From the NCBI RefSeq assembly GCF_022695985.1, contig NZ_JAAPBF010000001.1, forward strand, positions 1-64,000: 64,000 nt of DNA, in the 5' to 3' direction. Each line of letters begins with the position of its first letter. Positions within the stretch are counted from its first letter, which is position 1. The stretch is from Streptomyces sp. NP-1717 (GTDB lineage: Bacteria; Actinomycetota; Actinomycetes; Streptomycetales; Streptomycetaceae). Positions 1-64,000 of this stretch are shown here, piece by piece. The notes beneath the pieces were generated by a model that had not been told where the DNA came from, did not search any database, and saw only the letters and a program-made list of their open reading frames with translations. A program made the position numbers and the translations under genes.

Positions 1-1849
1 GACTGACGACACGTCAGGCACAACTCCCCTGCGCGTCCTGCTCGGTTACGCCCGGCCGCACCGGCTCGTACTGTGCGCCACCCTGCTCCTCCTCCTGGCG
101 GCGAGCGGCGCCGGTCTCGTACAGCCGCTCGTGGCGCAGCACGTACTGGACGGACTGGCCGACGGCGACGGCGTCATGGGGCCCGTACTGCTCCTGGCCG
201 CCCTGGTCGTCCTCGGCGCCCTGCTCACCGGGCTCCAGTCCTGGTGGCAGCAGCGCACCTCGGAGCGGGTGGTGCGCCAGATCCGCAAGGACCTGGTGTT
301 CCGGCTGATCCGGCTGCGGGTGCCCGAACTCGACCGCCGCGCGCCGGGCGATCTCATCTCCCGTGTCACCTCCGACAGCACCCTCGTGCAGAACGCCGCG
401 ACCGAGGGCCTGGTGATGGTCGCCAACGGTGTGCTCAGCATCCTGGGGGCCGTGGTCCTGATGGGGCTGGTGCATCTGGGACTGCTCGGAGTGACCGTGG
501 GGGTGCTGCTCGCCGTCACGCTGGTGATGATGCTGATCCTGCCCCGGATCCGTGAGGCGGTCGCCCGTTCGCAGGAGTCGATCGGCGCCGTCGGCGCGGC
601 GCTCGACCGGGCGCTGGGCGCGGCCAGGACCGTGAAGGCCAACGGCGCCGAGGGCCGCGAGACGGCGCGCGCGGGAGAGGCGGTCGACGGCGCGTACCGG
701 GCGGGCCTGGTCGGCGCGCGGTACGTGGCGATGGTGAAGGTGCTGTCCGGCGTCTCCATCCAGGCGGCGTTCCTCGCCGTGCTCGGGGTGGGCGGCGCGC
801 TGGTCGCCTCGGGGAGCCTGGAGGCGTCGGCGCTCATCGCGTTCCTGCTGTACGTGTTCTATCTGGCGAGCCCGATCGGCTCGCTGGTCGCGGGGCTCGG
901 GATGCTCCAGCAGGGGCTCGGCGCCGTGGGGCGTATCGAACAGGTCGGGCGGATGCCGGTCGAGAACGATGTCGACGGCGATGCGGACGGGCCGGGGGGC
1001 GTGGGCCGCTGGGACGGCAAGGACGCGCCGCCGGTCGAGTTCAGGGACGTCCACTTCTCCTACCCGGACCGGTCCCCCGCGCTGCGCGGAGTCTCCTACA
1101 CGGTGCGCGGCGGCACCCAGAGCGCGCTGGTGGGGCTGTCGGGGGCGGGCAAGACCACGATGTTCGCCCTGCTCCAGCGGTTCTACGAGCCCGCGGCCGG
1201 CCGGATCCTGATCGGCGGTGTGGACATCGCGACGCTGCCGCGCGCGGAGGTGCGCCGCCGGATCGCCTATGTGGAGCAGGAGTCGCCCGTCATGGCGGGG
1301 ACGATCGAGGACAACCTCACGTACGCGGCGTCGGACGTGTCGGACGGGGAAGTGGCGGAGGTCCTGCGGCTGACGCGGCTCGACTCACTGATCGAGCGGC
1401 TGCCCGACGGGCTGCGCACGGAGGTCGGCAGCCGGGGCGTCGCACTGTCGGGCGGTGAACGGCAGCGGCTCGCGATCGCGCGCGCCCTGCTGCGCGGTCC
1501 CGAGGTGCTGCTGCTGGACGAGGCGACGGCGCAGCTCGACGCCAGCAACGAGCGGGCGCTGCGGGAGGCGGTCGAGCAGGCGGCGCGGCGCTGCACCGTG
1601 ATCCTCATCGCGCACCGGCTCTCGACGGTGACGGGCGCGGAGCAGATCGTGGTGCTCGAACACGGCCGGGTGCGTGGCACGGGGACGCATGAGGAGCTGG
1701 TCGAGGCCGATGTGCTGTACCGCGAACTCGCCGCGTCCCAGATGCTGGTCGGCGACGACGGCGGCGCGGAGGTCCCGGACGTGGCGGGGGTCCCTGGCGC
1801 GTCCGGTGTCGGCGGGGCGGCCGGGGAGCCGGTGCCGGTGAATCGGTGA
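1..1849 (+). CDS. ABC transporter, fused permease-ATPase (exporter type), 5' partial
   Basis: The frame is open from base 2 through the window edge, so the start lies upstream or just at the edge; about 615 residues are visible. The N-terminal half is a hydrophobic six-helix exporter membrane domain, with the typical intracellular helix segment RAPGDLISRVTSDS. The C-terminal half is a complete nucleotide-binding domain: Walker A GLSGAGKTT, signature LSGGERQRLAIARALL, Walker B VLLLDEAT, and a switch histidine in IAHRLS. This is the half-transporter layout of multidrug or lipid exporters (ABCB/MsbA/BmrA type), acting as a dimer in the membrane. The substrate cannot be told. The C-terminal tail is a Gly/Val/Pro-rich low-complexity extension. 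A perfect hairpin follows the stop. Confidence 0.9.
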   Translation, partial: TDDTSGTTPLRVLLGYARPHRLVLCATLLLLLAASGAGLVQPLVAQHVLDGLADGDGVMGPVLLLAALVVLGALLTGLQSWWQQRTSERVVRQIRKDLVFRLIRLRVPELDRRAPGDLISRVTSDSTLVQNAATEGLVMVANGVLSILGAVVLMGLVHLGLLGVTVGVLLAVTLVMMLILPRIREAVARSQESIGAVGAALDRALGAARTVKANGAEGRETARAGEAVDGAYRAGLVGARYVAMVKVLSGVSIQAAFLAVLGVGGALVASGSLEASALIAFLLYVFYLASPIGSLVAGLGMLQQGLGAVGRIEQVGRMPVENDVDGDADGPGGVGRWDGKDAPPVEFRDVHFSYPDRSPALRGVSYTVRGGTQSALVGLSGAGKTTMFALLQRFYEPAAGRILIGGVDIATLPRAEVRRRIAYVEQESPVMAGTIEDNLTYAASDVSDGEVAEVLRLTRLDSLIERLPDGLRTEVGSRGVALSGGERQRLAIARALLRGPEVLLLDEATAQLDASNERALREAVEQAARRCTVILIAHRLSTVTGAEQIVVLEHGRVRGTGTHEELVEADVLYRELAASQMLVGDDGGAEVPDVAGVPGASGVGGAAGEPVPVNR

Positions 1850-1857
1850 AACGCGGT

Positions 1858-1889
1858 GAGGGCATTCCGCTTCCGAGCGGAATGCCCTC
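1858..1889. terminator. Perfect 14-bp hairpin between convergent genes
   Basis: Arms 1858-1871 and 1876-1889 are perfect complements around a TCCG loop, followed by a T-rich stretch (CTTTCCTC) on the + strand. It sits between the end of the ABC exporter and the end of the oppositely oriented lipase gene and can serve both. Confidence 0.85.
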
Positions 1890-1933
1890 ACTTTCCTCAG
1901 CCGTTCTCAGCGTTCTCGATCAATGCGATCGGT

Positions 1934-2743
1934 TCAGCCGGTAATGGCGTTCAAGGACGCGAGATATCCGTCCCTGTGACCTTCCACATTCGGGTGGTAG
2001 GACTCGTTGAGCTTGTCCCACTCCAGACTCGTCACCCATTCCGAACCGCCCGAGCAGAGCGCGTGCTGGTCGAATGAGGGACGCGGGTCCAGGAAGGTGA
2101 ATCCGGCCTCGGACGCCCGGCTCGCCATAATGTCGTTCAGCACGTCGGCCGCTGAATTCATGGCCGAACGCTCCGCGTCGCTGAGACCGAGGATTCCGCA
2201 GGAACCACCGATCTTGTAGAGGCGCGGGTAGCCCACGACGACGACCTTGGCCGACGGGGCGGCGGCCCGCACCGCGCCGTAGGTCTGCGCGAGCGCGGGA
2301 GACAGAGCGCCCTGTGCGGCCTGCTTCGCGAGCTCGACGCCGGCGATGCAGTCCTCGTCGTCGATCGTCAGGATGCAGTTGGTCAGGACATCGACGAAAC
2401 CGACGTCGTTGCCTCCGACCTGCACCGTTACCAGTGTGGTGTCCGCGGTCAGCTGCGGTATCTGGGTGCTGACGACGTCGGCCGTGGTCGCGCCGGAGCA
2501 GGATGCCTCGACGAAACCGACGGACGGGTGCTGGGCGGCCCAGAGCCGTGGGTAGGTCAGCGGACCGCGCCGGCACGGGTCGTCGGGGTTGTCGTAGGTA
2601 CGCGTACCGGGAGCGACGGCGTAGGAGTCGCCGATGGCCACGTACTTACCGGCCGCCTTCGGGGCCGCGGTCGCAGTGGGGGCGACTGTCGCGGCTACGA
2701 CCATTGCCAGAAGTGCGGCGATGAGTGGTCTTTTTGAGCGCAC
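1934..2743 (-). CDS. Secreted SGNH/GDSL-family lipase or esterase
   Basis: Encodes 269 residues. An ATG exists further upstream (2770), but the GTG at 2743 has GGAGAA six bases before it and directly precedes a Sec signal peptide (MRSKRPLIAALLAMVV..., AXA-type end at TATAAP), so it is preferred. The mature protein opens with block I GDSYA (nucleophile Ser), has block III GGND (oxyanion Gly/Asn) and block V SYHPN, the catalytic His in the usual SxxHPN form. Cysteine pairs in the mature part fit an extracellular enzyme. This matches the secreted Streptomyces GDSL lipases that hydrolyse esters or phospholipids. Substrate range is not readable. Confidence 0.88.
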   Translation of the reverse strand: MRSKRPLIAALLAMVVAATVAPTATAAPKAAGKYVAIGDSYAVAPGTRTYDNPDDPCRRGPLTYPRLWAAQHPSVGFVEASCSGATTADVVSTQIPQLTADTTLVTVQVGGNDVGFVDVLTNCILTIDDEDCIAGVELAKQAAQGALSPALAQTYGAVRAAAPSAKVVVVGYPRLYKIGGSCGILGLSDAERSAMNSAADVLNDIMASRASEAGFTFLDPRPSFDQHALCSGGSEWVTSLEWDKLNESYHPNVEGHRDGYLASLNAITG

Positions 2744-2770
2744 GAATACTTCTCCGATGAGTGGGGTCAT

Positions 2771-2840
2771 GGACTCTATATAAATAGCACCACCTGACAC
2801 CCTGCGGAATACCTCGCCATAAATTATCTGATGGCAATTC
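2771..2840. promoter_or_regulatory. AT-rich divergent promoter region
   Basis: This stretch is far more AT-rich than its surroundings (TATATAAATAG near 2777-2787; ATAAATTAT near 2819-2827) and lies between the divergent lipase and DUF779 genes. GCCAT at 2816-2820 and ATGGC at 2831-2835 form a short inverted repeat around the AT core. Promoter role is inferred from composition and position. Confidence 0.4.
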
Positions 2841-2900
2841 AGGAGGCGCACCGTCAGGTACGCAACCTTCATGCAACGTTGCGTCCGGTTCACTGGCGGA

Positions 2901-3257
2901 ATGAGTCAAGAGGAGACCGCGCGCGTGGAGGTGACGCCCGCCGCCGCCGATCTGATACGGCGACTGCGGGCGGACCACGGACCGCTGATGTTCCACCAGT
3001 CGGGCGGCTGCTGCGACGGCAGCGCGCCCATGTGCTACCCGGACGGCGAGTTCCGTACGGGGAACTCGGACGTACTGCTCCAGTCCCTGGAGGTCGAAGG
3101 CGTCGGGGAGCCGGTGCCGTTCTGGATGTCGGTGAGCCAGTACGAGGCGTGGCGGCACACCCGGTTGATCGTGGACGTCGTGGAGGGACGCGGCAGCGGT
3201 TTCTCACTGGAGGCGCCGGAAGGGGTGCGGTTCCTGATCCGCTCACGGCTGGTCTGA
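2901..3257 (+). CDS. DUF779 family protein
   Basis: 118 residues. It carries the family's Cys-rich core HQSGGCCDGSAPMCYP, which points to a metal- or thiol-based site, and is about the usual length (110-130). Members are often found beside NAD-dependent aldehyde dehydrogenases and are thought to assist aldehyde metabolism; no such gene is next to it here. The start is uncertain: ATG 2901 is used, but GTG 2925 has GAGGAG nine bases upstream and would remove only eight residues. Convergent with the next gene, 11 bases apart. Confidence 0.8.
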   Translation: MSQEETARVEVTPAAADLIRRLRADHGPLMFHQSGGCCDGSAPMCYPDGEFRTGNSDVLLQSLEVEGVGEPVPFWMSVSQYEAWRHTRLIVDVVEGRGSGFSLEAPEGVRFLIRSRLV

Positions 3258-3268
3258 GGCGCCTGTCC

Positions 3269-3463
3269 TCACGGCTGGAGGCTGCTCACCACGTTCGCCG
3301 TGGAATTGATGCCGTCCTGGATCGTGGGGGCCATGCTCGTGCCCGCGAGGAAGAACCCGAGCAGCACGCAGACGATCGCGTGCCCCAGCTTGAGCCCGCC
3401 GTTGCGCACGAAGATCACGGTGAGTAGCAACAGAAGCAGGACCAGAGAGATCGTAATGGCCAT
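3269..3463 (-). CDS. Small two-helix membrane protein
   Basis: 64 residues. ATG 3463 is chosen because GGAGGAGG lies six bases before it; the in-frame TTG at 3469 overlaps that site. Residues 2-19 are almost entirely Ile/Leu/Val and a second hydrophobic helix spans about 26-46 (LGHAIVCVLLGFFLAGTSMAP), so both ends are probably on the same side of the membrane. The polar C-terminal tail reads TIQDGINSTANVVSSLQP. I do not know its function; the composition resembles small conserved Streptomyces membrane proteins. Confidence 0.7.
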   Translation of the reverse strand: MAITISLVLLLLLLTVIFVRNGGLKLGHAIVCVLLGFFLAGTSMAPTIQDGINSTANVVSSLQP

Positions 3464-3564
3464 CGCCAACCTCCTCCGCCGCGCCGGAATTGCGGCATTC
3501 GGCCGCCAGTCTGGCGGAGCGGAGGGGCTGTTCGTGCAACTGGCGTGTAGGCCGTACGGGTTGA

Positions 3565-4419
3565 CTACCGGTCGTTCGCGGTCAGGAAGCGTTCCAGGCC
3601 GGCGAGGTCGTCGGTGTTGATGTGGTCGGCACCGGCGTCGAGCAGCTCGGTCCAGACGGCGTCGCGGGCGGGTCCGGCGAGATCGGGGGTCGCCCAGAAC
3701 CGGACGCGCTGTCCCCGCCGGTGGGCGGTGCGGATGACGCGGTGCAGTTCGTCGCGCTCCGTGGCGGGGAACGGCCCGACTCCCCGCCAGGTGAAGCTCG
3801 TTGTCCAGTTGCTGCTGATGAGCGGGATGAAGGAGGCGCGCGCCGTGCCGCCGAGGTCGTCGAGCCGGCCGTCGTAGAAGGCGTGGCGCACCCGCTGCGC
3901 CTCCATCGGGACGCGGGCGGCGCGGTCACCGGAGATGACGGGGGTGACGGCCCCGTACCGGACCGCGCCGTGGGAGTAGGTGCTCAGCATGGCGCGGTAG
4001 GAGCGCAGTTGGCGGTGGAGTTCCAGATAGGCGGCGGCGCCGTCCGCCTTGATGTCGATCAGCAGTTGCACCGGCCGGTGGTGGCCCCGGTACACGGCCC
4101 CGCCGTTGGCCCTCACCCGGTCGCGCAGCGGGTCGAGGTAGAGCGAGCGGAGGGTACGCGTGGGGTCGAGCGTCTCGGGCTCGTGGGCGACCAGCAACTC
4201 GCCGTCGACCAGGAAGACATCGGCCTCGACGCTGGTGAAGCGGTGTGACAGCGCGTCGTGGAGGGGCCGCTCGTGCAGGTAGTCGTTGTGGGCGTGGGCA
4301 CGGCGCAGCGGCGCGGGGCCGCCACGCTCCGTCGCCTGCGCGTACGAGGGGACGGCGACCGCTCCGGCGAAGGCGGCGGCGATGGTGGTCACCGCTCTGC
4401 GTCGGGTGGTGAGGGCCAT
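3565..4419 (-). CDS. Secreted PI-PLC/glycerophosphodiesterase-like phosphodiesterase
   Basis: 284 residues with a twin-Arg-like N terminus (TTRRRAV) and a hydrophobic stretch ending near SYAQA, so probably exported. The mature start carries AHAHNDYLHERPL, then FTSVEADV and VAHEP, the His/Glu/Asp pattern of the metal-dependent PI-PLC-like TIM-barrel superfamily. LLIDIKADG supplies another conserved strand with acidic residues. The family cleaves glycerophosphodiesters or related phospholipid head groups, giving extracellular phosphate or glycerol scavenging. The exact substrate is inferred only at superfamily level. GGAGG precedes the ATG by four bases. Confidence 0.8.
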   Translation of the reverse strand: MALTTRRRAVTTIAAAFAGAVAVPSYAQATERGGPAPLRRAHAHNDYLHERPLHDALSHRFTSVEADVFLVDGELLVAHEPETLDPTRTLRSLYLDPLRDRVRANGGAVYRGHHRPVQLLIDIKADGAAAYLELHRQLRSYRAMLSTYSHGAVRYGAVTPVISGDRAARVPMEAQRVRHAFYDGRLDDLGGTARASFIPLISSNWTTSFTWRGVGPFPATERDELHRVIRTAHRRGQRVRFWATPDLAGPARDAVWTELLDAGADHINTDDLAGLERFLTANDR

Positions 4420-4541
4420 GATGCCTCCGAGGTCGGTGGGGACGGGGACGGACGACTCGCCGAGTATCCGCCGCCGACCGCCTCAAGGGGCAGGGTCCTA
4501 CGAAGAGTTCGGCCGGCCGACGGCCGGCCGACGGCTGTGAT

Positions 4542-5204
4542 TCAGACGGACTCGGCGATCTCGGGCCAGCGGACCGTGCGGTCGCACCAGCGCTCCAGCA
4601 GCACCCGGTCGTGGCCGACGGCCAGCAGTCCGGCGCCCCGGGCGCTCCGGTACTCCTCGACGACCGTGACCAGCGCGGCCGTGGTGGACGCGTCGAGCAT
4701 CGCGGTCATCTCGTCGCAGACCAGCCAGCGCGGGCGCAGCACCAGCGCGCGGGCCAGACAGGCGCGTTGGAGCTGCCCGTCGCTGACCTCGTGCGGTCTG
4801 CGGCCGAGCAGGTCGTCGGTGAGTCCGACCGTGCTCGCCAGCTCCCCGACCCGGTCCGCGACTTCGTCGCGGCGGCCATTGGCACGCAGGGGTTCGGCGA
4901 TGAGGTCGCGCAGCCGGAGCCGGGGGTCGGCCGACAGCCGGGGCTGCTGGAAGACCACCCCGATCGCGGTACGACGCGCCTTCGGCGCGCCGTGGCGCCA
5001 GCCGGTGACGCGTTCGCCGTCGAGGGTGACGGTGCCCGCGTCGGGCCGGTGCAACAGGGCGGCGACCCGGGCGAGAGTGGACTTGCCGCAGCCGCTCGGC
5101 CCGAGGAGACCGACCGACTCACCGGGGGCGACGGTGACCGACGCTCCCCTGACGACGGGGGCGCCGCGCTCGTAGCCGGCGGTGATCCCGAGGAGTTCAA
5201 GCAT
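4542..5204 (-). CDS. ABC importer ATPase, nickel/peptide type (second ATPase, NikE/OppF position)
   Basis: 220 residues, a single nucleotide-binding domain: Walker A GPSGCGKST, signature VSDGQLQRACLARAL, Walker B RWLVCDEMTA and His switch VGHDR. The Walker B motif has CDEM instead of the usual LDEP, and the signature is SDGQLQ rather than SGGQ. It is the last gene of a five-gene minus-strand operon and overlaps the upstream ATPase by 8 bases. It lacks the C-terminal oligopeptide-type extension of OppF, as NikE does. It would pair with the preceding ATPase to power import. Confidence 0.85.
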   Translation of the reverse strand: MLELLGITAGYERGAPVVRGASVTVAPGESVGLLGPSGCGKSTLARVAALLHRPDAGTVTLDGERVTGWRHGAPKARRTAIGVVFQQPRLSADPRLRLRDLIAEPLRANGRRDEVADRVGELASTVGLTDDLLGRRPHEVSDGQLQRACLARALVLRPRWLVCDEMTAMLDASTTAALVTVVEEYRSARGAGLLAVGHDRVLLERWCDRTVRWPEIAESV

Positions 5205-6198
5205 CGACGCGCTCCTCGGCGTGGTGACAGGCGGCGGACGAGCCGTCGCCGGGTGTCAGGGCGGGCGGATCGGCGCAGATGTCGGTGGCCCGGGTGCAGC
5301 GGGCGGCGAAGGCGCAGCCGTCGGGGAGGTCGCCCAGCTCGGGCGGCATCCCGGGGATGGCGGTGAACGACCGTTCGGGCAGCGCGTCGAGCAGCCCGCG
5401 CGCGTAGGGGTGGCGCGGGCCGCGGCTGCCGAAGAAGTCCGCCGCGGGGCCGAGTTCGACGATCCGGCCCGCGTACATGACGGCGACCCGGTCGGCTATG
5501 CGTTCGGCCGCCGCCAGATCGTGGGTGATCATCAGCAGGGCGCGGCCGTCGTCTGTGTGGCGCCGCAGCTCGTCGGCGGTGCGGTCGACCAGTTCACGGT
5601 CGAGTCCGGTGGTCGGTTCGTCCGCGAGCAGCAGCGGGGCGTCGCCGATGAGCGCGAGTGCGGTCGCGGCGCGCTGTGCGAGGCCGCCGGAGAGTTCGTG
5701 CGGGTAGCGGTCGAGGTGGTCGGCGGGGAAGGCCGCCCGCCCGGCGGCGGTCTCGGCGGCCTCGGTGAGCGCCGGACCCCGGACGCCGGTCAACTCGCGC
5801 AGGACCTCTCCGATTTGGGAGCGGACGGTGCGTACGGGGGTGAGGTGCGCGGCGGGGCTCTGCGGTACGAGGCCGATGCGCCGGCCGCGTACCGTACGGG
5901 CCAGGGTCCGTTCACCGGCGGCGAGCAGATCGGTGGGCGCCGCCGGGTCCGGTCCGGTGAGCAGGGCGGCCCCGGTGGTCTGCGCATTGCCCGGCAGCAG
6001 GCCGAGCAGCGCGGACGCGAGGACCGACTTGCCGCAGCCGCTCTCGCCGACGAGCGCGAGGCACTCGCCCGCGGCGAGGTCGAATGTGGCGTCGGTGACG
6101 GCGGCGATGTGCCGTCCGCCGCGCATCCGGAAGCGGACGCCGAGGCCCCGTACCGAGAGCACGGGAGGGGCGGCCGGCGAGGGCTCGGGCGTGGTCAC
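5197..6198 (-). CDS. ABC importer ATPase, nickel/peptide type (first ATPase, NikD/OppD position)
   Basis: 333 residues from the GTG at 6198, which forms a GTGA overlap with the upstream permease stop. A longer open frame upstream is only the shadow of the permease gene. Motifs: Walker A GESGCGKS, signature ELSGGLAQRAATALAL, Walker B LLLADEPTTGLD, switch ITHDL. The C-terminal region has the oligopeptide/dipeptide extension with spaced cysteines (DGCAFAARCTRATDICAD), known in this family as an Fe-S-like cluster motif. Works with the 4542-5204 ATPase and the two permeases. Confidence 0.88.
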   Translation of the reverse strand: MTTPEPSPAAPPVLSVRGLGVRFRMRGGRHIAAVTDATFDLAAGECLALVGESGCGKSVLASALLGLLPGNAQTTGAALLTGPDPAAPTDLLAAGERTLARTVRGRRIGLVPQSPAAHLTPVRTVRSQIGEVLRELTGVRGPALTEAAETAAGRAAFPADHLDRYPHELSGGLAQRAATALALIGDAPLLLADEPTTGLDRELVDRTADELRRHTDDGRALLMITHDLAAAERIADRVAVMYAGRIVELGPAADFFGSRGPRHPYARGLLDALPERSFTAIPGMPPELGDLPDGCAFAARCTRATDICADPPALTPGDGSSAACHHAEERVDA

Positions 6199-7112
6199 AG
6201 CATCAGCTCCGATCGGCGGCGCGGATTGATCCGTTCCCGCCACACCCCGGCGAGACCGGCGATGGCGAGCGTCGGGACGATCAGGAAGAGACCGGGGAAC
6301 AGCGTCGGCCACCAGTCGCCCGCGAGCAGCGAACCGCGCGCCGTCTGCACCAGATTGCCGAGGCTCGCCTGGTGGCTGGGCAGACCGAGGCCGAGGAAGG
6401 AGAGCGCCGACTCGTGCCACATGGCGTGCGGCACCATCAGCACGGCGGCGAGCCCCGCCTGTGGCAGGACCCCCGGCAGCAGGTGTCGCACGGTGATCCG
6501 CCACCGCGAGGAGCCGCCGGAGACCGCGGCGTCGACGTACGGCCGCGCGCGCAGCGAGAGGACCTCGGAGCGGACGATGCGGGCGGTGGAGAGCCAGTGG
6601 GTCAGGGCGACCGACACGATCACCGGCCAGACGCCGGGCCGGAACATCGCGACGATGAAGATGCCGAGGAGCAGGTGCGGCACCGAGGAGAAGGTGTCGA
6701 CGAGCCGCATCACGACGCGGTCGGTCCAGCCGCCGAAGGCCGCGGCGGCGGCGCCCACGGCCGTGCCGATGACGGTGGCCACGAGGGCGGCGACCAGTCC
6801 GACGAGGAGGGAGACGCGGAGCCCGTACACACAGCGCAGGAGCAGATCGCGGCCGACGTCGTCGGTGCCGAACGGGTGGGCGAGGGACGGTGGCTGGAGT
6901 TTGAGGGCGAGGTCGACGGCCTGTTCGTCGAGCTGGACAACCGGCGGGACGACCAGGACGGCGAGGGCCACGACGGTGACGACGACGGCCGAGGTGAGCG
7001 CGCGGACGTTCCTGGTCGAGCGGCGGCTGCGCCCGCGTGAGCGCCACAGCGGGCCGTCCGCCGCCTTCGGTGCGTTCGGGGGACGGGTGGAGGGCGTGGT
7101 GGTGTCAGCCAT
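6195..7112 (-). CDS. ABC importer permease, nickel/peptide type (NikC/DppC position)
   Basis: 305 residues. After a polar, Arg-rich N terminus (to about residue 38) comes a first helix (ALTSAVVVTVVALAVLVVPP), a periplasmic-side segment containing the family hallmark PFGTDDVGRDLLLRCVYG, and then about five more helices of a BPD-type permease. The EAA-like cytoplasmic loop is around RPYVDAAVSGGSSRWRITVRHLLP. It overlaps the upstream permease by 8 bases and the downstream ATPase by 4, so it is translationally coupled on both sides. Confidence 0.88.
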   Translation of the reverse strand: MADTTTPSTRPPNAPKAADGPLWRSRGRSRRSTRNVRALTSAVVVTVVALAVLVVPPVVQLDEQAVDLALKLQPPSLAHPFGTDDVGRDLLLRCVYGLRVSLLVGLVAALVATVIGTAVGAAAAAFGGWTDRVVMRLVDTFSSVPHLLLGIFIVAMFRPGVWPVIVSVALTHWLSTARIVRSEVLSLRARPYVDAAVSGGSSRWRITVRHLLPGVLPQAGLAAVLMVPHAMWHESALSFLGLGLPSHQASLGNLVQTARGSLLAGDWWPTLFPGLFLIVPTLAIAGLAGVWRERINPRRRSELML

Positions 7113-8097
7113 CGAAGCCCACCCTCGGGTCGGCGAGTCCGTACAGCAGGTCGGAGAGCAGGTTCCCGATGAGGACGGCGGCCGTGGCGAGCACGGTGAG
7201 CGCGGCCAGCAGCGGGAAGTCCACGGAGGTCGCCGCCTCGACGGTGGCCGCCGCGATCCCCGGCCAGCTGAAGACCGTCTCGATGAGGAGCGCGCCGGTG
7301 ATGAGTTCGGGGACGCGGGAGCCGATGAGGGTGAGCATCGGCAGCATGCCGGAGCGCCAGGCGTGACCGATCAGTACGGTGCGTTCGCTCAGCCCGCGGG
7401 CGCGCGCCCCGCGTACGGGGTCCTCCTCCAGCGCGTCGGCGACCCCTTGGCGTACGTAGAGGTAGAACCACGGCATCTGCGAGACGCCGAGTACGGCCGC
7501 GGGCAGCACCAGGTGCGTGGCGACCTGGCCGAAGGTGACGGTGTCGCTGCCGGAGTCGGTGAGCCCGCCGGCCGGCAGGACACCGAGCCGCAGGGCGAAG
7601 AACCAGATGGCGAGGAGTCCGAGCCAGAACGCGGGCGCGGCCTCCAGGGTGTACGCGGCGGAGCTGACGCAGCGGTCGAGCGGGCCGCCGGGGCGCCGTG
7701 CCGCGGCGACACCGAGCGCAGTGCCGAGCAGGATCGCGAGGACGAAGGCGGTGGTGGCCAGGAGCACGGACCAGCCGAGGCGTTCGGTGATCACGTCGGC
7801 GACCGGTCTGCGCATGACGCTGGAGTCGCCGAGGTCGCCGGTGACGGCCGAGGTCAGCCACTCCCACCAGCGTGCGACGAGCGGCCGGTCGACGCCGAGG
7901 TTGGCGCGCAGCTGGTCGAGGGTCTCCTGGGAGGCGGTGAGGCCGGCGGTGCCGGCGTACGCCTTGACGGGGTCGAACGGTGAGGCGGCGGCGACGGCGA
8001 ACACGCCGAAGGTGACGACGAGCAGGACGGGGGCGGCGAACAGCAGCCGCCGCCCCGTCATACGGGCCATCGCCCCCCACGGGAGGCGTCGGTTCAC
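7105..8097 (-). CDS. ABC importer permease, nickel/peptide type (NikB/DppB position)
   Basis: 330 residues from the GTG at 8097, which overlaps the stop of the binding-protein gene as GTGA; the ATG at 8070 is an alternative start nine residues later. It opens with the single TM of the DppB family, followed by FDPVKAYAG and the exposed segment LGVDRPLVARWWEWL, then five helices with the EAA loop DPVRGARARGLSERTVLIGHAWRSG. This is the usual binding-protein-dependent inner membrane permease that pairs with the following gene. Confidence 0.88.
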   Translation of the reverse strand: MNRRLPWGAMARMTGRRLLFAAPVLLVVTFGVFAVAAASPFDPVKAYAGTAGLTASQETLDQLRANLGVDRPLVARWWEWLTSAVTGDLGDSSVMRRPVADVITERLGWSVLLATTAFVLAILLGTALGVAAARRPGGPLDRCVSSAAYTLEAAPAFWLGLLAIWFFALRLGVLPAGGLTDSGSDTVTFGQVATHLVLPAAVLGVSQMPWFYLYVRQGVADALEEDPVRGARARGLSERTVLIGHAWRSGMLPMLTLIGSRVPELITGALLIETVFSWPGIAAATVEAATSVDFPLLAALTVLATAAVLIGNLLSDLLYGLADPRVGFDG

Positions 8098-9692
8098 GGG
8101 GTGCGGGCCCACTTCTCGATGTTCCACCACGGGCCGGACGCGAGGCCGTGGTCGTGCGGTTCGACCTGGGTGGTGAGGGTGCCCCAGGTGTCGTTCACGA
8201 CGTAGACGTGGTCGATGTGGGTGAGGAAGGTGTAGCCGGGGTCCTTCGCCAGCTCACGCTGGACGGTGTCGTAGGCGGCCTTGCGGGCCGGCTTGTCACC
8301 GCTCTCGCGGCCGGCGTCGAGGGCCTTGTCGACGGCCGGATTGTCGTACCAGGCCATGTTGTTGAAGCCGTCGCCCGCGAGGCCCGAGTTGAGCAGGCTG
8401 AACTGGTCGAAGTCCGGGTCGCCGGGGGCTCCGCCGCCGGCCAGTACCGCGTCCGTCTTCATCCGCGGCTCGATGACCTCCCAGGTGCCCGCCTGGGTCT
8501 TGATGTCGATGCCGGCCTTCTTGGCGTCGGAGGCGTAGGCGAGGGCGTGGTCCTGGCGGAGCTTGTCACCGGTCAGGTACCAGAGCGGGAAACTCGCGCG
8601 GACGCCGTCCTTCGCGACGATGCCGTCCCGGCCGGCCTTCCAGCCCGCCTCGTCGAGGATCCGCCTGGCCTTCGCGAGGTCGTGCTCGCGCTCGGTGCCC
8701 CGGGTGAACCACTCGCTGTCGGTGGGGACGGGTCCGTAGGCGGCCTTGCCCGCGCCGTCGAGGATCTTGTCGACCATGGTGTCCCGGTCGACGGCGACGT
8801 CGAGCGCGCGGCGCACGGCGTTGTCGCCCGCGACCTTGTTGTGGGTCGGGAGGGTGACGGTGCGGTAGTCGTACGACGTGGCCGCGTACGTCCGCTTGCC
8901 CTTGTCGCTCTTGAAGCCCCTGGCGAGGTTGGGCGGCAGGATCGCGCCGTCGAGGTCTCCGGCGCGCAGCCGGGTGGCGCGGATGTCGTCGTCCTTGATG
9001 ATGGCCATGGTGAACTTCTTCACCTCGGGCTCGCCGTCCCAGTAGTCGGGATTGGCCTTGAAGCTGATCTTCTCGCCCTTGGACCAGTTGGTGAGGGTGT
9101 AGGGCCCCGTGCCGACGGGCTTGGTGGTGAACGGGCCGGAGTTGACGTCCTGTCTGCCCGCCAGGTGCTCCGGCGCGATGGGCAGCACGGTCCGCTGGGC
9201 GAAGGGCGCGTAGGGGTACTTGAGGGTGAAGACGACGGTGTCCTCGCCCTCGGCCGTGACGTCCTTGATCGCCGCCAGCTCGGTCTTGGACGGGTTGTTG
9301 GTCTTCGCGTCCAGGATGGTGCGGTAGGTGAAGACGACGTCCGCGGCGCTGAAGGGCTTGCCGTCGCTGAACTTCACGTCGTCGCGCAGCCGGTAGGTGT
9401 ACCTCGTGCCGCCCGCCCCGACCTCGGGGAGCGCGGAGGCGAGGGCGGGCTTGAGGTTCATGTCGCCGTCGACCGCGAGCAGTCCGTCGAAGATCTTGGA
9501 GTTGCCGTCCTTGCCGTAGCCGAGCAGCGGGCTGAGACTGTCCGGCTCGTAGGCGATCCCGACGACCGCGCTCTCCTGGTCCCGGCCGTCGGGGCCGGAG
9601 CCGCTGTCCGGGTTCGAGCAGGCCGCGACGGAGAAGGCCAGCGAACCGGCCAGCGTCGCCGCGGCCGTGCCACGTATCGAACGGGCGGTCAT
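8094..9692 (-). CDS. Solute-binding lipoprotein of the nickel/peptide ABC importer (SBP family 5)
   Basis: 532 residues from ATG 9692. An Arg-containing signal peptide ends in the lipobox VAAC, so it is anchored on the outer face of the membrane. The body is a family 5 extracellular solute-binding protein: DDVKFSDGKPFSAADVVFTYR, PVGTGPYTL, and RRALDVAVDRDTMVDKILDGAG are typical blocks. First gene of a five-gene operon in the order SBP, permease, permease, ATPase, ATPase, as in nikABCDE. The family alone would allow peptide or nickel transport; the Nur-like box upstream (9726-9742) makes nickel more likely. The operon would feed nickel enzymes such as urease, hydrogenase or nickel superoxide dismutase. 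Confidence 0.87.
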   Translation of the reverse strand: MTARSIRGTAAATLAGSLAFSVAACSNPDSGSGPDGRDQESAVVGIAYEPDSLSPLLGYGKDGNSKIFDGLLAVDGDMNLKPALASALPEVGAGGTRYTYRLRDDVKFSDGKPFSAADVVFTYRTILDAKTNNPSKTELAAIKDVTAEGEDTVVFTLKYPYAPFAQRTVLPIAPEHLAGRQDVNSGPFTTKPVGTGPYTLTNWSKGEKISFKANPDYWDGEPEVKKFTMAIIKDDDIRATRLRAGDLDGAILPPNLARGFKSDKGKRTYAATSYDYRTVTLPTHNKVAGDNAVRRALDVAVDRDTMVDKILDGAGKAAYGPVPTDSEWFTRGTEREHDLAKARRILDEAGWKAGRDGIVAKDGVRASFPLWYLTGDKLRQDHALAYASDAKKAGIDIKTQAGTWEVIEPRMKTDAVLAGGGAPGDPDFDQFSLLNSGLAGDGFNNMAWYDNPAVDKALDAGRESGDKPARKAAYDTVQRELAKDPGYTFLTHIDHVYVVNDTWGTLTTQVEPHDHGLASGPWWNIEKWARTP

Positions 9693-9725
9693 GGATTCCA
9701 CACCCCTACTGAAGATCACACGTTA

Positions 9726-9742
9726 TTGCGAACGACTCGCAA
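9726..9742. promoter_or_regulatory. Nur-like operator in front of the nickel/peptide ABC operon
   Basis: TTGCGA-N5-TCGCAA (17 bp, perfect dyad; the dyad extends one base on each side) lies 33 bases upstream of the binding-protein start codon in an AT-rich promoter region. The nickel-responsive Fur-family regulator Nur of Streptomyces coelicolor is known to bind a TTGCAA-N5-TTGCAA-type box and to repress its nik operon. The spacing and 5 of 6 bases per half-site match. Regulation here is an inference. Confidence 0.6.
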
Positions 9743-9801
9743 TTAAACAGTATGTAAAGGGGTGCTTGTCCAGGTCATATGCGGCCGACCGGCGGCCGGA
9801 A

Positions 9802-10992
9802 CTACGGTGCGGGGGCGCCGGGCGCGGGCAGGGCGGTCAGGGTCGCGAGCCTCTCGCGGTGCGATCCGGTCGAACCCAGCGCGATCTCATCGGACTTGGC
9901 GCGTTTGAGATACAGATGCGCGGGGTGCTCCCAGGTGATGCCGATGCCGCCGTGCAGTTGCACACATTCCTCGGCCGCGTGGACGGCGACCCGGCCGCAG
10001 TACGCCTGGGCGACCGCCACCGCGAGCGGCGCGTCGGGGCTGTCGGTGGCCAGCGCGTCGGCGGCGCCGCGAGCCGCGGCACGGGCCGACACGATCTCCA
10101 GCCAGAGGTGCGCCATCCGGTGCTTGAGCGCCTGGAACGAGCCGATGGGCCGGTTGAACTGGTGCCGTTCGCGGGTGTGGCGCACCGTCGCCTCCAAGCA
10201 CCATTCCGCGAGCCCGAGTTGCTCGGAGGCGAGCAGTCCGGCGCCCGCGAGCAGTCCACGGCGTACGGCGGCCTCCGCGGCGCCGGCGTCCGTGAGCCGT
10301 GTCCCGGCGGCGAGGGCGGCGGGGTCCACGGTGACGGTGGAGAGCGGGCGTGTGAGGTCGAGCGGGGTCCCCGGGCGGACGGTGACGCCGGGCGCCGACG
10401 TCCCGACCGCGTACAGCCCGTCGTCGGCCAGGACGAGCAGGACATCGGCGACGGTGGCATCGGCGACGGCCCTGATGCCGCCGCTCGTGGTGGCGGTGGG
10501 GAGCGGGCCGTCCGGCCCGGTGGAGAGCGGGACGGCGAGCACGGCGACCGTACGGCCCGCGGCCAGCGCGCCGAGCAGTTCCCCGACGGCCGCGCTCTCC
10601 GGTTTCAGGGCGAGCAGCGTCTGCGTCGCGATCACGGAACTGGTCAGAAACGGCGCGGGCGTGACCGCCCGGCCCAGCTCCTCCAGCACCACCGCGGCCT
10701 CGCGGTGGCTCGCCCCCTGGCCGCCGAGGTCTTCGGGGACGAGCAGCCCGGCCGCGCCGATCCCGGCGGCGAGCGAGGTCCAGAGCGCGGTGTCGTGGGG
10801 CGCGCCCGATTCCGCGCGGCCGAGCGCGGCGGGGAGGTCGGCGCGGCCGGTGAGCAGGGACCGTACGGCGGCGCGCAGGTCGTCCTCCTCCTCGGAGTAC
10901 AGCAGGTCGGGTGCGGCCCCGGCCGGCCCGGTCTCCGCGTCCATGTCCGTGTCCACATCCGCGTCCGTGTTCATGTCGTCCACCGTGCTCAT
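9802..10992 (-). CDS. Acyl-CoA dehydrogenase (second subunit-type gene)
   Basis: 396 residues; ATG 10992 overlaps the upstream stop as ATGA. The N-terminal 25 residues are acidic and low in complexity. The helical N domain contains GAAGLLVPEDLGGQGASHREAAVVLEELGRA, and the C-terminal FAD-binding domain ends with QLHGGIGITWEHPAHLYLKRAKS, the usual acyl-CoA dehydrogenase C-terminal block. It oxidises an acyl-CoA at C2-C3 using FAD. It immediately follows a second acyl-CoA dehydrogenase gene; such adjacent unlike pairs commonly form alpha2beta2 enzymes in actinomycetes for sterol or other bulky side chains. Here that is inference. Confidence 0.85.
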   Translation of the reverse strand: MSTVDDMNTDADVDTDMDAETGPAGAAPDLLYSEEEDDLRAAVRSLLTGRADLPAALGRAESGAPHDTALWTSLAAGIGAAGLLVPEDLGGQGASHREAAVVLEELGRAVTPAPFLTSSVIATQTLLALKPESAAVGELLGALAAGRTVAVLAVPLSTGPDGPLPTATTSGGIRAVADATVADVLLVLADDGLYAVGTSAPGVTVRPGTPLDLTRPLSTVTVDPAALAAGTRLTDAGAAEAAVRRGLLAGAGLLASEQLGLAEWCLEATVRHTRERHQFNRPIGSFQALKHRMAHLWLEIVSARAAARGAADALATDSPDAPLAVAVAQAYCGRVAVHAAEECVQLHGGIGITWEHPAHLYLKRAKSDEIALGSTGSHRERLATLTALPAPGAPAP

Positions 10993-12191
10993 CGGGCGAG
11001 GTCCTTCCATGCGACGTCCTTGTCGTCGCGCGGCTCGGCGGGCAGACCGAGGACGCGTTCGGCGACGATGTTGAGCAGTACCTCGCTCGTACCGCCCTCG
11101 ATGGAGTTGCCCTTCGAGCGCAGATAGCGGTAACCCGCCTCGCGGCCGGTGAAGTCGACGAGCTCCGGGCGCCGCATGGTCCAGTCGTCGTACAACAGGC
11201 CCTCGTCGCGCAGGAGTTCGACCTCCAGTCCGCTGATCTCCTGGTTGAGCCGGGCGAAGGAGAGCTTCAGTCCCGAGCCTTCGGGGCCCGGCCTGCCCAC
11301 GGCGAGCTGCTGGCGCAGGCGTTCACCGGTCAGCCGTGCGACCTCGGCCTCGACCCAGAGCGCGAGGAGACGCTGGTGCAGTTCGTGGGTGCGCAGTTCG
11401 GGGCGCTCGCGCCAGGTCCGGGAGAGCCGGCCGATCATGCCGCCCTCGCGCGGGAGACGGGCGCCGCCGATCGAGACGCGTTCGTTCATGAGGGTGGTCC
11501 GCGCGACCTTCCAGCCCTCGCCGACCGGGCCGAGCCGGTGGGCGTCGGGGATCCGGACGTCGGTGAGGAACACCTCGTTGAACTCGGCCTCGCCGGTTAT
11601 CTGGCGCAGTGGCCGTACGTCGACCCCGGGGTCGGTCATGTCGCAGATGAAGTAGCTGATGCCCTGGTGCTTGGGCAGGGCGGGGTCGGTGCGGGCTATG
11701 AGGATGGCCCAGCGGGCGAGATGGGCGCTGGAGGTCCACACCTTCTGTCCGTTGACGATCCAGTCGCCGCTCCGCTCGCCCGTGCCGTCGCGTACGGCGC
11801 GGGTCGCGAGCGCGGCGAGGTCGGATCCGGCGCCGGGTTCGCTGAAGAGCTGGCACCAGACCTCCTCGCCGACCCACAGGGGCCGCAGGAAGCGGCGCTT
11901 CTGCTCGTCGGTGCCGTACGCGAGGATGGTGGGCGCGGCCATGCCCAGTCCGATGCCGATGCGGCGCGGGTCGTTGTCGGGGGCGCCCGCGGCGGCCAGT
12001 TCGGTGTCGACGACCGACTGGAGCGAGCGCGGGGCGCCGAGTCCGCCGAGACCGGGCGGGAAGTGCACCCAGGCGAGTCCGGCGTCGAAACGGGCCTTGA
12101 GGAAGTCGGTCGGCGCCGTGCCGGCCGGCGGGTGCGCGGCGAGCAAGTCCCCTGTGCGGCGGCGCAGTTCGGCCGCTTCAGGCGCGGTCAT
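10989..12191 (-). CDS. Acyl-CoA dehydrogenase (first subunit-type gene)
   Basis: 400 residues. Clear family blocks: LGGLGAPRSLQSVVDTELAAAG (N domain), QLFSEPGAGSDLAALATRA and DWIVNGQKVWTSSAHLARWAILIART (middle beta domain, acyl and FAD contacts), and the C-terminal SIEGGTSEVLLNIVAERVLGLP, where the EGGTSE segment lies near the catalytic region. Cytosolic FAD enzyme of beta-oxidation type. It shares ATGA overlaps with both neighbours, so three genes are translationally coupled. The acyl substrate is unknown. Confidence 0.88.
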   Translation of the reverse strand: MTAPEAAELRRRTGDLLAAHPPAGTAPTDFLKARFDAGLAWVHFPPGLGGLGAPRSLQSVVDTELAAAGAPDNDPRRIGIGLGMAAPTILAYGTDEQKRRFLRPLWVGEEVWCQLFSEPGAGSDLAALATRAVRDGTGERSGDWIVNGQKVWTSSAHLARWAILIARTDPALPKHQGISYFICDMTDPGVDVRPLRQITGEAEFNEVFLTDVRIPDAHRLGPVGEGWKVARTTLMNERVSIGGARLPREGGMIGRLSRTWRERPELRTHELHQRLLALWVEAEVARLTGERLRQQLAVGRPGPEGSGLKLSFARLNQEISGLEVELLRDEGLLYDDWTMRRPELVDFTGREAGYRYLRSKGNSIEGGTSEVLLNIVAERVLGLPAEPRDDKDVAWKDLAR

Positions 12192-13174
12192 CGGGCGCCC
12201 GCCCTCGCTGCCGCCGCGAGGCCCGGGACCACGACCAGCCGGCCGGTGGTGGTGCCGTCCGCCACGCGCTGGACTGCCGACGCGGCGTCCGCCATCGGCA
12301 CCCGCTCACTGATGAGCGGTTTGACGGTGCCCTTGGCGGCGAGTTCGGTCAGTTCCTGGTGGCAGCGGAGGATCGCGGCGGGGTCCTTCTGGTTGTAGAG
12401 CCCCCAGTGCAGCCCGACGATCGAGTAGTTCTTCACCAGCGCGTGGTTGAGAGCGGGGGCCGGGATGGTGCCGCTCGCGAAGCCGATGACGAGGATGCGG
12501 CCCTCGAAGGCGACGCACTTGGCGGACTTGGTGTACGCGTCGCCGCCGACCGGGTCGTACACGACGTCCGCGCCGCGCCCGCCGGTGAGGTCCTTCACGG
12601 CGGTGACGATGTCGTCGGTGCGCCGGTCGATGACGTGGTCGCAGCCCAACTCCTTCGCCACGCGTACCTTGTTCCGCCCGCCGGCCACGCCGATGACGGT
12701 GGCGCCGGCGGCTTTGCCGAGCTGGACGGCCGCGCTGCCGACACCTCCGGCGGCGGCGTGCACGAGCAGCGTCTCGCCCGCCTGGAGGCGCGCCCTGCGG
12801 TGGAGTCCGAACCAGCCCGTCTGGTAGCCGATGTGCAGGGCCGCCGCCTCGGCGTCGTCGAGCGCGTCGGGCGCGGGGAGCACCGCGGCCTCGTCGGCGA
12901 CGACGTACTCGGCGAGTCCGCCGTCGGGCAGCGCCGGGGTCGCGATGACGCGCCGCCCGTCCCCCGTCTCGCCGCAGACCTCGACGCCGGGCGTGAAGGG
13001 CAGTGGCGGGCGGACCTGGTACTGGCCCCGGCAGAGCAGGGCGTCGGGGAAGTTGATGTCCGCCGCGAGGACCTTCAGCAGGAGTTGACCGTCACGCGGT
13101 GTGGGGCGGTCCACCTCGTCCAGCCGCATCACCTCGCTCGGCTCGCCGTTCCGGTGCACTCGCCATGCCTGCAT
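12188..13174 (-). CDS. NADPH:quinone oxidoreductase-type, zinc-independent MDR family
   Basis: 328 residues. N-terminal GroES-like fold with DINFPDALLCRGQYQVRPPLPFTPGVEVCGE, then a Rossmann domain with AAAGGVGSAAVQLGKAAGATVIGVAGG (nucleotide-binding Gly-rich loop). The structural zinc cysteines of alcohol dehydrogenases are missing, as in quinone oxidoreductase/enoyl reductase members. First gene of the operon with the two acyl-CoA dehydrogenases, so it may reduce an enoyl or quinone product linked to the same acyl substrate. A palindromic operator overlaps its promoter. Confidence 0.85.
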   Translation of the reverse strand: MQAWRVHRNGEPSEVMRLDEVDRPTPRDGQLLLKVLAADINFPDALLCRGQYQVRPPLPFTPGVEVCGETGDGRRVIATPALPDGGLAEYVVADEAAVLPAPDALDDAEAAALHIGYQTGWFGLHRRARLQAGETLLVHAAAGGVGSAAVQLGKAAGATVIGVAGGRNKVRVAKELGCDHVIDRRTDDIVTAVKDLTGGRGADVVYDPVGGDAYTKSAKCVAFEGRILVIGFASGTIPAPALNHALVKNYSIVGLHWGLYNQKDPAAILRCHQELTELAAKGTVKPLISERVPMADAASAVQRVADGTTTGRLVVVPGLAAAARAGAR

Positions 13175-13216
13175 TCGGGGGCCTCCACAGATGAGGATCG
13201 GTACGCGCTTCCTCGC

Positions 13217-13233
13217 ATACTAAGCGGTCGCTT
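13217..13233 (-). promoter_or_regulatory. Promoter with AAGCG-N2-CGCTT operator for the acyl-CoA dehydrogenase operon
   Basis: On the minus strand AAGCGACCGCTT (13233-13222) is a dyad with arms AAGCG/CGCTT. It runs directly into TAGTAT (13222-13217), a good -10 box about 40 bases before the first ATG of the operon. No strong -35 was seen. Similar AAGC...GCTT palindromes over the -10 box are typical of TetR-family repressors of fatty-acid genes. The regulator is not encoded next to it. The site also overlaps the stop codon of the SpoIIE-type phosphatase gene. Confidence 0.5.
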
Positions 13234-14335
13234 GTCCGGGGGGAACAGGCTCGTCGGCGTCGTAGCGTGCGACGGCGAGCACCGCCATGTCGTCGTCGCG
13301 TCCGCCCTTCGTCCACCGGCCGACCGACGAGAACAGGGCCCCGATCAGCCGCTCGGGATCCCCGCCCGGGACCGGCTTCAGCTCGGTGCGGGGGTCGTAG
13401 AAGACCCCGGCCGCGTTCCGCGCCTCGGTCACTCCGTCCGTCACACAGAGCAGGGCGGCGCCGACGGGGAAGTCGTACGAGCGGGTCCCGCCGATGCCGG
13501 GCGCGAGGTCACGCATGCCCAGCGGCGGCGTCGCCTGGCCGGTGTCCAGCCGGCGCACCTCGCCGTCGCGTACGAGATAGGGGGCGGGATGGCCGCAGCT
13601 CAGCAGCCGCACGGTGGTGCCGCGCCGGTCGATCTCGACCAGGAGCGCGGTGGCGAACGCCTCGGCGGCGTCGACGGCGAACGGGTCGGAGTACTGCTCG
13701 ACGGAACGGACGACGGCACGGTCGAGCCGTTTCGCGAGCTCCACCAGATCGGGCTCGGACTCGGCGCGCTCCCGGAACGCGCCGACGATGATGGAGACGG
13801 CGGACACGGCCCCGAGGCCCTTGCCGCGCACGTCGGCGATGAGCAGCCGGAGCCCGAAGGGCGTCTCCTCCACGGCGTAGAGGTCGCCGCCGATCCGGGC
13901 GGCGGCGTCCGCGGCCTCGTAGCGGCAGGCGACGGCCATCGGGCCTGCGATCCTGGGCAGCGGCGGCAGCACGGCCCGCTGGAGTTGCTCGGCGGTGGAT
14001 CTGACGACGGAGAACTTCGCGCTCTGGCTGTCGAGCATGCGCCGGACGGCCAGCGCGAGAGCCGAGGCGATCACGATCTCCAGAAGCTGCACGGTCGCGG
14101 ACGCGTAGCCGTGGTGACTCTGGATCGCGGAGACGCTGGTGAGCCCGATACCGACGGCCACGATCATCAGGGTGTAGCGGAACGTGCCGCTGATGGCCGC
14201 CGCCATGGCGGCGACGGCGATCAGCGCGGCGCCGCTGACGATCTTGGGTGTCACCAGTTCGAGGCCGACGGAACCGACGAGCAGCACCGGGGGCAACCAG
14301 GGGTACTGCTGGATACGGGAGTGCCCCTCGTCCAT
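13220..14335 (-). CDS. Membrane PP2C/SpoIIE-type serine phosphatase
   Basis: 371 residues from ATG 14335 with AGGA eight bases upstream. About residues 12-105 form three to four hydrophobic helices; residues 130-355 are a SpoIIE-type PP2C domain: RIGGDLYAVEET, LLIADVRGKGLGA and VTDGVTEARN carry the metal-binding Asp/Gly positions, and DDDMAVLAV closes the fold. Such proteins dephosphorylate anti-sigma-factor antagonists in Streptomyces partner-switching pathways. No sensor domain (PAS/GAF) is present; the membrane part may do the sensing. No anti-sigma gene is adjacent. Confidence 0.87.
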   Translation of the reverse strand: MDEGHSRIQQYPWLPPVLLVGSVGLELVTPKIVSGAALIAVAAMAAAISGTFRYTLMIVAVGIGLTSVSAIQSHHGYASATVQLLEIVIASALALAVRRMLDSQSAKFSVVRSTAEQLQRAVLPPLPRIAGPMAVACRYEAADAAARIGGDLYAVEETPFGLRLLIADVRGKGLGAVSAVSIIVGAFRERAESEPDLVELAKRLDRAVVRSVEQYSDPFAVDAAEAFATALLVEIDRRGTTVRLLSCGHPAPYLVRDGEVRRLDTGQATPPLGMRDLAPGIGGTRSYDFPVGAALLCVTDGVTEARNAAGVFYDPRTELKPVPGGDPERLIGALFSSVGRWTKGGRDDDMAVLAVARYDADEPVPPGQATA

Positions 14336-14466
14336 GTCACCGGTCCTTCTCCGCCGCGCCCGTCGCGCCCGTCTCTCCATCCGGTAACCACATCACGGGA
14401 GAGATGCGCCCACCGTGCTGCGAAACCACCAAAACCAGAGGAAAAGGCAACCGGCGGGGCGCCGTG

Positions 14467-15207
14467 TCAGCGGCCGAAGACCTCGAAGGCCACCGCGGGC
14501 CGTCCGCCGAACCGCGCGGCCATCCCCTGTGCGTTGGCCGTGAGGAACGTACGGCAGTACGCCTCGGGGTCCTCGTCCGTCAGCACCTCGATATAGCTGC
14601 GGTGTTCGAGCAGCGACTGTACGGAGCGTTCCAGCCCGGCCGTCGCGTCGACGGCGTGGGTCGGGGTGGCGGAGCCGGCGACGGCCACCCAGCGCACCCC
14701 GTCCCACGGCTGGAGCCCCTGCTCGGCCAGTTCGGGGAAGATCCACCGGTTCCCCGCGTCACCGGCGGCGTCGAGCGTGGCGCGCCCGACGGCGCGGTGG
14801 TCCGGGGTGTTCCAGGCGGTGCCGCCCCAGGTGTCACGGTGGTTGAGGGTGATGACGAGTTCGGGGCGGTGGCGGCGGATGGCCGCCGCGATGTCCCGGC
14901 GCAGCGCGAGCCCTTCCTCGATCACCCCGTCCCGGTGGTCCAGGAAGACCACCTCGGACACACCGACGACGGCCGCGCTCGCCCGCTGCTCCCGCTCGCG
15001 CAGCGGGGCCGCGGTGACGGGGTCGACCGTGTCGATACCCGCCTCACCCCGGGTCGCGAGGAGATAGGTGATCTCACGGCCCTCGTCGGTCCACACGGCG
15101 ACGGCGGCCGAGCAGCCGTACTCCAGGTCGTCCGGGTGCGCGACCACGGCGAGGGCGCGCCGCCAGTCGGCGGGCATGGGGGCGAGCTGTCCGGTCGTAT
15201 CAGTCAT
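14467..15207 (-). CDS. LmbE/PIG-L family N-acetylglucosaminyl deacetylase
   Basis: 246 residues from ATG 15207. Zinc-site motif AHPDDLEYG near residue 23 and the downstream histidine in TPDHRAVGRATLDAA are the standard PIG-L/LmbE metal ligands; HRDGVIEEGLALRRDI is another family block. Members remove acetyl groups from GlcNAc-linked substrates (MshB in mycothiol synthesis, teicoplanin deacetylases, GlcNAc-PI). Which substrate is used here is not clear, and it is an isolated gene rather than part of a mycothiol cluster. Confidence 0.85.
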   Translation of the reverse strand: MTDTTGQLAPMPADWRRALAVVAHPDDLEYGCSAAVAVWTDEGREITYLLATRGEAGIDTVDPVTAAPLREREQRASAAVVGVSEVVFLDHRDGVIEEGLALRRDIAAAIRRHRPELVITLNHRDTWGGTAWNTPDHRAVGRATLDAAGDAGNRWIFPELAEQGLQPWDGVRWVAVAGSATPTHAVDATAGLERSVQSLLEHRSYIEVLTDEDPEAYCRTFLTANAQGMAARFGGRPAVAFEVFGR

Positions 15208-15265
15208 GTCCGCAGGGTAGGTCCCGCGCGGCCCCGGGCGGGTGCGCCCGCGGCCGGGGCGCCGG

Positions 15266-16564
15266 TCAGATCTCGTCGTGTGCCAGGGCCAGCAGCCGGT
15301 CGAGCACCCGTGGGCCCGAGGCGCGGACGCCGTCGTGCTCGTACTCGTCGGTGACCCAGGTGCGCAGTCCCCGGACGGCGCGTGCCGTCTGAAGCGAGTG
15401 GGCGGTCTCGACGTACATGTCGTCGTGGTAGACGGCGGCGGCGACCGGGACCTCGTTGGCGGCCAGCCGGTCGGGGTCGTACAGCGCGGGCCAGTCCGTG
15501 CGGGCGGCCAGCAGCTCGGCGGTCTCGCGCAGCGGGCGCAGCGCCGGGTCGGCGGTGAAGTGCCAGGGGTGGATGGTCTCGCCGGTGAAGAGCAGCGGCG
15601 TGTCACCGGCGAGGGTCCGGGCCGCGTCGAAGCGGGGGAACTCGGCGCGTACCCGCTCGGCCGACCAGGCGGTGGGCCGGCCGTCCTGGGCGTAGATCGC
15701 CTCGTGGACGAGCGCGTACAGGGGGTGCCCGGCGAACGAGAGCCGGGCGGCGACGCTCTCCTGGAAAGTGTCGGACAGCTGGGGGCCGCCGGGGGTGGAG
15801 ACGAACGCGTTCTCCAGGAGGTAGTGCAGCTGGTGGGTGCCGTCGCCGACGCCGAGGAGGATGCCGAGGGACTGGAACGCCTCGGGCGTGAGGGTGTAGC
15901 CGTTCGGCAGGACGGGGTGGTGCTCGGCGATGTGTCCGGCGATCCGCCGTGCCTGTTCGACGTCCTGCGGGTAGCGGGCGTAGTGCGCGGCCACCTTGCG
16001 TTCGATGCGCGGGTAGGCGGCGCGGTAGACGTCGTCGGGGCCGCCGCCGAGCGAGGGCAGGCCGCCGGTGATCAGTACGGTACGCAGTCCCTCGGGCGCG
16101 GTCGAGAGATAGCGGACGGCGCAGAAACCGCCGAAGCTCTGGCCGAGGAGGGTCCACGGGGCGCCGCCGGTGACCTCGCGCCTGACCACCTCGCAGTCCC
16201 GCACGATGTTGTCGGACCTGAAGTGGGCGAGGTAGTCGGCCTGTTGCCGGGCGTCGCCGCGCGCCGGGAGCGTCTGGCGGTTGGCGGGCGTGGAGAGGCC
16301 GGTGCCGCGCTGGTCGAGGAAGAGCACCCGGAAGTCCTCCAGGGCACGCCCGAGCCATGCCTGCCTGCCGGTGAAGCGGCGGGCGCCGAAGCCGGGTCCG
16401 CCTTCCAGGTAGAGCAACCATGGCAGGTCGGCGCCGGCCTTCGCGGTGGCCACGGCCTCGCGGCCGTACAGTTCTATCCGCTCCCCCGACGGGTTCGCGT
16501 GGTCGAGCGGGACCGAGAAGCGGTGGTCGGTGAGGGTGACGCCGGGCTGGCGGTAGCTGGTCAA
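15266..16564 (-). CDS. Proline iminopeptidase-type alpha/beta hydrolase (peptidase family S33)
   Basis: 432 residues. Oxyanion segment LEGGPGFGAR, the marker DQRGTGLSTP, and nucleophile elbow GQSFGG are those of prolyl aminopeptidases. The long C-terminal cap and the late HDDMYVETAHS (probable catalytic His region) fit the larger clade of the family seen in actinomycetes. No signal peptide, so cytosolic. It removes N-terminal proline from peptides; other amino-acid esters are possible. Divergent from the Opu-type ATPase gene with 107 bases between them. Confidence 0.85.
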   Translation of the reverse strand: MTSYRQPGVTLTDHRFSVPLDHANPSGERIELYGREAVATAKAGADLPWLLYLEGGPGFGARRFTGRQAWLGRALEDFRVLFLDQRGTGLSTPANRQTLPARGDARQQADYLAHFRSDNIVRDCEVVRREVTGGAPWTLLGQSFGGFCAVRYLSTAPEGLRTVLITGGLPSLGGGPDDVYRAAYPRIERKVAAHYARYPQDVEQARRIAGHIAEHHPVLPNGYTLTPEAFQSLGILLGVGDGTHQLHYLLENAFVSTPGGPQLSDTFQESVAARLSFAGHPLYALVHEAIYAQDGRPTAWSAERVRAEFPRFDAARTLAGDTPLLFTGETIHPWHFTADPALRPLRETAELLAARTDWPALYDPDRLAANEVPVAAAVYHDDMYVETAHSLQTARAVRGLRTWVTDEYEHDGVRASGPRVLDRLLALAHDEI

Positions 16565-16671
16565 CGGTGCTCCTGGTTCGGTGCGGTGTTCCGTACTGGT
16601 CCGTGGGCGGACCGCGACCGTTCGGCCGCTGCCCGTGTGCGGAGGTCCGCGCCCGCTCCTAGCGTGGGCGC

Positions 16672-17835
16672 ATGATCCGGTTCGAGCAGGTGGGCAAGGT
16701 CTACCCGGACGGTACGGCAGCCGTCGCCGACCTGTCCTTCGAGGTCGGCGAAGGCGAGCTGGTGACGCTGGTCGGCCCCTCCGGCTGCGGCAAGACCACC
16801 ACGATGATGATGGTGAACCGGCTGATCGAGCCCACCTCGGGGCGCATCCTGGTGGCCGGGGACGACATCTCCACCGTGGACCCGGTGAGGCTGCGCCGCC
16901 GTATCGGCTATGTCATCCAGCAGGTGGGGCTCTTTCCGCACCGCACGGTTCTCGACAACACCGCGACCGTGCCCGCCCTGACCGGCTGGAAGCGGTCCAG
17001 GGCGCGCGAGCGGGCCGCCGAGCTGCTGGACCTGGTGGGTCTCGATCCGAAGCGGTACGGGCCGCGCTACCCGGCGCAGTTGTCGGGCGGGCAGCGTCAG
17101 CGGGTGGGGGTGGCACGCGCGCTGGCCGCCGATCTGCCGGTGCTGCTGATGGACGAGCCGTTCGGCGCGGTGGACCCGGTGGTGCGCGAGCGCCTCCAGA
17201 ACGAGTTCCTGAGGCTTCAGGCGACGGTCCGCAAGACGGTGCTCATGGTCACGCACGACATCGAGGAGGCGGTGCGGATGGGCGACCGCGTCGCGGTGTA
17301 CGGGGAGGGGCGCGTCGAGCAGTACGACACCCCGGCCGCCGTGCTCGGCAGACCGGCCACCCCGTACGTCGCGGAGTTCGTCGGCGCCGACCGGGGGCTG
17401 AAACGGCTGTCGGTCACCACGATCGAGCCGGCCGACCTGGAGCAGCCGCCGGTGGCGCGGCTCGACGAGCCGGCCGCGAACGCGGCGCGGCGGCTGCGCG
17501 AGGAGGGCGCGCGCTGGGCGGTGGTGCTGAACGGGGGCGGTGAGCTGCACGGCTGGGTGTCGGCGCGGGCGCTGGAGAGCACGGACGGGTACGGGACGGT
17601 GGGTGACACGGCGCGCCGTATGGAGGCCCGGGTGCCGGTCGGGGCGCCGCTGAAGCAGGCGTTCGGCGAGATGCTCCAGCATGACGCGGGGTGGGTGGCG
17701 GTGGTGGACGGTTCACGGTTCGCGGGTGTGCTGACGCCGGCGAAGCTGCACGAGGCGCTGCGCCGGGCGGTGGGCGCGGACGCGCACGGGATCGCGCGCG
17801 GCGAGGTCGGGTTCGACTCGGTGGCGGACGCGTAG
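16672..17835 (+). CDS. Glycine betaine/choline-type ABC ATPase with CBS domains (OpuCA/ProV-like)
   Basis: 387 residues. ATPase domain 1-240: Walker A GPSGCGKTT, signature LSGGQRQRVGVARAL, Walker B LLMDEPFGAVDP, switch VTHDIEEAVRMGDR. Residues about 250-370 form a CBS pair, the ionic-strength sensing module of osmoprotectant importers. It stands alone: the matching permeases and binding protein (27189-29526) have no ATPase beside them and lie 10 kb away on the other strand. It most probably energises that system. Osmotic import of compatible solutes is inferred from family. Confidence 0.88.
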   Translation: MIRFEQVGKVYPDGTAAVADLSFEVGEGELVTLVGPSGCGKTTTMMMVNRLIEPTSGRILVAGDDISTVDPVRLRRRIGYVIQQVGLFPHRTVLDNTATVPALTGWKRSRARERAAELLDLVGLDPKRYGPRYPAQLSGGQRQRVGVARALAADLPVLLMDEPFGAVDPVVRERLQNEFLRLQATVRKTVLMVTHDIEEAVRMGDRVAVYGEGRVEQYDTPAAVLGRPATPYVAEFVGADRGLKRLSVTTIEPADLEQPPVARLDEPAANAARRLREEGARWAVVLNGGGELHGWVSARALESTDGYGTVGDTARRMEARVPVGAPLKQAFGEMLQHDAGWVAVVDGSRFAGVLTPAKLHEALRRAVGADAHGIARGEVGFDSVADA

Positions 17836-17849
17836 GACATGCCCGTGCC

Positions 17850-17885
17850 GCCGGGCGGGGGTGTGTGGCAAGGACCCCGCCCGGC
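17850..17885. terminator. Hairpin between convergent genes
   Basis: Arms 17850-17860 and 17875-17885 (GCCGGGCGGGG and its complement) pair over 11 bp with a 14-base loop, placed between the end of the Opu-type ATPase gene and the end of the secreted glycosidase-like gene. Confidence 0.65.
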
Positions 17886-17894
17886 GACGACGGT

Positions 17895-18974
17895 TCAGCC
17901 CCGTGCGACGGCGATCGAGCCCTTGAGCCGTTCGCCCGCCTCGTAGACCATGTACGGCACACCGCGGTCGGTCCCGAAGCTCGGCGCGGCGCTGCGCCCG
18001 TTGTCGGGCGCGGTGTTGGCGGAGTCGTAGAACAGACCGAGGTGGTTGCGGCGGCCGAAGTCGTTGCCGACCTCGGTGATCAGCAGATTGCCGCCGTTCT
18101 CCTTGCTGTTGTTGTAGACGACGTACGTGCTGCCGCCGCGGCTGAGCAGGTGCGGCCCGCCGATGTTGTTCGCGCCGACGTCGGAGTGGCGGACGAGCGG
18201 CGTCTGGTCGAAGGTCCAGTTGCGGCCGTCGCTCGACCAACCCCAGGCGATGTCACGGTGGTTGGACGTGTTGTTCAGCATGAAGAGCATCACGTAGTGC
18301 GCGCCGCGCGAGGGCAGTTCGTGCGCGAAGACACGGGCGTACGAGGTCTCGGTACTGCCGGCGGGCATCATCGCGGTGGTGAGGACCACCTTGTCGTACG
18401 TGAAGGTGATCCCGTCCCTGGAACGGGCGAGGCGGGTCGTGCCGTTCTCGCCGTGGAAGTAGAGCCACAGCTCCTTGAGGTCCGCCCGCCAGATGACGTG
18501 CGGTGAGGCGACGTGGCTGACCTTGTAGTGCGGCTGCCAGTTGTTGGAGACGATCGGGTTGGCGGTGTACTCGGTGAACGGCCCTTCCAGGGAGTCGCCG
18601 TAGGCCAGGCAGATACCGCCGGGCGCGTCGTGCGGACCGTAGTAGAGGTAGTAACGGCCCAGCGGATTGGCCAGTTTGTCGTAGACGCCCCGGATGCACG
18701 GGAAGATGATCTCGCCGGTGGGGTTGTACTTGAGCTGGGAGGGCGTCAGGAGGGTCTTGAGATAGCGGTAGTCGGGGAATCCGCCGGGCGCCGCCGCGGG
18801 GGCGGGGGCGGCCCCGGCGGGAGCCGCGGCGGCGCTGCCCGCCGCCGCGCCGGTGGCGGCCACGCCTGAGGCCACCGCCGCGGTCGCCGCCGCCGCGCGC
18901 AGGAACATCCGCCGGCCGGGGTTCCGCGGCTCGGACGTCTCGTGCCGGTGCGCGTTGCTGTCGTGCTGTGTCAT
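17895..18974 (-). CDS. Tat-exported glycosidase-like protein (five-bladed propeller type, GH43-like)
   Basis: 359 residues. RRMFLRAAAATAAVAS is a twin-Arg signal followed by an Ala-rich hydrophobic stretch, then an Ala/Pro linker to about residue 68. The remaining 290 residues have repeating aromatic strands (YYLYYGPHDAPGGICLAYGDSLEGPF, WLYFHGENGTTRLARSRDG) typical of GH43/GH117-like beta-propeller enzymes, including the SLEGPFTEY block. No catalytic acids can be fixed by eye. Last gene of the LacI-controlled cluster, 28 bases after the transporter gene. It probably processes the outside substrate that the transporter then imports. Confidence 0.7.
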   Translation of the reverse strand: MTQHDSNAHRHETSEPRNPGRRMFLRAAAATAAVASGVAATGAAAGSAAAAPAGAAPAPAAAPGGFPDYRYLKTLLTPSQLKYNPTGEIIFPCIRGVYDKLANPLGRYYLYYGPHDAPGGICLAYGDSLEGPFTEYTANPIVSNNWQPHYKVSHVASPHVIWRADLKELWLYFHGENGTTRLARSRDGITFTYDKVVLTTAMMPAGSTETSYARVFAHELPSRGAHYVMLFMLNNTSNHRDIAWGWSSDGRNWTFDQTPLVRHSDVGANNIGGPHLLSRGGSTYVVYNNSKENGGNLLITEVGNDFGRRNHLGLFYDSANTAPDNGRSAAPSFGTDRGVPYMVYEAGERLKGSIAVARG

Positions 18975-19002
18975 GTCGTTCTCCGTTCCGGGAGTTGAGA
19001 GA

Positions 19003-20283
19003 TCACAGATAGGTGGCGGCGGTGACGCAGAATCCGCCGAGGGCGACAGCCCAGACGTACGGCAGGGTCCGCACCATCACCTGCTGCGGTGTGACCCCGC
19101 TGTACTGGGCGCTCCATACGGTCTGGGTGCTGGTCGGGTCCGACACACCGAAGACCTGGTTGTACGAGGTGGCCAGCCCCAGTACCGCGACGGCCGGGTA
19201 GATGCCGGCGGCGATGAGGACACCGGCGATTCCGGCGCCGAGGCCGAAGACGTTCAGCGGTCCCCGGTAGAGGCAGAGCGGCACGAGCAGGGTGAAGACC
19301 ACGACGAACAGCACCGGGTTCTGCGGGCTGACCGCCTTGATCAGCGGCTCCAGCGCCTCCACCGCGCCGGGCAGCTTCACCGCGGCCAGCAGGATTCCGA
19401 TGGCGATGAACAGCACGATCGGCGCCGCCGCGATCTCGAAACCGCCGTACAGGGTGCGCAGCAGCCGCTTGTTCATCTCGCCCGGCCGGGTGGTGGTGAA
19501 CAGCGCGTACAGGACACCGGCCAGCATCGACGGCAGGATCGGGATCTCGAAGCCGAGAGCGAGGACCAGTGGGACGAGCGGGGTGAGGAGCGCGTACCAC
19601 GGTGCGTCGCCGAGCTGCTTGCGGCGTGAAGCGGGCTTCGCGGAGGCGGACTTGAGCGACCAGGCGTGTTCGACGCCGCGCCGCCGCGTCTCGATGAGGA
19701 CGAAGAGGACGGCGGCGGCCAGGGCGAACGGGAACAGCTTCAGCATGAAGCCGCGCACCGTCTCGACGGGCAGTTCGAGCGCGGTCGAGAAGAACTGCCA
19801 GATGGGCAGTTCGAAGGGCATGCCCGCGGCGATGCCCATCAGGATCGTGCCGGCGGCGGTGACCTTGGGGATGCCGACGGCGATCATGGCGGGGATGCCT
19901 ATGATCCCGGCGAGCATCGCGGCGGGCGCCGAGCCCGTGACCGTACCGACGAGGGTGGAGACGCCGAGTACCCCGAGGGCGACCACGACCGGGCGGTCGC
20001 CGCCGAACTCGACGATCTTGCGGACGAGGGTGCCCGCGATGCCGGTCTCGTCGAGGAGTTTGCCGAGCCAGGAGCCCAGCAGGATCGCGATCATCGTGGC
20101 GGCGAGGGCCGGCGCGCCCTCCTGGATGACCGTGTCCAGGACGCTGTTCTCGCCGGTCAGCGGGGCGCCCGCGAGGAAGGCGATGGCGACGGCCAGGATG
20201 ACGAGGGCGAAGGCGGTGGGGAGTCTGCGGGTGAGCATCGCGGCGACACCGGCCGCCATGACGAGAAGGATGACGACGCCCAT
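19003..20283 (-). CDS. Ion-transporter superfamily carboxylate permease
   Basis: 426 residues with about 11-12 hydrophobic helices. The first half ends in VTGSAPAAMLAGIIGIPAMIAVG and the second in LGLATSYNQVFGVSDPTSTQ, the paired hairpin-loop regions typical of IT-superfamily (citrate/gluconate/dicarboxylate) secondary carriers. It starts five bases after the stop of the preceding gene and so is translationally coupled. Sits in a cluster with hydantoinase A, suggesting uptake of a carboxylate or cyclic amide acid; the substrate is inferred only. Confidence 0.75.
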   Translation of the reverse strand: MGVVILLVMAAGVAAMLTRRLPTAFALVILAVAIAFLAGAPLTGENSVLDTVIQEGAPALAATMIAILLGSWLGKLLDETGIAGTLVRKIVEFGGDRPVVVALGVLGVSTLVGTVTGSAPAAMLAGIIGIPAMIAVGIPKVTAAGTILMGIAAGMPFELPIWQFFSTALELPVETVRGFMLKLFPFALAAAVLFVLIETRRRGVEHAWSLKSASAKPASRRKQLGDAPWYALLTPLVPLVLALGFEIPILPSMLAGVLYALFTTTRPGEMNKRLLRTLYGGFEIAAAPIVLFIAIGILLAAVKLPGAVEALEPLIKAVSPQNPVLFVVVFTLLVPLCLYRGPLNVFGLGAGIAGVLIAAGIYPAVAVLGLATSYNQVFGVSDPTSTQTVWSAQYSGVTPQQVMVRTLPYVWAVALGGFCVTAATYL

Positions 20284-20287
20284 GGCG

Positions 20288-20929
20288 TTACTTCTTTCTT
20301 CCGTGCGAGGGCCTCTGCGGGGTCCCGTGCTGCGGTTCGGCCACGGCGGCGAGGGCGGCCGTCAGCATGAGCGGGCTGCGGCCGAGGCCGCATACGGTGC
20401 GGGCGTAGGCATGGGCGGCGATCTCGTCGGCGCCCGCGACATGGCCGTGGAGACGGTGGCGTCCGGCGCGGAGCACGACATGGCCGAGCGACCGCTTCAG
20501 GGCCGTCTTCGCCGGGCCGTGGTGGAGCTGTTCGTGCACGGCCTCGTGGGCGATCGCCGCCGCGCGTACCGAACCGGCGGGATACCAGTGGCGCCAGCCG
20601 AGCCGGTCGGTCAACTCCTCGGCGAGGGCCAGGGTGTCGGTGAACAGTTCGACGGTCGGGACCGGCCGGGAGGTGTAGCGGGCGAGGAGACCTTTCGCGA
20701 GGCCGTCGCCGCGCTCCACGACGCGTGCGGTGGGTTCGACATGGGCGAGTGCGGCGCCGAACTCGTCGGCGGTACGCGCCCATCGGCGCAGGCGCCCGGG
20801 GTCGCGGCCCTCGTGCGTGGGGGTGTTCGCGAGCAGCCGGACGCCGAACTCGATGTCGTCGGTCGCCACGAGCGCGTCGAGTTCTTCGAGCGTCCCCGGC
20901 CGGACACGGTCGAGCAGCGAGGCGGTCAT
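20288..20929 (-). CDS. Unknown protein with an HExxH segment
   Basis: 213 residues; ATG overlaps the hydantoinase stop as ATGA. I do not recognise the family. It has no signal peptide and no TM helix. Near residue 128 it reads AIAHEAVHEQLHHG, containing HEAVH, the HExxH zinc-protease consensus, with further His residues, and ADEIAAHAYAR about 40 residues later offers acidic and His ligands. This could be a metal site or chance. Its fixed place between hydantoinase and transporter suggests a role in the same pathway. Confidence 0.6.
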   Translation of the reverse strand: MTASLLDRVRPGTLEELDALVATDDIEFGVRLLANTPTHEGRDPGRLRRWARTADEFGAALAHVEPTARVVERGDGLAKGLLARYTSRPVPTVELFTDTLALAEELTDRLGWRHWYPAGSVRAAAIAHEAVHEQLHHGPAKTALKRSLGHVVLRAGRHRLHGHVAGADEIAAHAYARTVCGLGRSPLMLTAALAAVAEPQHGTPQRPSHGRKK

Positions 20930-23055
20930 GACCGCACCTCCAGCACGGCGACGACGGGTTCGTCGGCGGCGCGTGCGCGCAGTTCGCTGCGGGCGAGCGC
21001 CAGCAGGGGCTGCGGATCGAGTACGCCGGAGAGGTCGGCGATCCGGGAGCCGAGGAGGAGCCGCAGGGCGGGGGCGCGGACGCCGCCGTCGCCGTACGAC
21101 GTGGCGTCCTTGACCAGCCCGGCGAGGACTTCGGGGGCGCGGCCGACGGTCGTGGTCTCGACATGGGCGTCCGGCGCGTGGAGCCGTACGACCCCGTCGG
21201 CGTCCACGACCCGCACGGGGTGGCGGTCCGCGCGGAACCGGCGGCGCACGTCGGTGCCGTAGACGGTGTGCGCGGGGGTGCCCGCGAGCACGCGCACCGA
21301 CGCCGGGTCGGTCTTGAGGCTCTCGGCGGCGGCGCGCAGCCGGTCGGCGTCGTCGGCCCGGTGGGCACGGTCCTGCGTGCGCAGTTCGGTGGCGCCGGTC
21401 GCGACGGCCCGCACGGTGCTGGTCTGCGGGTCGACGGTGACCTCCACCTCGACACCGTCGGCGGCGGCGCCCTGGGCGACCACGGCGGCCTCGGCCTCGG
21501 CCCGGACGGCGAGGATCTGTTCCTGCCCGGCGCCGGGGATGATGCGTTCGACCTGCTCACGGATGAGAGCGAGGGCGACACCGATGGGGCTGATGACCTC
21601 GTTGTGGCGGGCGATCCTGCCCTCCTGGCCGGAGACGGCCGCGAGGTGCGGGGTGACGGCGGCCGCGCCTCCGCCGCCGCCGACGAGCACGGCGGTGTCC
21701 TTGTCGAGGCGGTAGTCGCGGATCATCGCGTCGACCACGGACTTCACCTGGTCGGTGCCGGCGTCCAGGACGCGGGCCGCCGCCGTGGCGACGTCGGTGC
21801 CGAGCGTGGCCGCCAGGGGTTCGATCGCGGCCTTCGCCACGGCCGGGTCGCAGTGGGCGAAGTCCCCTTCCGGGACCCGGCCGAGCGCGTTGGCCGCGCA
21901 CGTCATGGTGATCGCGAAGCGTCCCCCGGCGGCGTCGAGCACGGCGTAGTCGGCGGGGTCGTCGTCCATCGGCCGGATCGTGGTGACCTTCGCGTCCCGC
22001 AGGTCGTCGAGTGTCGCGTAACAGGCGTACGGCAGCCCGGCGATGTGCGCGCTGCGCGGTCCGGCGCCGGTGACCTTGCCGCCGCCGATGCGGACCATGG
22101 AGCCGCCGCCGACACCGACGGTCCGCACGTCGAGCGCCGACAGGTACGACGTCTTGCCGAGGATGGTGGCGTGCCGGACGGCGACCTTGCCGCGCCGTAC
22201 GACGCTGATGTCGGTGGACGTGCCGCCGGTCTCCAGGAACAGGCCCTCGCTGACGCGCTCCTGCATGAGCGCGCCGGCGACACCCGCCGCCGGTCCGGAC
22301 AGCACCGTCAGCAGCGGCCTGCGCCGCATCTCGTCCAGCGACATCACTCCCCCGTCGCAGCGCATCACCATCAGCGGCGCGCTCACGCCCGCCTTGACGA
22401 TGGAGGTGTCGACGAGATCGGCGGTGGCGAGCATGCGGGGCAGGATCGCGGCGTTCACGACGGCGGTCCGGGTGCGCTTGTGGAGCCCGTACAGCGAGGT
22501 GATCTCGTGCGCGGCGGTCGTGGGCAGTCCCCGCTCCCCGGCGGCGGCGACGACCGCGTCCTCGCCCTCGGGGCGGTCGACGCTGAACGGCTGGCTGGTG
22601 ACGACGGCCTGGGCGCCTTCCTGGACGACCGCGTCGACGGCGGCGCGTACGGCGGGCGCGTCGTCCGGGTCGGCGACATGGGCGTAGGCGAGCGGAAGCC
22701 GTTTGCCGGGGGTGAGTTCGAGCTTCCGGAAGGCGGCCAGCCTGCGGGTGAACGCGGCGCTCGGACCGGCGCCGATGCCGATCAGACCGACGGTGGCGAC
22801 GTCGCCCTCCAGCAGGGCGTTGGTAGCCTGGGTCGTGCCGTGGGCCAGGAAGGCCACGTCCTTCGGGGCGTGTCCGGTCTGTTCCAGCAGGCGGTCGAGA
22901 GCTTCGACGATGCCGTGGGCGACGCCGTCCTCGTGATGGTGGCTGGTGGGGACCTTCACCTGCCCCAGAAGTCGCAGGGTCGTGGCGTCTACGGCCACGG
23001 CGTCGGTGAAGGTTCCGCCCACGTCGATGCCGACGCGGATGCGGTGGGTGTTCAT
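20926..23055 (-). CDS. Hydantoinase/oxoprolinase family protein, HyuA-type subunit
   Basis: 709 residues. N-terminal actin-like ATPase fold with VGIDVGGTFTDAVAVD, later FLAHGTTQATNALLEG and LFLETGGTSTDISVVRRG, then GVGGGSMVRIGGG: all standard HyuA blocks that bind ATP and the amide substrate. The family opens five-membered cyclic amides or carboxylates ketones (5-oxoprolinase, N-methylhydantoinase, acetone/acetophenone carboxylase). The normal partner HyuB is not in the window, so this may be a stand-alone type. AAGGAGGTG precedes the ATG. The following gene overlaps its stop by 4 bases. Confidence 0.85.
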   Translation of the reverse strand: MNTHRIRVGIDVGGTFTDAVAVDATTLRLLGQVKVPTSHHHEDGVAHGIVEALDRLLEQTGHAPKDVAFLAHGTTQATNALLEGDVATVGLIGIGAGPSAAFTRRLAAFRKLELTPGKRLPLAYAHVADPDDAPAVRAAVDAVVQEGAQAVVTSQPFSVDRPEGEDAVVAAAGERGLPTTAAHEITSLYGLHKRTRTAVVNAAILPRMLATADLVDTSIVKAGVSAPLMVMRCDGGVMSLDEMRRRPLLTVLSGPAAGVAGALMQERVSEGLFLETGGTSTDISVVRRGKVAVRHATILGKTSYLSALDVRTVGVGGGSMVRIGGGKVTGAGPRSAHIAGLPYACYATLDDLRDAKVTTIRPMDDDPADYAVLDAAGGRFAITMTCAANALGRVPEGDFAHCDPAVAKAAIEPLAATLGTDVATAAARVLDAGTDQVKSVVDAMIRDYRLDKDTAVLVGGGGGAAAVTPHLAAVSGQEGRIARHNEVISPIGVALALIREQVERIIPGAGQEQILAVRAEAEAAVVAQGAAADGVEVEVTVDPQTSTVRAVATGATELRTQDRAHRADDADRLRAAAESLKTDPASVRVLAGTPAHTVYGTDVRRRFRADRHPVRVVDADGVVRLHAPDAHVETTTVGRAPEVLAGLVKDATSYGDGGVRAPALRLLLGSRIADLSGVLDPQPLLALARSELRARAADEPVVAVLEVRS

Positions 23056-23200
23056 GGCTTGGGCACCTCCTTGTGCAGGGTGGGCATGGCGCGGGCGGTG
23101 AGGCCGGGCGGGGCAGGTGGAGCTGCTCCTGCCCGGCTGTCCGCCGCCGTTGTCGTTCTGTGAACTGCTGTGAACGGCCGCCGCGTGAGTGGCGGCTCTG

Positions 23201-24814
23201 TCAGTAGCCGCGTACGTCCGGCCAGTGGCGCTGAACTCCTTCGCGGTCGAGCAGCCGGGCGAATTGGTCGAACCGCTTGTCCTCGGCCTGGACCTGGTGC
23301 GGTTCGACGCCCTCGGCGACGCAGTGCGCGGCCAGTGCGCCCGCGACCTCGCCGATGTTCCATTCCACCGGGTGGAGCCGGTAGCAGCCGTTGGTGATGT
23401 GGGTGGTGCCGATGTTCTTTCCGGCGGGCAGCAGATTGCGGACGCGGCGCGGTACGAGGGCGCCGAGGGGGATCTCGAAGGGCACCGAGCCGATGTCGAT
23501 GTAGTTGTCGCCGCCGGTCGAGGGGTGCAGGTCGATGCGGTAGTTGCCGACGCCGACGGAGTCCCGGTAGCGGGTGCCGCCGTAGGGTCCGACGATGTCG
23601 ATCGCGACGTCGTGCTCGGTGACGGTGGTGACCGCCTTGATACGGCGCGACTCGCGTACGTACGGCGCCTTGGCCAGCCCGTCGCGCGTGCCGGTGACGT
23701 CGGGGCGCAGCCGCAGCCCGGGGAATCCCTGGCCGCCGTCGGCGCGGGGCGCCTCGGTCTGGAGCCAGTACAGGACGGACAGCGACAGCTGGCGCGCCTC
23801 GGCGAGCGCGGCGGCCGACGTCTCCTCGCCGCCGCCGATCAGGGGCTTGAGCCAGTAGTCGTTCAGGGGCCAGTTGACGAGCGTGATGTCGGAGTCGAAC
23901 GCGCCGGGCCGGTGCAGCTTGCGGGCGAGGATCCGGCGGAAGCCGAACAGTTCCTTGTCGCCCGCGTCGGCCGACTGGTCGGCGGTGACGTCGAGCGGGT
24001 CGAGGTCCGGGTTGGGGACGAAGGTGCGCGGTACGGCCTGAAGGGTGCGGGGGTCGGGCGCGAGGAAACCGAGCAGCGGTCCGGGCCAGAAGTCCGGCTG
24101 GTAGCTCCGCCAGAAGTCGTAGTCGGCCGGCCGCTCGATGGTGTGGTCCTCGCCCTCGTGGTGGGAGAGCGCGAAACACACCGTGATGCCCTGCTGGTTG
24201 AGGGGCTGTGCCTCGTCGGGGGCGTGCGGCTCGTCGTACTCGCTCCGTGCCTCGGCGCCGATCGCGTGCTCGACACCGGCGAGTTCGAGCAGTTCACCGG
24301 TCTCGGTCGCGTCGATGACGTAACGGGCGGCGATAGTACGGCGGGTGCCGTCGCGCAGATCGGTGAGCGTGACCGACCGTACGGTGTCGTCGTCGCCCGC
24401 CTCGGCGGCGACCGCGCAGTGCTCGGTCAGGAGCGTGAGCCGGCCCGACGAGCGGTGCGGGGCGAGCATCGCCTCCATCACCGCGAGGGCGACGCGCGGT
24501 TCGTGGCAGAGCTTGCTGACGCGGCCCGCGCCCGGGTTGAGGTCGGTGAGGGCCAGCGCCTCGGAGCGCAGCGGGTACCACCGCCGGTAGTGGTCCCTGA
24601 TGGATTGGCGCAGGGTGCGGTAGGAGGCGGTGGTGCCGAACTGCTCGACCCACGGGTGCTCGTCCGGCGGGACGGCCTGGGAGGTGAGCTGGCCGCCGAT
24701 CCAGTCCGTCTCCTCGGTGAGGACGACGGTGCGTCCGGCACGGCAGGCGGCCAGTGCGGCGGCCACGCCGCCGAGTCCGGAGCCCACGATGAGGATGTCG
24801 GGTGCGGATGTCAC
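23201..24814 (-). CDS. FAD-dependent oxidoreductase (FAD_oxidored family)
   Basis: 537 residues from GTG 24814 behind AAGGAG. It begins with the dinucleotide-binding loop ILIVGSGLGGVAAALAACRAG and then ETDWIGGQLTSQ, the hallmark of the family that includes secreted-substrate and sugar-acid dehydrogenases. YVIDATETGELLELAGV is the second FAD-contact block and PAGKNIGTTHITNGCYRLHPVEWNIGE lies near the C terminus. Such enzymes are regularly found in LacI/GntR-controlled catabolic clusters. Oxidised substrate unknown. Separated from the hydantoinase by 145 bases with no gene. Confidence 0.82.
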   Translation of the reverse strand: MTSAPDILIVGSGLGGVAAALAACRAGRTVVLTEETDWIGGQLTSQAVPPDEHPWVEQFGTTASYRTLRQSIRDHYRRWYPLRSEALALTDLNPGAGRVSKLCHEPRVALAVMEAMLAPHRSSGRLTLLTEHCAVAAEAGDDDTVRSVTLTDLRDGTRRTIAARYVIDATETGELLELAGVEHAIGAEARSEYDEPHAPDEAQPLNQQGITVCFALSHHEGEDHTIERPADYDFWRSYQPDFWPGPLLGFLAPDPRTLQAVPRTFVPNPDLDPLDVTADQSADAGDKELFGFRRILARKLHRPGAFDSDITLVNWPLNDYWLKPLIGGGEETSAAALAEARQLSLSVLYWLQTEAPRADGGQGFPGLRLRPDVTGTRDGLAKAPYVRESRRIKAVTTVTEHDVAIDIVGPYGGTRYRDSVGVGNYRIDLHPSTGGDNYIDIGSVPFEIPLGALVPRRVRNLLPAGKNIGTTHITNGCYRLHPVEWNIGEVAGALAAHCVAEGVEPHQVQAEDKRFDQFARLLDREGVQRHWPDVRGY

Positions 24815-24894
24815 GGGTCTCCTTGAATAGCTGTGTGGTTCCTGGTGCGGTTGTCGCGGTGTGCGGTCGGTGCGGTGGGTGCCCGGTGGGCGGG

Positions 24895-25995
24895 TCAGAG
24901 GTGGGCGGGTGGTGGCGCCGCCGTCGTGCCGGGCCTGAAGGCGCAGGCGACGAGCGGTTCCGTGGCCTGCTCCCCCGCGACCAGCGCGGCGAGCATCCGT
25001 ACGGCGGCGGCGCCCAACTGCGGTCGGGGGATGTCGAATCCGGTGGGCACCGGCCCGTCCGACAGGTCCGGCGGCGGGCTGCCGAGCAGCGCGAGCGAGG
25101 CGTCGCGCGGGCAGTCGATACCGACGAAGTGCGCGGCGCCGTGCAGCGCGCGCCAGGCGTCGCCGGTGTCGGTCTCCTCGGCGACGAACGCGGTCACGCC
25201 GTCGTCGAGCCAGCCGCGCAGCCGTGCGGCGGTGAGGTCGTGCTCCGGGTCGGCGGAGCGGAAGACGGCGTCCGGGCCGCCGGGCAGCCCCGCCTCCTCC
25301 AGGCCCTTGAGGAAGCCGTGCTCACGGTCGGTGGACGCGGGGGCGTCGTCGTCCTCCCGTACGAGCACGATCCGCCGGTGGCCGAGCGCGGCGAGGTGCG
25401 CGACGACCTCCTGGCTGGCGCTGACGTAGTCGGCGCCGACCCAGGCCAGCCCTTCCAGTTCGTCCCGCCGGCCGAGGTGGACCACGGGGAAGCCGTCGGC
25501 GACCAGCCGCAGCAGTTCACCGGCGGGGGCGTGGCGGCCGAGGAAGAGGCAGCCGTCGGCGAGCCGTACACGGCCCAGGGCGTGCGGTCCGGAGGCCCCC
25601 GCGCCGCCCGTGCTGGAGCCGGTGAAGAGCACCAGGTCGTACCCGCGTGCCGCCGCCTCCTGCTCGACGCCGACGAGGAACGGGTAGTACGAGTGCTGCA
25701 CGTCGGTCGGGAAGGTGGACGTGAAGCTGAAGACCCCGAGCAGGTTGTTGCGGGCGGCGGCCAGCCGGCTGGCCGCCGGGTCGGGGACGTAGCCGAGGAT
25801 GCGTACCGCGTCCAGCACCTTGCGCCGGGTCTCCTCGGAGATCGTGGCGCCCTGCTTCCGCGCCCCGAGCACCAGCGAGACCGTGGCCTGCGAGACCCCG
25901 GCGAGTCTGGCGACCTCGGCCTGGCGCGGCCGTGACGTCCGGCCCGCGGGTGCGGGGGTCCGGCCCGGCCGGGCCCGCTTCCTGGGTTCCTCCAC
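24895..25995 (-). CDS. LacI-family transcriptional regulator
   Basis: 366 residues from GTG 25995, GGAGGA five bases upstream. After a basic Arg/Pro-rich N-terminal extension of about 22 residues comes the helix-turn-helix EVARLAGVSQATVSLVLGAR, hinge helix DPAASRLAAARN, and a periplasmic-binding-type effector domain. First gene of the minus-strand catabolic cluster ending at 17895; two palindromes lie in its promoter (26014-26038), so self-control and control of the divergent esterase are likely. Effector probably a sugar or derived acid. Confidence 0.88.
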   Translation of the reverse strand: MEEPRKRARPGRTPAPAGRTSRPRQAEVARLAGVSQATVSLVLGARKQGATISEETRRKVLDAVRILGYVPDPAASRLAAARNNLLGVFSFTSTFPTDVQHSYYPFLVGVEQEAAARGYDLVLFTGSSTGGAGASGPHALGRVRLADGCLFLGRHAPAGELLRLVADGFPVVHLGRRDELEGLAWVGADYVSASQEVVAHLAALGHRRIVLVREDDDAPASTDREHGFLKGLEEAGLPGGPDAVFRSADPEHDLTAARLRGWLDDGVTAFVAEETDTGDAWRALHGAAHFVGIDCPRDASLALLGSPPPDLSDGPVPTGFDIPRPQLGAAAVRMLAALVAGEQATEPLVACAFRPGTTAAPPPAHL

Positions 25996-26013
25996 CGTGT
26001 TCCTCCGGATCGT

Positions 26014-26038
26014 TAATGCGTATTAGTTATGCGCATTA
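26014..26038. promoter_or_regulatory. Tandem LacI-type operator
   Basis: Two near-palindromic 12-mers, TAATGCGTATTA (26014-26025) and TTATGCGCATTA (26027-26038), sit 13 bases apart; together they also give outer arms TAATGCG/CGCATTA. They lie 19-43 bases upstream of the LacI gene start and about 165 bases upstream of the divergent esterase start. The central CG step is typical of LacI-family sites. Confidence 0.6.
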
Positions 26039-26201
26039 GCGAGTACTGTGGACCTTCGGACGGCGCCGGTCAATAGATCGAGCCGGACTTGTTCCGCACA
26101 CCTCTTTGACTCGCCTCCGGAGCCTCACCGGCTCTTCTGCGGCGGTGAGGCGGGCCGTACGGTGTGATCGTCCGCCCGCGAAACCAGAGGTGATCCCGCA
26201 C

Positions 26202-27173
26202 ATGGCCCTGTTCGATCTCCCCCTCGACGAGCTGCGGAGCTACCGCAGCCGGTCCGTGGAACCGGCCGACTTCGACGCCTTCTGGGCGACGACCCTCGCC
26301 GAGGCCCGCACCCACGATCTGGACGCCCGTTTCGCGCCTGTCGCGACGGGGCTGTCGACCGTGGAGGTGTACGACGTGACCTTCGCCGGCTTCGGCGGCC
26401 ACCCGGTCAAGGGCTGGTTCGTCGTGCCGGCGGGGACGCGTGAACCGCTGCCTCTGGTGGTCGAGTTCGTCGGCTACGGCGGGGGGCGCGGCATGCCGTT
26501 CGCCCGGCTGCTCTGGCCGTCCGCGGGCTTCGCGTACTTCGTGATGGACACGCGGGGGCAGGGGGCGGGCTGGGGCGGCGGCGACACCCCCGACCCGGTG
26601 GGCAGCGCCTCGTCGTTCCCCGGATTCCTCACCCGGGGCATCGAGGATCCGTACGACTTCTACTACCGCCGTGTCTTCACCGACGCGGTCCGCGCGGTGG
26701 AGGCCGCCCGCTCGCATCCGCTCGCCGACGCCTCCCGCACGGCCGCCATCGGCCGCAGCCAGGGCGGCGGGATCACGCTGGCGGTGGCCGGGCTGATACC
26801 GGATCTGGTGGCGATCTCGCCCGACGTGCCGTTCCTGTGCGACTTCCCCCGGGCGACGACGCTCACCGACAGGGACCCTTACCGCGAGGTGGGCAAGTAC
26901 CTCAACACCTACCGCCGCCGGGGCGAGCAGGTCCGGCGGACGCTCAGCTACTTCGACGGGGTTCACTTCGCGGCGCGCGGCCGGGCACCGGCGCTGTTCT
27001 CGGCGGCTCTGGAGGACCAGACCTGTCCGCCGTCGACGGTGTTCGGGGCCTTCAACGTCTACGCCCACGAGGACCGGACGATCGAGGTGTACGAGTTCAA
27101 CGGCCACGAGGGGGGCCAGGCGTACCAGGAAGAGGCCCAACTTGCCTGGCTGCCGGGCCGGATGAGGGCCTGA
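26202..27173 (+). CDS. Acetylxylan esterase / cephalosporin C deacetylase family (CE7)
   Basis: 323 residues from ATG 26202 with GAGGTG ahead. CE7 features: MALFDLPLDELRSYRS at the N terminus, FAGFGGHPVKGWFVVP, LVVEFVGYGGGRG, MDTRGQGAGW, nucleophile elbow GRSQGG, and the late NGHEGG carrying the catalytic His. No signal peptide, so it is a cytosolic enzyme removing acetyl groups from imported sugars or oligosaccharides. Divergent from the LacI gene across the tandem operator and therefore probably co-regulated with the glycosidase-like protein of that cluster. Confidence 0.87.
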   Translation: MALFDLPLDELRSYRSRSVEPADFDAFWATTLAEARTHDLDARFAPVATGLSTVEVYDVTFAGFGGHPVKGWFVVPAGTREPLPLVVEFVGYGGGRGMPFARLLWPSAGFAYFVMDTRGQGAGWGGGDTPDPVGSASSFPGFLTRGIEDPYDFYYRRVFTDAVRAVEAARSHPLADASRTAAIGRSQGGGITLAVAGLIPDLVAISPDVPFLCDFPRATTLTDRDPYREVGKYLNTYRRRGEQVRRTLSYFDGVHFAARGRAPALFSAALEDQTCPPSTVFGAFNVYAHEDRTIEVYEFNGHEGGQAYQEEAQLAWLPGRMRA

Positions 27174-27197
27174 CGGCCCAACGGGTCCTCATCCGGC
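27157..27197. terminator. Inverted repeat covering the ends of two convergent genes
   Basis: Arms 27157-27167 (GCCGGATGAGG) and 27187-27197 pair perfectly over 11 bp. The left arm is inside the last codons of the esterase gene and the right arm inside the last codons of the Opu binding-protein gene; both stop codons are in or at the loop. Confidence 0.55.
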
Positions 27198-28169
27198 GGG
27201 AATCAGCCCCTCGCTCCTCAGATAGCGCTCGGCGACGTCCTCGGGCAGCCGCCGCCAGCTGTCGACCTGCTCGTTCATCGACCTCAGATCCTCGGTCGTC
27301 AGCACGGCGTTGAGCTTGTCGAGCGTGTTCCGCACGCGCTCGCCGCCCGCCCGGGACCGGTTGACGACGGGCACGATGTGGTCGGCGTTCTGGAGGTGCT
27401 TGTCGTCGGTGAGGACGACGAGCCCGAACGCGGCGAGCGTCCCGTCGGTGGTCGTGGTGACCACCATCTGGTCCTGCCCGCTCTGCACGGCCCGCTTGGA
27501 CGGTGTGGTGCCCAGCCCCTTGGGGTCGAGGGAGGTGATACGGATCCCGTACGTCTTCCTCAACCCCGGTGCGCAGTAGGCGCGTCGCACGCACTCGTCG
27601 CCCGCCGCCAGCCGTACGGGCAGCCCCGCGCGCCCGAGGTCGGAGAGGGTCCTGAGCCGGTGTTTCCTCGCGTACGCGGCGCTGACCGCGTACGCGTTCT
27701 GGTCGACGGCGCGGCCCGGGTCCAGTACGTCGAGCCCCCGTTTCGCCGCCAGTTCGCGCAGGACCCTCATGGTGGCGTCCAGGTCGGGTGAGCCGACGGT
27801 CTTCGCGTCGGCGCCGTTGGCCTTGGCGTTCAGCCAGTCGGCGAAGGTGGCGGCGTACTCCGGCACGATGTCGATCTGGCCGCTCTCCAGGGCGGGTTCG
27901 TACAGCTCGCGGTTGGTGACGGAGAGGATCCGGGTGCGGTAGCCCGCCCGGCCCAGCAGGATCGCGTACATCCGGGCCAGCAGGTCGCTCTCGGTGAAGC
28001 CGGCGGATCCGACGGTCAGGTCCCTGCTGTCGCCGGGTGGGGCGGTGACCGTGCCCTGGTTCTCCAGGGACGGTCCGGTGGCGCAGGCCGCGGCGGTCGC
28101 GGCCAGCGCGAGGAGCGCGGCGACAGCGGGCGCGACGGGTGCGCCGAAGGCCCTCAAGCGCGGGCTCAT
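27189..28169 (-). CDS. Osmoprotectant-type solute-binding lipoprotein (OpuBC/OpuCC-like)
   Basis: 326 residues; ATG 28169 overlaps the upstream permease stop as ATGA. Signal peptide with lipobox-like ATAAAC. The body matches the OpuAC/QAT substrate-binding fold: LTVGSAGFTESDLLARMYAILLGRAGY, then DIVPEYAATFADWLN and TSLDPKGLGTTPSKRAV. Delivers glycine betaine, choline or a similar quaternary amine to the two permeases before it. Third gene of the operon; the ATPase is missing here and is probably that at 16672. Confidence 0.85.
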   Translation of the reverse strand: MSPRLRAFGAPVAPAVAALLALAATAAACATGPSLENQGTVTAPPGDSRDLTVGSAGFTESDLLARMYAILLGRAGYRTRILSVTNRELYEPALESGQIDIVPEYAATFADWLNAKANGADAKTVGSPDLDATMRVLRELAAKRGLDVLDPGRAVDQNAYAVSAAYARKHRLRTLSDLGRAGLPVRLAAGDECVRRAYCAPGLRKTYGIRITSLDPKGLGTTPSKRAVQSGQDQMVVTTTTDGTLAAFGLVVLTDDKHLQNADHIVPVVNRSRAGGERVRNTLDKLNAVLTTEDLRSMNEQVDSWRRLPEDVAERYLRSEGLIPAG

Positions 28170-28840
28170 CCGGCGCCTTCCCTCACCCACCGCGGGGCCA
28201 GCCGCCGCGCCACCTCGAAAACCGCCTCGACCAGGAGCGCGAACAGCGCGACGAGCACCGCGCCCGCGACGACCATCGGCGTGGACGCCAGGTTGAACCC
28301 CGCCGTGATGATCCTGCCGAGCCCGCCGCCGCCCACCAGCGCGGCGATCGTCGCGGTGGCCACGAGTTGGACGGCCGCGACGCGTACACCGGTGAGGATC
28401 AGCGGCGCCGCCAGGGGCAGTTCGACCCGGCGCAGCACCTGACGTCCCGTCATGCCCATCCCCCGGGCGGCCCGTACGACGTCGGGGTCCACACCGCTCA
28501 TCCCGACGTAGGCGTTGGTGAGCAGCGGCGGGACGGCGAAGAGGACGAGCGCGATGATCGTCGGCCACTGGCCGTGCTGCCCGATCGGGGTGAGCAGCAG
28601 CAGGACCAGTACGGCGAAGGTGGGGACGGCCCGGCCGGTGTTGGAGATGTTGACGGCCAACGCGCCGCCCCTGCCGAGGTGGCCGAGGACGAGTGCGACG
28701 GGCAGCGCGACGGCGCAGCTGATGAGCAGACAGACGACGGTGAGAAAGAGGTGTTCGCCGAGGCGGTTCCAGATGCCGTCGGAGCCGGACCAGTGGGAGG
28801 CGCTGGTGAGCCAGGACCAGGCGTCGGCGAGGGTGTTCAC
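28166..28840 (-). CDS. Osmoprotectant-type ABC permease (OpuCD/OpuBD-like), second
   Basis: 224 residues from GTG 28840, overlapping the previous stop as GTGA. Five to six helices with the QAT-family pattern LGEHLFLTVVCLLISCAVALPVALVLG, NTGRAVPTFAVLVLLLLTPIG, and the EAA loop VRAARGMGMTGRQVLRRVELPLAAPLILTGVR. Paired with the next permease and the binding protein. Confidence 0.86.
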   Translation of the reverse strand: MNTLADAWSWLTSASHWSGSDGIWNRLGEHLFLTVVCLLISCAVALPVALVLGHLGRGGALAVNISNTGRAVPTFAVLVLLLLTPIGQHGQWPTIIALVLFAVPPLLTNAYVGMSGVDPDVVRAARGMGMTGRQVLRRVELPLAAPLILTGVRVAAVQLVATATIAALVGGGGLGRIITAGFNLASTPMVVAGAVLVALFALLVEAVFEVARRLAPRWVREGAG

Positions 28841-29526
28841 GCGCCCCGCCCCCTCGGCCGCCTCGTCCAGGGGGTGAGCGCCCGCTGGATCGCGAGCAGC
28901 AGCAGGTCGGCGAGGACCGCGATGATCACACAGAGGACGGACGCGGTGAGCACCTGCGCCTTGAAGAAGGTGTTCATCCCGGCGTAGATGAGATTGCCGA
29001 GTCCGCCGTGGCCGACGATCGCGCCGATGGTGACGAGGGAGACGGCCGAGACGGTGGCGATGCGCAGGCCCGCCATGGCGGCGGGCAGCGCCAGCGGCAT
29101 CTCGACGGCGAGGAGCAGTCGAACCGGTCCGTATCCCATGCCGCGCGCGGCCTGCCGGGTCTCTTCGGGGACGGCGCGCAGCCCGGCCAGGATGTTCCGA
29201 ACGAGCAGGGTGAGCGAGTAGAGGACGAGTCCGGCGACGACGAGCGACGCGGACAGCCCGTACACGGGCAGCAGCAGCGAGAACATCGCGAGCGAGGGGA
29301 TCGTGTAGAGCACGGTGGTGAGGCCGAGCACCGGGGCGGATGCCCAGCGCCACCGCCGGGCCGCGACGGCGAGCGGTACGGCGAGCACGAGCCCGGCGAG
29401 GACGGCGACGGCCGTGAGCTGGAGGTGCTGGAGGACGGCTTCCCCGAGGATTCCCCTGCGGCTGGTGAGATAGGCGCCGCAGATCCAGTCGTTGCGTGCG
29501 AGGCAGTCGTCCGGAGGTGCGGTCAC
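28837..29526 (-). CDS. Osmoprotectant-type ABC permease (OpuCB/OpuBB-like), first
   Basis: 229 residues from GTG 29526. After a 30-residue polar start it shows VLQHLQLTAVAVLAGLVLAVPLAVAARR, YTIPSLAMFSLLLPVYGLS and the EAA loop EETRQAARGMGYGPVRLLLAVEMPLALPAAMAGLR, all standard for QAT permeases. First gene of the permease-permease-binding protein operon. Upstream lies the MocR regulator end at 29617. Confidence 0.86.
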   Translation of the reverse strand: MTAPPDDCLARNDWICGAYLTSRRGILGEAVLQHLQLTAVAVLAGLVLAVPLAVAARRWRWASAPVLGLTTVLYTIPSLAMFSLLLPVYGLSASLVVAGLVLYSLTLLVRNILAGLRAVPEETRQAARGMGYGPVRLLLAVEMPLALPAAMAGLRIATVSAVSLVTIGAIVGHGGLGNLIYAGMNTFFKAQVLTASVLCVIIAVLADLLLLAIQRALTPWTRRPRGRGA

Positions 29527-29616
29527 CCGCCCATTCCAGCGCTGTTCCGGGGGTGTCGCGCGCGGGGTTGGCCCGTACGTGACCGGGCGCGATGGCGGCG
29601 GCCGGTGCGCCGGGGG

Positions 29617-30945
29617 TCATTCGGGCGCGGCGTCCTCGGGTGTGCCGCGTGCCAGAGCGGCGAGGAGGTCCAGGGCGTCGGAGAGGGCGCGGTGGGAGGG
29701 GGTGCCCAGGGCCAGCCGGACGGCGTTCGGGGCGCGGCCGGTACCGACGGTGAACGCGGCGCCGGGCGCGATGGCGATACCGAGGCGGGCCGCGGCGGCG
29801 ACGAAGGTCTCGGCGCGCCAGTGATCGGGCAGCTCCCACCAGCAGTGGTAGGCCCGGGGGTCGGCGCGCACGGTGAAGCCGGCCAGGCTCTCGGTCCTGA
29901 TCCGCTGCCGCTCCACCGCGTCGGCGCGCTTGGCCCGGCCGATCGCGTCCGCGGTGCCGTCGGCCATCCACTGCGTCGCGGCGTCGAGGGCGAACCGTGC
30001 CGCCGACCAGGCGCCCGAGCGCAGGGAGGAGGCCAGGCGCTGTTCGAACGCGGGCGGGGCCACGGCGAAGCCGAGCGTCAGACCGGGCGCGAGCCGCTTG
30101 GACATGCTGTCCAGGACGATGGTGCGTTCGGGGGCGAGGGTGGCGAGCGGGGGGACGTCGTCGCGGAGGAATCCGTAGATGGCGTCCTCGACGACGTACA
30201 GGTCCGACGCCCGGATCGTCTCCACGAGTTGAGCCCTGCGGCGCGGCGGTGTCGTCATGCCCAGCGGGTTGTGGAGGGTGGGTTGCAGATAGACGGCCCG
30301 CAGCGGCGGGGCGTCGGCGAGGGCTTCGGGGAGGAGCCCGTCCTCGTCCATGGCGAGCGGGACGAGGGTGATGCCGAGGTGGGCGGCGATGCCCTTGACG
30401 ACGGGGTAGGTGTACTCCTCGACTCCGAGCCGTTCCCCGGCCGGGACACAGGCAGCGAGGGCCGCCGCGATCGCCTGGCGGCCGTTTCCGGCGAAGAGGA
30501 TCCGCTCCGGTTCCGGCGTCCAGCCGGCGCGCGCGAGGAGGGGCGCGGCGGCCTCGCGGGCGGCGGCGGCCCCCGACCGGCCGAGGGGCCGCAGGCTCGC
30601 GGCGAGTACGTCGGGGCGCTGGAGGCGTGCCATACCGGCGGCGAGCATGTCCGCCTGCCCGGGCAGTACGGGGAAGTTGACCTCCAGATCGACCCTGGCC
30701 TCGCTGGGCTCGGTGAGGATCGGCTGGGGTCCGGGGGGCGCGGCGCGCACGAAGGTGCCCCGGCCCACCTCGCCGACGGCGAGTCCGCGCCGGATCAGCT
30801 CGCCGTAGACCCTGGCCGCCGTGGAGTTGGCGATGTTGCGGCTCCGGGCGAACGGCCGCTGCGGTGGCAGCCGCTCGCCGGGGCGCAGCCGGCCGGCCCG
30901 GATGTCGGCCGCGAGCTGGTCGGCGATGAGCCGGTAGTCCTCCAT
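29617..30945 (-). CDS. MocR-type regulator: GntR winged helix fused to an aminotransferase-like domain
   Basis: 442 residues from ATG 30945, preceded by GGGAGGGGAG. Residues 1-65 are a GntR winged helix (ADQLAADIRAGRLRPGERLPPQRPFARSRNIANSTAARVYGEL). Residues about 90-435 are a fold-type I aminotransferase-like domain with LDSMSKRLAPGLTLGF carrying the PLP-binding Lys. Family members bind PLP and an amino compound and control nearby genes, often by direct-repeat operators. Direct repeats occur at 30983-31040 between it and the divergent hydrolase gene. Confidence 0.87.
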   Translation of the reverse strand: MEDYRLIADQLAADIRAGRLRPGERLPPQRPFARSRNIANSTAARVYGELIRRGLAVGEVGRGTFVRAAPPGPQPILTEPSEARVDLEVNFPVLPGQADMLAAGMARLQRPDVLAASLRPLGRSGAAAAREAAAPLLARAGWTPEPERILFAGNGRQAIAAALAACVPAGERLGVEEYTYPVVKGIAAHLGITLVPLAMDEDGLLPEALADAPPLRAVYLQPTLHNPLGMTTPPRRRAQLVETIRASDLYVVEDAIYGFLRDDVPPLATLAPERTIVLDSMSKRLAPGLTLGFAVAPPAFEQRLASSLRSGAWSAARFALDAATQWMADGTADAIGRAKRADAVERQRIRTESLAGFTVRADPRAYHCWWELPDHWRAETFVAAAARLGIAIAPGAAFTVGTGRAPNAVRLALGTPSHRALSDALDLLAALARGTPEDAAPE

Positions 30946-30982
30946 GGCGCTCCCCTCCCGCTGCCGCGCTTGACGGCAGAAC

Positions 30983-31040
30983 ATTGCACCGAGATCAATT
31001 TCAATATTGCATCGAGATATTGCACCACTTAGCATCGAGA
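30983..31040. promoter_or_regulatory. Direct-repeat operator of the MocR regulator
   Basis: ATTGCACCGAGAT (30983-30995) and ATTGCATCGAGAT (31006-31018) differ at one base and are 23 bases apart; a third ATTGCA begins at 31019 and GCATCGAGA recurs at 31032-31040. The block is AT-rich and lies between the divergent MocR and alpha/beta hydrolase genes. Direct repeats in the shared promoter are the known operator layout of MocR proteins such as GabR and PdxR. Confidence 0.65.
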
Positions 31041-31108
31041 AAGCAAGGGGGACCGCACGGAGCCGGGCATCCGGACCGAGCGCCGGACGAACGACGAAGG
31101 ACGCGCAC

Positions 31109-32029
31109 ATGAGCTCCATGACGCTGCACGACATCACCCTGACGTACGACGACGAGGGCGGGAACGAGAGTGCGGGCGGGGACGGAGGCGAGGACGGCGG
31201 CGGTGAGGTGCTGGTCCTCGTGCACGGCCACCCGTTCGACCGCTCGATGTGGCGCCCCCAGATCGAGACGTTCGCCGGCCCCGGACGGCGCGTGATCGCC
31301 CCGGACCTGCGCGGCTACGGCGGATCCACGGTCCTGCCCGGCAAGACGACGCTGACCACCTTCGCGTGGGACATCGCCGCCCTGCTCGACCGGCTGGGCG
31401 TCGACAGGGTCGTGCTGGGCGGACTCTCCATGGGCGGCCAGATCGTCCTGGAGTTCTACCGGCTGTTCCCGGAGCGGGTCCGCGCACTGGTGCTGGCCGA
31501 CACCTTCGCCGCCGCCGAGACGGAGCAGGGGAAGGCGGCGCGCAACGCGATGGCAGACCGGCTGCTGCGGGAGGGCATGGGGCCCTACGCGGACGAGGTG
31601 CTGACCAAGATAATGGCGCCGCACAACGTCGAGGCCCTGCCCGGGGTGGCCGGGCACGTGCGCGGCATGATGCGCGGCGCACCGCCCGAGGGCGCGGCGG
31701 CTGCACTGCGCGGCCGGGCCGAACGGCCCGACTACGTCGGCATGCTGGCGCGTGTCGCGGTACCGGCGCTCGTCGTGGTGGGCAGCGAGGACGAGTACAC
31801 GCCGGTCGCCGACGCGCGGGTGATGAGCGAGGGGATACCGGACGCGACGCTCGCGGTCGTCGAGGGCGCCGGGCACCTGCCCAACCTGGAGCGGCGGGCG
31901 GAGTTCGACGCCGCGCTCGGCGCGTTCCTCGGCTCCCTGCCGCCCATTACCTCCGGGGTAATCGACCGGGCCCGCGGCTTCGAGAACCATCAGGGGGGTC
32001 AAGCCGCTTCCCCGAGGAGGAACCCATGA
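31109..32029 (+). CDS. Alpha/beta hydrolase
   Basis: 306 residues from ATG 31109, AAGGA seven bases before. Contains VLVHGHPFDRSMW (oxyanion region), PDLRGYGGS, nucleophile elbow GGLSMGG and late GAGHLPNLE with the catalytic His. A Gly/Glu/Asp-rich low-complexity stretch of about 18 residues is inserted near the N terminus. Similar to 3-oxoadipate enol-lactonase/haloperoxidase-type hydrolases, but the substrate is unknown. Its stop overlaps the next start as ATGA. Probably regulated by the divergent MocR protein. Confidence 0.83.
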   Translation: MSSMTLHDITLTYDDEGGNESAGGDGGEDGGGEVLVLVHGHPFDRSMWRPQIETFAGPGRRVIAPDLRGYGGSTVLPGKTTLTTFAWDIAALLDRLGVDRVVLGGLSMGGQIVLEFYRLFPERVRALVLADTFAAAETEQGKAARNAMADRLLREGMGPYADEVLTKIMAPHNVEALPGVAGHVRGMMRGAPPEGAAAALRGRAERPDYVGMLARVAVPALVVVGSEDEYTPVADARVMSEGIPDATLAVVEGAGHLPNLERRAEFDAALGAFLGSLPPITSGVIDRARGFENHQGGQAASPRRNP

Positions 32030-32490
32030 GTTCGTCGGATTCGTTCGGTGTCCCCGCCCCGTCCCGTACCTCCCCGCCCACCGGTGCCGGGGTCCTGCGC
32101 GGTGACACCGGCCTGCTGCGTCTGGCGCTGCGGCTCGACGCCGTGGCCACCGGAGCCGTGGGGGCCGCCGCGCTGATCGGCTGCGCCGCGCTCGACTCGG
32201 CGCTCGGCCTGCCTGCCGCGTTCCTCGCCGGGATCGGCGTATTCCTGGTGCTGTACGCGCTCTTCGTGGCGCGGGCCGGTTCCGCGCCCGTCCCGGACCG
32301 CGGAGCGGTGTGGGTGGTGATCGGCGGCAATCTGGCGTGGTTCGCGCTCAGCGCCGTGACGGCCGCCGCGGGCTGGCTCGGTCCGACCGGGCTGGGCACG
32401 GTGATGATCGTGATCCAGGCGGTGGCGGTACTGGGCTTCGCCGATCTCCAGTTCTACGGGCTGCGCAGGGCGCGCGAGTCGGCGGCCTGA
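32026..32490 (+). CDS. Small four-helix membrane protein
   Basis: 154 residues; ATG within ATGA overlap and AGGAGG five bases upstream. Polar N terminus to about residue 28, then four hydrophobic segments (VATGAVGAAALIGCAAL, LPAAFLAGIGVFLVLYALFVA, VWVVIGGNLAWFALSAVTAAAG, GTVMIVIQAVAVLGFADLQFYG). No recognised family or motif. Co-transcribed with the hydrolase. Confidence 0.7.
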   Translation: MSSSDSFGVPAPSRTSPPTGAGVLRGDTGLLRLALRLDAVATGAVGAAALIGCAALDSALGLPAAFLAGIGVFLVLYALFVARAGSAPVPDRGAVWVVIGGNLAWFALSAVTAAAGWLGPTGLGTVMIVIQAVAVLGFADLQFYGLRRARESAA

Positions 32491-32560
32491 CCGGCGGGAC
32501 GTGCGTCTCCTATGCTGTGGCCGGGTGCGACAGGACCGACGTCCGGGAATGGAGACGCAC

Positions 32561-33004
32561 ATGCTGAGCAAGCACGAAGCCGCCGAGGCCGTCCGACAGG
32601 CCAAGGTGAAGACCGGAGTGACCTGGGCCCAACTCGCCGAAGCCGTGGGCAGACCGCTGGCCTGGACCACCGCCGCTCTCCTCGGCCAGCACCCGATGGG
32701 CAAGGACGAGGCCGTCACGGCGGCGGCACTCCTCGAACTCGGCGACGACGCGGCTCTCGCCTTCCGACTCCAGCCGTCACGCGGGGCGTTGGACGCGGCC
32801 GTACCGGTCGATCCGACGATCTACCGGCTCTACGAAGTCGTCCAGGTCTACGGTCCGACCATCAAGGAACTGATCCACGAGCAGTGCGGCGACGGCATCA
32901 TGAGCGCCATCAACTTCCGCCTCGATGTCCGGCGCGTCCCCGACCCGGCCGGTGACCGCGTGGTGATCACGCTCGACGGGAAGTACCTCCCCTACCAGTG
33001 GTGA
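32561..33004 (+). CDS. cynS: Cyanate hydratase (cyanase)
   Basis: 147 residues, close to the 156 of the E. coli enzyme. The ATG at 32561 has GGAG six bases upstream; an in-frame ATG four codons earlier overlaps that site. The N-terminal helical domain is followed by the cyanase fold: TIYRLYEVVQVYG supplies catalytic Arg89 and Glu92, and GIMSAINF gives Ser115. It converts cyanate and bicarbonate to ammonia and two CO2 as a decamer. No carbonic anhydrase (cynT) or cyanate transporter is adjacent. A strong terminator follows. Confidence 0.93.
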   Translation: MLSKHEAAEAVRQAKVKTGVTWAQLAEAVGRPLAWTTAALLGQHPMGKDEAVTAAALLELGDDAALAFRLQPSRGALDAAVPVDPTIYRLYEVVQVYGPTIKELIHEQCGDGIMSAINFRLDVRRVPDPAGDRVVITLDGKYLPYQW

Positions 33005-33016
33005 CCACCAGTCGGT

Positions 33017-33046
33017 GGCCCCGTCACGTACGAGCGTGACGGGGTC
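33017..33046 (+). terminator. Terminator after cyanase
   Basis: CCCCGTCACG (33019-33028) and CGTGACGGGG (33035-33044) pair perfectly with a six-base loop; two outer pairs including one G-U extend it. Starts 15 bases after the cyanase stop. Confidence 0.75.
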
Positions 33047-33178
33047 ACGGCGCGGCCCGGCCGCCGACCCGCCCCTGTACGTACGCCCGGACGGCCGTCA
33101 CCGCCGCGCCGCGTGCCCACAGGCCGAAGTCCACCGGCCGTACGTCGAGCGAGACACCGGACGAGTTGAGGAGCACGT

Positions 33179-35347
33179 ATGCCCACCGGTCACTCCCGTG
33201 ACTACCGCCACCTGCGTGCCGCCGGGACGAGCCTGGTCCTCGACTGCTCCGGCACCCGGCTGCCCCGGGTGGTCCACTGGGGCGACGACCTCGGTGACCC
33301 CGGCGGAGCCGAACTCGCCGATCTGGTGGCCGCGAGCGCCGCGCGGCCGATGACCAACACCCTCGACCTGCCCGTCCCGCTCTCCCTCCTGCCGGAGCAC
33401 TCCGCGGGCTGGCTCGGCACACCGGGTCTCACCGGACACCGCGACGGCGCCGACTTCTCGACGGCCTTCACCGTCCGCTCGATCCGTACCGTCCGCACGC
33501 CCGACCTGCTCGAACCGCACCAGCTCACCGTCGACGCCGTGGACGAACACGCCCGTCTCGCACTGGTGCTGGAGATCGAGCTGACCGCCTCCGGGCTCGT
33601 GCGGCAGCGCGCCACCGTCACCAACCTGGCCACCGGCGAGCGGCCGTTCACCCTCGACGGTCTGCTGCTCGCCCTCCCCGTTCCCGCCCATGCCACCGAC
33701 ATCCTCGACCTCACCGGCCGGCATCTGCGCGAACGCGGCCCGCAGCGGCACGAGTTCACCCTCGGCACGCATCTCAGGGAGAACCGCCGGGGGCGCACCG
33801 GCACCGACGCGACACTGCTGCACCTCGCGGGCGAGCGCGGTTTCGGTTTCCGTACGGGTGAGGTCTGGGGCGTGCACGTGGCCTGGAGCGGCAACCACCG
33901 CACCCTCGCCGAACGCACCCCCGCCGGGGTGTCCCTGCTCGGCGGCGGCGAGACCCTGCTCGCGGGCGAAGTCCTGCTGGCCGGGGGCCGGTCGTACACG
34001 AGCCCGTGGCTGGTCGGATCGTACGGCCGCGGACTCGACGAACTGGCCGGGCGTTTCCACCAGCACCTGCGTGCCAGGACCCACCACCCACGACGGCCCC
34101 GGCCCGTCACCCTCAACACCTGGGAAGCCGTCTACTTCCGGCAGGACATCGACACGCTCAAGGAGCTGGCGGACGCCGCGGCGGAGGTGGGCGCCGAGCG
34201 GTTCGTCCTGGACGACGGGTGGTTCAAGGGCCGCAGGCACGACCGCGCGGGACTCGGCGACTGGTACGTGGACGAGACCGTCTGGCCGGAGGGGCTGGGG
34301 CCGCTGGTCGGCCATGTCCGTTCCCTGGGGCTGGAGTTCGGGCTCTGGGTCGAGCCCGAGATGGTCAGCCCCGACTCCGACCTCGCCCGCGCGCACCCCG
34401 AGTGGATCCTCGCGACGGGCGGCCGGCTCCCGCCCGAGTCCCGGCAGCAGCAGGTGCTCGACCTCGGCCACGCCGGGGCCTACGCGTACCTGCTGGAACG
34501 GCTCGACGCGCTGGTGGGCGAGTACGACATCGACTACCTCAAGTGGGACCACAACCGGGATCTCGTCGAGGCCGGACACAGCCCGACGGGCGCGGCCGGT
34601 GTCCACGCGCAGACGGCGGCGGCGTACCGGCTGCTGGACGAGCTGCGCGCCCGGCACCCCCGTCTGGAGATCGAGTCCTGCTCCTCCGGCGGAGGAAGGG
34701 TCGACCTCGGCATCCTGGAGCGCACCGACCGCGTCTGGACCAGCGACTGCATCGACGCGCTGGAACGGCAGCGAATACAGCGCTGGACAGGGCTGTTACT
34801 GCCGCCCGAACTCCTCGGGGCGCATGTCGGCTCACCCGTCGCACACACCACCGGGCGCGCCCACACCCTCGACTTCCGGGCCGGGACCGCCCTGTTCGGG
34901 CACTTCGGCATCGAGTGGGACCTCACCGCGGCCGACCCCGGCGAGCGCGCCAGGCTCGCCGAGTGGGTCGCCGCGTACAAGGAGTTGCGACCCCTGCTGC
35001 ACACCGGCACCGTCGTCCACGGCGACCATCCCGATCCGGCGCTGCGGGTGCACGGCGTGGTGGCGGCCGACCGCTCGCACGCGCTGTACGCCCTCGTCCA
35101 GACGGCGACGAGCGTGATGTCCCCGGCGGGCCCCGTACGGCTGCCGGGACTCGACCCGGACGCCCGTTACCGGCTGCTGCCCCGCCGGCCCGGCGACCGG
35201 CCCGAAGGACCCCGCCGGTCGGACCCGCCGTGGTGGGAGCGCCCGGCGGGCGTGGAGCTGACAGGCAGGATGCTGGCGGTCGCCGGAGTACGGGCTCCCA
35301 CGCTCTTCCCGGAACGTCTCGTGCTCGTGGAGGCGCACCGACTCTGA
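33179..35347 (+). CDS. Alpha-galactosidase, glycoside hydrolase family 36
   Basis: 722 residues, full family length. GAGGAG lies five bases before the ATG. N-terminal beta-sandwich to about residue 310, then the TIM barrel with FVLDDGWFKGRRHDRAGLGDW, the nucleophile Asp in YLKWDHNRD, the SCSSGGGRVD loop and the acid/base Asp in WTSDCIDALERQRIQ. Cytosolic; cleaves alpha-1,6-galactosides such as melibiose and raffinose. Fifty-seven bases before the GH13 gene, so likely one operon. Codon 540 is TTA (34796-34798), and a rare ATA precedes it by seven codons, suggesting bldA-dependent translation. Confidence 0.92.
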   Translation: MPTGHSRDYRHLRAAGTSLVLDCSGTRLPRVVHWGDDLGDPGGAELADLVAASAARPMTNTLDLPVPLSLLPEHSAGWLGTPGLTGHRDGADFSTAFTVRSIRTVRTPDLLEPHQLTVDAVDEHARLALVLEIELTASGLVRQRATVTNLATGERPFTLDGLLLALPVPAHATDILDLTGRHLRERGPQRHEFTLGTHLRENRRGRTGTDATLLHLAGERGFGFRTGEVWGVHVAWSGNHRTLAERTPAGVSLLGGGETLLAGEVLLAGGRSYTSPWLVGSYGRGLDELAGRFHQHLRARTHHPRRPRPVTLNTWEAVYFRQDIDTLKELADAAAEVGAERFVLDDGWFKGRRHDRAGLGDWYVDETVWPEGLGPLVGHVRSLGLEFGLWVEPEMVSPDSDLARAHPEWILATGGRLPPESRQQQVLDLGHAGAYAYLLERLDALVGEYDIDYLKWDHNRDLVEAGHSPTGAAGVHAQTAAAYRLLDELRARHPRLEIESCSSGGGRVDLGILERTDRVWTSDCIDALERQRIQRWTGLLLPPELLGAHVGSPVAHTTGRAHTLDFRAGTALFGHFGIEWDLTAADPGERARLAEWVAAYKELRPLLHTGTVVHGDHPDPALRVHGVVAADRSHALYALVQTATSVMSPAGPVRLPGLDPDARYRLLPRRPGDRPEGPRRSDPPWWERPAGVELTGRMLAVAGVRAPTLFPERLVLVEAHRL
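34796..34798 (+). promoter_or_regulatory. In-frame TTA (bldA) codon in the alpha-galactosidase gene
   Basis: TTA codes for the middle Leu of TGLLLPPE at codon 540. In Streptomyces TTA is read only by the bldA tRNA, so genes carrying it are often developmentally limited. It is one of three in-frame TTA codons I found in the window. Confidence 0.8.
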
Positions 35348-35404
35348 CCACCGCCACGGCAACGGCCACCGCCACCTGTCCGCCATCACACGAGGTTCAG
35401 CCAC

Positions 35405-37120
35405 ATGAGCAGCGACTCCCCTTCCCAGGAAGCCTGGTGGAAGTCCGCCGTCGTCTACCAGATCTATCCGCGCAGCTTCGCCGACTCCGACGGCGACGGC
35501 GTCGGGGACCTGCGCGGCATCATCGGCCGGCTGGACCATCTCGCCGCTCTCGGCGTCGACGTCCTGTGGCTGTCACCGGTGTACCCGTCCCCGCAGGACG
35601 ACAACGGCTACGACATCAGCGACTACCAGGACATCGATCCGGCCTTCGGCACGCTCGCGGACTTCGACGACCTCCTGGCCGCCGTCCACGCGCGCTCCAT
35701 GCGGCTGGTCATGGACCTCGTCGTCAACCACACCTCCGACGAACATCCGTGGTTCACCGAGTCACGGCAGGGGCCGGACAGCCCGAGGCGCGACTGGTAC
35801 TGGTGGCGGCCCGCCCGGGACGGTGCCGAGCCCGGCGCGCCGGGCGCCGAGCCCAACAACTGGCGCTCCTTCTTCTCCGGCCCCGCCTGGGAGTACGACG
35901 AGCCCGGCGACGCGTACTACCTGCATCTCTTCTCCCGGAAGCAGCCCGATCTCAACTGGGAGAATCCCGAGGTCCGCGCGGCCGTCCACCGGATGATGAA
36001 CTGGTGGCTCGACCGGGGCGTCGACGGCTTCCGGATGGATGTCGTCAACCTGATCTCGAAGGATCCGGCGCTGGCCGACCGCACCCACCACGGCGCGGGC
36101 CCGCGGATCCACGAATTCCTCCAGGAGATGCACCGCGAGGTCTTCGCCGGGCGCTCCGAACGGCTTCTGACCGTGGGCGAGATGCCGGGCGTCACCGTCG
36201 AGGAGGCCCGGCTCTTCACCGATCCCGCCCGCGCCGAGGTGGACATGGTCTTCCAGTTCGAGCACGTCGGACTCGACCACGGCGACGGCAAGTTCGACGT
36301 ACGGCCGCTGAACCTGATCGACCTGAAGGCGTCCCTCGGCCGCTGGCAGGACGGACTCGGCGAGAGGGGGTGGAACAGTCTCTACTGGAACAACCACGAC
36401 CAGCCGCGTGTCGTCTCCCGCTTCGGCGACGACGGGCCCGCCCACCGGGTCAGGTCCGCGACGATGCTCGCCACCGTCCTGCATCTGCACCGGGGCACGC
36501 CGTACGTCTACCAGGGCGAGGAACTGGGCATGACCAACGCCCCGTTCACCTCCGTCGACGACTTCCGCGACATCGAATCCCTCAACCACTACGCGGAGGC
36601 GGTCGGCGGTGGCGCCGACCCGGCGCGCGTCCTGGCGGGGCTGCGGGCGATGGGACGTGACAACGCCCGTACGCCCATGCAGTGGGACGCCACCGCGCAC
36701 GCCGGGTTCACCACCGGCACCCCCTGGATCCCGGTCCATCCGAACCACACCGAGGTCAACGCGGCGGCGGCGTACGCGGATCCCTCGTCCGTCTTCCACC
36801 ACTACCGGCGGCTCATCGCGCTCCGGCACTCCGAACCGGCCGTGGCGCACGGCGACTTCACCATGCTGCTGCCGGACGACCCGCGTGTGTACGCCTTCAC
36901 CCGGCGGCTGATGACGGCGGACGGTACGGCGACCGAGCTGCTGGTCCTCGGGAACTTCACCGCGGACACGGCCGAGATCGCCCTGCCGGACGACGGCTGG
37001 CGGGACGCCGAGCTGCTGATCGGCAACGTCCCGGAGTCCGGTCCGCTCGCCACGACGCTCACGCTCGCCCCCTGGGAGGCACGGGTCCACCGCCGCCGTC
37101 GGACACGGCCGCCGGGCTGA
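35405..37120 (+). CDS. Alpha-glucosidase / oligo-1,6-glucosidase, GH13
   Basis: 571 residues. AVVYQIYPRSFADSDGDGVGDL at the start, MDLVVNHTSD, nucleophile Asp in GFRMDVVNLI, acid/base Glu in TVGEMPG, and transition-state Asp in NNHDQPR: the complete GH13 set, in the subfamily acting on alpha-glucosides such as isomaltose, maltose or trehalose-like sugars. No signal peptide. It follows the alpha-galactosidase gene, so both may degrade imported oligosaccharides. Its last 62 bases overlap the convergent GntR gene. Confidence 0.92.
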   Translation: MSSDSPSQEAWWKSAVVYQIYPRSFADSDGDGVGDLRGIIGRLDHLAALGVDVLWLSPVYPSPQDDNGYDISDYQDIDPAFGTLADFDDLLAAVHARSMRLVMDLVVNHTSDEHPWFTESRQGPDSPRRDWYWWRPARDGAEPGAPGAEPNNWRSFFSGPAWEYDEPGDAYYLHLFSRKQPDLNWENPEVRAAVHRMMNWWLDRGVDGFRMDVVNLISKDPALADRTHHGAGPRIHEFLQEMHREVFAGRSERLLTVGEMPGVTVEEARLFTDPARAEVDMVFQFEHVGLDHGDGKFDVRPLNLIDLKASLGRWQDGLGERGWNSLYWNNHDQPRVVSRFGDDGPAHRVRSATMLATVLHLHRGTPYVYQGEELGMTNAPFTSVDDFRDIESLNHYAEAVGGGADPARVLAGLRAMGRDNARTPMQWDATAHAGFTTGTPWIPVHPNHTEVNAAAAYADPSSVFHHYRRLIALRHSEPAVAHGDFTMLLPDDPRVYAFTRRLMTADGTATELLVLGNFTADTAEIALPDDGWRDAELLIGNVPESGPLATTLTLAPWEARVHRRRRTRPPG

Positions 37121-37763
37121 CGGGCGGCGCCTCCTCGGGGAAGGCGCGGCGCACGAACGAGGCGATGTGGTGGTGGAGGGCGTCCCCGGCGGCCGCCGCG
37201 TCGCCCGCGAGCGCGAGCCGCAGGATCTCGCGGTGCTCGGCCGCCTCGCGTTCCCACGTCGGGACCGCCGCCCACGCCACGGTGGACACCAGGGCGGCCT
37301 GGTCGCGGACCTCGTCCAGCATCCTCGCCAGGAGCGGGTTGCCGCAGGGCAGGTAGAGCGCCCGGTGGAAGTCACGGTTGGCGAGCGACCTGTCGGCCCG
37401 GTCGGCCGCCGACTCGGCCCGGTCCAGGGCCTCCTGGGCCGCGTCGAGCCGGGCCCGCCGGGTCACCGAGCGGCGCAGCGCCTCCGGTTCGAGCAGCAGG
37501 CGTACGTCGTACACCTCACGCGCCATGGCCGCGTCGACGTGCCGCACGACGGCGCCCTTGTACTGGCTCATGACGACGAGTCCGGTACCGGCGAGGGTCT
37601 TGAGCGCTTCGCGTACCGGAGTCTTGGACACGCCGAACTGGGCGGCGAGTTCGGCCTCGACCAGTGCCTGCCCCGGTGGGAGCCGCGCCGTGAGGATGGC
37701 GTGCTTGATCGCCTCCAGCACGTACTGGGTGCGGGACGGTATCGGGGTGGGCGTAAAGGTCAT
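37059..37763 (-). CDS. GntR-family regulator, FadR/FCD type
   Basis: 234 residues. Winged helix: YVLEAIKHAILTARLPPGQALVEAELAAQFGVSKTPVREALKTLAGTGLV; the all-helical FCD domain has RDFHRALYLPCGNPLLARMLDEVRDQ and EHREILRLALAGD, carrying the usual metal/carboxylate ligands. Such proteins respond to small carboxylic acids or sugar acids. A perfect 12-bp palindrome lies three bases before its ATG, so it probably represses itself. The 3' end overlaps the GH13 gene by 62 bases on the other strand. The ThuA/sugar-dehydrogenase pair upstream is a possible target. Confidence 0.87.
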   Translation of the reverse strand: MTFTPTPIPSRTQYVLEAIKHAILTARLPPGQALVEAELAAQFGVSKTPVREALKTLAGTGLVVMSQYKGAVVRHVDAAMAREVYDVRLLLEPEALRRSVTRRARLDAAQEALDRAESAADRADRSLANRDFHRALYLPCGNPLLARMLDEVRDQAALVSTVAWAAVPTWEREAAEHREILRLALAGDAAAAGDALHHHIASFVRRAFPEEAPPVSPAAVSDGGGGPVPPRGRA

Positions 37764-37765
37764 GT

Positions 37766-37777
37766 GTCATATATGAC
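37766..37777. promoter_or_regulatory. Perfect palindromic operator of the GntR regulator
   Basis: GTCATATATGAC is a perfect 12-bp palindrome just upstream of the GntR start codon (37763), in an AT-rich pocket. This position fits autorepression by a FadR-type regulator. Confidence 0.65.
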
Positions 37778-37829
37778 GTATGAAGTACGACGCGTCAACG
37801 CCGTCAAGGAAAAGCATGCACGATTATGG

Positions 37830-37865
37830 GTCGGCCCCGGGGAATCGGGATCCCCCGGGGCCGAC
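37830..37865 (-). terminator. Terminator of the ThuA/sugar-dehydrogenase operon
   Basis: GTCGGCCCCGGGG (37830-37842) and its exact complement (37853-37865) form a 13-bp stem with a 10-base loop, about 55 bases past the end of the ThuA-domain gene and before the GntR gene promoter. Confidence 0.75.
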
Positions 37866-37920
37866 TCGGCTTCGCCGCAGGTCGCTTACGGCCTGTCAGT
37901 CGGAGCCGTCGACGGGCACG

Positions 37921-39648
37921 CTACGTCCCGATCGTGAAGGTGTCGATGTCGAACAGGGAGCCGGCCCCACCGGTGAAGCTGAGGAACAGCGGTCCGGTGG
38001 GTGTGCCCGACAGATTGGTGGACACGGTGCGGAAGGTCTCCCAGCCACCGGTGTTGGGCACCGCGACCGTACCGAGGACCGGTCCGGTCGCCGAGCCCGA
38101 GCGGATCGTCACGGTGCCTCCCGCACCGGCCGACGAGACCTTCGCGGTGAAGGTCTTCGCGCCGGTGAGCGACGCCTGGGAGTAGCCGGCCCAGTCGCCG
38201 TTCTCGATGTAGCCGAGGGTTCGGCCGCCGCTCGCCGGAGCGTGGTCGGCGGGCTGGACGCCCTGCCCGGAGGTGTAGGACTCCCCTTCGTAGGTGGCCG
38301 ACTGCGGCGGTGTGGTGCCGCCCAGTTCCTTGATCCGGATGTTGCGGAAGGACACGTCGTCACCGGTGCCGTGGTTCTGGATCCCGATGTGCCCCTGCTT
38401 CAGGGACCGCACCGGGTCGGTGTTGGTGAAGTCGTTGATCCTCACGCCGTTGAGGAAGACCTGGAGCCGCTCCCCCTCCACCCGGATCTCGTAGGTGTTC
38501 CAACTCCCCGGCGGATTGAGGGCGTTGTCGCGGGCTGCGAGGTCCGCCGCCTTGAAGCCGTAGACGGACCCGGTGGTCCGGTCGGCCGCGTCGGTGGCGT
38601 CGATCTGGATCTCGTAGCCCTGGTTCACCGAGGTGTTGACGTCGTCGGAGGCCGGGAAGCCCACGAACACACCGGAGTTGTCGTCCCCGGCCATGCGCCA
38701 GTCCAGCTTGAGGGAGTACGAGGCGTACTCCTTCGCCCGGTACCAGTACAGGCCCATGCCGCCCTGCGCGTTCAGCGTGGCATCGGTGTTGGTGAAGCTG
38801 CCCGGTCCGGCCTGGGACCAGCCGGTGGTCGAACCGTTGTAGAGCGTGGTGTAGCCGGTCTCCGCACGGCAGTCGGCCTTGGCGAAGCCCGCCGCGTAAC
38901 GGATGCCGCCGAGGAGCAGGGAGCGGAACGCGGGTTCCGCGTACGACTCCTGGGTGTGGCCGAGTCCGGTGTAGAAGGACCGGCCGTTGCCCTGCGGGTG
39001 GCACCAGGTGATCGGGTGGTCGCCGCTCATCTCCCCGCCGCTGTAGCTGGACTCGTCCAGGCTCTGGAGGACGCGGACCTGCGGGCGGGGATTGGTGCGG
39101 TAGTTGTACCACTCGTCCGTACGGGACCAGGTCTGGCCGAGGTGGGAGGTGGCCGCGTGCGACCGGTCCTCGGTCTTCACCGTGGCCCGCTGGGTCGCCG
39201 GGTGGCTCTTGAACCAGGCGCCGACGAGCTGCTCGTACTGCGGCCACTCGTACTCGGTGTCGGCCGCCGCGTGGACGCCGAAGTATCCGCCGCCACCGTC
39301 CACGTACCCCTGGAGCGCGGACTGCTGACTGGTGTTCAGCACGTCGCCGGTGGTGGAGAGGAAGACGACGGCCTTGAAGCCGGCCAGGTTGGACGTGGTG
39401 AAGGCGTTGCTGTCCTCGGTGGCGGTGACGGTGAAGTTGTTGGCCGCGCCGAGGTCGCGGATGGTCTGGATGCCGACGGGGATGGAGTCGTGCCGGAAGC
39501 CCGCCGTCTTGGAGAAGACGAGGACCTTGTACGCGGGGTCGGCGGCCTGGGCCGCCGTGGCCGGTGCCAGGAGTGAGGCGGCGAGGCCGAGGGTGAGGGC
39601 GAAGGCCGCGGCGGCGGTCTTCGGCAGCGTGCGGAGCTGACGGAGCAT
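37921..39648 (-). CDS. Secreted ThuA - DUF1080 - CBM6 protein
   Basis: 575 residues from ATG 39648, six bases after AAGGAG (an adjacent ATG at 39651 is only three bases away). Signal peptide to about residue 42 (AQAA-DPAY). Residues about 45-270 are a ThuA domain (class I glutamine-amidotransferase-like fold: VLVFSKTAGFRHDSI, GGGGYFGVHAAADTEY, CHPQGNGRSFYTGLGHTQE). Residues about 280-455 are a DUF1080/3-keto-disaccharide hydrolase domain. The last 120 residues are a CBM6-like module nearly the same as that of the next protein. Extracellular sugar processing, possibly of 3-keto-sugars, is inferred. Confidence 0.85.
   Translation of the reverse strand: MLRQLRTLPKTAAAAFALTLGLAASLLAPATAAQAADPAYKVLVFSKTAGFRHDSIPVGIQTIRDLGAANNFTVTATEDSNAFTTSNLAGFKAVVFLSTTGDVLNTSQQSALQGYVDGGGGYFGVHAAADTEYEWPQYEQLVGAWFKSHPATQRATVKTEDRSHAATSHLGQTWSRTDEWYNYRTNPRPQVRVLQSLDESSYSGGEMSGDHPITWCHPQGNGRSFYTGLGHTQESYAEPAFRSLLLGGIRYAAGFAKADCRAETGYTTLYNGSTTGWSQAGPGSFTNTDATLNAQGGMGLYWYRAKEYASYSLKLDWRMAGDDNSGVFVGFPASDDVNTSVNQGYEIQIDATDAADRTTGSVYGFKAADLAARDNALNPPGSWNTYEIRVEGERLQVFLNGVRINDFTNTDPVRSLKQGHIGIQNHGTGDDVSFRNIRIKELGGTTPPQSATYEGESYTSGQGVQPADHAPASGGRTLGYIENGDWAGYSQASLTGAKTFTAKVSSAGAGGTVTIRSGSATGPVLGTVAVPNTGGWETFRTVSTNLSGTPTGPLFLSFTGGAGSLFDIDTFTIGT
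37924..38300 (-). repeat. Copy 1 of a duplicated CBM6-coding segment
   Basis: The C-terminal CBM6 module of the ThuA-domain gene shares long identical protein stretches (ADHAPASGG, TLGYIENGDWAGY, SSAGAGGTVTIRSGSATG, LGTVAVPNTGGWETFR, GGAGSLFDID) and closely similar DNA with 39672-40050. Confidence 0.8.
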
Positions 39649-39668
39649 CATCGTCTCCTTGACTCGCG

Positions 39669-42548
39669 TCACTTGGTGAGGGTGAGGGTGTCGATGTCGA
39701 ACAGGGAGCCGGCCCCACCGGAGAAGGTGAGGAACAGCGCCCCGGACGATCCGGTACCGGTCAGTGTGGTGGAGACGTTCCTGAAGGTCTCCCAGCCACC
39801 GGTGTTGGGGACGGCGACGGTGCCGAGGACGGCCCCGGTGGCCGAGCCCGAGCGGATCGTCACGGTGCCGCCGGCGCCGGCCGACGAGACCTGCGCGGAG
39901 AAGGTCTTGGTCCCGGCCGTCGGGACGGAGGCGTACCCCGCCCAGTCACCGTTCTCGATGTAGCCGAGGGTCTTGCCGCCGCTCGCCGGAGCGTGGTCGG
40001 CGGCCTGGACCCCCTGCCCCGAGCTGAACGACTCACCCTCGACGGTCTGGCTGGAGCCGCCGCTGCCGGTGGTGAAGGTGAAGGCATCGACGTCGAAGAG
40101 GTTGCCCTGGCCGGTCACACCCTTGAAGACCAGGAACAGCTCGGTCGTCGCGGAGGGGGCGCCCGCGATGTTCGCCGAGACGTCGACGAAGTTCTCCCAG
40201 CCGCCGGTCGGCGCCACGGCCACCGAGCCGAGCAGCGTGCCCGTCGCGGAGCCGGAGCGTACCTCCAGGGTGCCGCCGACGCCGCCGGAGGCGACGCGGG
40301 CGGTGAACCGGGTGGCGTTGGAGACGTTGTACGGCTTGAAGGAGACCCAGTCGTTGTTGTCGGTGAAGCCCACGGTGCTGCCGCCCTCGGCGTTGCCGTG
40401 CGCGGCGACCTGGATACCGGACTGGGCGCCGAAGTGCTCGGCCTGCCGGTGCCGGGGCTGGAGGATACGGGCGCTGTGCGTGGTCAGCCCGGCGCCGTCG
40501 GTGTACTCGGCGTCGAAGACCCCGTAGATGTTGGCCGCGCTGTCGTGCTCACCGTCGGCGGGCACGTTCAGATTGCCGGAGCACCCGGTGGCCTGGGTGA
40601 TCTGGTGACGGTGCTCGTCATGGCCCAGCAGATAGGTGACCTTGACCTTGGAACAGTCGATGGTCCCGTCCTCCGGGTCGCTGACGGTGACCTGGAAGGG
40701 CACGGTGTCACCGAAGGAGAACAGCTGGCCGTCCTTGGGGGTCTGGAGGGTCACGGTCGGCGCGGTGTTGCCCGCCGTGACGACCAGACTCGCCGTACCG
40801 GTCAGTCCCTCCGGGTCCCGCACGGTCAGCGTCGGCCGGAAGGTGCCGTTGGTGGTGTAGGTGTGGCTGGGGTTGGCGGCCGTGGAGGTGGTGCCGTCGC
40901 CGAAGTTCCACGAGTAGGTGAGGGCCTTGCCCTCGGGGTCCGAACTGCCGGCCGAGGAGAACGCGACGGTCAGCGGCGTGGGTCCGGACACCTTGTCCGC
41001 GGCGGCCTTGGCGACCGGATTGCGGTTGGCTCCCGCGAGGTACTCCACGCGGTAGAGGGCCTGGTTGTTGCCACCGGTGCCGTAGTCGAGTACGTACAGC
41101 GCGCCGTCCGGGCCGAACGCCTGGTCCATGACCTGCGTACCGGTCCACGGGAACGCCTCGATGACCCCCGGGGTGCCGTCGGACTTGACCTCGATGGCCT
41201 TGATCCACTTGCGGCCGTACTCACCGGCGAAGAAGCGGCCGTCGAGCGACTGCGGGAACTTCACGCTGGAGTTGAGGTTGGGGTCGTAGCGGTAGACGGG
41301 GCCGCCCATGGGCGATTCGGAGCCGCCGCCGAACTCGGGCGGGGAGCCCGCGTCGCCGCCGTACTTGATCCAGCTCGACTTGGCGGCGGGCAGGGTCGCC
41401 AGGCCGGTGTTGCGGAATGAGTTGTTCGCGGGCGCGGCGCAGTTGTACTTCGCCGCGGACGGGCCGCTCGGGAAGGTGAACTCGCTGTACGTCTCGGCGG
41501 CCGTGTTCGTGCCGGTGCAGTACGGCCAGCCGTAGTTGCCCGGTCCGGTGATGCGGTTGAACTCGACCTGGCCGCTGGGGCCCCGGCTCGCGTTGGTGAC
41601 TCCCGCGTCCGGGCCGTAGTCGCCGAGGTAGACGATGCCGGTGGCCTTGTCGACGGACATCCGGAACGGGTTGCGGAAGCCCATCGCGTAGATCTCGGGC
41701 CGGGTGCGCGCGGTGCCGGGGGCGAAGAGGTTGCCGGAGGGAACGGTGTAGCCGCCGGCCGCGGTCGGCTTGATCCGCAGGACCTTGCCGCGCAGGTCGT
41801 TGGTGTTGCCCGAGGAGCGCTGGGCGTCGAACTGCGGGTTGCGGTCGGTGCGTTCGTCGATCGGCGAGTAGCCCGAGGACTCGAACGGGTTGGTGTCGTC
41901 GCCGGTGGTCAGGTAGAGGTTGCCCTGCGCGTCGAAGTCGATGTCACCGCCGACGTGGCAGCACTGGCCGCGGTCGTTGGGGACTTCGAGCACGACCTTC
42001 TCGCTGGCCAGGTCGAGTGTGTTGTCGGCCTTGAGCGTGAAGCGCGAGAGGTTGAGATGGCCCTTCCACGGCTCGAAGGCCGCGGCGCTGCCGGTGACGG
42101 GCGCGTCGCCGCCCGGCGTGTTCAGCTTGGGCGAGTAGTACAGGTACAGATACCGGTTGCTCTGGAAGTTCGGGTCGGCGGCTATCCCCTGGAGACCTTC
42201 CTCGTCATGGGTGTAGACGTCGAGTTTGCCCGCCGACTTGGTGTTGCCCGCGGCGTCCGTGTAGCGGACCGTTCCGTCCCTCGCCGTGTGCACGACGGCG
42301 CGGTCGGGCAGTACGGCGAGTGACATCGCCTCACCCAACTCGGCCGAGCCCAGAGCGAGTTGTACCTGCTGATAGTCGCCCGCCGGGATGACGGCAGGGG
42401 CGGCGGGTGCTGCCTCGTGGCCGGGGTGACCGGGATGGGCGGCGGCGGTGGGAACACTGATCGCGCCTCCACCCACCACCAGACCCAGCACCGCGAGCCA
42501 CCTCAGCCACTTCTGTCTCGGGCGCGGCCGTCCTGAGAGTCCTGACAT
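39669..42548 (-). CDS. Secreted PQQ-dependent sugar dehydrogenase with PKD and two CBM6-like modules
   Basis: 959 residues from ATG 42548 with AAGGAAG upstream. Signal peptide to about residue 37, then a His-rich stretch (HPGHPGH). Residues about 55-510 form a glucose/sorbosone-dehydrogenase six-bladed propeller: VLPDRAVVHTARDGTVRY, LQGIAADPNFQSNRYLYLYYSP, GGDIDFDAQGNLYLTTGDDTN, YAMGFRNPFRMSVD, YGWPYCTG, AFGPDGALYVLDYG. Next a PKD domain (about 520-600), one CBM6-like module (about 700-830) and a second at the C terminus. It oxidises an aldose or related sugar outside the cell using PQQ. First gene of the operon; the ThuA-domain gene follows after about 20 bases. Confidence 0.87.
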   Translation of the reverse strand: MSGLSGRPRPRQKWLRWLAVLGLVVGGGAISVPTAAAHPGHPGHEAAPAAPAVIPAGDYQQVQLALGSAELGEAMSLAVLPDRAVVHTARDGTVRYTDAAGNTKSAGKLDVYTHDEEGLQGIAADPNFQSNRYLYLYYSPKLNTPGGDAPVTGSAAAFEPWKGHLNLSRFTLKADNTLDLASEKVVLEVPNDRGQCCHVGGDIDFDAQGNLYLTTGDDTNPFESSGYSPIDERTDRNPQFDAQRSSGNTNDLRGKVLRIKPTAAGGYTVPSGNLFAPGTARTRPEIYAMGFRNPFRMSVDKATGIVYLGDYGPDAGVTNASRGPSGQVEFNRITGPGNYGWPYCTGTNTAAETYSEFTFPSGPSAAKYNCAAPANNSFRNTGLATLPAAKSSWIKYGGDAGSPPEFGGGSESPMGGPVYRYDPNLNSSVKFPQSLDGRFFAGEYGRKWIKAIEVKSDGTPGVIEAFPWTGTQVMDQAFGPDGALYVLDYGTGGNNQALYRVEYLAGANRNPVAKAAADKVSGPTPLTVAFSSAGSSDPEGKALTYSWNFGDGTTSTAANPSHTYTTNGTFRPTLTVRDPEGLTGTASLVVTAGNTAPTVTLQTPKDGQLFSFGDTVPFQVTVSDPEDGTIDCSKVKVTYLLGHDEHRHQITQATGCSGNLNVPADGEHDSAANIYGVFDAEYTDGAGLTTHSARILQPRHRQAEHFGAQSGIQVAAHGNAEGGSTVGFTDNNDWVSFKPYNVSNATRFTARVASGGVGGTLEVRSGSATGTLLGSVAVAPTGGWENFVDVSANIAGAPSATTELFLVFKGVTGQGNLFDVDAFTFTTGSGGSSQTVEGESFSSGQGVQAADHAPASGGKTLGYIENGDWAGYASVPTAGTKTFSAQVSSAGAGGTVTIRSGSATGAVLGTVAVPNTGGWETFRNVSTTLTGTGSSGALFLTFSGGAGSLFDIDTLTLTK
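39672..40050 (-). repeat. Copy 2 of a duplicated CBM6-coding segment
   Basis: C-terminal CBM6 module of the sugar dehydrogenase; direct repeat of 37924-38300, with about 1.75 kb between equivalent points. Confidence 0.8.
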
Positions 42549-42641
42549 CGAGCTTCCTTCCTTACCTGATCCAAGGGGAGCGAGGCAGGCGGAAGCGCGG
42601 GCGAGCGCGCCACCGTGTCTCACTCAGGGAGGAACCTGCCG

Positions 42642-42666
42642 ACCGGGTGATGTCCCGTCACCCGGT
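42642..42666 (-). promoter_or_regulatory. Hairpin in the 5' leader of the sugar dehydrogenase mRNA
   Basis: ACCGGGTGA (42642-42650) and TCACCCGGT (42658-42666) pair perfectly over 9 bp with a seven-base loop. It lies about 95 bases upstream of the start codon and downstream of the predicted promoter, so it is part of a leader of about 190 bases. It could be an attenuator or an operator. Confidence 0.5.
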
Positions 42667-42747
42667 GAGCAGCCGTGCGTCCGTGCGTCCGTGCAAGGGC
42701 ATGTGATGCGGCACCGAACATTCGCGGAAAACCCGCGAGAGTTTCGC

Positions 42748-42776
42748 ATGCTGGCAACGGGATCATAATTTGTCAA
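42748..42776 (-). promoter_or_regulatory. Promoter of the sugar dehydrogenase operon
   Basis: On the minus strand TTGACA (42776-42771) is followed after exactly 17 bases by CAGCAT (42753-42748). The -35 box is perfect and the region is unusually AT-rich. Repeated CGCG/GCGAAAC-type half-sites lie just downstream (42722-42747), where a repressor could bind. Confidence 0.55.
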
Positions 42777-42789
42777 GAGCCTATCCAAA

Positions 42790-43357
42790 TAGCTGTGACC
42801 TGCACCTGCGCCGAGCACGCGCGAGCGGCGGCCCGGCCTAGGGCTCAAGGCTGTTGACGGTCGACCCGGATTGCGTTCGCACACTGAACAAATGCCGCAG
42901 GAACGGCACTGCGGCACGGCAGGGAACGCGCCGGTCACCCCGGTATCCCCCGACGAGCACCGTTACGGCCGGTTCGCGTCACGTTCCTCGCGCAGCCTGG
43001 CGAGTTGATCGCGCCCCTTCTCGGCGCGCCCGCCGTCCGGGTTTCCGGCCCTCCGGACCTTGTAGTCGGCCGCAGCTGTCGGCCACGCTCCGCAACTCGG
43101 CCTCTGCCCCTCGAACCGGCCGGCACGAACAGACCGGAAGGCGTGCCTTCTGAGCGTCCGATACCTCCGGGAGTCTGGTCCCAGAGCTCGCCCCGCCTCC
43201 GGGACCGATGCCGGAAGGGGGGCCGTCGTCGGGCAGACGGGTTGTACGCGTTCCCGACGCTCCGCCTCCACGTCCAGCAGGCTCACCGGGACGGGGCCGG
43301 GGCCACGCACGACGAGCGGACTCGCCGGGCGGCCCGCCGTCGCGGGCCGCCCGGCGG
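42790..43357. other. Gene-poor stretch, possible gene remnant
   Basis: No convincing gene starts here. A minus-strand open frame (42963-43310) ends with a plausible charged helix (EKGRDQLARLREERDANRP) but the rest is Arg/Pro-rich and has no recognisable fold or good start; it may be a decayed gene. A short repeat pair GCCGCA/TGCGGC occurs near 42894-42920. Confidence 0.35.
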
Positions 43358-43561
43358 TCAGGCCGGGTGCCGGTCTGCCGTCTTCTCCAGTCTCATCAGG
43401 TCGTGCGGCGTGATTCCCGAGGCCGTCGAGACGTCTTCGACGGCCTCGCCCCGGCGCACGGCGAGTACCGCCTCGATCTCCACATCGGCGCGTGCGGCGT
43501 CCAGGGCCGCCTCGGCGTCACGCAGTCGCTGTACGGCAAGTTCGAGGCTGGGCAGATCCAT
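43358..43561 (-). CDS. Small helical protein, possible helix-turn-helix
   Basis: 67 residues from ATG 43561. Amphipathic helices (LELAVQRLRDAEAALDAARADVEIEAVLAVRRG) are followed by EAVEDVSTASGITPHDLMRLEKTA, which could form a helix-turn-helix. Ribosome site is weak. It begins 21 bases after the stop of the GH2 gene on the same strand. Function unknown. Confidence 0.5.
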   Translation of the reverse strand: MDLPSLELAVQRLRDAEAALDAARADVEIEAVLAVRRGEAVEDVSTASGITPHDLMRLEKTADRHPA

Positions 43562-43581
43562 ACCGGAATGCTCGCACACGC

Positions 43582-45987
43582 TCAGCCGGACCACGGGTTG
43601 TCGACGGACCAGGTCGTGTCCTGCGAGAACGACGCCGCGTTGTCCCAGGCGCGCGGACCGCCCCGGGTGGCCATCCAGACCTCCGAGTTGATGTGCCGCA
43701 GATAGCCGCCGGGCATGTTGTACGCGGCCAGCCGCACTCCCCCGGTCGCGGGCAGCGCGCAGAACGTGGCGTCGGCCCGGAAGAGCGCCGAACCGTCACC
43801 CGCCTCCTTGTACACGCGGAAGTCGCGGTGGCGCAGATACTGGCCGGGATAGTTGCGGGACTCGAAGGAGTAGCAGCCGCTGCCCTCGAGGCCGGGGACG
43901 ATCTTCCAGGTGGCGTCGTTCTTCAGCAGGCTGTCGCTGTTCGCGTCCACCGGCGCGGTGAACGCGAGCCCGTCCTGGTGGCGCAGGTATTTGCCGGTGT
44001 GGCCTGGTGTGGTGACCCGTAGCGACTTGTTCTGGCCGGTGGGCAGCGTGACCGGTGGCGGCGGGTTGCGGGAGGCGTCGACGAGGGCGAGGTTGGCGGC
44101 CCTGACGCGGGCCGCGTCGACCTTGACCACCTGCCGGTCGTACGTCAGCAGGCCGTTGGCCTCGTTCTCGACGTCGGTGATCTCGGTGTAGACGGACGCG
44201 GAGAGACCGCTGGGCATCTGGTTCTCACGGATGGTGTCGATGAGCCCGACGAAGCGGTTGTTCAGCGCGGCCACGCTCGACTGGTCCTCGTAGCTGAAGC
44301 CGCCACCCGGGTACCACTCGTGCCCCGGCACCTTCCAGCCGAGCCCGCCGAACTCGCCGAGGACGGCCGCGCGGGTGGCCGTCGGTGTCGTGGTGCCGGG
44401 ACCGACGTAGATGTGGTTGTCGATGACGTCACCGTTGCCGCCGTCGACCGAGCCGCAGCAGTTGACGCCGCTCATGTTGTTGACGAGGCGGGAGGGGTCG
44501 TACGCCTTGACCTCGTCGGCGATGCGGGCCTGGTCGTACTGGCCCCAGCCCTCGTTCTGGTTCACCCACATGATCAGGGACGGTGAGCTGCGGTGCTGGT
44601 CGATGATCCGGTCGTACTCGGCCTCCCACTGCACGCGCGCGGCGCCGTCCGGTGTCCGGGTGTCCATCGAGGGCATGTCCTGCCACACCAGCAGACCGAG
44701 CCGGTCGGCCCAGTAGAACCAGCGCTGGGGCTCCACCTTGATGTGTTTGCGGACCATGTTGAAGCCGAGGTCCTTGTGCTTCTGGAGGTCGTACCGCAGC
44801 GCCTCGTCGCTGGGCGCGGTGTAGATGCCGTCCGGCCAGTAGCCCTGGTCGAGCGTGCCGGTCTGGAAGACGAACTTGCCGTTGAGGAGCGGGCGTTGGA
44901 CGCCGCCGACCTTGCCCACGGAGACGGAGCGCATTCCGGTGTAGCTGCCGACGGAGTCGACGGTCGTGCCGCCCGGGCCCGACAGCAGATCGGCCCTGAT
45001 GTCGTAGAGGAACGGATCCTCGGGGGTCCAGAGGCGCGGGTTCGGGATCGCCACCGAGAACTGGCTGTTCACGGGGCCGGTCGCGGTGGCCACGGTCGTG
45101 CCGCCGGAGGAGACCGTCACGCGTGCGGTCTGGCCGGCGATCCCGGCGCCCCGGACGGTGACCTTCAGCGTGTTGTCGGCGAGGCTGGGCACCATGTCGA
45201 GCCGGGTGATGTGGGCGGAGGCGGTGGGCTCCAGCCAGACGGTCTGCCAGATTCCGGAGGCGGCCGTGTAGAAGATGCCTCCGCCGGGATGCGGCGTGAC
45301 GTCGTTGATCCGCTGTTTGCCGACGGCCTGGCCGCCGGTCTGGGAGGGGTCGAAGACGGAGACGACGACGGTGTTGGCGCCGGTGGTCAGCAGCGGCGTG
45401 ATGTCGTACGCGAAGGCGTCGAAGCCGCCGCTGTGGGCGGCGCCCGCCTGCCGGCCGTTGACCCAGACCGTGGTCTGCCAGTCACTCGCCCCGAAGTTCA
45501 GCTGGACGCGGCGGCCGTCCCAGTTCGCCGGCACGGTGAAGTCGCGCTTGTACCAGAGCTTGTCGCTCTGGGTGATTCTGCGCTGGATGCCGGAGAGGGC
45601 CGACTCGGCGACGAACGGGACCCTGATCTGCTCGGGGAAGGCGGCGGGCTGTCCGGCGTTCGCGCCGGTGACCGCGAAGTCCCAGATGCCGTTGAGGTTG
45701 AGCCAGTCGGGGCGCGTGAGCTGGGGGCGGGGGTACTCCGGCAGCGGGTTGTCGACCGGGACCTGATCGGTCCACGGGGTGGTCATGGGGGAGAGTTTGG
45801 GCTGCCAGGCGGCGGCCTTCGCCTCGGCGGGGCCGCCGGCCACCACCAGGCTCGCGCACAGGAGCAGCAGTGCGCCGAGCCAGGCGGTCGCTCGGTTCCG
45901 GGCCCGGCGGGCGCCCGCCGGGCCGTTACGGGTGGCTGTGGGGGTGGGGCGTCGCAGTGAGGCGTCCGGGACGTACGAGGCGTGCAT
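43582..45987 (-). CDS. Secreted GH2 glycosidase (beta-galactosidase-like) with AbfB domain
   Basis: 801 residues from ATG 45987; a GAGGAGGG site lies about 13 bases upstream. Basic start and hydrophobic core (WLGALLLLCASLVVAGG) form the signal peptide. Then the GH2 sugar-binding jelly roll (LNLNGIWDFAVTG, LWYKRDFTVPANWDGRRVQLNFGASDW), an Ig-like domain, and the TIM barrel with acid/base Glu in WVNQNEGWGQYD and probable nucleophile Glu in AAVLGEFGGLGW. The last 140 residues are an AbfB-type (CBM42) beta-trefoil with repeated GKYLRHQD/GQYLRHRD/GGYLRHIN, which binds arabinose side chains. Acts on plant polysaccharides outside the cell. Confidence 0.88.
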   Translation of the reverse strand: MHASYVPDASLRRPTPTATRNGPAGARRARNRATAWLGALLLLCASLVVAGGPAEAKAAAWQPKLSPMTTPWTDQVPVDNPLPEYPRPQLTRPDWLNLNGIWDFAVTGANAGQPAAFPEQIRVPFVAESALSGIQRRITQSDKLWYKRDFTVPANWDGRRVQLNFGASDWQTTVWVNGRQAGAAHSGGFDAFAYDITPLLTTGANTVVVSVFDPSQTGGQAVGKQRINDVTPHPGGGIFYTAASGIWQTVWLEPTASAHITRLDMVPSLADNTLKVTVRGAGIAGQTARVTVSSGGTTVATATGPVNSQFSVAIPNPRLWTPEDPFLYDIRADLLSGPGGTTVDSVGSYTGMRSVSVGKVGGVQRPLLNGKFVFQTGTLDQGYWPDGIYTAPSDEALRYDLQKHKDLGFNMVRKHIKVEPQRWFYWADRLGLLVWQDMPSMDTRTPDGAARVQWEAEYDRIIDQHRSSPSLIMWVNQNEGWGQYDQARIADEVKAYDPSRLVNNMSGVNCCGSVDGGNGDVIDNHIYVGPGTTTPTATRAAVLGEFGGLGWKVPGHEWYPGGGFSYEDQSSVAALNNRFVGLIDTIRENQMPSGLSASVYTEITDVENEANGLLTYDRQVVKVDAARVRAANLALVDASRNPPPPVTLPTGQNKSLRVTTPGHTGKYLRHQDGLAFTAPVDANSDSLLKNDATWKIVPGLEGSGCYSFESRNYPGQYLRHRDFRVYKEAGDGSALFRADATFCALPATGGVRLAAYNMPGGYLRHINSEVWMATRGGPRAWDNAASFSQDTTWSVDNPWSG

Positions 45988-46219
45988 GGTGGATGTGCCC
46001 TCCTCGGTGATACGGGCGAGGACGGTGCTGGTGCGGCCCGTAGGCATCTTTTACATCGTTGGAAGTGGGCTGTACACCCTCCCCGCACGGGCCGGTTCCG
46101 CCGGGCTGCGCGGTGGCGCGGCAGGCGTGATGATGGCACTGCCCGCCGCAGCGGTCCGTCGTGTCCGCCCGGCCGCGAGCCGGCCGTCCACCACCGGCAC
46201 ACCACCAGGAGGACCAGCC

Positions 46220-46534
46220 ATGAGCGCCATCCCCGAGGACCCGGCGGTCGCCGCGTTCATCTCGGCGATCAACGGGGGAAACCGGGACGCCTTCTTCGCC
46301 GTCCTGGCACCGGACGCCACGATGTCCGACGACGGAAGCGAACGTGACCTCGCGGCCTGGGTGGACAAGGAGATCTTCTCCGCCGGCGGCCGGATGGAGA
46401 TCGAGACCGCCTCCGACGATGGCCGCGCCCTGACGGCGACGTTCACCAACTCGACGTACGGCACGATGCGGACGCGCTGGGCCTTCACGGTCACCGACGG
46501 CCGTATCAGCCGGTTCGAGACGGGCCAGGCGTAG
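46220..46534 (+). CDS. NTF2-like / SnoaL-like small protein
   Basis: 104 residues; AGGAGG seven bases before the ATG. Pattern AAFISAINGGNRDAFFAVLAPDATMSDDGSERDLAAWVDKEIF followed by four beta strands (ALTATFTNS, TRWAFTVTDGRISRFETGQA) fits the cone-shaped NTF2-like fold. These proteins bind small hydrophobic ligands or act as isomerases or cyclases; no more can be said. Divergent from the GH2 gene. A hairpin follows. Confidence 0.75.
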   Translation: MSAIPEDPAVAAFISAINGGNRDAFFAVLAPDATMSDDGSERDLAAWVDKEIFSAGGRMEIETASDDGRALTATFTNSTYGTMRTRWAFTVTDGRISRFETGQA

Positions 46535-46578
46535 ACAGCAGGCCGGGGATCGCGCGTTCGTCGGGCCCGGCCGTCCCG

Positions 46579-46598
46579 TCCGCCGATTCCTCGGCGGA
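46579..46598 (+). terminator. Hairpin after the NTF2-like gene
   Basis: TCCGCCGA (46579-46586) and TCGGCGGA (46591-46598) pair perfectly with a TTCC loop, 45 bases past the stop. Confidence 0.6.
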
Positions 46599-46701
46599 TC
46601 ACCACGCGGACCGATGAGTCCGGGAGCACTTCCGAGTCACTACGGAGGTCACTACCGACACAGGGAGAGCACTCCCCCGCACGGTGAAGAAGGAGAATCC
46701 G

Positions 46702-47175
46702 ATGCGCCGACCGACACCCCACCCCGCCCTGCGCCGGCTGGACGGTCTCGTGGGCGAGTGGGACATGTGGGCCGCCGGACATGAAGCGGGCCCGGTCCGG
46801 ACCGAGTTCGTCTGGCTGGAGGGCGGGACCGTGCTGGTCCAGCGCGCGGACGCGGGGCCCGGGACGGCCTTGCCGCCCGAGTGGCAGGGGCACGCGCCCT
46901 TCCCCACGACGACGGTCACCGGCTACGACGACACGGCCGACGAGTTCACGACGCTGTACGCCGACGGCCGAGGGGTCGCGCGTGTCTACCGTACGAGCCT
47001 GACCGCCGGCGTATGGAAGCAGTGGCGCGCGGCGCCCGGCTTCCACCAGCGGTTCAGCGCGACCTTCGAGGACGGCGGAGAGAGGATCAGGGGCGGCTGG
47101 GAGCGTTCGGACGACGGCGAAGTCTGGATGACCGACTTCGACGTGACGTACGTCCGGCCCGGCGTCCGGCCTTAG
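46702..47175 (+). CDS. DUF1579-like protein of unknown role
   Basis: 157 residues from ATG 46702, which has AAGGAG six bases upstream; an in-frame GTG at 46684 overlaps that site. HPALRRLDGLVGEWDMWAAGHEAGPVRTEFVWLEGGTVLVQRAD is the typical start of a lipocalin-like small beta-barrel family, and TTVTGYDDTADEFTTLYADGRGVARVYR and WKQWRAAPGFHQRFSATFEDGGERIRGGWERS continue it. No signal peptide. Function unknown. A long cruciform-like repeat follows the stop. Confidence 0.72.
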   Translation: MRRPTPHPALRRLDGLVGEWDMWAAGHEAGPVRTEFVWLEGGTVLVQRADAGPGTALPPEWQGHAPFPTTTVTGYDDTADEFTTLYADGRGVARVYRTSLTAGVWKQWRAAPGFHQRFSATFEDGGERIRGGWERSDDGEVWMTDFDVTYVRPGVRP

Positions 47176-47178
47176 GGC

Positions 47179-47251
47179 GTGTCCGCGAAGTCCCGCCTGG
47201 CCCGCGCCGCGAACCCCGCCCTACGGGCGGACGGCGCGACTTCGCGGACAC
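47179..47251. repeat. Nested inverted repeat (cruciform-like) between convergent genes
   Basis: Outer arms GTGTCCGCGAAGTC (47179-47192) and its exact complement (47238-47251) enclose further pairs CGCGCCG/CGGCGCG and CCGCCC/GGGCGG. It starts four bases after a stop codon and lies before the convergent cupin gene end, so it may end transcription from both sides. Its length and nested design also fit a small REP- or MITE-like element. Confidence 0.65.
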
Positions 47252-47330
47252 CCCCCAGGGCCTGCCGTGGACCCGACACGACCCGGCTGGAGGGGCCGGC
47301 ATCGCCCTCCGGAGCCGAGGCGGGGCGGCG

Positions 47331-47735
47331 TCAGGAGCCGAGCGCGTGGCCCGTCGTGGCGTCGACATGGTCCGGGACCTCGTCGTGCCGGTCCCCGACC
47401 GTCGACGTCCCGGACGGCTCGAACATCAGGATGGCCGCCTGTGACGGGGCGTACGGCTTGTGCTCCGTGCCGCGCGGAACGGTGAAGACCGCGCCCCGCG
47501 GCAGCACGACCGTGCGCTCACCCCCGGGCTCGCGCAACGAGATGCGGAGCTCCCCTTCGAGCACCAGGAAGAACTCGTCGGTGTCCTCGTGGACGTGCCA
47601 GACATGCTCGCCCTCGACCTTGGCGACGCGCACGTCGTAGTCGTTGACGCGCGTCACGATACGAGGGCTCCACAGGGCGTCGAAGGAGGCCAGCGCCTCG
47701 CCGAGGGGGACGGGGCCGTTGGGTTCGTTGTTCAT
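47331..47735 (-). CDS. Cupin-domain protein
   Basis: 134 residues. HVWHVHEDTDEFFLVLEGELRISL is cupin motif 1 with metal-binding His/His/Glu and PRGTEHKPYAP is motif 2 with the last His, so a single-domain metal cupin. Enzymatic or binding role unknown. Divergent from an AraC/DJ-1 regulator with 52 bases between starts, so it is the likely target of that regulator. Confidence 0.85.
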   Translation of the reverse strand: MNNEPNGPVPLGEALASFDALWSPRIVTRVNDYDVRVAKVEGEHVWHVHEDTDEFFLVLEGELRISLREPGGERTVVLPRGAVFTVPRGTEHKPYAPSQAAILMFEPSGTSTVGDRHDEVPDHVDATTGHALGS

Positions 47736-47787
47736 GGGCCCATGGTCGTCCGTTCCGCCCGGCCGCCGTGAGTGCTAGTAATCGCAT

Positions 47788-48780
47788 ATGGCACAAGATT
47801 CCTCGCACGCTCCGGACCGGGGCCTCCATCGGGTCGTCGTAATCGTGGACGAGAACTCGAATCCCTTCGAACTCGGCTGCGCGACCGAGGTCTTCGGCCT
47901 GCGCAGACCGGAGATCGGGCGTGAGCTGTACGACTTCCGTCTCTGCTCCCCCGAGCCGAGCATCCGGATGCGGGACGGTTTCTTCGCGCTCACGGGGGTC
48001 GCCGGGCTGGCGGCGGCCGACACGGCGGACACCTTGATCGTCCCCAACCGGCCCGATGTCGAGGTGCCTCGCCGCACGGCCGTGCTCGACGCCGTCCGCC
48101 GGGCGCACGCGCGCGGCGCGCGCCTCGTCGGCTTCTGCAGTGGCGCCTTCACCCTGGCCGAGGCGGGGGTGCTCGACGGGCGCCGGGCCACCGCTCACTG
48201 GCAGTGGGCGGACGCCTTCCGGGCCCGCTTCCCCTCCGTACGGCTCGAATCGGACGTGCTGTTCGTCGACGACGGCGACATCCTCACGGCGGCCGGGAGC
48301 GCCGCCGCACTCGACCTCGGACTGCATGTGGTCCGCCGCGACCACGGCGCCGAGATCGCCAACTCCGTCAGCCGCCGGCTGGTCTTCGCGGCCCACCGGG
48401 ACGGCGGGCAACGGCAGTTCGTTGAACGCCCGGTGCCCGACCTGCCCGACGAGTCGCTGGCGCCCGTCCTCGCCTGGGCGCAGGAGCGGCTGGGCTCCCC
48501 GCTCGCGGTGGCCGACCTGGCGGCGCGGGCGTCGGTCAGTCCCGCGACGCTGCACCGCCGCTTCCAGGCTCAGCTCGGCACGACGCCGCTGGCCTGGCTC
48601 ACCGGTGAACGGGTGGCCCTCGCATGCCGGTTGATCGAGCGGGGCGAGTCACGCTTCGAGCTGGTCGCGCGGCGCAGCGGACTCGGTACGGCGACGAATC
48701 TGCGTGCGCTCGTCCGCCGCGAGACCGGCCTCACCCCGTCGGCCTATCAACGCCGGTTCGGCCCCGGGCCCGGCCGGTAA
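47788..48780 (+). CDS. AraC-family regulator with DJ-1/PfpI-like N-terminal domain (GlxA type)
   Basis: 330 residues. Residues about 14-185 form a DJ-1/PfpI-like domain; VGFCSGAFTLAEAG is its nucleophile-elbow region with Cys. Residues about 225-325 are the double helix-turn-helix of AraC regulators (LAVADLAARASVSPATLHRRFQAQLGTTPLAWL and FELVARRSGLGTATNLRALVRRETGLTPSAYQRRF). Likely controls the divergent cupin gene. Ligand unknown. Confidence 0.88.
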   Translation: MAQDSSHAPDRGLHRVVVIVDENSNPFELGCATEVFGLRRPEIGRELYDFRLCSPEPSIRMRDGFFALTGVAGLAAADTADTLIVPNRPDVEVPRRTAVLDAVRRAHARGARLVGFCSGAFTLAEAGVLDGRRATAHWQWADAFRARFPSVRLESDVLFVDDGDILTAAGSAAALDLGLHVVRRDHGAEIANSVSRRLVFAAHRDGGQRQFVERPVPDLPDESLAPVLAWAQERLGSPLAVADLAARASVSPATLHRRFQAQLGTTPLAWLTGERVALACRLIERGESRFELVARRSGLGTATNLRALVRRETGLTPSAYQRRFGPGPGR

Positions 48781-48848
48781 CCGGCACGTACTGAGACGGA
48801 TTCACCCCGGTCGATGGTGTCCTCAGTCGCCGGACGGGCCCGGCTTCG

Positions 48849-49430
48849 TCAGTCCTGGGCGAGGCGCGCGTGCAGATGCATGTCGTGCCAGCCGTCCGCG
48901 TGCAGCGCCGCCCCTCGCCGGACGCCCTCCTCCGTGAACCCGGCCTTGACGGCGGCGCGGCAGGACGCCGGGTTGGCGGTGGAGTGTGCCAGCTCCAGCC
49001 GGTGGAAACGGCCTTCGTCCAAGGCCCAGTCGGCCAGCGCCGTGACGGCGCGCGGGCAGACGCCGGTGCCGCGGGCCGCCGGAACCGTCCAGTAGGCGAC
49101 CTCGGCCGTGCCGTCGGTCAGGTTCCACGCCTTCATCGACAGCCGGCCGAGCAGTGCGCCGCTCTCCGCCCCGGCCACCGCCCAGTGGCCTTCCGTCTCG
49201 TCCTCCCAAGTGCTCTGCCATCGCCGGATCCAGCCCTGTGCCTCTTCCAGGGAGTCGGCACTGCGCACATGCCAGCGCTGGATCGCCGGATCCCGGAAAG
49301 CCTCCACGACTGCGCCGGCGTCGCTGATCAGCCAGGGCCGCAGCAGCGCCCCGCCGCCGGCTTCGAGTGTCGGCTGGCCGAGCGCCGCGAGCGAGCCTGC
49401 GGGTATCACGGGAGGCACCAGTGACGGCAC
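48849..49430 (-). CDS. GNAT-family N-acetyltransferase
   Basis: 193 residues from GTG 49430, GAGGG seven bases before it; a longer reading would overlap the ligase gene. RimJ/RimL-type GNAT: LLRPWLISDAGAVVEAFRDPAIQRW, GRLSMKAWNLTDGTAEVAYWTVPAARGTGVCPRAVTALADWAL (acetyl-CoA pyrophosphate loop, with RGTGVC replacing RGxGxA/G), FHRLELAHSTANPASCRAAVKAGF. Starts 11 bases after the DNA ligase stop, so it is probably in one operon. Acetylated target unknown. Confidence 0.85.
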   Translation of the reverse strand: MPSLVPPVIPAGSLAALGQPTLEAGGGALLRPWLISDAGAVVEAFRDPAIQRWHVRSADSLEEAQGWIRRWQSTWEDETEGHWAVAGAESGALLGRLSMKAWNLTDGTAEVAYWTVPAARGTGVCPRAVTALADWALDEGRFHRLELAHSTANPASCRAAVKAGFTEEGVRRGAALHADGWHDMHLHARLAQD

Positions 49431-49440
49431 GGCGCCGCCC

Positions 49441-51579
49441 TCACCGAACCGCTTCGGCTTCGGAGTCACCGCCGACGCCGCCGTCACCGCCACCGTCGCC
49501 GGTGAGCAGCGACGCGATCAGCTCCGCGAACTCGTCGGGGGCCATCACGCGCGTCCCGAGTTGTTCGGCCTTCTCCCGCTTGGATCCGGCGTTCTCCCCC
49601 GCGACCAGGAGGGAGGTGCGCTTGGAGACGCTGGAGGACGACTTGCCGCCCGCCCGCTCGATCAGTTCGTTCATCTGGTTGCGCAACAGCTTCTCCAGCG
49701 GTCCGGTCATGGCGCCCGTGACCACCACCGTCATCCCGGCCAACGGACCGGCGTCCGCCGCCGATTCGCCGTCCTCGGGGGTTGTCGGATCGTCGGACGG
49801 CGGCGTCGCGCCGGGCTCGGTCATGTTGACCCCGGCGGCACGCAGTTTCTCTATGAGGGGGGCCAGCTCGGCCAGTTCCGCGACGATCGTCGGGGCCTTC
49901 TCCCCACCGATCCCGTCGACACGCTGCATCGCCTCCGCGTCCGCCGCGCACAGCACGTCCATGGACGCGAAGTGGCGTGTGATCCGGCGGGACATGGAGC
50001 GGCCGGTGCCGCGCACCCCGAGCGCGGCGAGCACGCGGGACAGCGGCTGCCCCTTGGCCCGTTCGATCGCGGCCAGGAGGTTGTCCGTGCTGGTCTCCCC
50101 CATCCGGTCGAGGCCGAGGATCTGCTCACGCGTGAGGGTGAAGAGATCGCCGATGTCCGCGATGAGTCCGGAGTCGACGAGTTGGACGACACGGGTCGCG
50201 CCCAGGCCCTCGATGTCGAACTGGTCGCGCCCGGCCGCGTACGAGATGGATGCCACGACACGGCAGTTGCGGCCCCGCACACAGCGCCAGCGCTGCTCCG
50301 AGGTGTCGATGTCGGAACCGCACTGCGGACACACCTCGGGAAAGACGATCGCCTTCTCGTCCCCCGTCCGCAGATGCGCCACGGGCGCCTCCACGCGCGG
50401 AATGATGTCGCCCGCCTTGTACACCATGACGTGGTCGCCGATGCGCAGGTCACGGCGGGTGATGTCGTTCGGGTTGTGGAGGGTGGCGTAGGTGACGGTC
50501 GACCCGTCGATCTCGACCGGTTCCAGGACCGCACGGGGTGCGATGGTGCCCGTACGGCCCACGTTCCACTCCACGTCCAGCAGGCGTGTCACCTTCTCGA
50601 CCGCCGGAAGCTTCCAGGCGATGGCCCAGCGGGGCGCGCGGGAGCCCGATCCCGCCGCCAGTTGGTCGGCCGCCGCGTCGGCCTTGATGACGATGCCGTC
50701 GATGCCGAACGGCAGCTCGGGGCGGAGCGCCCCGATCTCCTCCACCCGCACGCGCACGGCCTCGGCGTCGGTCACCGTCCGGGGCGGAACCGTGGTGCCC
50801 GCCGTCGTGAGCACACCCAGACCCGCCACGAGGGCGAGCACCTCGCTGTGCGGCAGTTCGGTGAGCGAGGTGGTGAGGCCGTCACCGGATTCGCCGAGGG
50901 GCAGGGCCGCGTACGCGAAGAACGTCATCTCCACCTGGTACGGACGGTCCTTGGCCCGGACGCTGCCGGCGGCGGCGCTGCGGGGGTTGGCGAACGGGGT
51001 CCCGCCGTGGCTCGTACGGAGCGTGTTGGCCCGCTCGAACTGCTCGGTGGTCATGAGGACTTCGCCCCGCACCTCAAGCGTGACGGGCTCCGTGAGCCGG
51101 TCGGGCAGGCCCGCGATCATCCCGATCGCGTGCGAGACGTCCTCGCCCGCGAGCCCGTCCCCGCGCGTGATCAGCCGGGCCAGCCGACCGGTCTCGTACC
51201 GGGCGGCGACAGCCAGACCGTCCAGCTTCGGCTCCACGCTCCAGTGCTCGACCGGCCGCCCGATCCGCCGCTCCACGGACGCGGCCCAGGTGGTGAACTC
51301 GTCGCCGCCGAACACGTTGTCCAGGGACAGCATCGGCACCGTGTGCGGTACGTCCCCGACCACCGCGCCGCCCGCGACCTTGCCGCTCGGCGAGTCGGCG
51401 GAGATCTCGTCGGGATGGGCTTCCTCGTAGGCCGCTATGCCCCGCACCATGCGGTCGTAGGCGTCGTCGTCGAGGGCACTCTCGCCCGTCGCGTAGTAGG
51501 CAGCGGCGGCCTTCGTCGCGGTCTCCACCGCGACGGCGTAGGCGGCTGCGTCGACAAGAACGGCTGCGGGTGTCGTCAT
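49441..51579 (-). CDS. ligA: NAD-dependent DNA ligase, divergent LigA
   Basis: 712 residues from ATG 51579. Adenylation domain with KLDG (nucleophile Lys118 in [11 protein letters not shown]), [17 protein letters not shown] and LEVRGEVLM, then OB fold ([17 protein letters not shown]), four-Cys zinc finger (CPQCGS...RCVRGRNC), HhH region and C-terminal BRCT domain ([18 protein letters not shown]). The N-terminal Ia domain is unusual: [19 protein letters not shown] lacks the conserved Tyr-His pair that contacts the nicotinamide. It is therefore probably a second, non-housekeeping ligase. Followed closely by a GNAT gene. Confidence 0.88.
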
Positions 51580-51788
51580 GCGTCTCATCTTGCCGCCCAC
51601 CACTGACAACGCCCCTGCCCGAACGTCGGGCAGGGTCCTGAACAGCTGTTTTGTCCCTTCCGACGGCGCAGCGGCCGTCAGCCGGCGAGAGCGACGCGAC
51701 GGATTCCGACCATGGTGTGTGACAGCTGTGTCAACTGTGGCGGCCACGGCCCCCGGGGGACGGGGGGCTCCCCGGGGCCTGCCGGGCC

Positions 51789-52733
51789 TCAGTGCGCGAT
51801 GGAGTCGATCAGTTCGCGCGCCCCTTGGCGGAGCAGGGCCACCGCGACCGACGTGCCCAGGGTGGCGGGGTCGAGCGGACCGGCCCATTCGTGTGCGTTG
51901 AGGACCGTCTTGCCGTCGGGGGTGAAGACCCTCGCGCGCAGGGAGAGCCCACCGCTGCGCTCGGCGTGCGCGAATCCGGCGATCGGGCTGTTGCAGTGCC
52001 CCTGGAGAACGTGCAGGAACATCCGCTCGGCGGACGCTTCCTTGTAGGTGTCCCGGTCGCCGAGCGCGGAGACGGCGTCGATGGTGTCGGTGTCCTCCTC
52101 GCGGCACTGGAGCGCGAGGATCCCGGCTCCGATGGGCGGGCACATGAGGTCCACCGGCAGGATCTCGGTGATGACGTCGCTGCGCCCGATGCGCTCCAGG
52201 CCGGCCGCGGCCAGCAGCAGCGCGTCGGCCTCGCCGGCCGCGAGCTTCTCCAGCCGGCGGTTGGCGTTCCCCCGCATCGGTACGCAGATGAGCTGCGGGT
52301 GGGACGCGGCGAGCTGCGCGACGCGCCGGACCGACGACGTACCGACCCGGGTGCCCGCGGGCAGCTCGTCGAGGGTGCGTCCGGCGGGGTGGATCAGGGC
52401 GTCGCGGATGTCGTCGCGCTTGAGGAAGGCGGCGAAGACCGTACCGGCGGGCAGCGGCCGGTCCGCGGGCACGTCCTTGACGCAGTGCACCGCGAGGTCG
52501 GCCTCTCCGGCGAGGAGCGCGGCGTCGACCTCCTTGGTGAAGGCGCCCTTCCCTTCGACCAAGGAGAGGTCGCCCATCCACTTGTCGCCGGTCGTCTTGA
52601 CCGGGACGACCTCGGTCACGATGCCCGGGTGGAGCGCGGTGAGTTCGGTGCGCACACGCTCCACCTGGGCGAGCGCCATCGGCGAGTCGCGGGAGACGAT
52701 GCGGATCAGTTCAGGGGTGGACATGGCGGACAC
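51789..52733 (-). CDS. hemC: Porphobilinogen deaminase (hydroxymethylbilane synthase)
   Basis: 314 residues from GTG 52733, with GGAGG seven bases upstream (an ATG three codons later lacks a site). Family blocks: [49 protein letters not shown], and [12 protein letters not shown] with the Cys that holds the dipyrromethane cofactor. Makes hydroxymethylbilane from four porphobilinogens in heme/corrin synthesis. It is not beside hemA, hemB or hemD; in Streptomyces those usually accompany the main hemC, so this may be a second copy. The motif VKDVP and NANRRL deviate slightly from the usual KDVP/GNVNTRL. Confidence 0.88.
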
Positions 52734-52827
52734 GATAGAGCCTCCGGCGGGTGCTTCCGTCATCCGCCCCGGGGCCCATCTCCCCCCGTGCGACGGATAC
52801 GTTGAACGCCTCGGGCAGGTGTGCGAG

Positions 52828-52890
52828 CCGGGCCGTGTCCGACACATGGCGCCGACCGCCTGCCGGGCGGATCTGTCGGACACGGCCCGG
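52828..52890. repeat. 17-bp perfect inverted repeat between divergent genes
   Basis: CCGGGCCGTGTCCGACA (52828-52844) and its exact complement (52874-52890) enclose 29 bases that contain a further CCGCC/GGCGG pair. It is upstream of both hemC and the secreted-protein gene, so it is not a terminator of either. Contains GTGTCCG, as does the repeat at 47179. Confidence 0.65.
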
Positions 52891-52939
52891 GCGTCCGGGA
52901 CGTCCGCAACCTTTGCCGCTTTCGGCGGTCATACCTGAT

Positions 52940-53722
52940 ATGACCAGACACGCCGTTGTCGCCCTGACCCTCGCCGCGGCGGTGGGCGGGCTCACCGCAC
53001 CGACCGCATTCGCCGACAGCATCCCTGTCCCCTCCTCCGCCTCCATCCTCCCCGCCGACCCCGTCGTCACGGGCGTCACCGTCAACGGCGGGAAGGACGT
53101 GGTCGTCGGCACTACCGAGCGCAAGACCTTCACCGTCACCGTCCACGGAAGCGACGTCCCCGGGCTCGACTTCGCCGACGTCGACCTGCTGGGGCCGAAC
53201 GTCGGCTTCTACACGACCGACACCTACTGCGAGAGCGCCACCGCCTGCACCACCCGCTTCACCGTGGATCCGCACCGTGACGTGTACAACGAGGGTTTCG
53301 ATCTCAGCAACGCCAACGCGGGTGCCTGGTACGTCGACACGCTGGTGGACACCGTCGACGGCGACTCCCTCTACGTGAGACACGCCGGTGGCTTCCGGCT
53401 CCAGCGTGCCGCCAGGCTCACCGTCAACGCCGCGCCCGAGCCGGTCGCGAAGGGGCGCACCATCACGGTCACCGGCAAACTGACCCGCGCGAACTGGGAC
53501 TCGTACCGCTACGCCGGGTACACCGGCCAGACGGTGACGCTCCAGTTCCGGCCGAAGAACAGCGACACCTACACCACCGTCAAATCCCTCAAGACCGACG
53601 GGACCGGCAACCTCCGTACGACGGTCAAGGCCGCTACCGACGGTTACTGGCGGTGGAACTTCGCCGGAACGACCACCACGGCCCCGAAGAAGGCGACGGG
53701 CGACTTCGTCGACGTCCGCTGA
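52940..53722 (+). CDS. Secreted protein of unknown role
   Basis: 260 residues from ATG 52940. Short signal peptide (VVALTLAAAVGGLTAPTAFA-DSIP). The mature protein is beta-rich with Thr/Val strands (KTFTVTVHGSDVPGLDFADVDLLG, ITVTGKLTRANWDSYRYAGYTGQTVTLQFRPKNSDTYTTVKSLKTDGTGNLRTTV), suggesting two Ig-like domains; the C-terminal one resembles bacterial surface/adhesin-like Ig repeats. One Cys pair (CESATAC). No catalytic motif seen. Confidence 0.75.
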   Translation: MTRHAVVALTLAAAVGGLTAPTAFADSIPVPSSASILPADPVVTGVTVNGGKDVVVGTTERKTFTVTVHGSDVPGLDFADVDLLGPNVGFYTTDTYCESATACTTRFTVDPHRDVYNEGFDLSNANAGAWYVDTLVDTVDGDSLYVRHAGGFRLQRAARLTVNAAPEPVAKGRTITVTGKLTRANWDSYRYAGYTGQTVTLQFRPKNSDTYTTVKSLKTDGTGNLRTTVKAATDGYWRWNFAGTTTTAPKKATGDFVDVR

Positions 53723-53783
53723 CGGACGACAGGCCGCGCCGCCGGCAGCGTGCGGAAGAGTACGCGTCACGTCGCGGCCCTGA

Positions 53784-53814
53784 CCTGTGGGCGCCCCACG
53801 CGCCCGACCACAGG
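53784..53814 (+). terminator. Hairpin after the secreted-protein gene
   Basis: CCTGTGG (53784-53790) and CCACAGG (53808-53814) pair, with an additional inner GCGC/GCGC pair, and GGTTCT follows. Confidence 0.5.
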
Positions 53815-53989
53815 GGTTCTGGCCCCGGCGGGCCCTCCCGAACCGTGACGGCCCGCCGCTCCACCGGAACGAGCGAGCGCGGGGGCTGACCAGCGCCCCG
53901 ACACCGCGCTCCGGCGCGTTCGGCGGGCTTCGCGCCACGCCGGGCGAGACTTCGCGCGCCATAAAGGCGCCGTAAGCAGATGGCCGAAC

Positions 53990-54020
53990 GTGCGCCCACC
54001 TCCCTTCGAGGTGGGCGCAC
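53990..54020. terminator. Perfect 13-bp hairpin
   Basis: GTGCGCCCACCTC (53990-54002) and its complement (54008-54020) with a five-base CCTTC loop, 150 bases upstream of the P450 gene. Likely insulates it from readthrough. Confidence 0.6.
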
Positions 54021-54167
54021 GGCGACGGCGACGTGTGCCCCGGGCCACCAGTTACCCGTACAGGTGAGCTTGGCATTTTCCGCGCATGGCGGCTCCCCCG
54101 ATGCGGAATGAACTCAAGGTTGCCCAACGTCACCGTAAGTGACCATCTTCGCTGTGGGAGTGCTGTG

Positions 54168-55376
54168 ATGACCGGCGTTGACTCAGTACAGACCTGCCCC
54201 TTCCGTCACGACGACGCCCTGGAACCCGACCCCTTCATGACCCGGATGCGGACCGAGGCACCCGTCACCCGCGTACGCATGCCGTACGGCGAGGGCGAGT
54301 GCTGGCTGGTGACCCGGTACGAGGACGTGAAGACCGTCACCTCGGACCGCCGCTTCAGCCGAGCCGCCCTGGTCGGGCGGGACTTCCCCCGGATCACCCC
54401 GGCGCCCATCGCGCAGTCCGAGTCGATCAACCTCATGGACCCACCCGCGCTCAACAGGGTGCGCAGGCTGATCAACAAGGCCTTCACCACCCCACAGGTG
54501 GAGGCGCTGCGCCCGTGGACACAGCGGGCCGTGGACGAGCTGCTGGACGCCATGGCCGCGAGCGGCCCCACGGTCGACATCGCGGACCACCTGGCGGACC
54601 GGCTGCCGCTGCTGACCATCTGCGAACTGCTGGACGTGCCGGAGGCGGACCGCCCCCAACTGCGGCAGCGCGCCATGGAGATGATGTCCATGAACGCCGC
54701 CGACCGGAACACGGCCGTCGAAGCGAAGGCGTGGCTGCGGGCCTACTTCTCCGAGCTGACGGCGGAGCGGCGGCGCGCGCCCGGCGAGGACCTGATCAGC
54801 GCCCTCGCCACCGCGCGCATCGGCGACGAGATGCTCGACGAGGACGAGTTGGCCGTGCTGGCCATGCTCCTGGTGATCACCGGCCACGACACCACGACGT
54901 ACAACATCAGCAACATCGTCTACACGCTGCTGACCCGGCCCGAGTTGGCGGCGGATCTGCGCGCCCGGCCCGAGGTGCTGCCGCAGGCCCTCGAGGAGCT
55001 GCTGCGTCACATCCCCTTCCGCCAGGGAGTCGGCATCCCCCGTGTGGCCCTGGAGGATGTCGACTTCGACGGTGTGGTCATCAGGGCGGGCGACACGGTG
55101 CACGTGTCCTACCTGACCGCCAACCGCGACGAACTCGCCTACGAGCGGCCGGACGAGCTGGACTTCGACCGCGAGGACCCCGCCCCGCACATGACCTTCG
55201 GGTGGGGCAGCCACCACTGCCTGGGCGCCCATCTCGCACGCATGGTGCTCCAGGTCTCCATCGGCACACTGCTCAACCGTTTCCCCGACCTTCGTCTGGC
55301 CGTACCGGCGGAGGAGGTGCGGTGGAACACCGTCTCGATCTGGCGATACCCGCTCGCCCTGCCGGTCACCTGGTAA
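54168..55376 (+). CDS. Cytochrome P450 of the RppA pigment pathway (P450mel/CYP158-like)
   Basis: 402 residues; GGGAG eight bases before the ATG. Helix I ITGHDTTTYN, ExxR helix EELLRHIP, and heme-Cys loop FGWGSHHCLGAHLAR show a complete soluble bacterial P450. The segments GVGIPRVALEDVDFDGVVIRAGDTVHVSYLTANRD and the ending LALPVTW resemble CYP158A-type enzymes. Eleven bases before rppA and so in one operon; in S. griseus and S. coelicolor, P450s next to rppA couple tetrahydroxynaphthalene or flaviolin into dimers/polymers. Order here is P450 then rppA. Confidence 0.9.
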   Translation: MTGVDSVQTCPFRHDDALEPDPFMTRMRTEAPVTRVRMPYGEGECWLVTRYEDVKTVTSDRRFSRAALVGRDFPRITPAPIAQSESINLMDPPALNRVRRLINKAFTTPQVEALRPWTQRAVDELLDAMAASGPTVDIADHLADRLPLLTICELLDVPEADRPQLRQRAMEMMSMNAADRNTAVEAKAWLRAYFSELTAERRRAPGEDLISALATARIGDEMLDEDELAVLAMLLVITGHDTTTYNISNIVYTLLTRPELAADLRARPEVLPQALEELLRHIPFRQGVGIPRVALEDVDFDGVVIRAGDTVHVSYLTANRDELAYERPDELDFDREDPAPHMTFGWGSHHCLGAHLARMVLQVSIGTLLNRFPDLRLAVPAEEVRWNTVSIWRYPLALPVTW

Positions 55377-55386
55377 GGAGCTGATC

Positions 55387-56514
55387 ATGGCAACTCTGTG
55401 CAGGCCCGCCATCGCCGTCCCCGACCACGTCATCACCATGGAACAGACCGTGGAGCTGGCGCGGTCGCTGCATCCCGATCACCCTCAACTCGACCTCGCC
55501 GTACGGCTGATCAGCAACACGGGCGTGCGCACCAGACGTCTGGTGCGGCCCATCGAGGAGACCCTCCGCCATCCCGGATTCACCGCCCGGAACGACGCCT
55601 ACGAGGTGGAGGCGAAGGCCAGGGTGCCCGAGGTCGCGGAGCGGGCCCTGGCCCACGCCGAACTCACGCCGCGGGACATCGACATGATCGTCTACGTGTC
55701 GTGCACGGGCTTCATGATGCCCTCGATGACCGCGTGGCTCATCAACACGATGGGCTTCGGATCGAACACCCGGCAGCTGCCGATCGCTCAGCTGGGGTGC
55801 GCCGCGGGCGGCGCGGCGATCAACCGCGCGCACGACTTCTGCTCCGCGTACCCGGAGTCGAACGTGCTGATCGTGGCCTGTGAGTTCTGCTCGCTGTGCT
55901 ACCAGCCGACGGATCTCGCCGTGGGCAATCTGCTCTCCAACGGCCTCTTCGGCGACGCCGTCGCCGCCGCGGTGGTCCGGGGCGAGGGCGGCACGGGCGT
56001 GCGGCTGGAGCGCAACGGGTCCCATCTGGTGCCGGAGACGGAGGACTGGATCTCCTACGCGGTCCGCGACACCGGCTTCCACTTCATGCTCGACAAGCGC
56101 GTGCCCGGCACCATGTCCGTACTCGCCCCCGCCATGCGGGAGATGGCCGAGCCGCACGACTGGGACGTCTCCGGACTCGACTTCTACATCGTGCACGCCG
56201 GCGGGCCCAGGATCCTGGACGACCTCTGCCACTACCTCGACGTACCGGCGGAGATGTTCCGCTACAGCAGGGCGACCCTCACCGAGCGGGGCAACATCGC
56301 CAGCGGCGTCATCTTCGACGCCCTGGACCGCTTCTTCGAGGACGGCGGCGCCGAGCACGGCGCCCGGGGGGTGATCGCGGGCTTCGGTCCCGGCATCACC
56401 GCCGAACTCGCCCTCGGCACCTGGTCGGTGAGCGGCCACGAGAGCGGCGGCATCGAACGGGAAGTGATCCTGCCGGCGCCGGCCCTGATGTCGCAGTCGG
56501 ACGCGGTCGGCTGA
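55387..56514 (+). CDS. rppA: Type III polyketide synthase, 1,3,6,8-tetrahydroxynaphthalene synthase
   Basis: 375 residues, ATG preceded by AAGGAG. The catalytic triad is Cys138 (QLGCAAGG), His270 (IVHAGGPR) and Asn303 (GNIASG), and Cys106 (VSCTGFMMPSM), the RppA-specific residue that shapes starter use, is present at the expected number. It condenses five malonyl-CoA to tetrahydroxynaphthalene, which oxidises to flaviolin and dark pigments. The upstream P450 would couple the product. No aromatic prenyltransferase or oxidase is adjacent. Confidence 0.95.
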   Translation: MATLCRPAIAVPDHVITMEQTVELARSLHPDHPQLDLAVRLISNTGVRTRRLVRPIEETLRHPGFTARNDAYEVEAKARVPEVAERALAHAELTPRDIDMIVYVSCTGFMMPSMTAWLINTMGFGSNTRQLPIAQLGCAAGGAAINRAHDFCSAYPESNVLIVACEFCSLCYQPTDLAVGNLLSNGLFGDAVAAAVVRGEGGTGVRLERNGSHLVPETEDWISYAVRDTGFHFMLDKRVPGTMSVLAPAMREMAEPHDWDVSGLDFYIVHAGGPRILDDLCHYLDVPAEMFRYSRATLTERGNIASGVIFDALDRFFEDGGAEHGARGVIAGFGPGITAELALGTWSVSGHESGGIEREVILPAPALMSQSDAVG

Positions 56515-56590
56515 CCTCTCGGCCGATGTCGCCGCCGGGTTGTCGTACGTGCCGTCGGCCCGTACGACAACCCGACGGCACGCTCCCGAG

Positions 56591-56935
56591 CTAGCTCGGG
56601 CCACCGATGCTGATCCCGGGGCCCTCCGGGCGCTCGTCCCTGTCGTGCGGCATCAGCTCGATCTCGATCCGGTGCAGGTTCTCGCTCGACGCCGTCCCGC
56701 CCGCCTCGGCCGTGATGACGCCGATGTTCAGCCCCGCCTTGCCGGTGCCCTCGCGCCTTACCTGCACCGCGAATTCGACGTGCACGCGCTCCACCCGGAA
56801 CTGGAGTCTGCTCTCGCGGCCGTCGCGCTGCGCCTCTTCCAGCTCCTCGCGGATCCGGCCGATCACCTCGGCGAGACCGGCGGTCTCCGCACCGCCGTGC
56901 CCACCACGTGCGCCACGCCCGTCACCCGCGCCCAT
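56591..56935 (-). CDS. Trypsin-co-occurring domain (Trypco2-like) protein
   Basis: 114 residues from ATG 56935 with GGGAGG seven bases upstream. After a Gly-rich start, GLAEVIGRIREELEEAQRDGRESRLQFRVERVHVEFAVQVRREGTGKAGLNIGVITAEAG forms a helix followed by long beta strands, then HRIEIELMPHDRD. This matches the small Trypco2 domain described as a companion of trypsin-like proteins in regulated conflict systems. It diverges from the trypsin-kinase gene over 62 bases, so the two are probably co-regulated. It may bind or be cut by the protease. Confidence 0.75.
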   Translation of the reverse strand: MGAGDGRGARGGHGGAETAGLAEVIGRIREELEEAQRDGRESRLQFRVERVHVEFAVQVRREGTGKAGLNIGVITAEAGGTASSENLHRIEIELMPHDRDERPEGPGISIGGPS

Positions 56936-56983
56936 TTCGATCCTCCCGTTACGCAGCGAGGGCGACTTGTCACCCCCCGTGGC

Positions 56984-56989
56984 TATTGT
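56984..56989 (+). promoter_or_regulatory. Possible -10 box for leaderless transcription of the protease-kinase gene
   Basis: TATTGT ends eight bases before the ATG at 56998, placing the expected start point at or next to the A of the ATG. No ribosome-binding site precedes this ATG, as expected for leaderless messages, which are common in actinomycetes. No good -35 box was found at the right distance. Confidence 0.4.
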
Positions 56990-56997
56990 TGTGCAGT

Positions 56998-59900
56998 ATG
57001 AGGGAGCCCGAAGCCACTTCCAACTCCAGCTCGTGGGAGGGCGCTTGGCGCGTCCGGCTGGCCCAGGACGAGAGCGGCACCGCCTCACCGCTCGGCGCCG
57101 GGGTGCTGCTGCCGGGTGGGCTGGTGCTCACCTGTGCCCATGTGGTGCTGGCCAAACCCCGGCGCGGGACGGACGGTTCAGGGGGATCGGGCCGACGCGG
57201 TGGTCCGCCGCGGCCGGTCGACACCCTCTACGCGGAGTTCCCCGCCGCTCCGGCGCACCCGCCCGTGCGGCTGCGCGCCGAGGTGCTGGCCGAGCATCTC
57301 GCCCCGCCGACCTCGCGGTTCAGCGGCGACATCGCCCTGCTGCGGCTGGCCGCCGTGCCACCGGTGGAGACCGCCGTACTGCACCGCCGTGTCCCCTCGC
57401 GCGGCACATCGGTGCACGCGGTCGGCTACACGGACCGGCTGCCCGGTGGTGAGCGCATCGACGCCCGCCTCATGGGGCTGGGTGGCCCCGCGCGCTACCC
57501 CGAGTGGGTCCAACTCGATCCGGACGGAGGGTCGTACGCGGTGCGCCACGGGTACAGCGGCAGCGGTGTGGTCACCGGATCGGGTGACGTACTCGGCATC
57601 CTGGTCCACCAGTTCGGGACCGAGCAGTACCCGGTCGCGGTCAGCCACGCGTACATGATCCCGACCGACACCATCCTGCGCTATCTGTCGGTCCTGCGGC
57701 ACCCACAGGCGGATCGGTCGGCCAAGTTGCGGGTGACGGGGGCTCCCGCCCTGTCGCCCACCATCCCGCGCGATCCGCCCGGAAGCGGTTCGGCCCGCGC
57801 TCTCGGACTGCGCCGCAAGGTGACCCACTGGCTCATCGACTCGGTTCCGGCGACGGGCACGACGGGCACGACCCCCGCCCCGGTCTCGGATCCGGTGTCC
57901 GGGGCCGACCCGGCGGGCGGCAGGCGCGCGACCACGGAGCCGGTGGAGGTGATCTTCGCCCGCGACGACCGGCACGACGACATGGCGGCGATCCACGCCA
58001 CCCTCAACCTCGCCGACCGCGAACGCAATCCGCGCCCGACGGGTACGGGCGGCGGCTCCGAACCGCCCGCCGGTTCGATCGACATCGCCGTGGACACAGC
58101 AGATCTGACGGCCGGTCAGCTCATCGCGCTCACCGCCGAACGCATCGGGCTCGCGGACCCGGCCGGCCAGGCCGGATCAGAGAGACCCGGCGGACCCGAG
58201 GACCACGACCGCGCCCTGGCCCGGATCGCCGGGGACAGCCCGCCGATCGCCGCCGCGTTCCTCTCCGTCGACCGGACGGCCCCGACCGGCGAGGCCGCGA
58301 TACCCCTGCTCAGGGCGTTACGGGCGAGCGGACAGACCCGGCTGCTGCTCGTCTTCCGCGACCCCGGCTCCCCGTCGCTCGAACGCGTTGTGGACACCCT
58401 GCTCGACGACGGCTGGGCCGAGCGCCGCACGACGGCCGCCGCCGCGCGGCTCGACGTGCTCGCCGAGCTGGAGCGGAGGTTCCGCAGGCTCAGCGCGCAC
58501 CCCGGTGTCCCGCGCATCACCGACGCGCCGCGGCCGGTCCACCGCCGACTGGCCGCGCGGCTGGCCGAGTTGCGGACGGACGGCGAGATCCCGCGCCGGA
58601 GCGCCGCCCTCGCCCACGACCTGTTCCTGCTCGACATCGACGTCGAGGACGCCATCCAGCGCACGGGATCCGCCGTACGTCTCCTCGACCGCCCCTACGC
58701 ACCGGGCGAGTACGTGGTGACTCCGCCCGGTGACGGCCTCACCGATCTGCCGCACATCGCCGTCGAGGACCCCGACACGTTCGTCGAGCCCGAGGCGGAG
58801 GCGCCGAAGGACTCCGAGTCCGGCCTCGTACGCGGCCAGGAGCTGCACCAGCAGTACAAGGTCGTCGGGCTGCTCGGGGAGGGGAGTTTCGGGCAGGTGT
58901 ATCTCGCCCGTGACCAGATGCTGGAGAACCGCCCGGTGGCCCTGAAGGGCGCACGGGACCCCGGCGACGCGACCGACCGGCGGATCTCCCGCCTCGAACT
59001 GCTGCGGCTGGTCAGTCTCAACCACCCGTCCATCATCAAGGTGTTCAACTACGCCCGGCATCCCGGCCGCCCCGACCGGCCCGGACACCCGGCGAACAAC
59101 GCCCGGTTCATCGTGATGGAGTTCGCCGACGGCGCGCCTCTCCAGTGGGTCGCCGAGCAGATCGCGCGCGACGAGGCACCGTTCGACGGCTATCGCGTCC
59201 ATGAGTTCATCGCCGCCTACGGCCTGCGGATCCTGGACGCGCTCAGCTATCTGCACGAAGAGGAGGGCTTCGTCTACGGCGATCTCTCCCTCACCAATGT
59301 CATCCACTGCGGCAACGGCATCAAACTCATCGACGTCGCGGGCGTACGGAGAATCGGGCACGCGGGCCCCGTCACCTATCGGGCGCCCGAACTCGGCACA
59401 TCCACCGAAGTGACGGTGGCGGCCGACCTGTTCGCGGTCGGAGCCGTCCTCCAGGAACTCTTCGACCGGGTCCCCACCCATCCCGTCGACCTCGGTACGA
59501 CCTCACTCCAGCGTGTCCTGAACAGGGCGCAGGCGGCGCGCCCCGGGGACCGGTTCGCCGACGCGCGGGAGATGGCCGTCCAACTCCACGGTGTGCTGCG
59601 CGAGCTGCGCTCGCTGCGCCTCGGCGAGGAGACGTTCGAGCCGTCGCCGCTGTTCTCGGTCGCACCCACCGCGCTCGACGGCGAACTCGGCAAGGCACCG
59701 CCGCTCGAACAGTGGCGGCACGGGGGCAACCACAAACGGCCGCTGACGATACGGCCGCCGCGCCCCGCCGAGGTGGCCGTCGGCCTGCCCGTACCGAGAC
59801 CGAGCAGACAGGACCCCAACTGGAAGGAGCTTCAGCGCACGTCGTACGACGATCCGGCAGGTCTGCTCCAGCTCAGCGCCGACTGGCAGCTCTCCCCCGA

Positions 59901-60900
59901 ACTGGCCCTCCTGCGCTGCCGTCTCCATCTGGAGGTCGCCCGCTACCAGCCGGCCGGCGCGGGCACGGGGCTGGCGTCCGCCACCGCCGAGCTGAGGCGG
60001 GCCGAGGCCGCCGTCGGCCCACTGGCCGAGTACGACTGGCGGCTGCGCTGGCACCGGGGGTTGCTCCAGCTCGCCGCCGACGACGTCGAGTCGGCGCTCC
60101 GGTCCTTCGACGGGGTCTACGCGGCGATTCCCGGCGAGTACGCGCCCAAGCTCGCGCTCGGCTACTGCTACGAGATCCTCGACCGGCCGGAGGAGGCGAT
60201 GGTCTTCTACGGCGCGGTGTGGAAGCGCAACCACGCGCTCGGCAGTGCGGCCTTCGGGCTGGCCCGTATCCATCTGGCCGACGGCGACAGCGGTCCGGCC
60301 CTCGCCCGGCTCGAAGCCGTTCCCCCCGACTCGCGGCACCGCACCGCCGCCCGCACCGGCATGGTGCGGATCCACGCCGATCTGCCGGCCGAAGGTGGTC
60401 CGCCGAGCGTGGACGCCGCGAAGCAGGCGTGCGTTGCGCTCCACCGGCTCGCCCGATACGAGGGGCTGACGGACCGTCACGCCCAGGAGCGGCTGCGCAC
60501 CGACCTGTTGGAGCTGCTGCTCCGGCTGGTCGTGACAGCCCCGGAGCCGGACCCGCTGCGCGCGCTCCGTGAGTCGCTGGACAAGGACATCCCCATCCCC
60601 CTCACCGAACACGATCTGCGGGAGCAGTTGGGCGCCGGTTACGAGCGGCTCTCGGAGCAGGTGCCGCGCACCGCGCTGCGCGAGCACACCCATTTGGAGA
60701 GGGCCCTGCTCGACAACGCGTACCGCACCCGCCCGTTCGCGTTCAGCCACAACCGGGGTGAGCGGCGTCAGGGCCGGCTGCGGGGCTGGCGGCCGGGCCG
60801 GCTGCGGGGCCTGCTGGGCGGCCGGGCGGACCGGTCGCAGGTGCCGGACACCGGGGGCATGGGCGACGACCGCTGGAACGCCTTCACCGGGGAGCGTTGA
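56998..60900 (+). CDS. Trypsin-like protease - STAND-like region - PknG-like kinase - TPR fusion protein
   Basis: 1300 residues from ATG 56998. Residues 15-235: trypsin-like domain with His48 (LTCAHVV), Asp111 (SGDIALLRL) and Ser187 in HGYSGSGVV, where the usual GDSGG is GYSGS. Residues about 315-500: alpha/beta region with VDTADLTAGQLIALTAERIG, AFLSVDRTAPTGEAAIPLLRALR and LLLVFRDPG, which resembles a STAND NTPase core without a Walker A loop. Residues about 615-870: kinase, G-loop GEGSFGQVYLAR, Lys650, VYGDLSLTN (Asp762) and LIDVAG in place of DFG, closest to PknG (known there as NDLKPEN and IDLGA). Residues about 960-1190: PknG-type TPRs. Codon 441 is TTA. No TM helix, so cytosolic. Signalling role inferred. 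Confidence 0.85.
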   Translation: MREPEATSNSSSWEGAWRVRLAQDESGTASPLGAGVLLPGGLVLTCAHVVLAKPRRGTDGSGGSGRRGGPPRPVDTLYAEFPAAPAHPPVRLRAEVLAEHLAPPTSRFSGDIALLRLAAVPPVETAVLHRRVPSRGTSVHAVGYTDRLPGGERIDARLMGLGGPARYPEWVQLDPDGGSYAVRHGYSGSGVVTGSGDVLGILVHQFGTEQYPVAVSHAYMIPTDTILRYLSVLRHPQADRSAKLRVTGAPALSPTIPRDPPGSGSARALGLRRKVTHWLIDSVPATGTTGTTPAPVSDPVSGADPAGGRRATTEPVEVIFARDDRHDDMAAIHATLNLADRERNPRPTGTGGGSEPPAGSIDIAVDTADLTAGQLIALTAERIGLADPAGQAGSERPGGPEDHDRALARIAGDSPPIAAAFLSVDRTAPTGEAAIPLLRALRASGQTRLLLVFRDPGSPSLERVVDTLLDDGWAERRTTAAAARLDVLAELERRFRRLSAHPGVPRITDAPRPVHRRLAARLAELRTDGEIPRRSAALAHDLFLLDIDVEDAIQRTGSAVRLLDRPYAPGEYVVTPPGDGLTDLPHIAVEDPDTFVEPEAEAPKDSESGLVRGQELHQQYKVVGLLGEGSFGQVYLARDQMLENRPVALKGARDPGDATDRRISRLELLRLVSLNHPSIIKVFNYARHPGRPDRPGHPANNARFIVMEFADGAPLQWVAEQIARDEAPFDGYRVHEFIAAYGLRILDALSYLHEEEGFVYGDLSLTNVIHCGNGIKLIDVAGVRRIGHAGPVTYRAPELGTSTEVTVAADLFAVGAVLQELFDRVPTHPVDLGTTSLQRVLNRAQAARPGDRFADAREMAVQLHGVLRELRSLRLGEETFEPSPLFSVAPTALDGELGKAPPLEQWRHGGNHKRPLTIRPPRPAEVAVGLPVPRPSRQDPNWKELQRTSYDDPAGLLQLSADWQLSPELALLRCRLHLEVARYQPAGAGTGLASATAELRRAEAAVGPLAEYDWRLRWHRGLLQLAADDVESALRSFDGVYAAIPGEYAPKLALGYCYEILDRPEEAMVFYGAVWKRNHALGSAAFGLARIHLADGDSGPALARLEAVPPDSRHRTAARTGMVRIHADLPAEGGPPSVDAAKQACVALHRLARYEGLTDRHAQERLRTDLLELLLRLVVTAPEPDPLRALRESLDKDIPIPLTEHDLREQLGAGYERLSEQVPRTALREHTHLERALLDNAYRTRPFAFSHNRGERRQGRLRGWRPGRLRGLLGGRADRSQVPDTGGMGDDRWNAFTGER
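58318..58320 (+). promoter_or_regulatory. In-frame TTA (bldA) codon in the protease-kinase gene
   Basis: TTA is codon 441 (Leu of LLRALRASG). Translation of this gene would depend on the bldA leucyl-tRNA. Confidence 0.8.
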
Positions 60901-62033
60901 TGGGCCGCCGGTCCGCCGTGCGTTCGTGGCTGCGGTCCGCCCTGACGGCCGGGAGGTCGGCCGGGTCCGCCGTATGGCGGTCGGTGTGGCTGCCGTTGTG
61001 GCGCAGGTCCTCGGGCCGTACGCCCACGGGTCGGCGACGTCATACGGCTCCGTTCCTGTTCAGCCGCATGCTGCTGCTCCCGGCGCTCGCCCTGACGGTC
61101 CTGGCGCTGGCCGGGACGGCGTATCTGGACCTCGACGGCCGTACGGAACAGTTGCGTGAGCGCTACGCCCCCGCGATGGTCGAACTGGCCCATGCCAGAA
61201 CGTCGTTGGATCTGGCGCACAAGGAGGCGTCGCTGCGCCTCCGCGGGGACGACGGAGAGCCGCTGCTCCAGACCGATCTCGTCGGGCTCGGGGAGAGGTA
61301 CCCGTCACTGCTGACCGAAGCGGCGCAGAGCCTCAACAACGCGGCCCAGACGAAGGCGCTGCGCGCCGAACAGGAACAGGAGGTCCGTGTGGTGTCGGGG
61401 CTGGTGGTGGCCTACGACGACTGGATCGGCTGGGCCGGCAGCCACCACGACAGCGAGGTGCTGCGTACGGCGGGACTGGACTACGCCGCGAGCCTGCTGG
61501 GCGCCCCGCCCAAGTCATCCGATGACACCACCGTCCTCTACCGCATCCGGGCTCTCGAAGGGGAGTTGAGAGCGGACGCGTCGGAACTGTCGGGCTGGAC
61601 CGGGCTCTCCACCGTGACGGCGTGGGCCGCGCTGCTGGCCGTGCTGGTCTTCGTGTCCGCCGTCGTCGGGACGCTCGACTTCGTCCTGGCGCAGCTACGG
61701 GTGCGCAGCCCGTTGCTGACGCTGTACGCGCTGCCGGTCCTGCTGGCACTGGGCGTACTGGTGCTCGGGGCGGCCGGTCAGCAGCACGCTCAGCGGAAGG
61801 TGGCGGCGGCGGGAGTCGAACTGGCCGCGGTGAGCGCGACGCCGGCGGCCGGTAACCGGATCGAGGTACTGGAGGAGGAATTGGCCGTCGATCTGCGCGG
61901 CACGCACCCGGGGGCGTGGACGCTGGCCGCCGAACTCGCCCTGGCCGTCGGGGCGGTGGGCGCGGTGGCGTCCGGATTCACGCTGTTCCACTACGGCCGC
62001 AAGCACTTGCAGATCCTCTGGAGGGCGCCGTGA
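60900..62033 (+). CDS. GlnX-like membrane sensor protein with four TM helices
   Basis: 377 residues; ATG overlaps the kinase stop by one base (TGATG) and GGGGAG lies five bases ahead. Very basic N terminus (residues 1-50), TM1 about 57-76, an external helical region 77-236 that looks like a coiled four-helix sensor bundle, TM2 237-262, TM3 270-292, a second external segment 293-336, and TM4 338-364. No enzyme motif. Position between a PknG-like kinase and a binding lipoprotein, and the four-helix layout, match mycobacterial GlnX, which passes the ligand signal of GlnH to PknG. Sequence similarity to GlnX was not tested. Confidence 0.75.
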   Translation: MGRRSAVRSWLRSALTAGRSAGSAVWRSVWLPLWRRSSGRTPTGRRRHTAPFLFSRMLLLPALALTVLALAGTAYLDLDGRTEQLRERYAPAMVELAHARTSLDLAHKEASLRLRGDDGEPLLQTDLVGLGERYPSLLTEAAQSLNNAAQTKALRAEQEQEVRVVSGLVVAYDDWIGWAGSHHDSEVLRTAGLDYAASLLGAPPKSSDDTTVLYRIRALEGELRADASELSGWTGLSTVTAWAALLAVLVFVSAVVGTLDFVLAQLRVRSPLLTLYALPVLLALGVLVLGAAGQQHAQRKVAAAGVELAAVSATPAAGNRIEVLEEELAVDLRGTHPGAWTLAAELALAVGAVGAVASGFTLFHYGRKHLQILWRAP

Positions 62034-63328
62034 GGGCACGCTACGGAATCGTCCGCTCGGCGCTGGCGGGTGCCCTGCTCGCCGGGGTGGCCGTCGTGTC
62101 CGCGGGCTGCGCGGCCGAGGAGAAGCCGACGCTGGTGGTGCTCGGTCCGTGGACCGGCGGCGAGGAGGCTCCTTTCAAGAAGATGCTCCAGGAGATGGGC
62201 AGGAAGAACGGCAAGCACTATGTGTACGAGGGCACGCGCTCGCTGCGGGAGACGCTGGTCGCGCAGTTACGGACGGAGTCGCCGCCCGACGTGGCGATCC
62301 TCAACGGCCCCGGCGAGTTGGCCGAGTACGCGTTCGAGGGGGACGCCCAGCCGCTCCCCTCGGACGTGGTGGGCCGGGCCATAGAGCCGTGGGCCCCGCG
62401 TATCAGTGTCGCGGACAAGCACGGGGACATGCAGGAGCGCGCCTACTGGGTGCCGGTGCGGGTGGATCTCAAGTCCATCGTCTGGAGCAGGGCGGGCGAG
62501 GAGAGGGCGGCGGACGAGGACGCCGTGTGGTGCCTGGGCATGGCGTCGGGTGCGACGTCGGGGTGGCCTGGCACGGACTGGATCGAGGACCTGCTGCTGC
62601 AGCGGGAGGGCCCCGACGCGTACGAGCGGTGGGCCACCGGCGCCCTGGCGTGGACCGACAAGCGGGTGAAACGGGCGTGGCAGGACTGGGCCGCCCTGCT
62701 CACCACCGATGTGGACAACGCCAAGGAGGCGATCACCAGACCGTTCGAGAGTCTCGGCAAGGACCGGTTCGGGCTGCTGAACAAGCCCGGCTACTGCACA
62801 CGCGAGCATCAGGGTTCCTTCGCCCGCCGCCATTACGGTCTCGACGTGATGCCTGCCCCGACCTCCGACTTCGTCAAGGGGCTGCCCGCGGACCAGAACG
62901 CGTTCGAGGTGTCGGGTGACATGGCGGCGGTGTTCAAACCGAGCGACGCGGCGTGGGAGTTGGTGATCGAACTCACCTCGCAGAGTGCCCGGAACGAATG
63001 GGTCAGGGCGGCGGAACCGGAGGAGCAGCCGTTCTTCCCGTCCGGTGCGGCGGGAGCGAAGGGCGCGACCCCGGCGTCGAGGGAGATCCTGCGGATACTC
63101 AACGACGCGGAGCGGATCTGCCTCGACGCCTCCGATGCCATGCCGTCGACGCTGCGGGGTGCCTTCCAGCGGGCGGTGCTGGAGTTTCTGGAGAATCCGC
63201 GGGACGAGGCGGTGCTCGACGGTCTGCTCGCCCAGCTGGAGGCGGAGCGACTGCTCCAGAAGCGGGCGAAGGCGTTCGTCCTGGACGATCTGTGCGATGT
63301 GCCGCCCGGCAGGTCGCCGGAAGGGTGA
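62030..63328 (+). CDS. Solute-binding lipoprotein (GlnH role), without an ABC transporter
   Basis: 432 residues from GTG 62030, overlapping the preceding stop as GTGA, GGAGG five bases before. Signal peptide with lipobox SAGC27, so anchored outside. LVVLGPWTGGEEAPFKKMLQEM, PPDVAILNGPGELAEYAFEG, YWVPVRVDLKSIVWSR and DMAAVFKPSDAAWELVIELTS match family 1 (sugar-type) extracellular binding proteins of about 400-430 residues. No permease or ATPase is adjacent, so it is likely a receptor rather than part of a transporter. Codon 80 is TTA (62267-62269). Ligand unknown. Confidence 0.82.
   Translation: MRARYGIVRSALAGALLAGVAVVSAGCAAEEKPTLVVLGPWTGGEEAPFKKMLQEMGRKNGKHYVYEGTRSLRETLVAQLRTESPPDVAILNGPGELAEYAFEGDAQPLPSDVVGRAIEPWAPRISVADKHGDMQERAYWVPVRVDLKSIVWSRAGEERAADEDAVWCLGMASGATSGWPGTDWIEDLLLQREGPDAYERWATGALAWTDKRVKRAWQDWAALLTTDVDNAKEAITRPFESLGKDRFGLLNKPGYCTREHQGSFARRHYGLDVMPAPTSDFVKGLPADQNAFEVSGDMAAVFKPSDAAWELVIELTSQSARNEWVRAAEPEEQPFFPSGAAGAKGATPASREILRILNDAERICLDASDAMPSTLRGAFQRAVLEFLENPRDEAVLDGLLAQLEAERLLQKRAKAFVLDDLCDVPPGRSPEG
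62267..62269 (+). promoter_or_regulatory. In-frame TTA (bldA) codon in the binding-lipoprotein gene
   Basis: TTA is codon 80 (Leu of VAQLRTE). It is the second TTA codon in the protease-kinase operon. Confidence 0.8.
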
Positions 63329-63338
63329 GGCCGTGGCC

Positions 63339-63400
63339 GGTCCGTCCTCGGTCGCCGGAAGGACCGCGAGCACCGCTCGTGCGGCGGCCGAGGACGGACC
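63339..63400. terminator. Hairpin between convergent genes
   Basis: GGTCCGTCCTCGG (63339-63351) and its exact complement (63388-63400) form a 13-bp stem; the 36-base loop contains a smaller self-complementary part. Lies between the lipoprotein gene end and the end of the beta-helix gene. Confidence 0.65.
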
Positions 63401-63406
63401 CGGTCG

Positions 63407-64000
63407 TCAGGGAGTGATGGCGATGTTCGTCAGGCCGCGCCCGCCGGTGACCGTGTTGTTCGAGTGCACCGTGGTGCGGCAGCCGGCGGTGTCGGCGGTG
63501 ACGTTGATGGCGAGCTGCTTGTCGCCGGTGGCGCCGGTGAGATCCGACCTGTTGCCCCGGAAGACGGTGCCGCAGCCCCAGCCCGGCTGCTGGGTGTGGG
63601 TCTCGAAGCCGTTGTTGGTGGTGTTCTTCCCGGTGTTGTTCTCGACGAGCGTGTTGTTGCCCTTCACGTCGACCCAGGAGTCGTCGAAGTTGGCACCGGT
63701 CAGCCCGCGGCCGTCGAAGATGTTCCCGATGATCTTCGCTCCGGTGGTGCCCTCCTTGATGTCGATGGCCTCGCCGCCGACGTCGGGACCGATCGTGTTG
63801 CCGATGATCTGTGTGTTGTCGCTCTTGTCGGAGGTGCCGCCGGCCGAGCCGACGTACACGCCTTCGCCCATGCCCCGGCCGTCGTTGCCGGTGTCGTGGA
63901 TACGGGAGTTCTTGATGACGCCGTCGCGGCTGGAGTTGCGGAAGTGGACGCCTTCCATGTCCAGGTCGTGCACGACGACGGAGTCGATGACGACGCCGGC
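63407..64000 (-). CDS. Right-handed beta-helix protein, 5' partial
   Basis: The frame is open to the window edge, so the N terminus is outside; about 198 C-terminal residues are visible. Repeated short turns rich in Asn/Gly (GVIKNSRIHDTGNDGRGMGEGVYVGSA, NTQIIGNTIGPDVGGEAIDIKEGTTGAKIIGN, NTLVENNTGKNTTNNG) are those of the pectate-lyase-like parallel beta-helix fold. One Cys pair near the end (WGCG ... AGCRTTV) fits a secreted protein. Polysaccharide lyase or binding role is likely; no catalytic residue can be assigned in this part. Confidence 0.8.
   Translation of the reverse strand, partial: AGVVIDSVVVHDLDMEGVHFRNSSRDGVIKNSRIHDTGNDGRGMGEGVYVGSAGGTSDKSDNTQIIGNTIGPDVGGEAIDIKEGTTGAKIIGNIFDGRGLTGANFDDSWVDVKGNNTLVENNTGKNTTNNGFETHTQQPGWGCGTVFRGNRSDLTGATGDKQLAINVTADTAGCRTTVHSNNTVTGGRGLTNIAITP

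Follow-up and report, generated by a model that had tools for sequence, protein, structure and literature searches.

A new variant of the PknG operon in Streptomyces that carries a trypsin-STAND-kinase fusion, possibly as a receptor-coupled protease

What might a cell do with an operon that carries the parts of a PknG nutrient-sensing relay and has its kinase fused to a protease? We examined such a locus at positions 56591-63328 of the window, the 64,000-nucleotide stretch of Streptomyces sp. NP-1717 DNA analysed here. A Trypco2 gene diverges from a three-gene operon that encodes a fusion protein, a GlnX-like membrane protein and a binding protein. The fusion, 1300 amino acids long, consists of a trypsin domain, a P-loop-less STAND-like domain, a PknG-type kinase domain and a PknG-TPR domain. 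A first-pass annotation had described three roles coupled in one operon by overlaps of 1 and 4 bases, with Trypco2 divergent; the gene calls agree, and its coordinates are right. The features are as follows.

56935..56591, minus strand: Trypco2 protein, 114 aa, ATG start, divergent from the operon (PF19631, E = 2.9e-24)
56936..56997, no strand: region between the two divergent genes, with TTGTCA-N11-TATTGT just upstream of the start codon of the fusion (by eye)
56998..60900, plus strand: fusion gene, 1300 aa (gene call)
56998..57702, plus strand: fusion residues 1-235, trypsin/HtrA-like protease, triad H48, D111, S187 (PF13365, E = 2.1e-9; fold)
57760..58407, plus strand: fusion residues 255-470, STAND/AAA+-fold domain without P-loop (model, profiles)
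58414..58692, plus strand: fusion residues 473-565, long helices (DSSP on models)
58834..59625, plus strand: fusion residues 613-876, PknG-type kinase (Pkinase, E = 3.2e-19; PDB match)
59761..60735, plus strand: fusion residues 922-1246, PknG TPR domain (PF16918, E = 1.1e-37)
60900..62033, plus strand: GlnX-like membrane protein, 377 aa, sharing 1 base with the stop codon of the fusion (profile-profile comparison, hydrophobic stretches)
62030..63328, plus strand: family-1 solute-binding protein, 432 aa, GTG start, 4-base overlap with the GlnX-like gene (PF01547, E = 1.1e-5)

The front of the fusion is a trypsin-like protease, as had been proposed. Pfam places Trypsin_2 at residues 33-201 (E = 2.1e-9), the fold matches Deg/HtrA proteases (Z about 21), and the triad H48, D111 and S187 is in place; it is intact in 14 of 14 fusions and lost in one relative, L093. 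The adjoining Trypco2 protein scores 85.6 bits against a cut-off of 24.2. In the accessible part of PMC7159879, Trypco2 and trypsin are members of proposed conflict systems, as the first-pass annotation had stated. The PknG relation of the rear half likewise holds: Pkinase covers residues 620-839 (E = 3.2e-19), PknG_TPR covers residues 922-1246 (E = 1.1e-37), and among PDB sequences the fusion comes closest to M. tuberculosis PknG (8.4e-53).

The middle domain had been called a possibly degenerate NTPase-like region, and this description stands. Its model (pLDDT 82.7) matches the folds of Cdc6 (Z = 11.3), CED-4 (10.5) and Apaf-1 (about 9), and a profile of its relatives (A6) matches STAND proteins whose P-loops are intact, so that both fold and profile tie the domain to P-loop-bearing STANDs. 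The P-loop itself has been lost: GxxxxGK[ST] occurs in 0 of 33 rows of alignment A4, which holds 33 of the 39 trypsin rows (L018, L022, L023, L084, L093 and L104 left out), and the looser [AG]xxxxGK[ST] occurs once, in L039, at another strand. The sequence link to STANDs came solely from comparing A6 with other STANDs. Pfam gave no match above cut-off in the middle of the fusion, Pfam and PDB-sequence searches with the domain gave only coiled-coil and chance matches, and Foldseek alone gave none at E <= 0.001. Direct profile comparison with the trypsin-NACHT protein of the same genome (L180) revealed no relation (probability 0.07; five shuffled controls, 0.06, 0.09, 0.10, 0.12 and 4.08). The helices at residues 473-565 sit where separately encoded relatives have the PknG operon's coiled-coil domain; homology with the coiled-coil protein could be demonstrated at the sequence level for those separate forms alone. 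The fusion model contains a low-confidence linker at 568-572 and 595-611.

For the membrane protein, hhalign comparison with GlnX supports the proposed likeness (probability 98.8, E = 4.8e-16; three shuffled controls at or below 0.2). Four hydrophobic stretches lie near residues 52-70, 245-263, 272-290 and 339-364. Pfam found no match above cut-off, and the GlnX-like profile found only chance-like matches among PDB sequences. The binding protein is of the family-1, sugar-binding type, as first suggested: it matches SBP_bac_1 (1.1e-5, 26.1 bits against a cut-off of 26.0), whereas the ordinary PknG operon of the same genome encodes an SBP_bac_3 protein. Its motif ATSGWPGTDW.ED is invariant in 7 of 7 aligned proteins. 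The lipobox is weak (VSAGC) and the strict pattern has no match; the protein is secreted and possibly lipid-anchored. At a threshold of 0.001 it has one solved relative, a chitin-oligosaccharide-binding protein that matches along 59 positions (E = 3.2e-4), too weakly to name a ligand. Searched across the class, the binding-protein profile hit 146 of 296 genomes at 1e-20. Most of these matches score below 205 bits and are probably ordinary sugar-binding proteins: in four annotated examples, L166-L169, no other operon part occurs. The higher-scoring L162 likewise has none.

The arrangement recurs, which rules out an artefact or chance neighbours. We could assign 61 of 80 related loci to a class: fusions in 12, trypsin, kinase and vWA as separate genes in 23, and no trypsin or vWA in 26. 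The other 19 were dropped before counting (no kinase match, or a kinase less than 2500 bases from the locus start without trypsin); 18 of them, at contig ends, start within the operon; the last, L055, has a full flank, a vWA gene, a membrane protein and a binding protein, with no kinase or trypsin match. The fusions form one clade (support 98). Trypco2 accompanies 10 of the 12 classed fusions and had no match in the remaining 2 or in 15 of the 23 separate forms; the neighbourhood is conserved, 12 of the 14 fusion loci having all four genes together (10 of the 12 classed, the window and L018). Genome counts of at least 7 of 150, at least 5 of 296 and at least 11 of 200 are all lower bounds, with 6 to 13 candidates scored per genome; the count of at least 5 of 296 missed G009, G033 and G052, all carriers of the operon. 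Trypsin and vWA do not always pair: L055, L163 and the ordinary PknG operon have vWA without a trypsin match. L159-L161 have GlnX-like and binding proteins without a kinase, L159 being cut by its contig end.

How does this locus relate to known systems? It is a new variant in which two known kinds of system are combined. With the PknG-GlnX-GlnH operon of Mycobacterium and Corynebacterium it shares the PknG kinase and TPR domains, a four-helix GlnX-like protein, a binding protein and coupled genes. In contrast to that operon, it has a family-1 rather than a family-3 (GlnH-type, SBP_bac_3) binding protein, changed kinase motifs, no rubredoxin match, a fused trypsin-STAND part and Trypco2; the second periplasmic loop is about 50 residues long, versus about 153 in C. 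glutamicum GlnX according to the available part of PMC9769921. The ordinary Streptomyces PknG operon (L024 in the same genome; L132-L137) encodes GlnX, a binding protein (family 3 in L024), PknG and a coiled-coil protein, and in L132-L137 a vWA gene follows downstream; this operon differs in gene order and has no trypsin, STAND or Trypco2 match. Each part of the separate form, except trypsin-STAND and Trypco2, has a counterpart there. The earlier picture was right that the fusion operon is real, but it omitted both the commoner separate-gene form with vWA and the ordinary operon that already has the coiled-coil and vWA genes.

The front half resembles NLR-like proteins in which trypsin precedes a STAND domain (trypsin-STAND-WD40 in L201; trypsin-NACHT-LRR in L180, where Trypco2 adjoins as in the window). 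Unlike these, the fusion has lost its P-loop and carries PknG-operon parts in place of sensor repeats. The MoxR-vWA ternary conflict systems with VMAP or iSTAND components share trypsin with Trypco2, and a vWA gene with the separate forms; here there is PknG and a binding-protein receptor instead, and the contig has no MoxR, the genome's 5 PF07726 matches lying on other contigs. Pfam found no VMAP match, and the P-loop-less STAND-fold domain is present. All PADLOC matches of the fusion fall in its kinase part; among four relatives, two had weak matches and two had none.

The kinase departs from its relatives at two positions. In the window K650, D762, N767 and D779 are kept, and S764 and A781 occupy the expected lysine and DFG glycine sites. 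All 14 fusions keep the kinase Lys, the Glu of helix C, the Asp of HRD, the Asn and the Asp of DFG, but the lysine at HRD+2 is replaced by serine (DLK to DLS) and the DFG glycine by alanine (DVA) in all 14 and in the truncated clade members L037 and L038 (16 of 16). All 25 separate forms retain that lysine and glycine, as do 29 of 31 rows without a trypsin match; those 31 include five contig-cut loci, and the two exceptions are L037 and L038 of the fusion clade. Despite these altered motifs the domain is strongly conserved: in 6 of 7 fusion pairs, which are not independent, no other part has a lower dN, and the kinase omega is 0.08-0.37. Because the lysine and glycine are replaced, phosphotransfer may be lost, and the fusion-clade kinase may no longer phosphorylate. 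Aminoglycoside kinases and haspin are active phosphotransferases without the +2 lysine, so the fusion kinase could be active. Most likely it serves as a switch that binds ATP and transfers phosphate weakly or not at all. The two replacements weaken the ligand-to-kinase relay that was originally put forward.

We tentatively favour, with a little more doubt than confidence, a receptor-coupled intracellular protease that would be gated by ligand through a kinase possibly lacking phosphotransfer. The signal would run inward: an extracellular small molecule would bind the family-1 protein, and the GlnX-like protein would transmit the change through the membrane and engage the PknG-type TPR domain with its cytoplasmic part. 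The kinase, acting as an ATP-binding switch, and the P-loop-less STAND domain would relay the change onward to the trypsin domain fused to them, which, if active, would cut a cytoplasmic target; Trypco2 would be its adaptor, inhibitor or substrate. An outside chemical signal could thereby control protein cutting inside the cell. In its favour we counted the parts shared with the PknG-GlnX-GlnH relay, the triad in 14 of 14 fusions, the kinase-motif pattern, the low kinase dN, the single fusion clade and the STAND relation. For that relay, the available text of PMC6069109 reports that glnX loss copies pknG loss and that GlnH ligands match the stimuli. We counted against it the 26 of 61 loci that keep kinase, membrane and binding proteins without trypsin, where the receptor-kinase part can therefore exist alone, as well as L055, the Trypco2 gaps, the triad loss in L093, the active kinases without a +2 lysine, and the GlnH-GlnX and GlnX-PknG contacts, undemonstrated even in Corynebacterium in the available part of PMC9769921.

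Other readings are less probable. An active kinase, relaying ligand binding by phosphorylating Trypco2 or else the protease or STAND part of the same protein, and so switching proteolysis, is consistent with the retained catalytic residues, the strong purifying selection and the separate-form relatives, which keep the lysine and glycine and of which the one checked, L023, has the PknG rubredoxin domain; loss of both residues across the whole fusion clade seen makes it unlikely. The same altered motifs count against the kinase-TPR part being the output, released when trypsin cuts the fusion between residues of about 565 and 613. The low-confidence linker and the separate kinase proteins of other loci would suit such a release, which we consider quite improbable.

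We hold equally small the chance of a receptor for conflict or allorecognition. In this reading a membrane receptor would have taken the place of the sensor repeats and ATP switch in an NLR-like effector of the trypsin-STAND type, and activation of that effector would kill or stall the cell. The middle domain of the fusion is related to that of the trypsin-STAND-WD40 protein, the same genome has the trypsin-NACHT-LRR protein with Trypco2, and Trypco2 with trypsin belongs to the proposed conflict systems in the part of PMC7159879 cited above. However, the sensor comes from a nutrient-binding family, none of the four Pfam-checked neighbours (DNA ligase, type III PKS, beta-helix protein, ClpB) is a defence gene, and MoxR is absent from the contig. 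Finally, an ordinary second nutrient sensor with a decaying protease as baggage would account for the loci without trypsin and vWA (26 of 61) and for a trypsin omega that exceeds that of the kinase in all 7 fusion pairs; the intact triads and a trypsin omega of 0.12-0.57, below 1, leave this highly improbable.

A bolder form of the receptor-coupled protease, which we regard as rather unlikely, is a surface-signal-gated bacterial NLR effector: an NLR-like trypsin-STAND protein would have exchanged its sensor repeats and ATP switch for a nutrient receptor, and extracellular ligand binding would be turned into intracellular proteolysis through a PknG-derived pseudokinase. At this locus one protein brings together PknG nutrient sensing and trypsin-STAND-Trypco2 systems, two fields that have been studied apart, and the clade flags where a PknG-type kinase may have turned pseudokinase together with protease fusion. 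The natural series of separate genes, fused genes and loci without protease lets one ask how the kinase-TPR module reads a binding-protein signal, and what Trypco2 does to its protease. By eye, the intergenic TTGTCA-N11-TATTGT is identical in the window, L026, L027 and L034, and TATGCT replaces TATTGT in L039.

The four genes lie where the first-pass annotation had placed them, and neighboring genes of the operon overlap by 1 or 4 bases:

56935 (ATG start) to 56591, minus strand: Trypco2 gene (Pfam Trypco2, 2.9e-24)
56998-60900, plus strand: fusion gene (Pfam trypsin 2.1e-9, kinase 3.2e-19, PknG TPR 1.1e-37)
60900-62033, plus strand: GlnX-like gene, overlapping the fusion gene by 1 base
62030-63328, plus strand: family-1 binding-protein gene, overlapping the GlnX-like gene by 4 bases

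The Pfam matches bear out the fusion's proposed relation to both proteases and PknG, and its top solved relative by sequence is Mycobacterium tuberculosis PknG (8.4e-53). The receptor is of the family-1 type, as had been suggested, by a borderline Pfam match (26.1 bits; cut-off 26.0). The same genome also encodes an ordinary PknG at another place (contig C122). Directly 5′ of the fusion's start codon, a TTGTCA-N11-TATTGT element (window 56967-56989), which several relatives share in similar form, may be an operator or the promoter of a leaderless mRNA. A type III polyketide synthase gene (window 55387-56514) lies directly upstream of the Trypco2 gene, and the downstream neighbors encode a right-handed beta-helix protein and a AAA+ protein of ClpB type (window 63407-64000; 408-5017 of fetched locus L025).

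A search seeded with seven aligned binding proteins, run on a single genome of each species, found 245 relatives; the best 80 were kept, 79 titled Streptomyces and one Actinacidiphila. The profiles used to annotate these loci came from the window plus six relatives (L018, L019, L020, L022, L023 and L024), and classes were assignable for 61 of the 80. The predicted neighborhood is conserved: fusions make up 12 of the 61 classed loci, with Trypco2 in 10/12 and no vWA gene found (0/12). Separate trypsin and kinase genes occur in 23/61 (vWA 23/23, Trypco2 8/23), and 26/61 encode the kinase, membrane and binding proteins but no trypsin (vWA and Trypco2 each 0/26). Trypco2 is present in 18/35 trypsin loci versus 0/26 trypsin-free loci (Fisher p 6e-6, kinship ignored). 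Of 61 family genomes drawn separately, 59 contain a PknG TPR match, and at least 12 of the 61 encode trypsin together with the kinase and the binding protein (G000, G006, G009, G014, G015, G026, G033, G034, G035, G043, G052 and G059), a lower bound because these were found among the second copies examined. Outside the family, 12 stretches were annotated, three from the same genus; trypsin, middle domain, coiled coil, kinase, vWA, membrane protein and binding protein all occur together in genome G377, and G203 has the same set but without a trypsin or middle-domain match.

The ordinary Streptomyces PknG operon, in this genome (L024) and at six other loci (L132-L137), encodes GlnX, a binding protein, a coiled-coil protein and PknG. 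A vWA gene follows PknG in L132-L137; none was seen in L024, whose contig ends shortly past PknG. The coiled-coil and vWA genes lie beyond the known glnX-glnH-pknG set; the former sits between GlnH and PknG, and its L024 copy has no Pfam match. Each part of the separate-form trypsin operon has a counterpart in the ordinary operon, except trypsin, the STAND domain and Trypco2; its binding protein is of another family. Separate trypsin proteins match the L024 coiled-coil protein at their C-terminus (L092, 1.2e-16; L091, 3.7e-15), and a vWA profile from two trypsin operons matches the ordinary operons at 344-359 bits in 5/6 loci and weakly, at 38 bits, in L135. Profile alignment of GlnX (8 rows) with the membrane protein (78 rows) gave a probability of 98.8 (E 4.8e-16), while three controls with shuffled columns did not exceed 0.2; this upholds the GlnX-like nature claimed for the membrane protein. 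The PknG rubredoxin domain is carried by L023, the one separate-form kinase scanned with Pfam, and has no Pfam match in the fusion; CxxC pairs occur within 200 residues ahead of the kinase in 18/25 separate, 0/14 fusion and 2/31 rows lacking a trypsin hit. In a quick kinase-TPR tree of 71 rows, a single clade contains all 14 fusions (support 98), and the truncated L037 and L038 group with it (support 99). The shared parts suggest that the separate form is older than the fusion, the tree being rooted at its midpoint only.

The best reading of the fusion's middle domain is a STAND domain whose ATP switch has been lost, because of its fold matches, its missing P-loop and its relation to STAND proteins; the degenerate NTPase-like region proposed earlier is thereby substantiated. 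Modeled alone (residues 255-575; pLDDT 82.7, pTM 0.84), it had no Foldseek match at 0.001, and the 50 matches shown were almost all AAA+ proteins or STAND relatives. VIA-align 2 aligned the model with Cdc6 (Z 11.3, 3.3 A over 153), CED-4 (Z 10.5, 3.6 A over 152), TnsC (Z 10.7), Dark (Z 9.4) and Apaf-1 (Z 9.0). The Walker A pattern GxxxxGK[ST] is found in 0/33 rows and the looser [AG]xxxxGK[ST] in one (L039), on a different strand; an invariant Asp, D425, occupies the Walker B position. A profile built on ten middle domains of the separate form (A6) has matches in 38/121 family genomes at 0.01, STAND proteins included. Among nine matched loci inspected closely, Walker A is exact in three (L201, L209 and L212), L210 reads AGPGSGKT and L211 replaces the Lys by Arg. 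L195 and L196 match strongly with a degenerate loop. L201, a trypsin-STAND-WD40 protein (A6 match 3.2e-15), also matches the window's trypsin directly (2.9e-11). The last two of the nine, the trypsin proteins L206 and L207, have half-degenerate P-loops, GGTTGTGTS and GGATGAGSS, and may be transitional forms on the way to the operon's middle domain. Elsewhere in the window's genome (C19; L180:3681-7066), a trypsin-NACHT-LRR gene and the Trypco2 gene that follows and overlaps it form an NLR-like pair with an intact P-loop; direct profile comparison showed no relation between this NACHT and the middle domain.

The catalytic triad is complete in 14/14 fusions, and the trypsin model adopts an HtrA/Deg fold (Z about 21). 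Of 25 separate trypsin proteins, 23 retain His and 24 retain Asp and Ser; L093 has lost all three, and in L084, read in pieces, His is not aligned. The kinase motifs weaken the proposed ligand-to-kinase relay. All 14 fusion kinases retain K650, the helix-C Glu, D762, N767 and D779, but in all 14, and in L037 and L038, Ser (S764) replaces the Lys two residues past D762 and Ala (A781) replaces the DFG glycine; that Lys and Gly are retained in 25/25 separate rows and the remaining 29. The kinase has the lowest dN among compared domains in 6/7 fusion pairs, five of the seven including the window, the exception being L030-L032 (Trypco2 0.033, kinase 0.035), and its omega spans 0.08-0.37. An altered kinase under such strong constraint suggests a regulatory role. 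Active enzymes without that catalytic-loop Lys exist, so the kinase may still be active. In two trypsin-free relatives (L019:8536-9747 and L021:8555-9247), the kinase domain contains an Ala/Gly-rich insert, about 230-400 residues long.

In mycobacteria, PMC6069109 and PMC8546545 link GlnH and GlnX to PknG activity, with the TPR domain as GlnX's proposed contact; PMC9769921 describes the GlnH/GlnX/PknG contacts as undemonstrated. By homology transfer from this system, ligand would bind outside the cell, the GlnX-like protein would relay the signal to the TPR-kinase, and the TPR-kinase would relay it to the fused trypsin. Such a relay might serve nutrient sensing, a response to envelope damage or conflict. 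Two open-licence papers that mention Trypco2, one of them PMC7159879, describe conflict systems built from trypsin, STAND and MoxR-vWA components; PknG has 0 occurrences in PMC7159879. In the open-licence literature searched, we found no paper on PknG with a trypsin-like protease in Streptomyces, on PknG with a vWA operon in actinobacteria, or on a system joining kinase, protease and conflict, other than PMC7159879. The novelty here is the combination of two kinds of system, each already known. PMC6069109 notes further kinases in Streptomyces that are linked with binding proteins, and relatives may be among them.

Among classed unfused loci, trypsin and vWA are present or absent jointly (23/23 versus 0/26), which suggests that they act together; vWA occurs without trypsin in L055, L163 and the ordinary PknG operon. 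L055 encodes vWA, GlnX-like and binding proteins, with no kinase or trypsin hits in 10 kb upstream. In another actinobacterial family (L159-L161), a GlnX-like gene adjoins a binding-protein gene with no kinase hit, perhaps as a receptor pair for some other partner.
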